Shown here piece after piece: positions 1 to 37,690 of a stretch of 37,690 bases of DNA. The DNA comes from Nitrososphaerales archaeon (GTDB lineage Archaea > Thermoproteota > Nitrososphaeria > Nitrososphaerales > CADDZS01). Where the stretch lies: assembly GCA_030037995.1 (NCBI GenBank), contig JASHPQ010000048.1:1-37690 (forward strand). Direction: 5' to 3'. The notes under the pieces were generated by a model, which had not been told where the DNA came from, ran no database searches, and saw only the letters and a list, made by a program, of their open reading frames with translations. Position 1 is the first letter of the stretch. Each line of letters begins with the position of its first letter. The position numbers were made by a program, and so were the translations under genes.

Positions 1-231
1 ACTAGACCCCATGGATTCAACGGTACATTCCCTGGAGGATTTGGCCACGGCATACCATGGACCGCAAGCTGGATTCCACCCGGGGCGGTCCAGACATTCG
101 TTTTGCAGCTTTTGATCGTGGGTGTCGCGATTGTGGCGATCGTTTCAGCACACCGCGTGAAAAAGGGGAAGGTGGCTCGATTCGGGTCTACTCCTCCTTC
201 TTCGCCTTCACCAACGACCGGGGTATCTTGA
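1..231 (+). CDS. C-terminal part of a membrane-anchored protein (5' truncated)
   Basis: Frame 1 is open from the first base to a TGA at 229-231, giving 76 residues with no start in view. The visible part has a Gly/Pro/aromatic-rich stretch (HGFNGTFPGGFGHG), then one hydrophobic segment at about residues 33-50 (TFVLQLLIVGVAIVAIVSA), then a basic stop-transfer run (HRVKKGKVARFG) and a short Ser/Pro/Thr tail. That is the shape of a surface protein with a C-terminal membrane anchor and a short cytoplasmic tail. A perfect hairpin with a T run follows 15 bases after the stop, supporting a real gene end. The family cannot be told from this fragment. Confidence 0.6.
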   Translation, partial: TRPHGFNGTFPGGFGHGIPWTASWIPPGAVQTFVLQLLIVGVAIVAIVSAHRVKKGKVARFGSTPPSSPSPTTGVS

Positions 232-245
232 GCGCACTTTTTCAT

Positions 246-271
246 AAAATTCACGGAGTGAATTTTTCTAT
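246..271 (+). terminator. Hairpin plus T-rich terminator-like site
   Basis: A perfect 9-bp stem (AAAATTCAC at 246-254, GTGAATTTT at 258-266) with a 3-base loop runs into a T-rich stretch. It lies just after the stop codon at 231, so it could end that transcript. Confidence 0.5.
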
Positions 272-374
272 CCTGGATGGATGGGAAAACTTTGATCAGG
301 AATTTAGGCATCCGGTAGATGCGCGCAATTCCATTCTAATTGTTCTGACAGGAAATTTCACCTCTAGAAGGAAA

Positions 375-416
375 ACGGGAAAAAAAGATCTAGCTAGCAG
401 AATGAAAAAAAGGAAA
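375..416 (-). terminator. Oligo-T terminator region after the DUF4382 gene
   Basis: Read on the minus strand, two runs of seven T residues lie within about 40 bases, 55-95 bases past the DUF4382 stop. Archaeal RNA polymerase terminates on U-rich runs without needing a hairpin, so this is a plausible end for the minus-strand transcript. Confidence 0.45.
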
Positions 417-469
417 GGATGGAGTAGGCCGGTTCGCCCTGCTCCAATCAAGCTCCCATCAGGCCTGAC

Positions 470-1711
470 TCAAGATCCTTGCGAAGAGGATGTAGTTGTG
501 TCGCTGGTAGATGTTACACTTGTGGTCGTCGAGGTGGTAATTGACGATCCGCTCGCTGTGACCGCGGTCTGTGCGTGCTGTCCGCTGCCCAGAACTGTTA
601 CGATGTACTTCTGTCCTGAAACGATTCCTTGGGTCGGGGTATGTCCCTGCAACAGGGCGAAAGCTCCGATCGTCAGGGCTCCGTTGTAGGTGAAGGTGAC
701 GCTGGCTCCTGGCGCAAGGGAGTATCCCGAGAGTGCCAGAGTCTGGATGGCGCCCTGCCTGCTGTCTGCCGTTAGCGAGAGCAAGCTGCCGTTTGGCGCG
801 ACGACGAAGAACTCCGAGATCTTCGAAACCGGTCCGATCGCCGAGCTCGGTATCCAGCCGCCGCTTGGAGTGGATGTGGAAGTGACAGCTACCATGTGGA
901 AGATGATCGTGGCATTTCCGGTGTTCTGGACTGAAACGCTCAGTGAGCTCGGACTCAGACTAGCCGAGGTGAGCTGGAACTTGGTCATGGACCAGATGCC
1001 TGCAGAGATTCCGTGGTGGTAGTCATTTCTGTCGCCCACGCGCGGGTGATTGGAAATGGAGTTTGCCGGTAATGCGTAGGCGGTCGCCGCTGGAATGAAG
1101 GCGAAGGTCGGGTCAGTGGTGTTTCCCAGTAGGAGAACCGTGGGACTTAGGTCGATCATGGCTCCGGTGGTCTGACCATTGGAGATGACTATGCCTCCCG
1201 GTATCCAGACGTACAGAGTGTGCTCCTGGTAGACGAGATCCGCCGTGTAGTTGACTCCCTCGAAAGTTACGACCGCGGAAGTCACGTTGAATCTCAGCCC
1301 GTTGAATTTGCCCGATGTGATGTTGGTTGCAGCGATCGTCTGGCTCTCGTTCACAATGCTCATGAGATCGATGGATCCAGATGTCTGAAGATCTGTCCAG
1401 CCAGTTTGGTTGCCCGCGTTGGCTACGTGGACTTCGACATCGCTGTAGTTGATGTAGACTGCTGTTACGCCGTCAGGTACTGTGGGCGGGTCAGTCATCA
1501 AGACTGCCAAAGTCCCTGAGCCGCTGGGGCTCGAGCTGGAGGAACTTGCTGCGCTTTGACTTGATGTGTTCGCACTACTGGTACTTATCAGCGTACCGGA
1601 TGAAGGACTCTTGCTGACAAGACCAGGTGTGAACAGGACCGCACCTATCAGCGCCACCGCGATTATGGCCGCGAGGACGCCAGATACGATTACTTTGCTT
1701 TTCGTGGACAT
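470..1711 (-). CDS. Secreted DUF4382 domain protein with Ser/Thr-rich linkers
   Basis: The open frame reaches 1849, but the ATG at 1711 gives a classic signal/anchor: MSTKSKV, then about 20 hydrophobic residues (VSGVLAAIIAVALIGAVLF). The product is then 413 aa. A Ser-rich low-complexity linker follows (about residues 33-66). Next is a DUF4382-type domain: LMTDPP, the YINYSDVEVH strand, the region around DLMSIVN, and TSGKFNGLRFNV. A second beta-rich half follows (about 220-380) and a Ser/Thr tail. DUF4382 proteins are extracellular or lipoprotein-like with no firmly established biochemical role. It is probably exported and tethered to the membrane by its N-terminus. The ORF lies downstream of the promoter-like element at 1981-2037, which would give a leader of more than 200 nt. 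Family call fairly sure, function unknown. Confidence 0.75.
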   Translation of the reverse strand: MSTKSKVIVSGVLAAIIAVALIGAVLFTPGLVSKSPSSGTLISTSSANTSSQSAASSSSSSPSGSGTLAVLMTDPPTVPDGVTAVYINYSDVEVHVANAGNQTGWTDLQTSGSIDLMSIVNESQTIAATNITSGKFNGLRFNVTSAVVTFEGVNYTADLVYQEHTLYVWIPGGIVISNGQTTGAMIDLSPTVLLLGNTTDPTFAFIPAATAYALPANSISNHPRVGDRNDYHHGISAGIWSMTKFQLTSASLSPSSLSVSVQNTGNATIIFHMVAVTSTSTPSGGWIPSSAIGPVSKISEFFVVAPNGSLLSLTADSRQGAIQTLALSGYSLAPGASVTFTYNGALTIGAFALLQGHTPTQGIVSGQKYIVTVLGSGQHAQTAVTASGSSITTSTTTSVTSTSDTTTSSSQGS

Positions 1712-1934
1712 TTTGTTCACTTGAGCACAGTCATCGTAGCCGATTGTATTAGAAACAGCACTCTTGAACGGCGCGTTCAGGCAATGTTCTTCTTGTTCAA
1801 GTAGTTGAACACACGGATTTCCTCCCAGACAGAGAGGATCGGACTGCATCAGAAGGCGCTATAGAAAGCGTTCTCCGTACGAAGAAATCGAAGTGGAAGT
1901 TAAGCAATTAGAGACCGGAAAAGCTATCTCGAAA

Positions 1935-1960
1935 TGGACTCCATACAGTTCTGGAGTCCA
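1935..1960 (-). promoter_or_regulatory. Perfect 9-bp hairpin in the leader of the DUF4382 gene
   Basis: TGGACTCCA (1935-1943) and its exact complement TGGAGTCCA (1952-1960) flank an 8-base loop. The hairpin lies between the TATA-like box near 2017-2028 (minus strand) and the ATG at 1711, so it would be in the mRNA leader. It has no T run, so it looks more like a leader structure or protein-binding site than a terminator. Confidence 0.4.
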
Positions 1961-1980
1961 CTCGTTTCCGTGCCACTCCT

Positions 1981-2037
1981 GCTCGCCCCCGCATGTGTTG
2001 CTACTGAGGGGCCTTACGGTTAATTACTAAAGCACGC
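1981..2037 (-). repeat. Promoter-like element, copy 1 (minus orientation)
   Basis: On the minus strand this reads GCGTGC, a TATA-like AT-rich box (TTTAGTAATTAA), then a GC-rich block with GGCCCCTCAG and AGCAACACATGCGGGGGC. About three quarters of its bases match the plus-strand sequence at 36902-36956 by eye, with the same order of parts. The GCCCC and GGGGC segments can pair around a conserved loop containing GCAAC-CATGC. It may be a shared promoter with a structured start region, or the 5' end of a small RNA. Confidence 0.45.
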
Positions 2038-2045
2038 ACGCGCGT

Positions 2046-2106
2046 GGAACACCTCCGAGGGGGGCCTCCGATCTACAACAGTCCCCACATTTTTTTATAA
2101 AAAAAG
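2046..2106 (-). promoter_or_regulatory. TATA box with partial copy of the GC-rich element
   Basis: On the minus strand a strong A/T box (TTTTTTTATAAAAAAA, a palindrome, 2090-2105) is followed about 20-30 bases later by GGCCCCCCTCGGAGGTGTT. That closely matches GGCCCCCTCGGAGGCAAC in the copy at 36902-36956. It could be a second start site for the DUF4382 transcript. Confidence 0.35.
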
Positions 2107-2126
2107 GCGAAATTCGAGGATTTCGC
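2094..2126 (-). terminator. Hairpin plus T run ending the minus-strand EF1A region
   Basis: A 7-bp stem (GCGAAAT 2107-2113, ATTTCGC 2120-2126) with a 6-base loop is followed on the minus strand by CC and seven T residues. It lies about 95 bases after the hemerythrin remnant and looks like the terminator of whatever transcript passes through it. Confidence 0.5.
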
Positions 2127-2220
2127 GTTTAGGGCAGCGAGTCATCAGATTCCAACTTTATTCTTGACCGAAATCCATTGATCTCGATCAATAGGCTTTC
2201 TGCGAGTGCTACCATTGGTC

Positions 2221-2475
2221 CTAGGGCGGAGCCTGTTTCTTCATACTCGCAAAGAGCGCAATCAACTCGTTCAGATTAAGCGACGGAAGCGTCCAATTCA
2301 TGAAACCTGGGAGTCGGTCACTAGGCAGATAGGTTGCCATTGCGTTTCCGATTGGAGATAACTGATCATCGGGCAAGTACTGATTCATCAAGGCAACCAA
2401 TTCGGTTTCCTCGCGATCTAGATGAGTCAAGTATCGAGCGAAGTCATTGACTGAAATAGTGAGTTTCTTTCCCAA
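2221..2475 (-). pseudogene. Remnant of a hemerythrin-like (HHE) protein, C-terminal half
   Basis: The 84-residue frame resembles the C-terminal half of HHE/hemerythrin-like proteins: a helix with HLDREETELV, then the characteristic end LPSDRLPGFMNWTLPSLN...NELIALF...APP. The first half of the four-helix bundle, with the other iron ligands, is absent. EF1A ends 80 bases upstream, so there is no room for it. The frame has no ATG and the first usable codon is TTG at 2475. After the stop, another frame seems to continue the family's tail (around residues PIDRDQWISVKNKVG), suggesting a frameshift. A small expressed single-subdomain protein cannot be excluded. Confidence 0.5.
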
Positions 2476-2519
2476 TGCGACGGCTAACCCTAGTTCACAA
2501 TGAAAGGAAAAGAAGAATG

Positions 2520-2546
2520 CTTGAGGACATCAAAATGCCCTCAAGT
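2520..2546 (-). terminator. Hairpin directly after the EF1A stop
   Basis: CTTGAGG and CCTCAAG arms (7 bp or slightly more) lie within 10-35 bases of the EF1A stop on the minus strand. There is no clear T run, so it may be an mRNA 3'-end structure rather than a strict terminator. Confidence 0.35.
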
Positions 2547-2555
2547 GTGAGAATC

Positions 2556-3887
2556 CTAAGCTTTGACGACAGCCTTTGCGGTGTCGGCAACGCCCTTTTC
2601 GGTGATTTCCCGGACCACCCCAGCCGCGATCGTGGTACCCATATCTCTTAGGGCAAAACGTCCTAACTCGGGAAACTCTTTGAAGGTCTCTATGCAGAGC
2701 GACCTCAGCGGTTTTATGATCACGATCGCCGAATCTCCGGTCTTGATCGACTTTGGTTTTTCCTCCGTTGGCTGACCAGTCCTCGGGTCGAGCTTTGACT
2801 CGATTTCCGAGATCGTCGCAGCCACCTGTGCGGTGTGCGCATGAAGAACCGGTGTGTAACCGGCTGCGATGGCCGTGGGATGATGCACAACGATAATCTG
2901 TGCTCTAAAAGCCCTCGCGATCGAGGGCGGATTGTTCGTCGGACCTAGAACGGATCCTCGCTTGATCTCTCCCTTCCCGATGCCTCGCAGGTTGACCCCA
3001 ATGTTGTCACCGGAGACCGCCTCCTGCATCTGGACATGGTGAGACTCGATCGTCTTGACTTCGCCCGTCAAACCTTCTGGCATCACGATGACCTGGTCTC
3101 CCACCTTCATCTTGCCGGTCTCAATTCTGCCGACTGGAACCGTGCCGACACCGGTGATTGAATATACGTCCTGCAGCGGCATTCTGAGAGGCTTGTCGAC
3201 AGGTTTTGGTGGAGGCTCAAATTCGTCGAGGGCTTCCTTCAGGGTCGGGCCCTTGTACCACGGCATATTCGTGCTCTTTTTCACTAGATTGTCACCCAGC
3301 CACCCGGATACGGGGATGAAGCGGATCTTGGAAACGTTAAAGCCCACAGTCTTGAGCAGCTTTTCCATCTCTCCCTTTACCTCGTTGTAACGCGCTTCCT
3401 TGAAGCCGATGATCGGGTCGTCCATCTTGTTGATGCAACATACTACCTGGTTTACACCGAGCGTCTTCAGGAGGAATGCATGCTCTCTGGTCTGACCGCC
3501 AGGGCCGATGCCCACCTCGGTCTCTCCAGGCTTGCCCGAGACCAAGATTACCGCGCAGTCCGCTTCAGAGGCCCCGGTGATCATGTTCTTGATGAAATCA
3601 CGGTGACCTGGAGCGTCAATCAAAGTAAAGGTGTATTTTGGCGTCTCAAACTTTTGGAACGCGAGGTCAATTGTGACACCCCTCTCCCTCTCGTCCTTGA
3701 GGCTGTCCATGACCCATGCATACTTGAAAGTGTCACCCTTTCCAGTTTTTTCAGACTCTTTGGCAAACTCGTCAATGGTACGCTGATCCACAGCGCCCAT
3801 GTCAAACAGAAAGTGTCCCATGGTGGTGGACTTCCCATGATCAACGTGTCCCGTAACAATGAGATTCAAGTGAGGCTTTTCTGCCAA
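2556..3887 (-). CDS. tuf: Translation elongation factor EF-1 alpha (aEF1A)
   Basis: 443 aa, normal for archaeal EF1A, the GTPase that carries aminoacyl-tRNA to the ribosomal A site. G1 is GHVDHGKST (residues 13-21), with the switch region around RERGVTIDL, G3 DAPGHRDF, G4 NKMD and G5 around VSG. Domains II and III are intact to the C-terminus. The start is TTG at 3887: the protein then begins MAEKPHLNLIV, matching the family, and no ATG lies in frame nearby upstream. A TATA box (AGATTTAAAAG on the minus strand, about 3933-3943) lies about 50 bases upstream, so the gene can be transcribed separately from rps7, 122 bases before it. In many archaea rps10 follows this gene, but here a hemerythrin remnant does. 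Confidence 0.97.
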   Translation of the reverse strand: MAEKPHLNLIVTGHVDHGKSTTMGHFLFDMGAVDQRTIDEFAKESEKTGKGDTFKYAWVMDSLKDERERGVTIDLAFQKFETPKYTFTLIDAPGHRDFIKNMITGASEADCAVILVSGKPGETEVGIGPGGQTREHAFLLKTLGVNQVVCCINKMDDPIIGFKEARYNEVKGEMEKLLKTVGFNVSKIRFIPVSGWLGDNLVKKSTNMPWYKGPTLKEALDEFEPPPKPVDKPLRMPLQDVYSITGVGTVPVGRIETGKMKVGDQVIVMPEGLTGEVKTIESHHVQMQEAVSGDNIGVNLRGIGKGEIKRGSVLGPTNNPPSIARAFRAQIIVVHHPTAIAAGYTPVLHAHTAQVAATISEIESKLDPRTGQPTEEKPKSIKTGDSAIVIIKPLRSLCIETFKEFPELGRFALRDMGTTIAAGVVREITEKGVADTAKAVVKA

Positions 3888-3932
3888 TTTTCGATACTTA
3901 CCTTTGGATAAGGGCCTAATCTGGCCTGATGT

Positions 3933-3943
3933 CTTTTAAATCT
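3933..3943 (-). promoter_or_regulatory. TATA box of the EF1A gene
   Basis: The minus strand reads AGATTTAAAAG about 46-56 bases before the TTG start, a good archaeal TATA box for this highly expressed gene. Confidence 0.5.
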
Positions 3944-4009
3944 TTTCTGTTTTTGAATTACCCAAAAGAGAAAAAGACTGAGAGCAGTTGCTGGCGAGGA
4001 TGGACTGTC

Positions 4010-4606
4010 CTAACGGGAGGACATCGCGATCCTTTCCTGTTCATTCTTTTTCTTTATGGCGAAGCTGTTGGTGTCGTTGTTTGCAGCCATGATGATCTCG
4101 TCCGCGAGAATTTCCTCCACGCTGCGCGATGAGGAAAACGCCGCCTCACGCAGTCCTTCAGAGATGAACCTCAAAGCAAGATCCACCCTTCTGCTGGGAG
4201 CGATATCGACCGCGACGTGATACACAACGCCTCCGTAGGCGATGCGCGTCGTATCCTCGTTTGGGGCAGAATTCTCGACCGCCCTAACAATGACTTCGAT
4301 CGGATTTTGCCCGGTTTTCAGAGAGATGATGTCCAAGACAGAGGACACTATTTTCAGAGCCCTTTGCTTTTTACCGCCCATTCGACCTGCGTTTTTTGCG
4401 TACTTTTTTCCAAAGTGCATGATGTTGTTTGCGAGTCGCTCGACGATATTGACTTCGAGCTTTCCAAATTTCTTGTGCTCGTGCCTCCCCATGGAGGTCA
4501 CGGCGATGGAGGGCTTTAGTGAAATTGCCCTCTGGAGACCGGCGTCGCTAACCTTGATTCCGGCGACGTCCCACTTCTCAAATAGGAGTAGCTTTGGTTC
4601 TGGCAC
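4010..4606 (-). CDS. rps7: Small ribosomal subunit protein uS7
   Basis: 198 aa. S7 binds the 3' major domain of 16S rRNA and forms part of the tRNA exit site. Recognisable parts are the archaeal/eukaryotic N-terminus (LLLFEKWDVAGIKVSDAGLQ), the core NIVERLANNIMHFGKKYAKNAGRMGGKK, the helix with NPIEVIVRAVENSAP, and RRVDLALRFISEGLREA. The start is GTG at 4606, only 9 bases after the rps12 stop, indicating one transcript nusA-rps12-rps7. The C-terminal tail is basic and family-typical. Confidence 0.97.
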   Translation of the reverse strand: MPEPKLLLFEKWDVAGIKVSDAGLQRAISLKPSIAVTSMGRHEHKKFGKLEVNIVERLANNIMHFGKKYAKNAGRMGGKKQRALKIVSSVLDIISLKTGQNPIEVIVRAVENSAPNEDTTRIAYGGVVYHVAVDIAPSRRVDLALRFISEGLREAAFSSSRSVEEILADEIIMAANNDTNSFAIKKKNEQERIAMSSR

Positions 4607-4615
4607 TGCGGGATA

Positions 4616-5059
4616 TTACCTCCGAGGCTTTTCCTTCCGCCCATAGACCAGTTCATTCAAGGAGACATCGTTTACCTTGTAGACTTCGTATCGGACACCC
4701 GGAATGTCCCCCATCGCGCCCCCTGTCGATCCGCCGATGCCCTGGATTCCCACCTCGTCGTGTTCATCGATGAAATTGAGAGCGCCGTCACCGGGCAGGA
4801 ATGCCGTTACCTGCTTTCCGTTCTTAACCAATTGAACCCTGACGCATTTTCGGATAGCGGAGTTTGGCTGCTTGGATTCTACGCCAATCTTCTCCAGCAC
4901 GATCCCCCTGGCCTGCGGAGAACCTTCCAGAGGATCAGCCTTCTTGTCGAGCATTAACATTCGTCGTTTGTAGTACTTATCAGACCATCGAAGTCGCTGT
5001 CTTTTCTGAGCTTGCTTCCTGGCAGCAAACTCACCATTTGGAGACTTGGACTTGCTCAA
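4616..5059 (-). CDS. rps12: Small ribosomal subunit protein uS12
   Basis: 147 aa. S12 sits at the decoding centre. The highly conserved segments are present: [33 protein letters not shown], the loop [17 protein letters not shown], and a [22 protein letters not shown] end. The start is TTG at 5059 ([15 protein letters not shown]). No ATG is in frame upstream before the nusA stop region, 49 bases away. It lies between nusA and rps7 as in most archaea. Confidence 0.97.
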
Positions 5060-5108
5060 AGTAACAACAAACCTCTTTGAATCTTATAAAAACGTATTCG
5101 ACCCGCCA

Positions 5109-5558
5109 CTACTGCGCCGTCACGATGTGAATCGTCTCGATCGAAAAGTAACGCTTGGCGAGGAGTCGAGCTTTCTCTGCGTTCCTCCCACCCTTCCCAA
5201 GGATGGCACCCTTTTTGTTCTCACTGACGACTATCGTCACGATCTTGGAACCGTCCGGTTTTTCAGAGAGCCTGATTTCGCTAACATACTGGGGGTTTAG
5301 GGAATTCATGACAAACTGTTTCGCATCATCTGACCACTCGACCAGCTCGACTTGCTTTCCGATCGCCTTTTGCACTTTCTTGATCGTCTCCCCTGACCTT
5401 CCTATCGCTAGACCCATCTCCCCGCGATTCACGACGAAGATCACCCTCTCCACTTTTGAATCGATAACGCAATCCCGGGCGGTCGCCCCAGAAATATTTT
5501 GAAAAATGGACATCAGCCCGAGTTCTTCAGAAGTGAGCTTGATCTTGTTATCGTTCAA
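5109..5558 (-). CDS. nusA: NusA-like transcription factor with two KH domains
   Basis: 149 aa, the usual size of archaeal NusA, which consists only of the RNA-binding KH pair and lacks the polymerase-binding N-terminus of bacterial NusA. KH1 is around residues 37-75 with MGLAIGRSGETIKKVQ (GxxG loop), and KH2 around 105-145 with GAILGKGGRNAEKARL. It probably binds nascent RNA and affects termination. The start is TTG at 5558 (MNDNKIKLTSEELG). It lies at the head of nusA-rps12-rps7, with a TATA box 51-60 bases upstream. Confidence 0.93.
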   Translation of the reverse strand: MNDNKIKLTSEELGLMSIFQNISGATARDCVIDSKVERVIFVVNRGEMGLAIGRSGETIKKVQKAIGKQVELVEWSDDAKQFVMNSLNPQYVSEIRLSEKPDGSKIVTIVVSENKKGAILGKGGRNAEKARLLAKRYFSIETIHIVTAQ

Positions 5559-5608
5559 CTGAAAAAATGAACCCTATTTCGTAGCTACGCGGATCGAGGG
5601 AACTGGGT

Positions 5609-5619
5609 GATTTAAACAG
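5609..5619 (-). promoter_or_regulatory. TATA box for nusA-rps12-rps7
   Basis: The minus strand reads TGTTTAAATC in the 94-base gap between the L30e gene and nusA. The position allows a separate promoter inside the larger cluster. Confidence 0.45.
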
Positions 5620-5652
5620 AGGGTCTTAAGACGCAGGGGCCACGATGGAACT

Positions 5653-6258
5653 CTATTCCTCTTCTTCCTCTACTTCGGGTTTCTTCTTTTTTCGAGTGGT
5701 CTTCTTCTCTTTCTTCGCTTCAGCGGTCTCTTTCTTAGAACTGGCAGTTTTTTCAGAATCCGTCTTTTTTCGTGCCTTTTTGTCTGCTTCCTTCTCGTCC
5801 TCTGACTTCCTCACCTTTTTTGGTTTCTCGTGCTTCGCGATTTCCTTCTTCTTAGTTTCTTTCTTCGGCTTTGGTTCGACTTCTCCCTTCGCGCGCTTCG
5901 ATTCGAGGAGTTCTTGTTGCTGTCCTGAAGGAACCACAGTTACTCCAGTATAGTAATCCGAGGAGTTTGCGAACCTCGAAAGGTCGGCATCTCCCGTCGA
6001 TTTCAATGCAATCACGGACACCCTGAAGGGGATGCCGCATGCCCGGCCGAGCTCCACCGGATTTCCTGCGAATTTTATAGCAGGAACCGAGAGGTTCTTA
6101 CATTCATCTAAGATGAGCTGAGGGACATTCGCAGAGGCCGACCACACCAACAGTTTCGCCCCCTTCAGAGAGCTTGAAACCTCGCGTCTCCCGACAATGT
6201 AGCTGCCGGTCTTTGCAACGAGTTTCAGTTGTTTTTCCAGTTCCAAATTTTCCGACAT
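5653..6258 (-). CDS. rpl30e: L30e/L7Ae-family ribosomal protein with long charged tail
   Basis: 201 aa. Residues 1-105 form an L30e-like domain: ELEKQLKLVAKTGSYIVGRREV, KLLVWSASANVP, NLSVPAIKFAGNPVELGRACG and FRVSVIALKSTGDADLSRF. L30e is a large-subunit protein that binds kink-turn RNA, and its gene normally follows rpoA in archaea, as here (rpoA ends 17 bases upstream). Archaeal L30e is usually about 100 aa. The second half here is an extra tail, about 95 residues of Lys, Glu, Ser and Thr ending in EVEEEEE, almost surely disordered. The start is ATG at 6258. The tail makes this more than a plain ribosomal protein; it may add RNA, DNA or protein contacts. Confidence 0.88.
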   Translation of the reverse strand: MSENLELEKQLKLVAKTGSYIVGRREVSSSLKGAKLLVWSASANVPQLILDECKNLSVPAIKFAGNPVELGRACGIPFRVSVIALKSTGDADLSRFANSSDYYTGVTVVPSGQQQELLESKRAKGEVEPKPKKETKKKEIAKHEKPKKVRKSEDEKEADKKARKKTDSEKTASSKKETAEAKKEKKTTRKKKKPEVEEEEE

Positions 6259-6275
6259 TGCGACTTACCCTCTTT

Positions 6276-9200
6276 CTAGACTCCGCGCATGAAGACATCG
6301 ATCATTCCGGTGCCAACCGGGATCGGGAGCCCGACGATCACGTTTTCGGTGACTCCGCGTAGATCCTCCGTTTCGCCTCTCACAGCCGCTTCCGCGAGCG
6401 TCGGCACGGTGATTTCGAAGGCGGCTCGTGCCAACACGCTCGTTTTGGTGCCGGCGACTCCGTGACGGCCGATCTGCTGCAGGAATCCCTTGCTTGTCAT
6501 AAGGTCGGCGACGAGGTAGATGTGTCTGATGTCAACTTCTAGGCCCTGCTCCTCCAGTGTGCTGATTATCTCTCGAACGAGAGCGGATCTCGCGGCCTCG
6601 ATTCCCAGCGACTGATAGATTTCGAAAATGTTGTTTGTAGTTGTTCTCGATTTGTCGACGCCTTCTATGGCTCTGACCTTTTGAAGATTGGATCCGGAGG
6701 TTTGGATCTTCCATTCTTCCCCCTCTTTTACCACAGTCACGCGATCAATGCCAGGTATGCCCTTTACCTTTTGATTCAGGATCTTGTTCTTGTGAATGTG
6801 CAGAGATGCGAAATCGACGTCAATCTTTACGGTGATCACGTTGGTGGCTTCGTCTACTGAAACCTCGCGCTTTGGAGATTCGATAGCAGCAGTGATGTCT
6901 GAAAGCTCCACCTGCCGTTCCGCCATTTTATCCTTGCTAACAAACAAATAGATCTCTCCGGAAGGATCGACTTCAGACTTTGATACTACGTTTGCTACCT
7001 TGGTGAACCTGATCTGGTTTGCGACCTTGATCGCCTTCTCGTTTGACTTTTTGGTTTCTTCATCCAAGAAGACATCCATGGAGGGCGTCGCGGGCTGCTT
7101 TCTGGCATCCACGAGTTCGATCAAGCGGGGCAATCCTAGAGTGACGTCCCTTTCCTTTACACCTGCAAAGTGAAAAGTCCTGAGGGTCATCTGAGTGCCC
7201 GGCTCGCCGATGGATTGCGCCGCCACGATTCCCGAAGCCTCTCCAGGTTCCACCGTCCCCTTCTTCACGAGTTCTACTACCCTCTCGCAAACCTTGTCTA
7301 TCGACTTTGGATCGAGCTTCGATCCCTTGAGGGCTTCCAACAGGTCCTGGTGAAGCCTAGGGTTCAGGTCACTCGCGTATTTTTCTACCGTTCTCTCAAT
7401 CGTCGTCTCGGCCGCCGCTTTTGAAGCGTCAGAGCTCAGGGCGATCGTGTCGACGAGCCGTTCGAGGTTCACTGCCCTCCCGTGGTCGCTCTTGGCGGGG
7501 TCGATCCCATCCTCCCCGTACTTGAACTGGATGATGTTGCCGTTCGGATCTCTCACAGTCAGATCGTACTCTACCTTGAGATGCTCCAGAGCGTTCACCA
7601 ACCGTCTCTGCATGTACCCGCTCTGCTGCGTCCTGACTGCCGTGTCTACGAGTCCTTCCCGTCCTCCCATCGCGTGGAAGAAAAACTCGATTGGATTCAG
7701 GCCGTCGCGATAATTGGATCTCACAAATCCCCGCGCGTTCGGACTCGGATCGCCCTGAGGGAAGTGTGGAAGCGCCCGCTTCAGGTATCCCTTTTCAATT
7801 CTCTTGCCCCTGACCGACTGCTGACCCAGCGCGGCAGTCATCTGACCCAAATTCAGCGTCGACCCTCTAGCGCCGGTGCGTGCCATGATGATGCCAGCGT
7901 TTTGAGGAGAAAACGATTTGTCCGCAATCCTCCCCGCTTTCTCTCTCGCTCTCGAAAGCTCGTTTGCAACGTAGAACTCCAGAGCATCCTCTGGCGACAG
8001 ACCTCTCGTCTCGGGCAGCGTACCATTTTCGTACTGCGTGTTCAATTCTGCGACCCTCGCGTAAGAGTCATCCAGGGTCTCCGAGATTTTGGATCTTACG
8101 TCCTCGGGAAGTTCCAGCTCGTCAAACCCGTAACTGAAACCGGAACGAGTGATAAAGGCCTTCAAGAGCCTGAGGATCGAATTGAGAAAGTTTCTCGCAT
8201 CGTCAGTGCTGTAGTCTTTAGCGATCCGGTGAAGGATCGAGTCAGATTCTTCCGCCCCTATCGCAGCTCTGTCGATGACACCGCTAAGTAGAACCCCATT
8301 CTTGATCACGACGTCTTTCCCGGCGCCTCTGGAGCTCTTCTCCCACTTTGAAATGAGGACGTAGTTGAAGTCCTTCGGCAAGAACAGAGAAAAGAGCTGC
8401 TTTCCAGAGTAGAGCGGAATAGGTTCTATTTTTTCCGGTTTTGGAAGTTCGGCCTCCGGAGGATAACCTCCGGCGACTGCAAGATTGGTAAACTCTTCCT
8501 TCGTGAGATACGTCCCGTCTTTAGTAAGCAGGTAGGCGGCAGTAAGGAAATCCCTAATTCCGCCGATGATCGGCCCGCCGTACCTGGGGGAGAGAATCTG
8601 GTCCTGCACTCTCATCAACGTCAGCGCCTCCGAGCGTGCTTCCTCACTCTGCGGAACGTGGAGGTTCATCTCGTCCCCGTCAAAGTCCGAATTGTATGGA
8701 GGACACACTGCTGGGTGAAGTCGAAACGTTCTGTATGGGAGCACTTTTACGTAGTGAGCCATCACCGACATTCTGTGAAGTGATGGCTGCCGGTTGAAGA
8801 TCACAATGTCTCCGTCGATGAGATGTCTTTCTACGATGAACCCCGGCGCCAGAGAATCCGCGTGCATCTGCAGATCCGTGACGTAGTCCAGTCTGATCTT
8901 AATTCCATCCGGCCTGATGATGTAGTTAGCTCCGGGGTGTTTGAAAGGCCCGTTCAGAATAAGCTTCTTCAGGAATTCGGCATTCCAAGGGGATGTCTTT
9001 TCCGGAATGGTGAGTTTCCTCGCCACTTCAAACGGAATTCCCACTTCTGAAATGTCGAGAGAGGGATCTGGTGAAATGACTGTGCGACTAGAAAAGTCCA
9101 CACGCTTTCCAGAAAGGCTGCCCCTGAATCTACCCTCTTTTCCTTTCAGCCTCTGGCTAATCGTCTTCAGCGGTCTTCCACTTCTGTGGTGCGCCTGCGG

Positions 9201-10067
9201 AATTCCTGAGACTTCATTGTCGAAGTAAGTGGTTACATGGTACTGGAGCAGGTCAACGAGGTCTTGCACAATGAGTGGTGGAGTGCCCGACTCTTTGCTC
9301 TCTCTGACTCTCTGATTCACCCTGAGAATGTCTACGATCTTGTGCGTCAGGTCGTCTTCCGATCTAATGCCCGATTCTAGAGTAATGGAGGGCCTTACCG
9401 CGACGGGAGGAACCGGCAAAACTTGGAGGATAAGCCACTCGGGGCGAGCGCTTGAAGGATCGTACCCCAGAAGTTTCAGATCGTCGCCGGTGATCCTCTC
9501 AAGCCTCTCCCTTATCGCGACCGGAAGCAGTCTAGTAGCACCGCCCGTCTCCGTAATCTCGTGAAACACCGTTGGCTTTGTGAACTCAATTTCATACTGA
9601 CCACGGCCGCAGTGAAAGCATTCTTTTGCCTTTTTCACCTTCGCGAGGATCTCTCTCGAGATGATTTCGATGAGCATGGGAGATGATGAAGTTCTTTCAT
9701 CCAATCTCTTCCGGTATTCGGCAATGTCTTCTTCCGATAAGCGGAGGCGCCCGCAAGCTCTGCAGGTAGAGATCAGAAGCTTGTGCACTTCATCCACGAA
9801 TGCGATGTGGATGACCGGTTCTGCGAGCTCCACGTGTCCAAAGTGCCCGGGACATTTCGGTGCCGTGTTCCCGCAAGTTGCGCACTTTTGCCCGGGCTCG
9901 AGAGTTCCTAGACGATTGTCCATGAGGCCTCCCTGCACCGGCATACCGTCCTCGTCGTATGTTTCGGGCGCGGTGATCTCTGCGACACTGTACTTTCGGA
10001 TTTCACTGGGCGAGAGGAACGCAAACCTGATCCCGCCTACAGCCTTTATCGATTCTTCTAACGACAT
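6276..10067 (-). CDS. rpoA: RNA polymerase subunit A, unsplit A'-A'' fusion
   Basis: 1263 aa. This is the largest catalytic subunit, equivalent to bacterial beta' and eukaryotic Rpb1. The N-terminal zinc sites are C62/C65/C72/H75 (CATCGNTAPKCPGHFGH), with further Cys pairs near 102-105 and 150-155. The catalytic NSDFDGDEM motif (Mg-binding aspartates) lies around residue 460. The bridge helix/funnel part is followed without a break by the A'' portion, including EPGTQMTLRTFHFAG near residue 955. Most archaea encode A' and A'' separately. One continuous gene is typical of Thaumarchaeota and a few other lineages. The ATG at 10067 lies 16 bases after the rpoB stop, so the genes form one operon. 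No internal stop or inserted intein was seen. Confidence 0.97.
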   Translation of the reverse strand: MSLEESIKAVGGIRFAFLSPSEIRKYSVAEITAPETYDEDGMPVQGGLMDNRLGTLEPGQKCATCGNTAPKCPGHFGHVELAEPVIHIAFVDEVHKLLISTCRACGRLRLSEEDIAEYRKRLDERTSSSPMLIEIISREILAKVKKAKECFHCGRGQYEIEFTKPTVFHEITETGGATRLLPVAIRERLERITGDDLKLLGYDPSSARPEWLILQVLPVPPVAVRPSITLESGIRSEDDLTHKIVDILRVNQRVRESKESGTPPLIVQDLVDLLQYHVTTYFDNEVSGIPQAHHRSGRPLKTISQRLKGKEGRFRGSLSGKRVDFSSRTVISPDPSLDISEVGIPFEVARKLTIPEKTSPWNAEFLKKLILNGPFKHPGANYIIRPDGIKIRLDYVTDLQMHADSLAPGFIVERHLIDGDIVIFNRQPSLHRMSVMAHYVKVLPYRTFRLHPAVCPPYNSDFDGDEMNLHVPQSEEARSEALTLMRVQDQILSPRYGGPIIGGIRDFLTAAYLLTKDGTYLTKEEFTNLAVAGGYPPEAELPKPEKIEPIPLYSGKQLFSLFLPKDFNYVLISKWEKSSRGAGKDVVIKNGVLLSGVIDRAAIGAEESDSILHRIAKDYSTDDARNFLNSILRLLKAFITRSGFSYGFDELELPEDVRSKISETLDDSYARVAELNTQYENGTLPETRGLSPEDALEFYVANELSRAREKAGRIADKSFSPQNAGIIMARTGARGSTLNLGQMTAALGQQSVRGKRIEKGYLKRALPHFPQGDPSPNARGFVRSNYRDGLNPIEFFFHAMGGREGLVDTAVRTQQSGYMQRRLVNALEHLKVEYDLTVRDPNGNIIQFKYGEDGIDPAKSDHGRAVNLERLVDTIALSSDASKAAAETTIERTVEKYASDLNPRLHQDLLEALKGSKLDPKSIDKVCERVVELVKKGTVEPGEASGIVAAQSIGEPGTQMTLRTFHFAGVKERDVTLGLPRLIELVDARKQPATPSMDVFLDEETKKSNEKAIKVANQIRFTKVANVVSKSEVDPSGEIYLFVSKDKMAERQVELSDITAAIESPKREVSVDEATNVITVKIDVDFASLHIHKNKILNQKVKGIPGIDRVTVVKEGEEWKIQTSGSNLQKVRAIEGVDKSRTTTNNIFEIYQSLGIEAARSALVREIISTLEEQGLEVDIRHIYLVADLMTSKGFLQQIGRHGVAGTKTSVLARAAFEITVPTLAEAAVRGETEDLRGVTENVIVGLPIPVGTGMIDVFMRGV

Positions 10068-10083
10068 TTTTATCTCGCTCCTC

Positions 10084-13000
10084 TCAGACCTTGTCCTTCA
10101 GCTGTAAACGAGGAGCGATGTTCAGACTCATCATCTCCTGGAGCAGCAGCTTGAACGCGTATGCTATGACGACTGTTGAGATTCTCGCGGTGTCCCCGTC
10201 AACTCTGCAGACGTACTTTCTCTGCTTTGCATCAAAGTAGGCGATCAGCCCGCACTTTTCACAGACGTGAACTTCCGTTTTGTCCGCCTCGTCTAGCAGT
10301 CGATCTTTCAGGACCATGGATGCTCCGTAAGCAATCAGACAGTCTCGCTCCATTTCACCGAATCTGAGACCTCCGCCTCTTGCCCTGCCTTCCGTAGGCT
10401 GCTTGGTAAGCATCTGCACCTGACCTCGAGCTCTTGCGTGGATCTTGTCGGCGACCATGTGGTGAAGTTTCTGATAGAACACGACTCCGATGTAAATGTC
10501 CGCCGCAAACTTTCTGCCGGTCCTCCCGTCGTACATCACTTCTCTTCCGGTGGCGGAATAGCCGTTATTTCTGAGCGTTTCTTCGAGGGAGACAGCAGTC
10601 TCCCCGGTGAAAGCAGTTCCGTCTACTGGTTTGCCCCGCAGAGCTGCAGCCTTTCCAGCCAGAGATTCGATGAACTGGCCGGCCGTCATACGAGATGGGA
10701 ATGCGTGTGGGTTGATGATGACATCGGGCACGACCCCGTCTTCGGTGTACGGCATATCCTCCTGATTGACTACTAGCCCGATTACTCCCTTCTGTCCGTG
10801 CCTGGATGCGAACTTGTCCCCGATCTCGGGAATCCTCATGTCTCTGACGCGCACCTTGTACATCTTGCCGCCTTCCTCGTTTTCTGTCAGGAAAACCGCG
10901 TCGACGACACCACTCTCACTGGCCCTAACTCCGATCGAGGTGTCCCTCCGGTAGGGCCCCTTGATCTCGAACTCTTTGTACTCCTCCATGAATCTCGGCG
11001 GGCTGGTTCTTCCAATAATCACATCGCCGCCGGTCACCTGCGCTTCGTGCATCACCACGCCGTCGGATTCGATTAGGCGATAGTACTTCTCTCCCCGGTA
11101 ACCCCGAATGTTGGCGTCAGCGCGTGGCACCTCGAAGGTATCCTTCATTCCCCCGAGGTACTGCTTTGCTTCAGCTTCGTACAATCGGTAAAAGATCGAT
11201 CTTGCAAAGCCGCGGTCTATCGCCGACTTGTTGAAGATGATCGCGTCTTCAATGTTGTACCCCTCGAATGAGAGCACGGCGACGATCGCGTTTTGTCCGG
11301 TGGGTCTTTCATCAAGGCTCAATAACGAGGTGGACTTCGTTTTCACCAGAGGAGGCTGCGGGTGCACTAGAAGGTGCTCCCGGACGTACGTGCTGAACGG
11401 ATAAGTGGGAGTTGGGAAGCCGAGCGACTGCTTTGCCATGGCGGATTCGTACGTGTTCCTCGGAGACTGGTTGTGCTCCGGATACGGTATGATGGACGCG
11501 GCGATTCCCAAAATGGAGGAGGGATACATTTCCAAGTGAGTGTTTCTTTCCGCGAGGTGATCGAAGTCAATAGCGATTAGCGAATTTTCTTCCTCGTTTG
11601 CATCAATCAGCTCGATGACTCCCATCTGGACCAAGTCCCGCCAGTTGAGCTGCCCACCTTCGATCCTCTTGATCATTTCAGGGGCCAGCAACGGCCGGTT
11701 GTTCTCGCAGATGATCAACGGCCGCAGCACGCGGCCGGAGTTAGTCGAGATGAAAATCCTGTTTACTCCTCCCGCCTTGATTGCAGGAAAATAAGCGATG
11801 CCGGCGTGCGGGTGAATCTGACCTTCCCGCCTGAGTTTCCTGAAGGATCTTGCGAGAATCTCACCATCCTTCACGAAACCAACAAACCTGCCCTCTACAA
11901 ACACTCGGCAGCCGTCCATCTTGATTTTGTCGTCCGCCTCCTTGAACGGCTTTACGCCCAGATCGTAGAGCTTCGCTACGACCTGCGCGGAAGGAACGCT
12001 GACTGAAATCAGAGCAGAAAGCGCGAGATTCTTTACAAGGCCACAGTTCGACCCCTCGGGAGTTTCGCTCGGGCAGATCCTGCCAAAGTGAGTAGCGTGC
12101 AGGTCTCTTGCCTCAAAGTTCGGCTGGCTCCTCGACAGCGGAGACTGGATTCGACGCAGGTGGGATAAAGTGGAGAGATAATTCGTGCGATCTAAAAGCT
12201 GAGTTACACCAACCTTCCCTCGGCCCCAGTTTCCAGTCGCGATGGCGTTGTTGAGTTTGTCTGTTATGATACCAGGCCTGATTGCGGCGCCGACCACGTT
12301 GAGACCGCGTCTTTGGCCGGTACGCTCTAATTGGTATTTCATATCGCGGGCCAAGTTTCGAAACGCGGTCCTGAAAAGATCCGCGATCATCTGACCCGCG
12401 AATTTGATCACTTTGTTGCCGTAGTGGTCTTTGTCGTCGGTGTCGATCAGTCCGATCCTGAGCTCTGCCAGTTTGCAGACTGCCTCCCCCAGAAAGATCG
12501 CCTTGTCGTACCTGTCGTCTCTCGTCTTGCCCAGATGCGGCAAAAGACCCCAGTCTAAAACGGATTCGGCTCGCCTGAGCCTGAACTCGTCTAGCATTCC
12601 ATGAGCGACACGGTTTCCGATGTACATCAAAGCATCCTTGGGAGTCTTTGCTTCGGACGCCTTTTCGAAGGAAACTTCGAGGCGATCCTGAATTTCTGGC
12701 TTCAGCGATATTGCATCCGCGATCTCTTTGTCGGTTTCGAGGCCCAGCGCTCTCATCACGATGATTAGTGGGAGATCAACAGGAGAGCTCGGCAGCTTTA
12801 CACTGATTGACTCATCCTGCTTCAGAGTGAGCTCAAGTTTTGCCCTGTAGCCCACGATGGAGGAGTACACTTTTGCCTTGTAATTTGTCACTCCTCCTAC
12901 TTTATCAACGTCAACAAGAATCTTGTTCGGAGAAAGATCCTCCAATCCGACTATGACCCTCTCCGAGCCGTTGATGATGAAATATCCACCGGGATCCTTC

Positions 13001-13440
13001 GGATCTTCGCCTACCTCGATAAGTTGCTGGGGGTTCATAGTCGCCAGCATGCACCGGTCTGACTTTACCATCACAGGAAGATCTCCGATGTGCTGCTCCT
13101 GCGACTCTCTAACTATGCCGTCTTCCTCGACTGTCATGTCTATGAAAATGGGTGACGCGTACGAGAGATTTCTCAGTCTTGCCTCTAGTGGGAGGATGTT
13201 ACTGACCGAGCCGTCGATTTCCACAACACGCGGAAGTTTCAGTTTTACCTTACCGAACTTTACCTTGTAGGGAGTACCCACGGTCTCGATATCGATCGAG
13301 CCGATCTCGTCAACGATACTCTGCAGTCCGCGCTGAATGAACTCGTTGTACGAGTTTAAGTGCTGTCGCGCAACACCTTCGCGGTTCAAAATATCCTGGA
13401 GGACTGGCCAGGCGTCGTAACTCTGGATCTCCTTTTGCAT
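10084..13440 (-). CDS. rpoB: RNA polymerase subunit B (unsplit)
   Basis: 1118 aa, the second catalytic subunit (Rpb2/beta equivalent), as a single gene rather than the B''/B' pair of methanogens. Landmarks are CPSETPEGSNCGLVKNLAL, the region FEGYNIEDAIIFNKSA, GDKFASRHGQKGVIG near residue 877, and the C-terminal clamp AFKLLLQEMMSLNIAPRL. The zinc ribbon near 1060-1085 reads CEKCG...YVCRVDGD. Three cysteines are present but the fourth ligand position is Asp, where relatives have Cys or His. The ATG at 13440 lies 8 bases after the rpoH stop. Confidence 0.97.
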   Translation of the reverse strand: MQKEIQSYDAWPVLQDILNREGVARQHLNSYNEFIQRGLQSIVDEIGSIDIETVGTPYKVKFGKVKLKLPRVVEIDGSVSNILPLEARLRNLSYASPIFIDMTVEEDGIVRESQEQHIGDLPVMVKSDRCMLATMNPQQLIEVGEDPKDPGGYFIINGSERVIVGLEDLSPNKILVDVDKVGGVTNYKAKVYSSIVGYRAKLELTLKQDESISVKLPSSPVDLPLIIVMRALGLETDKEIADAISLKPEIQDRLEVSFEKASEAKTPKDALMYIGNRVAHGMLDEFRLRRAESVLDWGLLPHLGKTRDDRYDKAIFLGEAVCKLAELRIGLIDTDDKDHYGNKVIKFAGQMIADLFRTAFRNLARDMKYQLERTGQRRGLNVVGAAIRPGIITDKLNNAIATGNWGRGKVGVTQLLDRTNYLSTLSHLRRIQSPLSRSQPNFEARDLHATHFGRICPSETPEGSNCGLVKNLALSALISVSVPSAQVVAKLYDLGVKPFKEADDKIKMDGCRVFVEGRFVGFVKDGEILARSFRKLRREGQIHPHAGIAYFPAIKAGGVNRIFISTNSGRVLRPLIICENNRPLLAPEMIKRIEGGQLNWRDLVQMGVIELIDANEEENSLIAIDFDHLAERNTHLEMYPSSILGIAASIIPYPEHNQSPRNTYESAMAKQSLGFPTPTYPFSTYVREHLLVHPQPPLVKTKSTSLLSLDERPTGQNAIVAVLSFEGYNIEDAIIFNKSAIDRGFARSIFYRLYEAEAKQYLGGMKDTFEVPRADANIRGYRGEKYYRLIESDGVVMHEAQVTGGDVIIGRTSPPRFMEEYKEFEIKGPYRRDTSIGVRASESGVVDAVFLTENEEGGKMYKVRVRDMRIPEIGDKFASRHGQKGVIGLVVNQEDMPYTEDGVVPDVIINPHAFPSRMTAGQFIESLAGKAAALRGKPVDGTAFTGETAVSLEETLRNNGYSATGREVMYDGRTGRKFAADIYIGVVFYQKLHHMVADKIHARARGQVQMLTKQPTEGRARGGGLRFGEMERDCLIAYGASMVLKDRLLDEADKTEVHVCEKCGLIAYFDAKQRKYVCRVDGDTARISTVVIAYAFKLLLQEMMSLNIAPRLQLKDKV

Positions 13441-13448
13441 TTTTCTAA

Positions 13449-13721
13449 TTACACCGATTCTACCACAAATCTGTAGTACGTCGTTTCTCCCGCTGTATCA
13501 CTCACCCGGTTTATCCGTACCATGTCGCCAGGTTTGGCTCCGATTTCCCTGACCACCGGATCGCTGCTGAAAAGGAATGGAAATTGCTCCTCGGTCGCGT
13601 TGAACCCTGTAAGGATCTTTTTCTTTTCTTCCTCTGACAGAATCTCGTGCTTTGGGACAAGCACGTGATCTGTTACCTTTACTTCTTCCAAAACTTCGTC
13701 TTTCTTATTCCTCTTGGCCAC
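13449..13721 (-). CDS. rpoH: RNA polymerase subunit H (Rpb5 C-terminal-like)
   Basis: 90 aa from a GTG at 13721, close to the usual 75-90 aa of archaeal RpoH. The family core is clear: VTDHVLVPKHEILSEEE, FPFLFSSDPVVREIGAKPGD and the end TTYYRFVVE. RpoH binds the jaw of polymerase and helps promoter opening. The frame stays open to an ATG at 13814, but the extra 31 residues (MHKAYIPITFKIFGYLF...) are hydrophobic and unlike the family. They also overlap a TATA-like CGTATATAC (13797-13806), so the shorter start is preferred. First gene of the rpoH-rpoB-rpoA-L30e operon. Confidence 0.92.
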   Translation of the reverse strand: MAKRNKKDEVLEEVKVTDHVLVPKHEILSEEEKKKILTGFNATEEQFPFLFSSDPVVREIGAKPGDMVRINRVSDTAGETTYYRFVVESV

Positions 13722-13897
13722 GGTAAAATGCACACTTTTTTCGATGAGATACCCTACGGTAGAAAACAGATATCCAAAGATCTTGAAGGTGATCGGTATA
13801 TACGCTTTGTGCATCGATTGCCAGCTATTGATACCCTTCTCTCAAATCAACGGATCTGGAAAGCGATCGGGTCTAACACACGTGGGTCTGGCACTTG

Positions 13898-14857
13898 CTA
13901 GCCTTTTCTGGCTTTTATTTCGGCGCTTTCGATTCTCGGAAAGATGACCGACCCCTCCGTCTGATCACTCCGCAGTTTCAGAAATTCTCCATAGATCCTT
14001 GCAGTGACCCGTCCCACTTTGCCAGAGCCGATGACCCTCCCGTTGACTCGTATAACTGGCACAATCTCGGCAAGCGTCCCTGTTAGAAAAACCTCTTCTG
14101 CATTGATCAGTTCGAAGGGCGTGATTTCCCTCTCGCTCACCTGATAGCCCAAATCTGTAGCAATTTCAATTACTCTCTGCCTTGTCACACCGTGCAAGAT
14201 CGCGGAATCGGTCGAAGGAGTCACAATCTGTCCCTTCCGGACGATGAACACGTTTTCAGCGGTTGCCTCGGAAACAAAGCCACGGGTGTCGAGCATAATC
14301 GCCTCGTCAACCCGGGCTTCTATAGCCTCCCAACGGGCGAGAATGCTGTTGAGGTAATTGAGCGATTTGACTTCGTGAGAAGTAGCGTCAACGGGGTCAC
14401 GTCTAATGGACGAGATTATAGTAGTCTTTCCTATTGCGTTTGTCCTAGGATCTAAGGAGGGAGAAGCCGGCTCTGTGATTACCACGATGGACGGCCTTTT
14501 GCAGATCGTCGGGTTTAGACCGAGGTCTCCCACTCCCCGCGTCACAAGCAGCCTGATGTAAGCGTCCTTGAGGTTATTCTTTCTTAGAGTCTCCAAAACG
14601 GCTTCCATCATCTCCCCTCTCTCGATCGGAATTTCCAGCCGAATGTAATTCGCAGATTCGTATAGGCGATCGATGTGTTCTCTCAGCTTGAAGACGACCC
14701 CATTGTATGCGCGAATCCCCTCGAATACACCGTCCCCGTAGAGCAGGCCATGATCAAAGACGGAAACCTTTGCCTTGGATCTCGGCAGCAGTTCCCCATC
14801 TACATAGACAAAGATATTCTCCTTTGCAATCTTGCCCACTTCTGAGCCGTTCTTCAT
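13898..14857 (-). CDS. ilvE: Branched-chain amino acid aminotransferase (PLP class IV)
   Basis: 319 aa, usual length. It transfers the amino group between Val/Leu/Ile and 2-oxoglutarate. Class IV motifs are VYVDGELLPRSKAKVSVFDHGLLYG (split around residues 17-41), FEGIRAYNG, the PLP lysine K164 in HEVKSLNYLNSILA, and GFVSEATAENVF and FLTGTLAEIVPV for PLP phosphate and substrate binding. The start is ATG at 14857, with a TATA box (CTTTTATCAG, minus strand, 14891-14900) about 35-43 bases upstream, so it is probably its own transcript. Related D-amino acid or aminodeoxychorismate enzymes share the fold, but the motifs fit ilvE best. Confidence 0.93.
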   Translation of the reverse strand: MKNGSEVGKIAKENIFVYVDGELLPRSKAKVSVFDHGLLYGDGVFEGIRAYNGVVFKLREHIDRLYESANYIRLEIPIERGEMMEAVLETLRKNNLKDAYIRLLVTRGVGDLGLNPTICKRPSIVVITEPASPSLDPRTNAIGKTTIISSIRRDPVDATSHEVKSLNYLNSILARWEAIEARVDEAIMLDTRGFVSEATAENVFIVRKGQIVTPSTDSAILHGVTRQRVIEIATDLGYQVSEREITPFELINAEEVFLTGTLAEIVPVIRVNGRVIGSGKVGRVTARIYGEFLKLRSDQTEGSVIFPRIESAEIKARKG

Positions 14858-15416
14858 TTCCTATCTCTTCGCACAAAATTACCACTAAACCTGATAAAAG
14901 GACAGCTGTTTTCTGTCACAGCACTTTTTTTCGAGAATATTCTGTTGATTTCTAGGCAAGCCAATGAAAGATATTCTCCGTGTGAAGAACTATAACGGGC
15001 GACGCCACATCTCTGAATGCAGACCTGCTTGATCCATTTTTGAGATCCGCGCTATGTCCAAAGTTAAGCTAGTTGAAGAATTTCATACCACGCCATTGTA
15101 AATCAAGAGAATATCTTAATCCTATGCAAAGAGAAAGAAATTCGTAGATAACGCGCAGTTTGAGGATCCGATGAGAAAAGCTTATGATATTTCTAAAAAG
15201 TGCCATTGATATCATTCCTCCTTGCCATTATCTCTGTCCCTAATTTCCGGCAACCGGGGGCCAGATCAGAAGTCCTATTCAGTCGCAATTGGTAGCAGCA
15301 TTCGTTTTGTCCTTTTGCATTGGATCTGGCTTGCTCTAAAAACATGAACTTCAATTATCAGAAAATTTCTTGATTCCTGAATTGCACGAGTCAAAGAGGA
15401 CTTTTTTGAATTCACA
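14858..15416. other. Gene-free intergenic stretch
   Basis: AT-rich gap between two genes reading away from each other. It contains the ilvE TATA box and, presumably, the promoter of the four-CBS gene. No open frame with family resemblance, tRNA or strong hairpin was recognised. Confidence 0.5.
14891..14900 (-). promoter_or_regulatory. TATA box of ilvE
   Basis: CTTTTATCAG on the minus strand, about 35-43 bases before the ATG, consistent with a short leader. Confidence 0.45.
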
Positions 15417-16664
15417 ATGGATTTGGAGAATTCCAAATATGAAGAGGAAGTGAGTTCGATCGCAGCCATTCCTCGCCTCTTAAATAGCTCGGGATGCTCA
15501 ATAGTACCGAGTTTTTTGTCAGTTGGCATAGATTCTCTGTCTGTTTCCGATTTCGTAGAGCCTGCAACCACAGTCCCGCCTTCAGAACTCGTTTCTCACC
15601 TCATCGGGACTTTGAGGAAATCGAAAGGTTACGAAGCGTTTGTGGATGAAAATGAGCGAACCAGCATTATAACCTTCAGGGACCTCTTAGATGCTGACGA
15701 TGTTGTCACAACCAAAGTCTCCACGGTGATGCTTGCTGTTCCGCGATTAAACTACGGTGATTCCATTCTTTACGCCGCTCGATTAATGTATGAAAATAAA
15801 CTGAGAGCACTCCCAGTGTTCAAAAATGGCAAGCTCGAGGGCAAAGTTACATCCCTAGCGATCATCAAGAGAATGCAGGAGGAGGGCATGCTCAATGGTT
15901 CGATCGGAAAAATCATGACCCCGGATCCAATCTGTCTTCAAAACTCAGATGGAATCTCGAAGGCAAGAAGCTTGATGATGAGGCGAAGAATAGATCAGCT
16001 GCCGATCCTGAAAGACGCCAAGCTCAGCGGAGTTATTACTTCGGATGCAATAGTTTTCAGCTATTTGACCCAATCATCTGACAGGGACTCAAAAGGTGGT
16101 TCCGAGGAGGGCCGATTTGATAATCCGGCCTACAGCATAGCGTCGGTCGAGACGACTGTGAATGATGCAAAGGATCCCCTTTCGAAAGTAGTACAGAACA
16201 TGCTGCATTTGTCAACTAATTATTCGGTGATTTTAGAAAACGGCATTGTAAGCGGAATAGCAACCTTTAGAGACTTTTTGAAACTGCTCCCGATTCAGGA
16301 AACAAACGCAGGCATCCCGGCTTCCATTGTGGGGCTTCCAGAAAACCCGATGGAAGCTGAAATTGTAACATCGAAGTTTACCGCCTCTGTGCGGATGTTG
16401 CAAATGATGGACCCTACCCTGACGGAGGCCAGGGCTATAATCAAAAATAAGCAGGTAAACTCGTCCACAATGCTCCATCAGGTACAGGTCTTTATCGACG
16501 CCCTAGAATGGCATGAGAATTATGAGGCCTCGGGATATGATCTGTCAAACATCTTTGCCGAGATTGACGCATGGGTCAAGAGAATGGCTGGAAAGCACGA
16601 TCGAAAGCCGGATCGAGAAAAGAAAAGGGATAAGACTATTAGAAAGCCGGATCTGTCAGAGTGA
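15417..16664 (+). CDS. Four-CBS protein with C-terminal HPF/S30AE-like domain
   Basis: 415 aa. Four CBS-type units can be placed: about 45-95, 103-155 (LMYENKLRALPVFKNGKLEG), 165-215 (IMTPDPICLQ, MRRRIDQLPILKDAKLSGVITS) and 240-290. CBS pairs usually bind adenine nucleotides. Residues about 310-395 are different: EAEIVTSKFTASV, TLTEARAIIK, VQVFIDALEWHENYEASGYDLSNIFAEIDAWVKRM (split around the family pattern). They resemble the hydrophobic/acidic pattern and 'DLYAAIDxAVxKLxRQ' end of ribosome hibernation factors (HPF/YfiA, S30AE). A Lys/Arg/Asp tail follows. This suggests a ribosome-associated protein whose binding responds to adenylate levels; the S30AE part is an inference from pattern alone. 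The start is ATG at 15417. Confidence 0.75.
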   Translation: MDLENSKYEEEVSSIAAIPRLLNSSGCSIVPSFLSVGIDSLSVSDFVEPATTVPPSELVSHLIGTLRKSKGYEAFVDENERTSIITFRDLLDADDVVTTKVSTVMLAVPRLNYGDSILYAARLMYENKLRALPVFKNGKLEGKVTSLAIIKRMQEEGMLNGSIGKIMTPDPICLQNSDGISKARSLMMRRRIDQLPILKDAKLSGVITSDAIVFSYLTQSSDRDSKGGSEEGRFDNPAYSIASVETTVNDAKDPLSKVVQNMLHLSTNYSVILENGIVSGIATFRDFLKLLPIQETNAGIPASIVGLPENPMEAEIVTSKFTASVRMLQMMDPTLTEARAIIKNKQVNSSTMLHQVQVFIDALEWHENYEASGYDLSNIFAEIDAWVKRMAGKHDRKPDREKKRDKTIRKPDLSE

Positions 16665-16688
16665 ATCCCGCAGCCTCCGTCATCCCTT

Positions 16689-17165
16689 CTAGCGAATGAC
16701 CATCACAGAACAAGGCGCGTGTTCTATGATCGCGCTCGAAACGCTCCCTAGAAGCAGCCTCCTGAACCCTCCCAGGCCCCTCGTGCCGCACACGATCAAG
16801 TTCACGTTCTCTTTGGAAGCTTCCTCGAGAATAGCCTCAGCGACCGACGTAATGCTCCTAAGAACCACGGTGCGAGCTTTCACGGACTCTTTTTGCGCCA
16901 GCGACGCTGCATCGTCGGCTATTTTCTTCCCGTCCGCTTCCGCCCTCGCAAGATACGCAGAATAGTCGACGGTTGGAACATCGACCCCAATCGGCGAATA
17001 GATCGGCGGAACCAGCTCCATCACAACGCTCAAAACGATCAGCTCGGCATTGGATTGCCTTGCAATTTGTGCAGCGGCTTCAACCGCTCTTTTTGCATTT
17101 TCAGAGCCATCAGTGGCAACGAGTATTTTCTCCAGAGGGAACAGGTGTTTCGGATCGCTAGCCAT
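16689..17165 (-). CDS. Universal stress protein (UspA family)
   Basis: 158 aa single Usp domain. N-terminal strand KILVATDGSENAKRAVEAAAQIA (residues about 13-36), and the ATP-binding signature GTRGLGGFRRLLLGSVS near 128-146 of the G-x2-G-x9-G(S/T) type, then the dimer strand PCSVMVIR at the end. Members with this motif bind ATP and act in stress survival; the target is unknown. Converges with the four-CBS gene (24 bases between stops). The ATG at 17165 has AT-rich DNA upstream. It sits within a cluster of adenylate-binding proteins. Confidence 0.9.
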   Translation of the reverse strand: MASDPKHLFPLEKILVATDGSENAKRAVEAAAQIARQSNAELIVLSVVMELVPPIYSPIGVDVPTVDYSAYLARAEADGKKIADDAASLAQKESVKARTVVLRSITSVAEAILEEASKENVNLIVCGTRGLGGFRRLLLGSVSSAIIEHAPCSVMVIR

Positions 17166-17330
17166 TACGACTTCTCACTCTCTGTTTGCGGATCTTTCGG
17201 TTCTATTTGGGTAGTTAAATAATCTGACGATTCTCAGACAAACATCGATATTCTCTCAGAAATGAAACTAGCTGCCATCTCATTTCAATAGCTAATACGA
17301 GATCAGCGATTGACTGCGATGTTCTAACGT

Positions 17331-17891
17331 TCAAAACTCCGGCCCATGCGCTCCCTTCAACATCTCTTCGCGCACATGAACGTTATCGATGTGTTTGGAG
17401 AGCTCTTCCCGGTTCTTTAGTATGGAACCGCAATAGGGACATCTGGAGCCTGAGGCCGGTTCAAGGAGAGGCAGAGTAATCGTGTTATGGCGAGAATTCC
17501 CGACCACCTGGCTCAGGGTGACAACTCCAAGGATCTTGGCTCCTTCCTTCACCAGAAGCCTTCTGTACTTGTTGCGGGCCATGAGAGAGATTGCTTCGCC
17601 CGCTGTGAGGCTCGCCGAAACCGAAAGGACCGGGGCAGACATAATGTCTCTCACGGTCGTCCGGCTAGGATCCTTTCCCTGCGCCACCACGCGGGAAAGG
17701 ATGTCCCACTCTGTAACGATGCCAAGAGCTTCGTCATTATCTCGGACTATGACGACACCTGACTTTCGCTCAGACATTTGTCTCGCGGCGTTTTTTACCG
17801 ATTCCACTGACGGGACAAAGATAGGCGTCTGGATGAACCTAGAGATGGGCTCCTTGATCGAGGTTTCAAGTTCTGCCAACTTTTGCAACAC
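17331..17891 (-). CDS. CBS-pair protein with C-terminal C2H2 zinc finger
   Basis: 186 aa. Two CBS motifs: about 22-72 (TPIFVPSVESVKNAARQM, GVVIVRDNDEALGIVTEWDILSRV) and 84-132 (IMSAPVLSVSASLTAGEAISLM, RRLLVKEGAKILGVVTLSQVV). A compact C2H2 finger follows: C151-x2-C154, x12, H167-x4-H172. CBS pairs bind AMP/ATP or similar ligands, and the finger suggests nucleic acid or protein contact, so this may be a ligand-responsive regulator. The GTG at 17891 lies 6 bases after the stop of the upstream CBS gene, so the two form an operon. Confidence 0.85.
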   Translation of the reverse strand: MLQKLAELETSIKEPISRFIQTPIFVPSVESVKNAARQMSERKSGVVIVRDNDEALGIVTEWDILSRVVAQGKDPSRTTVRDIMSAPVLSVSASLTAGEAISLMARNKYRRLLVKEGAKILGVVTLSQVVGNSRHNTITLPLLEPASGSRCPYCGSILKNREELSKHIDNVHVREEMLKGAHGPEF

Positions 17892-17897
17892 CTCTTA

Positions 17898-18338
17898 CTA
17901 TTTTTGGGCGATTAATTCCTTCAAGTCCTCGGGAACGTTTGGTTCGTATGCCACTTTCACAACCCACTTGAAGAGATCTCGCTCCGTAACTATTCCAACG
18001 AGCTTACCGTTTTCGACGACCGGGAGACGCCTTATCTTGTTCCTAACAAGCAACGCAAAAGCCTCCCATAACGGAGTTGAAGAAGTTACGGTGACCACCG
18101 AACGGGTTCCGGTCTCCGACAATTTTTTTTCCAAGTAATCAAAGCTCTTGGTAATTTCCTTCACAATATCGCGCTCCGTGATGATTCCCACCAGCTTCCC
18201 CTGATCGACTATCGGCACGGTGCCGATGTCATTTTTAACCATCAAATCTAGCGCATCAATAGTCCTGTTTTGGGGGTTCAAAGTAAGCACCCGTTTCGCC
18301 ATGACTTCAGCGATTGTGTCCTTTTCATTTCCGGTCAT
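17898..18338 (-). CDS. CBS-pair protein
   Basis: 146 aa made almost wholly of two CBS motifs: about 8-62 (MAKRVLTLNPQNRTIDALDLM, IGTVPIVDQGKLVGIITERDIV) and 78-134 (SVVTVTSSTPLWEAFALLVRNK, IRRLPVVENGKLVGIVTERDLF). It probably senses adenine nucleotides; the partner is unknown. The ATG at 18338 follows a TATA-like box (CCATAAATAC, minus strand, near 18379-18388). First gene of a two-gene unit with the CBS-zinc finger gene. Confidence 0.9.
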   Translation of the reverse strand: MTGNEKDTIAEVMAKRVLTLNPQNRTIDALDLMVKNDIGTVPIVDQGKLVGIITERDIVKEITKSFDYLEKKLSETGTRSVVTVTSSTPLWEAFALLVRNKIRRLPVVENGKLVGIVTERDLFKWVVKVAYEPNVPEDLKELIAQK

Positions 18339-18659
18339 AACTGGATTCGCAACTTTTGGATCCAGAGCCTCGATTATAGTATTTATGGGAAGGGTACAAT
18401 TATCACATCAGGGAATGGATATCTTCCACATATTCAGGGTTAAACATACCTCTTTCCAGATTTATTTGACAAGGAACCCGATTAGAAAGCTGAAAAAGAC
18501 TCCCAGATAACCAATCAGACGATATAACGCTATAGCGTGAGAGGACAGGGGCTATTATCAACAGCTATGTAAACAGGAGCTACAGGATCAAGGTTGTCAA
18601 AACCTGACAATATCGAAACATTCTAACGTATCTGTCCATAGTCGTATCGCGGTTTCGAA
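18339..18659. promoter_or_regulatory. Divergent promoter region with palindrome and hairpin
   Basis: The gap lies between the CBS pair (minus) and the adenosine-specific kinase gene (plus). It contains a TATA-like box for the minus gene (about 18379-18388), a perfect 12-bp palindrome ACGCTATAGCGT (18527-18538), and a 6-bp hairpin TTGTCA/TGACAA with a 5-base loop (18594-18610) about 50 bases before the plus-strand start. The palindrome looks like a dimeric operator. Confidence 0.4.
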
Positions 18660-19145
18660 TTGCTTAACAACGAATTGGTGCAGATTGATACCCCTGAGGG
18701 CACAAACGTAGTTATCGGCCAGGCTCATTTTATCAAGACTGTCGAGGACATTTACGAGTCGCTGGTAAGCTCCGTTCCGGGAATCCAATTTGGTCTTGCC
18801 TTTTGCGAGGCATCAGGCCCGAGATTGGTCAGACGCGAAGGTACTCACGAAGATCTAACGAAGCTGGCGGGAGAAAATGCCCTCAAGATTGGCGCCGGTC
18901 ACTCTTTTATTGTGTACATTCGAGGTGCATTTCCTATAAACGTGCTGAACTCGTTGAAGAATCTGAGCGAGGTTTGTCACATATTCTGCGCGAGTGCAAA
19001 CCCGGTACAGCTAATCATTGCCCAAACTGATCAGGGTAGAGGAATCCTCGGTGTGATTGACGGGAATTCTCCCCTGGGCATAGAGGACACCAGCGATGTG
19101 GAAGCCCGTCGATCGTTTCTGAGAAAAATCGGATACAAACACTGA
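18660..19145 (+). CDS. Adenosine-specific kinase family protein (PF04008)
   Basis: 161 aa, typical length. Family signatures: GQAHFIKTVEDIYESLV (residues about 19-36), FGLAFCEASGPRLVRREG, AGHSFIVYIRG, FPINVLNSLKNL, CASANPVQLIIA, and the Gly-rich end GRGILGVIDGNSPLGIE. The family is named after a structurally studied archaeal protein with adenosine binding; its physiological reaction is not well settled. No ATG fits. TTG at 18660 gives the family length, though GTG at 18678 is possible. It is divergent from the CBS operon, in keeping with an adenylate theme. Confidence 0.88.
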   Translation: MLNNELVQIDTPEGTNVVIGQAHFIKTVEDIYESLVSSVPGIQFGLAFCEASGPRLVRREGTHEDLTKLAGENALKIGAGHSFIVYIRGAFPINVLNSLKNLSEVCHIFCASANPVQLIIAQTDQGRGILGVIDGNSPLGIEDTSDVEARRSFLRKIGYKH

Positions 19146-19172
19146 TGTTGTTGCAGAACTGCAACTCTATTT

Positions 19173-19664
19173 TCATTCCAATATCATGTACCAAGTTCCG
19201 AGCGCTTTTGCACAGAGCTTTCCGTCCCTGTCCCTCACTTCTGCTTCGGCGACTGATGTAATTCTGCCGTGGCGAAGGACAAAGCCCTTGGCAGTATACG
19301 GCTCCTTTTTGAGTGGTTCAAGGAAATTGATCTTGAGTTCAAGAGTGACTTGGTCTATGCCCACGTTATTTGACATTACAGCTATACCTCCAACGTTGTC
19401 CAGTGCAAAGGAGATCATCCCGCCGTGGACGATGCCACCGTGCCTTGCGATCTCTTGGCTGAAGGGAAAAGAAAGCTCAGCATAGCCGTCTCCTACTTTC
19501 TTGACGGAGAACTTGGCGAGAGAAAACAGTCCACTTTCGCTTTTTAGAAATTTTTCAAGCTCTTCCTCCACGCTTAGTCCCTGATTCCTCATCCCCGCGA
19601 AAAGACCTTTGAAACCTCCGGCGCTTCGTAGCATTTCTTTAAAGCTCATTTTTTCGAACGACAA
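19173..19664 (-). CDS. Hotdog-fold thioesterase, PaaI family
   Basis: 163 aa, slightly longer than the common 130-150 aa because of an N-terminal helical part. The signature HGGIVHGGMISFALDNVGG lies around residues 76-94, followed by the central strands VTLELKINFLEPLKKEP, GFVLRHGRITSVAEAEVRDRDGKLCAKALGTW. PaaI-like enzymes hydrolyse acyl- or aryl-CoA esters; the substrate cannot be told. Starts with TTG at 19664, or ATG at 19649. It converges on the adenosine-kinase-like gene. Confidence 0.88.
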   Translation of the reverse strand: MSFEKMSFKEMLRSAGGFKGLFAGMRNQGLSVEEELEKFLKSESGLFSLAKFSVKKVGDGYAELSFPFSQEIARHGGIVHGGMISFALDNVGGIAVMSNNVGIDQVTLELKINFLEPLKKEPYTAKGFVLRHGRITSVAEAEVRDRDGKLCAKALGTWYMILE

Positions 19665-19897
19665 TCGACCGCCGTTCTCAGCGTTCTTAATTTCATCGAT
19701 GCCTCGTTTTCACGACTCTTTATTGCGCCGCCATTTCCACATTGGGAAATTTCGACATACTCGCATGATCAGTCCTATTTTATTTGATGCCGTAGAATAG
19801 GAAGACTAGAGCTTTGCTCCTTTTAAAAAAAGGCGGATGAGAGAAGCTCGCAGAACAAGAGCGCAATCTTCGCTTCAAATTGCCGAATGCCGCGCTA

Positions 19898-21451
19898 CTA
19901 TTTCGAGCCTACGAGCTGTTCATTGTCCGGGACGGAATTGGAGCTTGCGCTCCGGCTGCTGAAGGAAGAAAAGAAGCCTTCAATACAGTCGCGTAATGAA
20001 ATCAGAAACATGTGTCTGGTTTCGTCGCTTCCGTTAGATTTGAATTCTGACATCCGCTTCACTCGAAAGTAGATCGGGGGGTGCGGATCAAACTGGAACC
20101 AATCCAAAACCTTTGCGACCGGACTGTACTTCTCGTGGTACAGCTGTCTCAGTCCAATCTTCGTAAGGGCCGTCGCCATTGCGTCAGGATTGCCAAGGAC
20201 GATAGCGGATTCCGTGTCGGCCCGGGTTTCCAGAACCTTTCCGATGGCAAAGATCGCACCGAAGACCACGATGAAGTAAAGTATTGGCTGAGCCAGAAAA
20301 ATGGGAAACCAGAGAAAGAATCTTCCAAAAAACTCGAATGAGGTCACCGTACCGAGTATGACCGGATCGTGTCCCTTTATGTGTCCAAGCTCGTGTCCTA
20401 TTACGGCTTCCAGCTCCACCTCGTTCAGGTCTTCGAGCGATCCCGCAGTGATCATAATTGAGGAGTGTTTGGTAGAGATGCCAGTTGCGGCGGCATTTGA
20501 AACGAGGCTGTTTTGGATAACTATACTCGGAGGATCGCGATGGAACCTAGCTGCGACTCTCTGCACTATCGCATAGACGTTTCGGGTCTTGATTTCAACA
20601 TCATTCAAGTTCGCTCGGACACTGTGCTTGGTGAGAATCTGGATTACCGTAGTTTTTAGGGTCATTCGGTCAAAAGGTGTCGTGGGGACTTGGACTGATC
20701 GGGTAATCTCTTCCCGTATTTCGGGGAGGATCTTTTTAGCGTAAGTGGAAAGAGCTTTCAGAGTTTCCTTGTTCGACCTGACGCTAACAATTGTGACCAG
20801 AGGGCGATCTTCAGTCGGATGAACATTTCCGAGATTCAATGCGATCCTGTCCGAAAAGATCAGGTACATCACCTGAAATGCGATCATGACGAATACAGTG
20901 TAGATTCCTATTATGAAAAACAAGACGAAGCTGAAGAGGAGAAAGGTCAGGAAAATGTTCGCTGTATTGCCTGAGAAGAGCCGTCTGAGAATGTTTCTGA
21001 GGACCGAACTTCTCTCGCCGGGTGCCTCGGAGTGCTGATCCTCCTTGCCACCGATTACGAAGTAGAGACTGCTGAGCTTTGTATTCTGCATGTATTGCCA
21101 GACGATGTTCTGTACGTCATCGATCACTCGTGAAGATAATCTGATCTGATCCGAACTGTTCTTGTCCAAATCCGGGAAGGTAAGCTCCACCGCCTCTTGA
21201 CTTATAGACAGCATGATAGAGAGAGGGACGACGAGCAATCCCTCCGGATACTTGATCTTCCAGAAAAGCTCGATCACACCAGATGATTCGACTCGCCGGT
21301 AGGAGCCGGGATCGATAAATCTGCTGTTTGGAGTAATGTAATACCGCTCAAGCGATTCCGCCAAACCCCCTACTGCAGCCTGTGGAATATTTTCTTGGAT
21401 GAGAACTCGTTTCGCCGGAGTTGCTTCGACTGTCATAGATTCGGGCCGCAC
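19898..21451 (-). CDS. M48 family membrane zinc metalloprotease, HtpX-like, with extra N-terminal domains
   Basis: 517 aa, much longer than the usual 280-320 aa of HtpX. The zinc site is HELGH at residues 353-357, with the third ligand in ETRAD (E408). Membrane segments are at about 165-200 (a long hydrophobic hairpin) and 372-404 (flanking the active site). Residues 1-150 form an unusual N-terminal soluble domain, and 212-260 another linker domain before the protease core. HtpX-type enzymes cut misfolded membrane proteins facing the cytoplasm; the extra domain may select substrates. The GTG at 21451 gives MRPESMTVEA; ATG at 21436 is an alternative. A TATA-like CCTTAATTGC lies near 21508. Confidence 0.88.
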   Translation of the reverse strand: MRPESMTVEATPAKRVLIQENIPQAAVGGLAESLERYYITPNSRFIDPGSYRRVESSGVIELFWKIKYPEGLLVVPLSIMLSISQEAVELTFPDLDKNSSDQIRLSSRVIDDVQNIVWQYMQNTKLSSLYFVIGGKEDQHSEAPGERSSVLRNILRRLFSGNTANIFLTFLLFSFVLFFIIGIYTVFVMIAFQVMYLIFSDRIALNLGNVHPTEDRPLVTIVSVRSNKETLKALSTYAKKILPEIREEITRSVQVPTTPFDRMTLKTTVIQILTKHSVRANLNDVEIKTRNVYAIVQRVAARFHRDPPSIVIQNSLVSNAAATGISTKHSSIMITAGSLEDLNEVELEAVIGHELGHIKGHDPVILGTVTSFEFFGRFFLWFPIFLAQPILYFIVVFGAIFAIGKVLETRADTESAIVLGNPDAMATALTKIGLRQLYHEKYSPVAKVLDWFQFDPHPPIYFRVKRMSEFKSNGSDETRHMFLISLRDCIEGFFSSFSSRSASSNSVPDNEQLVGSK

Positions 21452-21636
21452 CAGTCCAGTGTAATCAGGAAACCGCGAAGGCCTTCTTCCTAAATCGCAT
21501 ACATAGCAATTAAGGATATCACAGTTATTTCCTGTTTGAAGGGTGGCACGTGCCCTACTTATCGTGAGAAACTTTATGATCTGCGATATCGAAATTATTT
21601 CGTGAAGATCCCTGATCGAGAGACGACCACATTCAA

Positions 21637-22053
21637 ATGGTTGAAAATGTTGTTAACAAGTCGTCACCTGACGCGGCTGAAAAAAAGAAAGATCCTCTGA
21701 TTACTCATGTACTCTCCGAGTTCGTGTCAGGAACACTTACCATTACCGTGAACAGTTTTCCTCTTGCGAAGATCGACGGCGAATCCAAGACTCTTGACGT
21801 AGAAGTCAAGGGCTTCAGGGAGTCTGGTTTGCATCTGGGCGAACTGCTGCAGATCGGAGATTCAAAAAAGGGCTTTTTGGAAAAGATTAAACAATCAAAC
21901 AGCTTCGCGCAGAGCCTTCACGAAGATGGATGGAAGGTTCGAGTCTTCGAGGGGGACGAGTCTCTTTTGACTATGGGGAGGGGGGTCTCCCCGCTCACGG
22001 GCTTCATGTGGCTGAACCCGCTAAAGCTCCCGAAGATAATGAGCCTTATTTGA
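21637..22053 (+). CDS. Hypothetical protein, 138 aa
   Basis: Not recognised. Soluble, mixed alpha/beta with a Lys-rich start (ENVVNKSSPDAAEKKKDP), a strand-rich middle (GTLTITVNSFPLAKIDGESKTLDVEVKG), helices, and a hydrophobic end (MWLNPLKLPKIMSLI). ATG at 21637 is divergent from the M48 protease gene; an ACTTTATGATC box lies about 60 bases upstream. Its end overlaps by 8 bases the end of the minus-strand gene that follows, which also reads like a small strand-rich protein, so the two may belong together. Confidence 0.6.
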   Translation: MVENVVNKSSPDAAEKKKDPLITHVLSEFVSGTLTITVNSFPLAKIDGESKTLDVEVKGFRESGLHLGELLQIGDSKKGFLEKIKQSNSFAQSLHEDGWKVRVFEGDESLLTMGRGVSPLTGFMWLNPLKLPKIMSLI

Positions 22054-22333
22054 GCGGCGAGAATTGATCTTTGTCCTGTGTAGTACCTGAAAGGCTAGCC
22101 ACGTTTTTTGAGGCGAGGACTTGTTTTTCCTCGTCTGTCAGCTCCCTCAAGTGAACGACGAGGCTTATGGTACCGTTGATCTCCATTCCCACTGCAGTAC
22201 CAGGAAATCTCAGACTGGTCCTGCTGAACGTCAGATCGACTTGCGATTGCTTGTTGGCTAGTGCCGTTATTAGACCCTCAAACAAATTCTTCTCCGTTTC
22301 TCCAGGCTTTGACATGCTTTGCATCGCTTTCAA
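22046..22333 (-). CDS. Hypothetical protein, 95 aa or longer
   Basis: Not recognised. The middle alternates hydrophobic and polar residues (QVDLTFSRTSLRFPG, GMEINGTISLVVHLRELTDEE), suggesting beta strands. The frame stays open upstream of the ATG at 22333 and reads like protein (around GDPKLLNEHTGPREF) to about 22428, but no ATG or GTG is found there, only TTG at 22342. An ATTTAAAT box near 22431-22438 on the minus strand would start transcription close to 22405. The true start is therefore uncertain and may be a rare codon further upstream. Confidence 0.5.
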   Translation of the reverse strand: MKAMQSMSKPGETEKNLFEGLITALANKQSQVDLTFSRTSLRFPGTAVGMEINGTISLVVHLRELTDEEKQVLASKNVASLSGTTQDKDQFSPLK

Positions 22334-22533
22334 GAATGTGGAGGCGGTATTTACGAATTCTCTCGGTCCAGTGTGTTCGTTAAGTAACTTTGGGTCTCCA
22401 GCGACAACGAGTTGCGGAAGAGATGAACCAATTTAAATGCTGAGAGTAACGGTCGCATGTTCTCGACTCGTCTTCGGGGTGCGAGCTCGGCTGCTGGCAC
22501 GGATTTTGAAAGGACTGACAAACAAACTTGTAT

Positions 22534-22564
22534 CTGTTTCAGAAGCTTTGTCTTCCTTAAGAGA
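22534..22564 (+). repeat. 31-bp perfect inverted repeat, left arm
   Basis: Begins CTGTTTCAGAAGC and lies in the N-terminal coding part of the CoA-transferase pseudogene. It is exactly complementary to 22658-22688, with a 93-base spacer. Confidence 0.95.
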
Positions 22565-22657
22565 CTCCTCCTGTGTGGCCGTTTCGGGATTCAACATGGC
22601 CGCGACGCCAGAGCATTTGATTCTCCACCTGTTTGTACGCTACCAGAAGACCGGCCA

Positions 22658-22688
22658 TCTCTTAAGGAAGACAAAGCTTCTGAAACAG
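22658..22688 (-). repeat. 31-bp perfect inverted repeat, right arm
   Basis: Exact reverse complement of 22534-22564. It begins right after the last recognisable N-terminal residues (TGH) of the pseudogene, so it marks the rearrangement point. Confidence 0.95.
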
Positions 22689-23143
22689 CGAAGAGATCCT
22701 CAGGAACAGGGACGAGAGCTTTCTGCGTGGACTCCTGATCCCATTTCTGGGCTTTTCACCGTGGACACAGAAGGCAGTAGAGGCGAACCTGTCCGGTAGA
22801 CAAATTTGTTCAGTCAGTGTACCGGGTTTTCTTAAGCGGGAAAGAAGCAACTAGGCACACCAAGGAAATACTTTACATCACTGAGAGGGCAGTGTTTCGA
22901 TTGGGAAACCAAGGATTGGTTTTGGAGGAAGTTGTCCCGGGAATAGATCTGGAAAAGGGCGTACTGCAAAAAATGGAGTTTGCGCCAAGGATTAGTCCCA
23001 AACTGGAGCTCATGGACAGGGCATTATTTCAGACGAAGAAAATGGGCTACGGGCTTTGGTCTTTTCAAGTTAACAGAGACGTGCAATTACAAGCAGGCGT
23101 GGTTGGGAGGAGCCTGCAGTGATTACGCGAAGGTTGTAAACCT

Positions 23144-23153
23144 CTTTTTATCC
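23144..23153 (+). promoter_or_regulatory. TATA box of the PPK2 gene
   Basis: CTTTTTATCC lies 29-38 bases before the ATG at 23182, spacing that fits a leaderless or nearly leaderless mRNA. Confidence 0.55.
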
Positions 23154-23181
23154 AGCTTTGCTCTCATCTGGGAAAACAGGA

Positions 23182-24000
23182 ATGCTTGACACTAATCCAT
23201 ACCGAGTAAAGCCGGGACAGAAGCTCGACATTTCCAAGCTCGATCCTGATGGCGATTCTTCTGTCGTCCTGAAGAAAAGCAGTTCAAAAGATGAGACAAA
23301 AAAACTAGCAAAGAAACTTGACAGTCTCCAAGAGATGCTCTTTGCCGTGCACAAGCACAAGCTAATGATCGTGCTGCAGGCGATGGACACCGGAGGAAAA
23401 GACGGCGTCATCCGGCGAATCTTCGAGGGAATCAACCCTTCGGGTGTCAGGGTGGCCCACTTCAGACAACCATCCCAAGAGGAAAAAGACCATGGGTTTC
23501 TTTGGCGAGCATACCGTCAAATTCCGGAGGACGGCGAGTTAGTGATTTTCAACCGAAGTCACTATGAGGGAGTTCTTGTTGAGCGAGTCCACAACATTGT
23601 TCCGAAGCCGATCTGGGAGAAGCGCTACGGAGAAATAAATGAATTTGAAAACATCATTACAGAAGAAAATGTTACAGTGGTCAAGTTCTTTCTGCACATC
23701 AGCGCTGAGGAGCAGAAGAAACGCATAGAGGAAAGGCTCGCTGACCCTACCAAAGAGTGGAAGTTCAGCGCGGATGACTTGCTCGAGAGAAAGCATTGGA
23801 ACGAGTACATGAAGGCGTACGAAGCAGTCTTGAACAACACCAGCACGGAACATTCCCCGTGGTATGTCGTTCCATCGAATCACAGGTGGCTGCGGGATTT
23901 GATCGTGTCAACGGTAATAGTCGAAACGCTGGAGCGCTTTGACATGAAGTATCCAAAACTTCCTGAAAACCTCGGGCCCGTAAAGATTCCTAGTGTATAG
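23182..24000 (+). CDS. ppk2: Polyphosphate kinase 2 family phosphotransferase
   Basis: 272 aa from ATG 23182; an upstream TTG at 23158 is in frame but too close to the TATA box. PPK2 enzymes move phosphate between polyphosphate and nucleotides, usually making NTP or NDP from polyphosphate. Walker A is AMDTGGKDG (residues 67-75), then INPSGVRVAHFRQPSQEE, the lid-like HGFLWR, and Walker B-like IFNRSHYEGVLVERVH (122-137). Further signatures are KFFLHISAEEQKKRIEERL, DPTKEWKFSADDL, YMKAYE and PWYVVPSNHRWLRD. All key motifs are intact. Which nucleotide it prefers cannot be read from sequence. It would link polyphosphate reserves to the adenylate pool. Confidence 0.95.
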   Translation: MLDTNPYRVKPGQKLDISKLDPDGDSSVVLKKSSSKDETKKLAKKLDSLQEMLFAVHKHKLMIVLQAMDTGGKDGVIRRIFEGINPSGVRVAHFRQPSQEEKDHGFLWRAYRQIPEDGELVIFNRSHYEGVLVERVHNIVPKPIWEKRYGEINEFENIITEENVTVVKFFLHISAEEQKKRIEERLADPTKEWKFSADDLLERKHWNEYMKAYEAVLNNTSTEHSPWYVVPSNHRWLRDLIVSTVIVETLERFDMKYPKLPENLGPVKIPSV

Positions 24001-24025
24001 CCATAATTCCTAGAATTTAGCCGTC

Positions 24026-24035
24026 CGTATATATC
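24026..24035 (+). promoter_or_regulatory. TATA box upstream of membrane protein gene
   Basis: CGTATATATCC lies 29-38 bases before the TTG at 24064, the spacing expected for a leaderless gene and an argument for that start. Confidence 0.5.
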
Positions 24036-24063
24036 CGTGCGATGGTTTGTGTAGCTGACTTAC

Positions 24064-24558
24064 TTGACGTCCGAAAATGGCTCTGAAAAAACAGAAGGCG
24101 TAGCGGTGTCCGTAGATTTGAAGAAAGCAACTCGATCCGCTCACCAGCTCAGGATACTTCTGGTTGTAATTCTGATCATTCTTACGATCCAAGGATGGTT
24201 CGGGGACACCACCAATCTTTTCGTGACTACTGGCACCACCACGCCTGTCGCCTTCTCCCTTGGTACCATAATTCCACTGATCATTAGTTACGGGCCGATT
24301 CTGATTTGGCATGCTCTGGAAGGATTCTTATTAGTGGTACTCTCTCTGGCAGCGATCGGCTTTTCCTTTGCTTGGTCGAACAAACGCAACGTCAGGATAA
24401 TGTCCATTTTAGCATCGGCGGCAATCATATCGGCCGCGTACGGAGGATTGAGTTTCGTCGCCTCCGGTTTTATCGCCGCAGGATCCTCGGCGCAGATGGG
24501 AGGTAGTTTCCTCGGGGCTTACGCCTTCTATTTCATGGAGCTGTATTTTACCAAATAG
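24064..24558 (+). CDS. Four-helix integral membrane protein, unknown function
   Basis: 164 aa from TTG 24064. After a polar N-terminus of about 28 residues there are four hydrophobic segments: about 29-47 (LRILLVVILIILTIQGWF), 62-80, 84-104 (GFLLVVLSLAAIGFSFAW) and 112-135, with a last amphipathic part GGSFLGAYAFYFMELYF. Basic residues between segments 3 and 4 (SNKRNVR) suggest a cytoplasmic loop. No family recognised. Its neighbours are PPK2 and a carotenoid-type membrane enzyme, each with its own promoter. Confidence 0.7.
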   Translation: MTSENGSEKTEGVAVSVDLKKATRSAHQLRILLVVILIILTIQGWFGDTTNLFVTTGTTTPVAFSLGTIIPLIISYGPILIWHALEGFLLVVLSLAAIGFSFAWSNKRNVRIMSILASAAIISAAYGGLSFVASGFIAAGSSAQMGGSFLGAYAFYFMELYFTK

Positions 24559-24620
24559 AAGAACCTGTTTTATCCAGGCCTTTTGGGCCAGTGGGAAGCC
24601 CTGCTCCAGACTGGGGCTAC

Positions 24621-24634
24621 GTTTTTAATTTATA
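24621..24634 (+). promoter_or_regulatory. TATA box of the carotenoid-family gene
   Basis: GTTTTTAATTTATA lies about 115-125 bases before the TTG at 24747, implying a leader of roughly 90 nt that contains a small hairpin (GTCCC-GAA-GGGAC, 24683-24695 region) and a short ORF. Confidence 0.45.
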
Positions 24635-24678
24635 GAAATCTCGCCGATAGTGTTCCAGATCTAGGCACTCCCTATCGC

Positions 24679-24750
24679 ATGGGTCCCGAAGGGACTCTTT
24701 GCGGAGGAGAAGAGGTCTTTTCGGAATGCGTTGGCGCAAGTAAAAATTGA
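24679..24750 (+). CDS. Possible 23-aa leader peptide before the carotenoid-family gene
   Basis: ATG at 24679 opens MGPEGTLCGGEEVFSECVG plus ASKN and stops at TGA 24748-24750, which overlaps the TTG start of the next gene (TTGA). It contains two Cys. Position and stop/start overlap suggest translational coupling, but a chance ORF is quite possible. Confidence 0.25.
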   Translation: MGPEGTLCGGEEVFSECVGASKN

Positions 24751-25436
24751 TCGTAATAACGGCGGTGGTCGCAGAGTTAGGGGCCTTCCTGATCGCTGGA
24801 CTGGTCTTTTATGGATTAAAGCTCAGGTACGGGTGGACGGTAGCCTCGTTTTTCCTTCTTGGATCTATCGCGTGGACTACCCCGCTTGAAACATTGGGAA
24901 TCTCAACTGGATCTTACACGTATTCCGCTTTTGCCGGATCCCTTTTTCCGGGCTATCCCGGCTACTTTGTATGGATAGGGATCGTTCCGCTCTGGATAGA
25001 GATGGGCTGGTTCATTGTTTCAGCCTCTTCTTTCATGATATTCCACGACGTGCTGCTTCCCAGATCCAAAACCATTTCCGCAGCCCTCCTTGCAGGTCTG
25101 TTTGCGGTCGAACTTGACCTGATGATTGATCCAATCGCCTCATCGAACAGGTTATGGATCTGGATAGGCCCTTCGATGAGCCTCATGGGCATACCTCTCT
25201 ACAATTACGTGGGCTGGTTTGTAATGATCTTCTTCTATGACGTGATAATATGGAACACAGTAATCGGATTTAAGCAGATGAAGATCCTAAGCGTCGTCGA
25301 GAGGAAACTGTTCTCCATAAAGGAAACAGTTGTCTCGGTGAGCTTGAGCAAGAGGGCAGCCGGTTTCCTGTTCAGATTGCTTGTTTTCGAAGTTTTGGCG
25401 ATCTTTCTGATCAAGCTAGCATCAGTAGTGCTCTAA
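24747..25436 (+). CDS. Carotenoid biosynthesis family membrane protein (PF04240-like)
   Basis: 229 aa with about six or seven transmembrane segments. Family landmarks: ETLGISTGSYTYS (residues about 48-60), GYPGYFVWIGIVPLWIEMGW, LDLMIDPIASSNRLWIW, and GIPLYNYVGWF. The family includes CruF/CYP-independent C50 carotenoid hydratases of haloarchaea and actinobacteria. These add water to a lycopene-type end, although many members are uncharacterised. A start at TTG 24747 is chosen because the hydrophobic segment begins at once. No crtB or crtI is in view, so the pathway context is missing. Confidence 0.75.
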   Translation: MIVITAVVAELGAFLIAGLVFYGLKLRYGWTVASFFLLGSIAWTTPLETLGISTGSYTYSAFAGSLFPGYPGYFVWIGIVPLWIEMGWFIVSASSFMIFHDVLLPRSKTISAALLAGLFAVELDLMIDPIASSNRLWIWIGPSMSLMGIPLYNYVGWFVMIFFYDVIIWNTVIGFKQMKILSVVERKLFSIKETVVSVSLSKRAAGFLFRLLVFEVLAIFLIKLASVVL

Positions 25437-25460
25437 AACAATACTCAGGTAAACAAGCAA

Positions 25461-25718
25461 ATGATCCCGCCCAAACAGACAGAAAGAGGGAACGCAATAA
25501 TGAAGAGTGACAAGGCTACCGGAACGAAGATCGTGATCTCAGGCGCCCTCGCTGCAATAGCACTTTGGCTGATTGTCCTAATCATCGGACATCCGATAAA
25601 GCCGTTTACCGAGACTTCAGTGAGCTTGACGTATGCTCTGGGGATAAGCGTCCCCGCGATCATTCTCTCAGTTCTAGCGATTGCGAGAACGGCGCGACGA
25701 AAAGAGGAAATTTGGTAA
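25461..25718 (+). CDS. Small membrane protein with two helices
   Basis: 85 aa from ATG 25461, or 72 aa from ATG 25500. Two hydrophobic segments, about residues 24-43 (IVISGALAAIALWLIVLIIG) and 56-76 (YALGISVPAIILSVLAIA), and a basic end (RTARRKEEIW). Function unknown. It starts 24 bases after the carotenoid-family gene in the same direction and may be co-transcribed. Confidence 0.6.
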   Translation: MIPPKQTERGNAIMKSDKATGTKIVISGALAAIALWLIVLIIGHPIKPFTETSVSLTYALGISVPAIILSVLAIARTARRKEEIW

Positions 25719-25782
25719 ATATCTTGTCATCCGTGACCTTATTCTACCTTCGTTAAAGTGTGATCCGCTCTTTCCTGTTTTC

Positions 25783-26637
25783 TTACGCTTCGACGCCAGC
25801 TAATTTCGTACTAACGAGCCACAGGAGGCGGGATTCGTTATCGTCATACGATTCCTTTGAAGAGGGCTTTTCCTTCTTCTTTTCCCAGTACTTTCCTGTT
25901 ATCCCCTCAATCTCCGGCGAGGAAGCAACGAAAATAGGCGTCTCCGCTCCCTTTTCAGGACTGAGCATGAAAGGCCTGGCAATTCTGATTCCGATACCCA
26001 GCGCACCAGCTTCATCACCCCATCTTGTCCTCACGGCCCCGGGATGAACCGCGTTTACGGTCACTCCAGTTCCTTCCAATTTTCTCGCCAGCTCGTGAGT
26101 GAACAACACCTGCGCGAGTTTCGATTGGCAGTAAGACCTCATCGCACTATAGTTTCTTTCCTCTTGTAGGTCGTCAAAATCCATCTTGCCACTGAAATGT
26201 GCGCCGGAGCTCACGTTCACAATTCGAGCGGGGGCTGATACTTTCATGGAATCCAATAAGAGCAGCGTTAGCAGAAAATGCGAGAGGTAGTTCACTTCGA
26301 AGGTCGTCTCCAAGTTATTTGCCGTAACTATTCTCTTTCCCATTATCAGGCCGGCATTATTCACCAAGATATGCAGTCGATCATGAGTCTCTTTGAAACT
26401 CTCGGCAAGCTTCCTGACGGAGGCGAGAGACGAAAGGTCTGCAAGCATTAATTCAACAGCCTTGTTTCCGCTTCGTTCTGTTATTTCCTTCTTTGCTACC
26501 TCTCCCTTTGATGCATCTCGGCAAACAATTACTACCTCCGCCCCCATCTGAGCGAGTCCCATAGCGGTCTTTTTGCCGATGCCGGAGTTTGCACCAGTTA
26601 TCATGCTCGTTTTTCCCGAGAGCAAGCCTGACGACAT
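25783..26637 (-). CDS. Short-chain dehydrogenase/reductase (retinol dehydrogenase-like)
   Basis: 284 aa from ATG 26637 (a TTG at 26646 adds three residues). Classical Rossmann SDR: TGANSGIG (14-21) for NAD(P) binding, NNAG (93-96), catalytic Ser in NVSSGAH, and YCQSK (Y169, K173). The HPGAVRTRWGDEAG loop after the active site is typical. The basic residue in VCRDASKG after the second strand favours NADP(H). The long form with LETTFEVNYLSHFLLTLLLL resembles retinol dehydrogenase/WWOX-type SDRs. The substrate is unknown. It converges on the carotenoid-family unit. Confidence 0.92.
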   Translation of the reverse strand: MSSGLLSGKTSMITGANSGIGKKTAMGLAQMGAEVVIVCRDASKGEVAKKEITERSGNKAVELMLADLSSLASVRKLAESFKETHDRLHILVNNAGLIMGKRIVTANNLETTFEVNYLSHFLLTLLLLDSMKVSAPARIVNVSSGAHFSGKMDFDDLQEERNYSAMRSYCQSKLAQVLFTHELARKLEGTGVTVNAVHPGAVRTRWGDEAGALGIGIRIARPFMLSPEKGAETPIFVASSPEIEGITGKYWEKKKEKPSSKESYDDNESRLLWLVSTKLAGVEA

Positions 26638-27059
26638 TTTCTTCAAGACCTTCCGAGCTAGAATAAGCCAGTTTTCATCCGAGTCTCATAATGTAAAGTA
26701 TTTGGGTTATCCGAAATGGATCTCGGTAGACTAAAAAGTAGGGCTTCATCCCAATTCACTGTGAAAGTCGCAGGCCGCTCTACAGGCTTTTCGCTATGTA
26801 AATGGACTTTCTCCCTCGCATGAGCATTGTTTTAGAGTTGCGACATCCGTGCTTCGTGATAAAGATCACTGCATTGGTTCCATCGTTTCTTCACGGCTCC
26901 AGAAAATACATGAGAGGTACCGAGGGGAAAACTGAGAGATGCATTGAAAGAAGACCAAGCAGTGGCGAGATGAGAAGCCATTATTAGAGAAAGAACCTTC
27001 ACTAAGAATCTTAAATTACTTTTAATTATCTTCTTTTTCTCGACCGCATCTGAGCTATG
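26638..27059. other. Gene-free stretch with a TATA box for the oxalate decarboxylase remnant
   Basis: No convincing gene. A CTTAAATTAC box at 27010-27019 precedes the pseudogene by about 50-60 bases. The segment 26959-26986 is similar to 28111-28140 (see findings). Confidence 0.4.
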
Positions 27060-27674
27060 ACGTGCAAGTCTTGAAAAAAAAGAACGAGTCAGAAGTTCCA
27101 CAGCCAATAAGGGGAACCCAAGGCGATTCTGACACTGGTCCCAGGAATGTGGAAATTGACCGGCAGAATCCCGATATTCTTACGCCCCAATAACTGATCA
27201 CGCCAATCCTATCATACCCAACTTGAAGTGGCCCTTCTCGCTATCTCCAATACGCGTATCGGAAGGGGTTGGGCCCGCGGGACTACTATTCGAGAGCTGC
27301 CGGTCTCCATAACCATGACAGGGGTGGACATGAAACCAGGTGCGATTCGAGAGCTGCATTGGCACAAGTAGGGGGAGTGGGCGCATATGATCAACAGTCG
27401 AGCTCGTATTGCATGTATCGATCCCGAGGGCCGCAATTTTATCGATGACGTTTCTGAGGGTGATCTCTGGTTCTTTCCCGGCGGTTATCCGCATTCGATA
27501 CGGGGTCTCAAGGAAGGGTGCGAGTTTCTTCTAGTGTTCCCGGACGACAGCTTCTCGGAGAGTTCGACTTTTCTCACAGATTGGTTGATTCATACCCCGA
27601 GGGGAGTGATTGCAAAGAATTTTGGGGTCCCTCAGATATCTAGGGGAGCACACTCTTTTCCGATCTTGCAATAA
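27060..27674 (+). pseudogene. Oxalate decarboxylase-like bicupin pseudogene, first cupin only
   Basis: The pieces match OxdC proteins in order. First VPQPIRGTQGDSDTG and PRNVEIDRQNPDILTPQ, then a frame change and TDHANPIIPNLKWPFS. After another frame change come TIRELPVSITMTGVDMKPGA, IRELHWHK, an in-frame TAG at the position of a Glu, and GEWAHMI. It continues [53 protein letters not shown] and a stop at 27674. The Mn ligands of the first cupin (HWH, Glu in GEW, His in PHS) are still readable. The second cupin is missing. At least two frameshifts and one stop show it is dead; relatives convert oxalate to formate and CO2. Confidence 0.85.
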
Positions 27675-27737
27675 GCCAAATACATACAAAGAGCATAGAG
27701 CAGAAGGCATAGACGAGGCTAGTGAAGCTGGTTGGTC

Positions 27738-27923
27738 ATGTCCGGTGAGAATAAACTAGACTATGCGATAAGATACCTCAAGGAGGAGTACACTCGTATA
27801 ACGACAGAACGCGACGTCGCAAATAGCAACAAGGATTACGACTTGGCAAATAACATGGATTGGATTGCGAGTGGGTTGGATGCAGCGATCAAGTTATTGG
27901 TAGAGAAACGTGCTGAGTCTTAG
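27738..27923 (+). CDS. Small helical protein, 61 aa
   Basis: ATG at 27738 (TTG at 27732 also possible). The sequence is highly helical and charged: LDYAIRYLKEEYTRITTERD, then DLANNMDWIASGLDAAIKLL and a basic-acidic end. No family recognised. Amphipathic heptad-like spacing suggests a small coiled coil or dimer. Confidence 0.55.
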   Translation: MSGENKLDYAIRYLKEEYTRITTERDVANSNKDYDLANNMDWIASGLDAAIKLLVEKRAES

Positions 27924-28142
27924 CGCTTACACAGGAATTTCTATACTAATGACCCGCCTCTCAATTGAAACATTTGGGTCTTCAGGTAAATCTCTTTGAA
28001 ATTCCCTTGGCCTCGCGCCCTCCATCCTTGTTACTGAGAAACTTGCCAAATCCCAGATGGCTCGGAGAAAGTTTGTAGATCGGCTTGCGCAATACGTGAA
28101 AAGAGTTCGCGCAGTGGCGAGTTGAGATGACGAGCCATTACT

Positions 28143-28152
28143 GCTTAAATAG
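28143..28152 (+). promoter_or_regulatory. TATA box of the cNMP-binding protein gene
   Basis: GCTTAAATAG lies 31-40 bases before the ATG at 28183. Confidence 0.5.
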
Positions 28153-28182
28153 TTCGCGAAATGCTTTCTCCGCCTAATCACA

Positions 28183-28632
28183 ATGAAATTGACACTTGAC
28201 CGCAGAGAAGAAAGTGAAGTGGTTGACATGCTTCAAAACGTTCCCATTTTTTCAGGTGTGTCGAAAAAAGAGCTAAAGGCGATGGCGCATTCATGTGTAG
28301 ATAGATCTTACCAAACCGGAACGGTGATTGAATCCGAAGGAGAAAAAGGTGTGTCATTTTACCTCATAATCGATGGTTCGGTGAACGTGAGGAAGGGGAG
28401 TAAATCCATTGCAAAACTTTCAAAGGGACAATTTTTCGGCGAGCTTTCCATCCTAGACAAACAACCCAGGTCTGCCACGATAGAAGCGCTGGAACCTACG
28501 AGATGCCTCGTAATGACAGCATGGGTGTGGAGCGGCTTTCTGGAAACTAATCCAAGGCTTGCGGTTCCGGTAATGAGGGAGCTAGCAAGGCGTCTCAGAG
28601 AAACGGATCAGAAGATAAGCACGCTCAACTAA
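28183..28632 (+). CDS. Stand-alone cyclic nucleotide-binding domain protein
   Basis: 149 aa. One cNMP-binding (Crp/PKA-type) domain: LQNVPIFSGVSKKELKAMA (about 13-31), GTVIESEGEKGVSFYLIIDG, and the phosphate-binding cassette-like FFGELSILDKQPRSATIEAL (about 86-105) with the Glu and the Arg that contact cNMP in relatives. It ends shortly after the last helix, so the helix-turn-helix of Crp is absent. It must act by binding a partner protein, or it senses another ligand. It is probably transcribed alone. Confidence 0.88.
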   Translation: MKLTLDRREESEVVDMLQNVPIFSGVSKKELKAMAHSCVDRSYQTGTVIESEGEKGVSFYLIIDGSVNVRKGSKSIAKLSKGQFFGELSILDKQPRSATIEALEPTRCLVMTAWVWSGFLETNPRLAVPVMRELARRLRETDQKISTLN

Positions 28633-28743
28633 TCCCAGAGAACCGAAAAGCCTGATTGGGAGAGACGACGGGCCTCGTTTTTCATCGCGGCTACCTCTCT
28701 ACTGTCATAACTAGCGGAGATCGTAAGTCGGGCATTTTGAAAA

Positions 28744-29412
28744 TCACTGTTGCTCTTTCCTGATAGATTTCCCCTTCACGGTGACGGTGTATATTGAATT
28801 CTTGTCTTCCGAGACTACATTGATATTGGCGTAGTCGTCGTGAAAAAGGGAAAACTTGTACTTGTCGGGATCCCGGTCCTCTGACCTTATGATCATCGCC
28901 AGCCTGTCTATCAACCTCTGATTGACCAGCTTGATATGCCTCCTCTGTCTGGCGATTTCGCCCATGTGTCTATCGTAATAGGCATTCACATTTCTCGAGA
29001 GCTTCTTGTTCAAGCTGAAGTAAACGTAGAAGCTGAACAGGTACGCACCGACAAAGATGACGAGAAAAGCGTACGCTCCCACTTCTCCAAGATGGCTAAG
29101 AACCCGTGTTCCCAGCAGCACGTAGTAGATGGTAAGGACGATCAAAGGAAGGAACATCATGACGGGCCTGAGAATTCCAAGCCTCCTAGATTGTTTCATT
29201 ATTTCTTCGGAAGAGGACGGCAATCCGGAAATGTCGTCCACGTCCCTGGAGATCTCCCGCCAGACGGCTTTTATTTCGGGATCGTCCTCTGAGTAGCTTT
29301 TCGCTATTTTCCTAATCCGTGAGGGATCTGAAACAGAAAGGGCGGCGTATCCATCGAGAAGACTAATCAGGGTAGCAAGTTGCTTCGGATCGATGGACTT
29401 CTTGTCTGCCAT
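28744..29412 (-). CDS. Membrane protein with two helices and cytoplasmic domains
   Basis: 222 aa, family not recognised. A helical, charged N-terminal domain (1-78) with SRIRKIAKSYSEDDPEIKAV is followed by two transmembrane segments, about 82-102 and 111-133. A basic helical part follows (YYDRHMGEIARQRRHIKLVN) and a strand-rich end (NINVVSEDKNSIYTVTVKG). Both ends are probably cytoplasmic. The ATG at 29412 lies 32 bases after the stop of the dehydrogenase gene, so it may be the last gene of that unit. Confidence 0.7.
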   Translation of the reverse strand: MADKKSIDPKQLATLISLLDGYAALSVSDPSRIRKIAKSYSEDDPEIKAVWREISRDVDDISGLPSSSEEIMKQSRRLGILRPVMMFLPLIVLTIYYVLLGTRVLSHLGEVGAYAFLVIFVGAYLFSFYVYFSLNKKLSRNVNAYYDRHMGEIARQRRHIKLVNQRLIDRLAMIIRSEDRDPDKYKFSLFHDDYANINVVSEDKNSIYTVTVKGKSIRKEQQ

Positions 29413-29444
29413 TTTTCGTAAATACCCAATCTCTAATTGGACGT

Positions 29445-30470
29445 CTAGTCTGCCCGCGTGATTAGCTCCTTCAGACCCAGATAGTCGTTTCGGTTCATGA
29501 GTCCTTTAAGCGGTTCATTTCGGACGAGGCGGCCGATATTTTCTATTGCGCCGTCCAAGGCGATCTCTTCAGTTTCGGGAACGTGGCCCGAGGAGTGGGG
29601 TGTTCCGAGAAAATTTGGCAACTCGAAGAAGGGGTACTTTTCGGAGAAATTTTCCCCCACCTTTGGATAATGCCACCAGACATCGAGGGCACATTTGAAG
29701 TCCGGATTCCTTTTCAAATGCTCGTAGAGCGCTCCCTGATCGATGATATAGCCCCTAGCGACGTTTACAAGAATGCACGCGGGTTTCATCACTCTTAACT
29801 TCGTCTCGTCGATCAGTTGAAATGTCTTGATTGTCAGCGGGAGTGCGATCACCACGATGTCTGCATCCTTCAGCACTTCTTCCAGCTTTTCCAGGGCAAC
29901 GACGCGTTCGAAGCCCGGGACTTGTCTTCCACTCGTATTGACACCGAGAGTTCTCATTCCATAACACGAAGCGAGTCTTGCCACGGATTCTCCGATTCCC
30001 CCTGCGCCTAGAAGCAAAATTGTCTTGCCCTTAAGAAAGATAGATCGCGGGATCTCCCAGATCCCCTTCGCGAGAGCTTGATTTAAGGTGCCCAAGTTTC
30101 TGGCAAAGTACAGTATCATGCCGAAAACGTGCTCCGCAATCTGATCCCCGTACGCTCCTACGTTTCCACAAATCATGACGTTCGGTGGGAGGTCTTCGAA
30201 TTTGACTGAATCTACTCCCGCGCGAGTGGATTGAATCAGCCTTAGATTTGGAAATCGTGCGAGATTTTGAACCGAGAGTAGTTGAAGTTCGTCAGGGCGG
30301 GCGGTATCTAAGAGAATTACCTGAACTAGCGAGCGGTCTTCAGCGTTCAAATTGGAAGGCGATCTAGGTTCATAGCTGCTTCCCTTCAGCTGCATCAACA
30401 GAGCTTCTGCTTTCGGCGAAAGAGGTCGGGTTGTAAGTATGATTTTTTTCAATTCGCTTCCACGTTGCAT
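29445..30470 (-). CDS. D-isomer-specific 2-hydroxyacid dehydrogenase
   Basis: 341 aa from ATG 30470 (TTG 30482 adds four). Catalytic-domain halves flank a Rossmann NAD(P) domain: LLLGAGGIGESVARLA (about 150-165), VVIALPLTIKTFQLI, LVNVARGYIIDQGAL with the substrate-binding Arg, and the catalytic His in GTPHSSGH. The family reduces 2-oxoacids (for example glyoxylate, hydroxypyruvate, 2-oxogluconate) or oxidises D-2-hydroxyacids. The next gene upstream is a GMC oxidoreductase ending 16-28 bases before it, which favours a sugar-acid or keto-gluconate role. Confidence 0.9.
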   Translation of the reverse strand: MQRGSELKKIILTTRPLSPKAEALLMQLKGSSYEPRSPSNLNAEDRSLVQVILLDTARPDELQLLSVQNLARFPNLRLIQSTRAGVDSVKFEDLPPNVMICGNVGAYGDQIAEHVFGMILYFARNLGTLNQALAKGIWEIPRSIFLKGKTILLLGAGGIGESVARLASCYGMRTLGVNTSGRQVPGFERVVALEKLEEVLKDADIVVIALPLTIKTFQLIDETKLRVMKPACILVNVARGYIIDQGALYEHLKRNPDFKCALDVWWHYPKVGENFSEKYPFFELPNFLGTPHSSGHVPETEEIALDGAIENIGRLVRNEPLKGLMNRNDYLGLKELITRAD

Positions 30471-30498
30471 GTGCTTTCCCAACGTCCATGCTCTAAAG

Positions 30499-31968
30499 TT
30501 ATTTCAGTACCGAAGAGAGCAGATACTTACCCAGACGATCCGACAACGCCATTATGGTGAGCGAGGGGTTGGCATCGATCACAGAGGGGATGACGCTCCC
30601 GTCCATGACGTAGAGTCCTTCGACATCGTGCATTTTGCAGTTGGCATCCACCACGCTCCTTTCAGGATCTTGGCCCATTCTGCATGATCCCTGCACGTGA
30701 TGACTGAGGTAGACGGAATCGAGAGTCTTTTGAGCGCCAGCAGCCTCGAGCCCTTCCTGACACAGAGCTTTCGCCGCTCTGAATCTGGATTTGTCATCGG
30801 CAGTGACGGGTTTGTAGATCTTTTCAAGGCCAGTTTCGGGATCTCGGAATATCCTGCCGTCGTTCTTGTCGTGAATGTTGACGAATATACCAGCGTAAAA
30901 CCTGTAATTCTCCATAATTTCCTTTTGCTTCCTACCCCAAAGCGGGATTCCATCACTGTCCACCATCACTTGCGAAAAGGAGAGAGGCCCTTCCATCACC
31001 TCTGAAGCCTCAAGCAAAAAGCCTCCTTTTTCTTTCTGGGAAAATTCCTCGATGTGGCCGGAGAGCGGGTGCATCAGCCAGTTGTTCAGCGGTTTCCCAA
31101 ATCTCCCGAAAACCACGGCCGCGGTGTTAACTCCGAAATTCCGGCCAATTTGAGATACGCTCGGGGTATCCCCCACGATGTCCCCCACTCCGGAATTCAT
31201 CAATAGATGTGGAGTATTCAACGCGCCAGCCGCAATGATGACCACCTTGGAAGAGATCCTTCTCTTTTCTTTGCCCTCTTGCAGAAACTCGACTCCTGTG
31301 GCCATAGCTGGATCATCCGAGGATTTGCCCTTAGAGATCAAGATCTTGGTGACTGTCGAGTTGTAAAAGAGCTCGGCTCCAAGATAGATCGCAGGGACGA
31401 TATAGGAGACAAGAGTCCCTCGCTTTGCCTCAGTCGGACATCCGAACAGACATCCGGATTGATCGCATCGTGGGGTGATAAACGCATTAACGGGGAGAAA
31501 GGGATGTCCGATCTTTTCGAACCCCATGTTGATCTGCTTCATCCCTTCGTCCCATTCGGTGTATTTTCTTACGCCGGTGTCCCGCTCAACCTGCTTATAG
31601 TGCGGTGCGAGGTCGGCGGGGGAGAATCTTTCACCTGAATCATTTTTGAGTCCGGTTGCTTCGTACCACTCTGAGAAATTGAATTCCGGAGCCCTGTGTG
31701 CGACAGCGGTGAAAATGGTCGTGGACCCTCCCACGCACCTGCCCATCCCGAGAGCGATTTCGCCTTCCAAGCCCAGCTCGTAATTTTGCGTCCAGCGCGG
31801 CTTTGCCCAGAGGGTTCGTAAGGCGACCAGCTCAAATCTGGTAAAGTCATTCGCGGTGTAAAACCCACCAGCCTCAATTATCGCGACCTTCTTCCCTGCT
31901 TGCGCAAGCAAGTAAGATACGGGGCCTCCACCGGCTCCAGACCCTATCACTATCGCATCATAATTCAA
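30499..31968 (-). CDS. GMC-family FAD oxidoreductase (gluconate dehydrogenase large subunit-like)
   Basis: 489 aa. The FAD-binding start is IVIGSGAGGGPVSYLLAQAG (residues 7-26), with ARM and GGSTTIFTAV for FAD contact. A CxxxCxxGCP-like segment, CDQSGCLFGCP, lies near residue 178. The GMC C-terminal part reads HHVQGSCRMG, VVDANCKMHDVEGLYVMDGS and ANPSLTIMAL. With the subunit 3 gene 7 bases upstream it resembles bacterial membrane gluconate/sorbitol dehydrogenases, which pass electrons to a cytochrome c subunit. No cytochrome gene is present here. The start is TTG at 31968. It probably oxidises a sugar or polyol; the exact substrate is unknown. Confidence 0.9.
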   Translation of the reverse strand: MNYDAIVIGSGAGGGPVSYLLAQAGKKVAIIEAGGFYTANDFTRFELVALRTLWAKPRWTQNYELGLEGEIALGMGRCVGGSTTIFTAVAHRAPEFNFSEWYEATGLKNDSGERFSPADLAPHYKQVERDTGVRKYTEWDEGMKQINMGFEKIGHPFLPVNAFITPRCDQSGCLFGCPTEAKRGTLVSYIVPAIYLGAELFYNSTVTKILISKGKSSDDPAMATGVEFLQEGKEKRRISSKVVIIAAGALNTPHLLMNSGVGDIVGDTPSVSQIGRNFGVNTAAVVFGRFGKPLNNWLMHPLSGHIEEFSQKEKGGFLLEASEVMEGPLSFSQVMVDSDGIPLWGRKQKEIMENYRFYAGIFVNIHDKNDGRIFRDPETGLEKIYKPVTADDKSRFRAAKALCQEGLEAAGAQKTLDSVYLSHHVQGSCRMGQDPERSVVDANCKMHDVEGLYVMDGSVIPSVIDANPSLTIMALSDRLGKYLLSSVLK

Positions 31969-31975
31969 AGATTAT

Positions 31976-32479
31976 TCAGCCCTCAACCTCTTTTTTTTGA
32001 TCAAAATCGCGCCACACCCTGAGAAACGTCCAGTCCTTTTTAATTCCCGAAATTCGTTTTCCGCCAAATTTGGCAACGTCCCACGCGGTCGCTCCCTCGT
32101 ACCAGGGGTCGTGATAATCCGAATAGAATCCTTCTAGGGCCAGAGATCTAAGGTCGAAAGCTCGCTCTCTAGTTCTGGGATCTAAAAAGAGACTTTTCAA
32201 AACTGAATCTTTATCGAGGTCACTGATCTCAGGAAAGTCACGGCTGAATCTTTCTCTCGATTTCTCGTTTACCAGCTTCGTTATTTCCCGAAAGTAATCC
32301 TGTACTTCTCTGGGGAAGTCAAAAAGGGTGCAGTCAATGTAATTTACAGCTCCCACTTCCTGTGCACCCGGAGAAACGCGGGGATCCGCGCCTGTCGGAA
32401 TTATGAGAGTGCTGAGCGCCCTGTAAAACTCAGCTTCCGTTTCAGAAAGGAAGTAGTACTTTCTCTTCGCTTCAGGCAC
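31976..32479 (-). CDS. Gluconate 2-dehydrogenase subunit 3 family protein
   Basis: 167 aa. Family marks: FLSETEAEFYRALSTLIIPT (about 9-28), ADPRVSPGAQEVGAVNYID, FLDPRTRERAFDLRSLALEG, FYSDYHDPWYEGATAWDVAKFGG. In bacteria this small subunit carries a twin-arginine signal that exports the complex. Here the protein begins MPEAKRKYYFLSETEAEF with no signal peptide, so the enzyme may act in the cytoplasm or reach the membrane another way. GTG at 32479; the GMC gene follows after 7 bases. Confidence 0.9.
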   Translation of the reverse strand: MPEAKRKYYFLSETEAEFYRALSTLIIPTGADPRVSPGAQEVGAVNYIDCTLFDFPREVQDYFREITKLVNEKSRERFSRDFPEISDLDKDSVLKSLFLDPRTRERAFDLRSLALEGFYSDYHDPWYEGATAWDVAKFGGKRISGIKKDWTFLRVWRDFDQKKEVEG

Positions 32480-32533
32480 GACCCAACATGACTCTGAACT
32501 TGGAGGAATTACGGGGCTCTATTTCGAGAACCG

Positions 32534-33487
32534 TCATCCTGAAACTAGCAGATGCGACTTTATCTTGTCGCCGTCGAGCTGACAGAGAAGCCCCTTCAGA
32601 ATACCCGAACCGTATTCGCTTCCAGGGTTAAAGCACATCGTCTTGCCAATCTTGACCGCTCCCTTGGACTCGTGAATATGGCCGTGCATTCCGACGAGGG
32701 GCTGGTACTTTTCAATCATTTTTCTGGTGGCGGTGCTACCTGCGGAGGTCATCTGGAGCTGCCCTCCCGACGTTACCGGTTTCAGAGTCTCGTCAAGTTT
32801 CGGGGCCTGATCCAATATAGTGTTGATTGGAGGAACATGCAGGTTGAAGATCGTTTTTTTCATGTCCCCTACTTTTGAAGCCATGGCCTCGATTTTTTTC
32901 TCTAGGACATCTTCGTCGGCTTCCCTTGGGCTGTTCCAGGGCGTGTGGTTTGCGTAGCCAAGGGTTATCATCTCGTGCTCCCCATCTATCATCGTGACTT
33001 TTTCCTCCGGATTGATCACGTATTTTGCCGCATTTAGAGCAGTGTCAATTTCAAATTCGTCGTCGTTCCCCGGAGAAATGTAGCATTTTATTCCTGTACC
33101 CCTAAGTCGCTCTTCTGCCAAATCCATCCAGCGGGCGATGTTTTCGGTCATAATCTTGGTGAAGAGCTTCTTTACCGCATCGGGATTCGCTTGGAGCTCT
33201 TCATACTCCTTCGTCTCGGTCAAGTACGCGTAGGCACCAGAATCCCGATATGACTTTATGGTGTCATCGACTTCTTTCTCGGACTTCATTCTGATCTCTT
33301 GACCGAATCCCGGTGATGTCCAAGTACCATCGGATACCTTGATAACTGGAATGATCATTTTCCCCGTAATGTCTCCCCCGAGAATCAAGACCTGTGCTTG
33401 GTAGAACTTGCCAGCATTCAGAAACTTTCGGAAACATCTATCAGAACCGTGAACATCTGTAACAAAATATATCGTGGTCTTAGCCAT
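32534..33487 (-). CDS. Metallophosphoesterase
   Basis: 317 aa with the calcineurin-like metal-site motifs in order: D-x-H in FVTDVHGSD (D11, H13), GGD in LILGGDITG (about 39), GND in SPGNDDEF, H in LHVPP, and GMHGHIHES near the C-terminus. A substantial insert (residues 50-140) sits between the second and third motifs and may define the substrate. Two-metal phosphodiesterase or phosphatase; substrate unknown. ATG at 33487, with a TATA box (GTTTTAATTCC, minus strand) about 30 bases upstream, so it is probably leaderless. Confidence 0.9.
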   Translation of the reverse strand: MAKTTIYFVTDVHGSDRCFRKFLNAGKFYQAQVLILGGDITGKMIIPVIKVSDGTWTSPGFGQEIRMKSEKEVDDTIKSYRDSGAYAYLTETKEYEELQANPDAVKKLFTKIMTENIARWMDLAEERLRGTGIKCYISPGNDDEFEIDTALNAAKYVINPEEKVTMIDGEHEMITLGYANHTPWNSPREADEDVLEKKIEAMASKVGDMKKTIFNLHVPPINTILDQAPKLDETLKPVTSGGQLQMTSAGSTATRKMIEKYQPLVGMHGHIHESKGAVKIGKTMCFNPGSEYGSGILKGLLCQLDGDKIKSHLLVSG

Positions 33488-33821
33488 GCAACCAAGAAGA
33501 TTTTGATTTCCCGCGGAATTAAAACTTTGAGCAAGAAGCGCTCCGGACGCGATTGGCTGAACGAAATTAAAGTGGTTGTATCGACTGATACTTTCAGTTC
33601 GCTAGTCTTTTTTGAAGTAAACTAAAGGTATTTCAGCAAAAAGCTTCTCCGGGAATCGTTTGGAATATGGATCCACCTGCCGTCTCCCTCAGTTCAGTAT
33701 TTTCCGAGCAGCGGCGCAAATAGACTGACGCAACAATTTCGATGCGGGAGGAGCCTCTTTGTCTATGAAAATCATCGTCCTTGATTAAGTCGAGGGCCTT
33801 TTTCTTTCAGGGAAGAATAAT
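33488..33821. other. Intergenic stretch without a recognised gene
   Basis: Holds the metallophosphoesterase promoter. A 33-codon plus-strand frame (TTG about 33532, SKKRSGRDWLNEIKVVVSTD...) has no recognised relative and is probably chance. T-rich runs around 33790-33810 read minus-strand as A runs, so they do not end the DUF1028 gene. Confidence 0.35.
33517..33527 (-). promoter_or_regulatory. TATA box of the metallophosphoesterase gene
   Basis: Minus strand AGTTTTAATTCC, 30-40 bases before the ATG at 33487. Confidence 0.5.
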
Positions 33822-34721
33822 TTAGAGCAATTCCCTGACTGGATTGTCTTTCGATAGATAACCCTTATTCAAGAGACTTTTCGTCACGCTTTTCCAGTTC
33901 TTGCTTTTTGAAAGAATCTCCCTCACGATTCCAAGGCCCTCCTGCCGGGTCGTTTGCGAACCCATCAGGGTGATCCCGATCCAGAACCGGATCTCTTCGT
34001 TGTCAGGTGCGAGCTGTCCAGCTTTTTTATAGGCTTTCAGGGAATCTTCGAGTTTCCCGAGGGCGAAGAAATCATCGCCCTTTTCCACCCAGTCGTAAGC
34101 CCGTTTCAGCTTCACGAGCCTTTTGAGTTCTGAAAGCGGATCAGCACTGTCCTCAACCCTAAGATCCATAACCCTACCCATCCAAGGATTTGGATGAGCC
34201 TGAGAGGAGACGACGACCAGTGCGGCAGATTGCTTTCCGCGGGCGTCCCCGCCTGCCGCTTCTGCTGCCTCTAGCGTCGCGACCAGTCTTTCAGGAAGAT
34301 CCAGATTATTACTGATTTTGTATTCGCGTTCCATGGCTCCCCAGATTCTGTCGTTGCTCATTAGGTTCGCCTGGCAGCTGAATTGTTCGCCAGTGATATG
34401 TCCCGCAAAGTCAATGCACCTCGATCCGGTGTGCACTCCCACGTTTCCTTTGGAGTCGACCATCCCCACCTGTCTTGTATCGGATCTCGGATCCGTTTCA
34501 AGGAGGGATTGCAAGGCCTCTGGGGCTGTCTTGCCCGAAGCCATCAGATCCAAACCCATTGGACCGTAGCTTGGTTCTGCCATAGATTGTGTCGCGATAG
34601 CTCCGACGCCTGATCTTCCCCACGTCACAACGGAACCAACGGAAAAATAGTGAGATTGTACGGCAATCCCCAGCTCACCAGTGCGCGGATCTCTTGCCAC
34701 TATGGAGTAAGTCGTGATCAA
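33822..34721 (-). CDS. DUF1028 protein with C-terminal TPR-like repeats
   Basis: 299 aa. Residues 1-210 match DUF1028: TYSIVARDPRTGELGIAVQS, WGRSGVGAIATQSMAEPSYGP, GLDLMASGKTAPEALQSLL, DSKGNVGVHTG, FSCQANLMSND, and AAGGDARGKQSAALVVVS. DUF1028 belongs to the Ntn-hydrolase-like group, but no activity is established. Residues about 212-270 form TPR-like helices (GDDFFALGKLEDSLKAYKKAG, PDNEEIRFWIGITL), usually a protein-binding surface. The start is TTG at 34721, giving the conserved ITTYSIVARD N-terminus. Confidence 0.88.
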   Translation of the reverse strand: MITTYSIVARDPRTGELGIAVQSHYFSVGSVVTWGRSGVGAIATQSMAEPSYGPMGLDLMASGKTAPEALQSLLETDPRSDTRQVGMVDSKGNVGVHTGSRCIDFAGHITGEQFSCQANLMSNDRIWGAMEREYKISNNLDLPERLVATLEAAEAAGGDARGKQSAALVVVSSQAHPNPWMGRVMDLRVEDSADPLSELKRLVKLKRAYDWVEKGDDFFALGKLEDSLKAYKKAGQLAPDNEEIRFWIGITLMGSQTTRQEGLGIVREILSKSKNWKSVTKSLLNKGYLSKDNPVRELL

Positions 34722-34781
34722 ATCACCCAGAAGTAATGTTCAGAATTTTGGAGGAGAAACTATAAGCTTTGAATTTCCTTC

Positions 34782-35231
34782 CTATTTCTCCATAGAGAGG
34801 TACTCCAGCAGTCTATTCGCCACGGTTTTTGCGTCCTCGGGGGAATCAAAAACCCAGGCTGAAACCGGTCGGTGAGGCGCGGCCCTGTACCCCAGCTCAT
34901 TGTCGTTTTCCATGTCCACTATGAGAGTCCCAGATGTAATCTCTCCAATCTTGCGATCTCCCAGCATCGCTTCAACCGGGTCCGTCCGCAGGTAGAGCTT
35001 GATCCTTACGGGCTTTTGCGACTTCCTGATGAAAATGATGTCGTAGGCGGCTCCAATGATTATGAAGGCGACCAGAGCTACGTATCCACCCGGAGGAGCT
35101 ACTATTGCAAAAACTACACCAAGAATAACCACAGATAGGGCGATCAAATGGATCTGGAGGAGGGAGGCGCGACCCACGCCTTCAAACTCTACCACTTCCG
35201 GATACTGTGATAGATCTTTTTTCGATGACAA
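34782..35231 (-). CDS. Membrane protein with two helices, unknown function
   Basis: 149 aa from TTG 35231. Two transmembrane segments, about 26-46 (IHLIALSVVILGVVFAIVAP) and 50-66 (VALVAFIIIGAAYDIIF), then a soluble domain of about 80 residues with strands (PVRIKLYLRTDPVEAMLG, ITSGTLIVDMENDNELGY) and a helix. This could be a small PH-like or regulatory domain on the membrane, but no family is recognised. It lies 60 bases upstream of DUF1028 on the same strand. Confidence 0.65.
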   Translation of the reverse strand: MSSKKDLSQYPEVVEFEGVGRASLLQIHLIALSVVILGVVFAIVAPPGGYVALVAFIIIGAAYDIIFIRKSQKPVRIKLYLRTDPVEAMLGDRKIGEITSGTLIVDMENDNELGYRAAPHRPVSAWVFDSPEDAKTVANRLLEYLSMEK

Positions 35232-35288
35232 CGTTGGTTTAGCAGCACGAAGATTAGAGGCCTTTCGGGCGGTATAACTTCTCTCTGT

Positions 35289-35585
35289 TCACGTGTCGTT
35301 GGACAGGATGGTCTCCATCGTTTCGTTCGCGATCATGTAGAGTGGTAAAACACGTTCGTAAGATTTGGCCATGCGCGTGCAGATTGCCTTTATGATGTCG
35401 TGATTCTCGCTGCTATTGCCAAGCATTAGTCTTAGCGCGATCAGGTATGATCTGGCCTTTTCTCGATCAGCCTCATCAATCTCGTCTTTCATTATCCTGA
35501 TCTGCGTCGCGTAGTTGATCGGCTCCTTCCCTCCCTTCTTCAGGCCTTCCTCGTATGCGCCGATTTTCTCCAATAATGAACCCAA
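35289..35585 (-). CDS. Small helical protein, 98 aa or slightly longer
   Basis: Helical and charged (LLEKIGAYEEGLKKGGKEP, IRIMKDEIDEADREKARSYL, MAKSYERVLPLYMIANETME); family unknown. The TTG at 35585 is the first standard start, but the frame is open upstream and reads ILYLEEPKKGAAASN down from a TAG, with only CTG (about 35642) or ATA as possible first codons. A TATA-like TTATTTACGC lies just before that. The true start may be a rare codon or the TTG. Confidence 0.55.
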   Translation of the reverse strand: MGSLLEKIGAYEEGLKKGGKEPINYATQIRIMKDEIDEADREKARSYLIALRLMLGNSSENHDIIKAICTRMAKSYERVLPLYMIANETMETILSNDT

Positions 35586-35698
35586 ATTGGATGCCGCAGC
35601 TCCTTTTTTGGGCTCTTCTAGATAAAGTATGGCCGCCAGCTATGCGTAAATAATTGTGGTGTCCATGCTTTCCACTGGTAAGAGGTTTCCATAGTACA

Positions 35699-36115
35699 AT
35701 GGCGTGGGACGATCCTGTTGTCTGGATTCTGATAGTGGGAATGGGAATTCTGCTCTTTGGAAGTAACAAGATTCCAGAGCTAGCGAGATCCCTCGGGGCG
35801 GCGAGAAGGGAGTTTGACGCCGCAAGTAAAGGTCTCGTTGACACAATCAATTCTGAAATCAACCCTATCCAGACGCCGGCTCGCGGGCAAAGACCGATGC
35901 GGAGGGCCGTAGATCCAACTGCGGCCCAGCAGGCTCCGTCCCAATCGACGTCCGCCGCAGTAAATCAACCTGTAGCTGCCAATGCCAAAATAATTTCTGA
36001 AAGCGATCCGCTTCTTGTCGCGGCCCAAAAGGAAGGAATCGAAACTCAGGGTAAGACGAGAACTCAGATCGCTTCGGAACTGGCAGCCAAAGTAAAAGAC
36101 GAGCCCACGCAGTAG
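35699..36115 (+). CDS. tatA: Twin-arginine translocase subunit TatA/TatE-like
   Basis: 138 aa from ATG 35699; the upstream frame adds nothing family-like. N-terminal transmembrane helix (WILIVGMGILLF, about 8-20), then the family hinge FGSNKIPELARSLGAARREF, an amphipathic helix (21-45) that forms the pore-like assembly. A long, disordered Ala/Gln/Pro/Ser tail follows (about 55-138). TatA helps export folded proteins bearing RR signals. No tatC is seen in the window. It is divergent from the small helical gene, sharing a 110-base promoter region with TAAATAAT. Confidence 0.9.
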   Translation: MAWDDPVVWILIVGMGILLFGSNKIPELARSLGAARREFDAASKGLVDTINSEINPIQTPARGQRPMRRAVDPTAAQQAPSQSTSAAVNQPVAANAKIISESDPLLVAAQKEGIETQGKTRTQIASELAAKVKDEPTQ

Positions 36116-36287
36116 CAATTTTCGGGCGTACTCGCTCCTTATTCCACATGGCGGGAAAACAAATCTTCCTATTTTCTAAATCTTCTATCAGCTTTTTCCA
36201 ATTTTAGGGAAATATTTTTCTGGCCTTTGCTTGACGGGCCAACAATTTTCTCCTCAAAATTCTAGGCCAACGGTTTTTGCGCCTAAA

Positions 36288-36296
36288 GCTTTATTG
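36288..36296 (+). promoter_or_regulatory. TATA box of the winged-helix gene
   Basis: GCTTTATTG lies 25-33 bases before the ATG at 36321; it supports that start rather than the longer frame from 36231. Confidence 0.45.
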
Positions 36297-36320
36297 CCTA
36301 ATACGCTAGACGCTGACAGG

Positions 36321-36656
36321 ATGCAAAAGCCAGTACTGTCCGAGATTCAGTCGAAGATACTGCTCGCGCTACTTCTTCGGGGCAAGGTTTCGTCCCTCGC
36401 TATCCTTCAGGCTGTAGGAATAAGTGGCTCCACATGGAACAAGGAAAAGATGCTTTTGCAAAATACCGGGCTCATCGAGTCGCAAGTTACAAGGGAACTT
36501 GCGGAGAGTGGTGTGGTGCGAAAGATGGAGTTCAAATTGACCCTAAAGGGACGGCAGGTAGCGCAGAATTTGCTTGCCATAACTTCTCTTATCGGAGACG
36601 AGTCTTTCGCCTCGGAAAAAATCGAGAACGTTCTCGAGCTCATCGTAAAAACTTAA
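36321..36656 (+). CDS. Winged-helix DNA-binding protein
   Basis: 111 aa from ATG 36321. Predicted helix-turn-helix: LSEIQSKILLALLLRGKVSS (about 5-25), LAILQAVGISGSTWNKEKML as the recognition region, then a wing around RKMEFKLTLKGRQVAQNL (about 70-87), a pattern shared by MarR/ArsR/PadR-type regulators. The following helix (SEKIENVLELIV) may be for dimerisation. No ligand site recognised. It probably regulates a local or its own promoter. Confidence 0.7.
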   Translation: MQKPVLSEIQSKILLALLLRGKVSSLAILQAVGISGSTWNKEKMLLQNTGLIESQVTRELAESGVVRKMEFKLTLKGRQVAQNLLAITSLIGDESFASEKIENVLELIVKT

Positions 36657-36901
36657 TCTGATCTCGGCCACAACAGGTGGTCAATGTGTCGTATGATGCA
36701 GTTTGAAATCGCATCGCCCTAACTGGATCTTTGATTCCTCGCACCGGTCCCTCTCAGACAAAATCAGACTCGAAGCTTAGTGCGGGCAGAAAGGCGTACC
36801 GTCCTCTCTTTGCGACTCTGCTCTAAAATCTGGAAAGCTGTCAATCGGTCTGGAAGAAAGTGAGAGAAGTGGGTGTGGCCTTGGCTCCCGTTCAGACGTT
36901 G

Positions 36902-36956
36902 GCGTGCTTAAATTAGCCTAGGGCCCCCTCGGAGGCAACGCATGCGGGGGCAAGCA
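36902..36956 (+). repeat. Promoter-like element, copy 2 (plus orientation)
   Basis: GCGTGC, a good TATA box (CTTAAATTA, 36907-36915), then GGGCCCCCTCGGAGGCAAC and GCATGCGGGGGCAAGC. It is the same order of parts as the minus-strand copy at 1981-2037. GCCCCC can pair with GGGGGC, enclosing a loop with GGCAACGCATGC. Confidence 0.5.
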
Positions 36957-37100
36957 ATAGTAATTTGCCGGATCCATTACATCTGTTTGGCGATTGTTTG
37001 ACTTCATTTGATTCATATCCAAAGTTCCCCGCGATCGCGCAACCGCTCAATTTTTCGTACGGGAGAGCTTGAAACGAGCTGCTGCTAAGACTATCGGGAA

Positions 37101-37152
37101 TTTTACCGCCAGTTTGCCGGGTAAAACAAAGGTAGTATAAGGGCGGCAAACT
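37101..37152 (+). promoter_or_regulatory. Possible H-type pseudoknot in leader RNA
   Basis: TTTTACC (37101-37107) pairs with GGTAAAA (37120-37126), 7 bp. The loop segment AGTTTGCCG (37111-37119) is exactly complementary to CGGCAAACT (37144-37152), 9 bp. The geometry of a hairpin loop pairing downstream is that of a pseudoknot, or of two competing structures. Confidence 0.35.
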
Positions 37153-37290
37153 TTCTGGCCTGTTTTGCGTGTATCTGCCGAGATGCACGGTTGACTCCAA
37201 CACAGTGAGCGTGCGGTCTCGTCGGGTTGTCATGCTATAACTATAGATTTCCCGGGTAGTAACCCGAACTGAGGGTCCGACATTTAGGCG

Positions 37291-37309
37291 GTCAACATTA
37301 CCCGTTGAC
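37291..37309 (+). promoter_or_regulatory. Hairpin touching the start codon of the RHH gene
   Basis: GTCAAC (37291-37296) and GTTGAC (37304-37309) flank a 7-base loop. The last base adjoins the ATG at 37310, so the structure could block initiation, or be an operator for the RHH protein. A second repeat, TCGGGTT/AACCCGA, lies at 37222-37228 and 37261-37267. Confidence 0.4.
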
Positions 37310-37531
37310 ATGCGGCACGGTTTAACAAACCATACTACTGGAACGTATTTGTCTAACAAATCAAGCGGTTATCCTAGTATCACTTTTCGACCAAGCCCAG
37401 AGGAACTAACGTTTATTCAACGTGTTATGCTAGAGGAAGGAATTACCGAGTCTGAGGTTATTCACCGCCTTATCGAGTTTTGCATGAGTGAGGATGATAC
37501 CGCCAAATATTATCCGGAGATGCTTGGATAA
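37310..37531 (+). CDS. Ribbon-helix-helix type small DNA-binding protein
   Basis: 73 aa. A flexible N-terminus (MRHGLTNHTTGTYLSNKSS) precedes an RHH-like unit: strand PSITFRPSPEELTFIQ, helix A to about residue 44, turn EEGITESE and helix B VIHRLIEFCM. Such proteins act as dimers in plasmid copy control, partition and antitoxins. The stop codon shares one base with the next ATG (TAATG), so the two genes are translationally coupled. Codon use is more AT-rich than the core genes, which fits acquired DNA. Confidence 0.6.
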   Translation: MRHGLTNHTTGTYLSNKSSGYPSITFRPSPEELTFIQRVMLEEGITESEVIHRLIEFCMSEDDTAKYYPEMLG

Positions 37532-37690
37532 TGGCGGAGTCCATCGAATCGCAATTTCGGCGTTATTTGCGAGCCAATAAGACAAAACCGCGCCGACGCC
37601 ACAAAAAGGCGGATTACGATTTTCTCCTTTCCTCTGCTAATTTTGGAGAACTGTATCGTGCCAAGAAAAATGAAGGAGATATCGTAGCAT
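37531..37690 (+). CDS. Basic protein, 3' truncated by window end
   Basis: ATG at 37531 opens at least 53 codons to the window end without a stop. N-terminal residues are polar and strongly basic (RRYLRANKTKPRRRHKKADY), followed by FLLSSANFGELYRAK. It is coupled to the RHH gene by a one-base overlap. No family recognised. It could be a toxin partner, a partition or replication protein, or a nuclease. Confidence 0.5.
   Translation, partial: MAESIESQFRRYLRANKTKPRRRHKKADYDFLLSSANFGELYRAKKNEGDIVA

Follow-up and report, generated by a model that had tools for sequence, protein, structure and literature searches.

The window analysed here, a stretch of 37,690 nt from the draft genome of a Nitrososphaerales archaeon, carries a broken CoA-transferase gene in which 66 nt of native sequence are replaced by an exact inverted copy of another segment of the same gene. 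The copy and its source form a 31-bp perfect inverted repeat, which is confirmed in the assembled sequence and is not a product of chance. By comparing the locus with five homologs and with related genomes, we conclude that the inverted copy is very probably the mutational scar of a short-range inverted template switch during DNA synthesis, and not a functional element.

The CoA-transferase remnant and its neighbourhood

The window encodes RNA polymerase B, RNA polymerase A and subunit H, which identifies it as archaeal. RNA polymerase A' and A'' are present as one 1263-aa chain (6276-10067, minus strand). The two are encoded by split genes in most archaea, and the fused chain is typical of Nitrososphaeria-type archaea. 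Elsewhere in the window (30499-31968, minus strand) lies a gene for a GMC-type oxidoreductase, whose best match, below the cut-off, is the mycofactocin dehydrogenase MftG. The draft assembly totals 3.31 Mb, spread over 323 contigs, with 88% completeness and 5% contamination.

The remnant is located between two conserved genes (Table 1). In contig G001:C8, from a species of the same genus, five neighbours occur in the identical order, namely an adenosine-specific kinase, the gene corresponding to 19173-19664, an M48 protease, the 95-aa protein and the PPK2-family polyphosphate kinase. The last two conserved segments are about 150 nt apart in G001:C8 versus about 815 nt in the window, where the homology of PPK2 starts near 23182. 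The first-pass annotation had pointed to the syntenic locus of related genomes as a useful comparison; the same neighbours were recovered there, but local alignments detected no CoA-transferase remnant between the 95-aa protein and PPK2 of this sister species. The 95-aa protein has no Pfam match, and related DNA is found at other places in the genomes G002 and G006.

Table 1. Features of the broken CoA-transferase gene and its flanking genes (window coordinates)
Feature	Positions	Strand	Evidence and remarks
Left conserved neighbour, 95-aa protein	22046-22333	-	64% identical in G001; same order in G001:C8
Piece A	22521-22658	+	Homolog residues ~10-54; 62-67% aa identical in a tblastn search with the intact homolog of G003
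Source arm	22534-22564	+	VSEALSSLRD region of the native coding sequence, aligned in register with SxALSxxRD of the homologs; exactly complementary to 22658-22688
Spacer between the arms	22565-22657	+	93 nt; native coding sequence of piece A with continuous homology to intact genes
Derived arm (inverted copy in place of 66 nt of native gene)	22658-22688	+	~28 nt new; five of five homologs have exactly 66 nt here
Piece B	22687-22791	+	Homolog residues 77-111; shifted frame; tblastn 60% identity
Large-deletion junction	22792-22795	+	~348 codons gone (homolog residues 112-459), including E353 of the G003 homolog
Piece C	22796-23047	+	Homolog residues 460-543, in the third frame; 58-65% identical to homologs of the family
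Right conserved neighbour, PPK2-family polyphosphate kinase	23158-24000	+	PF03976 E=3.9e-71; TIGR03709 E=3.6e-108; same order in G001:C8

Pieces A, B and C are collinear with one intact family member, with 58-67% identity, and are distributed over three reading frames. The earlier recognition of N- and C-terminal pieces of a single CoA-transferase is thereby borne out, and the alignment to CoA-transferases that it called for assigns the collinear pieces to the YdiF/FadX-like one-chain family. Piece C matches the C-terminus of E. coli YdiF (2ahu) with E=3.5e-16. The intact G003 homolog (561 aa; L010:6949-8634) aligns with YdiF over 530 residues, nearly full length (E=3.1e-85), and matches the FadX model (NCBIfam NF052271) at 2.9e-89, yet remains below the cut-off of that model.

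Compared with the one-chain acetate/acyl CoA-transferases (YdiF, 2AHU/2AHV/2AHW; FadX, NF052271), the window copy retains two N-terminal pieces and the C-terminus, whereas 22 and 348 codons are missing, the remaining sequence occupies three frames, and E353 of the G003 homolog, the counterpart of Glu333 in the YdiF alignment, falls in the deleted part. Glu333 is the catalytic glutamate of YdiF. Judged from these alignments, the window copy is a pseudogene by descent of a YdiF/FadX-type CoA-transferase, without a complete chain. The open reading frame at 22437-22799 consists of piece A, the inverted copy and out-of-frame sequence, and its predicted product beyond piece A would not be a CoA-transferase-family protein. 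The open frame of piece C extends to a stop codon at 23120-23122.

The first-pass annotation had placed a loss of about 400 residues at the inverted repeat and treated both as one break. The large loss is real, but it comprises about 348 residues and is found at a second junction, about 104 nt downstream of the inverted copy, where about 1.04 kb was removed; only 66 nt were lost at the repeat itself. The single break does not hold, as homology to the intact gene resumes at 22687-22791 between the two junctions. The alignments show that the locus contains two separate lesions, the 66-nt replacement and the deletion of about 348 codons, which may have arisen together or in either order.

Substitutions between the window copy and its homologs amount to 0.53-0.69 at third codon positions versus 0.17-0.36 at positions 1 and 2, indicating that the sequence spent most of its history as a coding gene. 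In the phylogenetic tree the window copy groups with the family f1 homologs (support 94/89, no finer resolution) on a long branch (0.7), and it is about 52-62% identical to them. A second family member is present in the same assembly (L039, G000:C194:1-819) and is 85% identical to the G003 homolog, which indicates that the window copy is a diverged paralog. The C194 copy is better conserved; the contig end truncates it to 273 residues, and the C-terminal half was not found elsewhere in the assembly. A search for the nearest intact relative of the window paralog in 300 genomes of the order gave a best identity of 65% and no closer ancestor. Among the homologs, that of G008 (L012, G008:C191:8636-10306) contains one in-frame TGA, thus it may be broken too, or the codon may be a sequencing error.

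The inverted repeat and the segment it replaced

The two arms of the repeat are exact reverse complements at 31 of 31 positions across a spacer of 93 nt, in agreement with the initial description of an exact 31-bp inverted copy of the gene's own 5' segment. Complementarity ends abruptly beyond the arms, with 5 of 12 positions paired outside and 4 of 20 inside. This is the sole perfect inverted repeat with arms of at least 16 nt and a spacer of up to 600 nt in 979 kb of the organism's own genome (sampled by contig, about 30% of the assembly), the spectrum of which otherwise tops out at 14 nt under the same spacer limit. In simulated sequence the longest perfect inverted repeats reach 14-16 nt, and approximately 463 kb from three related genomes contain none of at least 16 nt with spacers up to 600 nt. 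The chance expectation for such a 31-nt pair is about 1e-10 to 4e-10 per genome.

The rarity of the repeat also bears on the possibility that an amplification or library chimera, or a misassembly, made the inverted copy in a gene that was otherwise differently broken. The assembly is a fragmented draft, and strand-displacement amplification chimeras with template switching and inverted repeats are described (PMC9484634). However, an artefact-prone library should give many such repeats, and no other was found in the 979 kb. On most of the assembled molecules, an artefact would also have had to produce two exact junctions at a distance of 31 nt and to resume the original template after skipping 66 nt. 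Moreover, the gene is independently broken by the 1.04-kb deletion, as expected of a true pseudogene. A laboratory origin is therefore considered unlikely.

Comparison with the five homologs reveals which arm is native and that the other replaced 66 nt. In all five, exactly 66 nt (22 codons) extend from a CAY codon (His, the end of piece A) to AGCGA (the start of piece B), the ancestral 66 nt being inferred by length and position and not letter by letter. In the window those 66 nt are swapped for the inverted copy, and homology restarts exactly at the end of the copy with AGCGA. The copy is identical to the in-register homolog sequence at 4-12 of 31 positions (background 7.9), and its 60-nt flanks are identical at 31-41 of 60. 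Thus, the first arm, which aligns with the homologs, is native, and the second, which matches them at about background level, is the replacement. Two further matches of the copy, one of 9 bases elsewhere in the C194 homolog and one of 20 of 30 positions in G007, are within the score range of random offsets and were rejected as chance.

The junctions were placed to within 1-3 nt, as the homologs are only about 60% identical. The overlap is 1-2 nt (T or TC) at the left junction and 2-3 nt at the right one (AG or CAG, according to which ancestral base was lost). The net change at this lesion is -38 nt, which results in a frameshift. The absence of any difference between the arms limits their divergence since the event to at most about 9% (95% upper bound), indicating that the event is recent relative to the split from the nearest relatives.

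The same comparison speaks to the quasipalindrome-type correction, in which an older imperfect second arm would have been made perfect. Among the template-switch routes of E. coli, this one is known best (PMC6357072, PMC7202029). However, with the in-register identities of the five homologs scattered around background, no prior arm is visible, although at about 60% identity of the homologs a lineage-specific arm is possible, and the change from 66 nt to about 28 nt amounts to a replacement and not to a correction. We regard this route as very unlikely.

Likewise, the 31-bp repeats flanking a short interior are reminiscent of the terminal inverted repeats of a small MITE-like mobile element inserted into the gene. 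The interior and the first arm, however, belong to the coding sequence of the gene itself and align in register with the homologs, and such an insertion is contradicted by unbroken coding homology through the first arm and spacer. The repeat sequence is present in a single copy in the genome. A repeat search near the site detected no direct repeats of at least 16 nt, flanking or otherwise, no target-site duplication is visible, and no transposase was found among the genes examined. The probability of a mobile-element origin is close to nil, and the earlier preference for template switching over a transposon stands, since an inverted self-copy fits the former.

The predicted hairpin

The 155-nt hairpin formed by the arms and spacer has a predicted folding energy of -71.8 kcal/mol (z -7.9), so the very stable fold anticipated by the first-pass annotation is upheld; its suggestion of an RNA role is not. 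The strength of the fold is what any 31-bp perfect repeat would give. The arms are still perfect, as would be expected if selection maintained a hairpin RNA or a regulatory element with a function, but perfect arms are equally expected from a recent event, given the bound on their divergence. Searches of other genomes, two of them from the same genus, detected no homologous hairpin, and Rfam gave nothing at E<=1. In a scan whose models do not extend to archaeal promoters, the promoter- and terminator-like matches at the site are at chance level. An RNA function of the hairpin is unsupported, and there is no reason to assume one. Both its maintenance by selection and a nascent role in this lineage, in which a transcript of the hairpin would be starting to serve as a regulatory or double-stranded RNA, are highly improbable.

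Template switching as the probable origin of the inverted copy

If the inverted copy is the scar of a template switch, DNA synthesis would have been passing through an expendable CoA-transferase paralog when the growing strand left its template at about 22658. With 1-2 nt of pairing, this strand would have switched to same-sense DNA some 93 nt behind it, either its own folded-back nascent strand or the sister strand, copied 28-31 nt in inverted orientation and then rejoined its first template 66 nt further on, at AG(CGA). In the product, an inverted copy would stand in place of 66 nt, the frame would be shifted and a perfect 31-bp hairpin would be present. The opposite direction of synthesis would lead to the same product, as would copying of the nascent versus the sister strand; we infer both template switching as the mechanism and the strand that was growing. 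The separate junction about 104 nt downstream accounts for the loss of about 1.04 kb. Redundancy, provided by the second CoA-transferase copy, may be the reason why the lesions were tolerated.

The locus has the features of a short-range template switch, that is, an exact nearby reverse-complement copy, with an ancestral source, a derived copy and replacement of the local sequence. In great apes the copied tract of such switches has a median of 12 nt and a maximum of 128 nt (PMC7954356); the window event, with a source within about 100 nt and a copied tract of 28-31 nt, is inside this range. Template switching is known to yield reverse-complement copies and perfect hairpins in one step (PMC8794818), and in E. 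coli it takes place where forks are blocked (PMC6357072).

The event resembles the short-range switches of the four-point model, described in great apes (PMC7954356) and in rRNA and microRNA hairpins (PMC8794818), in the inverted copying from about 100 nt away, the replacement of sequence between the points of exit and return, and the perfect hairpin. It differs from them in affecting an archaeal protein-coding pseudogene and in a tract that exceeds the ape median of 12 nt; furthermore, the window event was reconstructed from distant homologs and not from closely related genomes. The quasipalindrome-associated mutations of E. coli and yeast (PMC7202029, PMC6357072, PMC8604942) share with it the fold-back or sister-strand inverted copying in replication. 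In contrast to these, no prior imperfect inverted repeat is visible here, and the event created a new repeat and deleted sequence.

In the literature searched, such footprints come mainly from primates, yeast, rRNA genes and E. coli reporters. The window provides a clean archaeal case of a short-range template-switch mutation in a pseudogene, in which both the polarity and the replaced length are resolved. One case leaves the general picture unchanged, but it demonstrates that archaeal pseudogenes can be scanned for such footprints.
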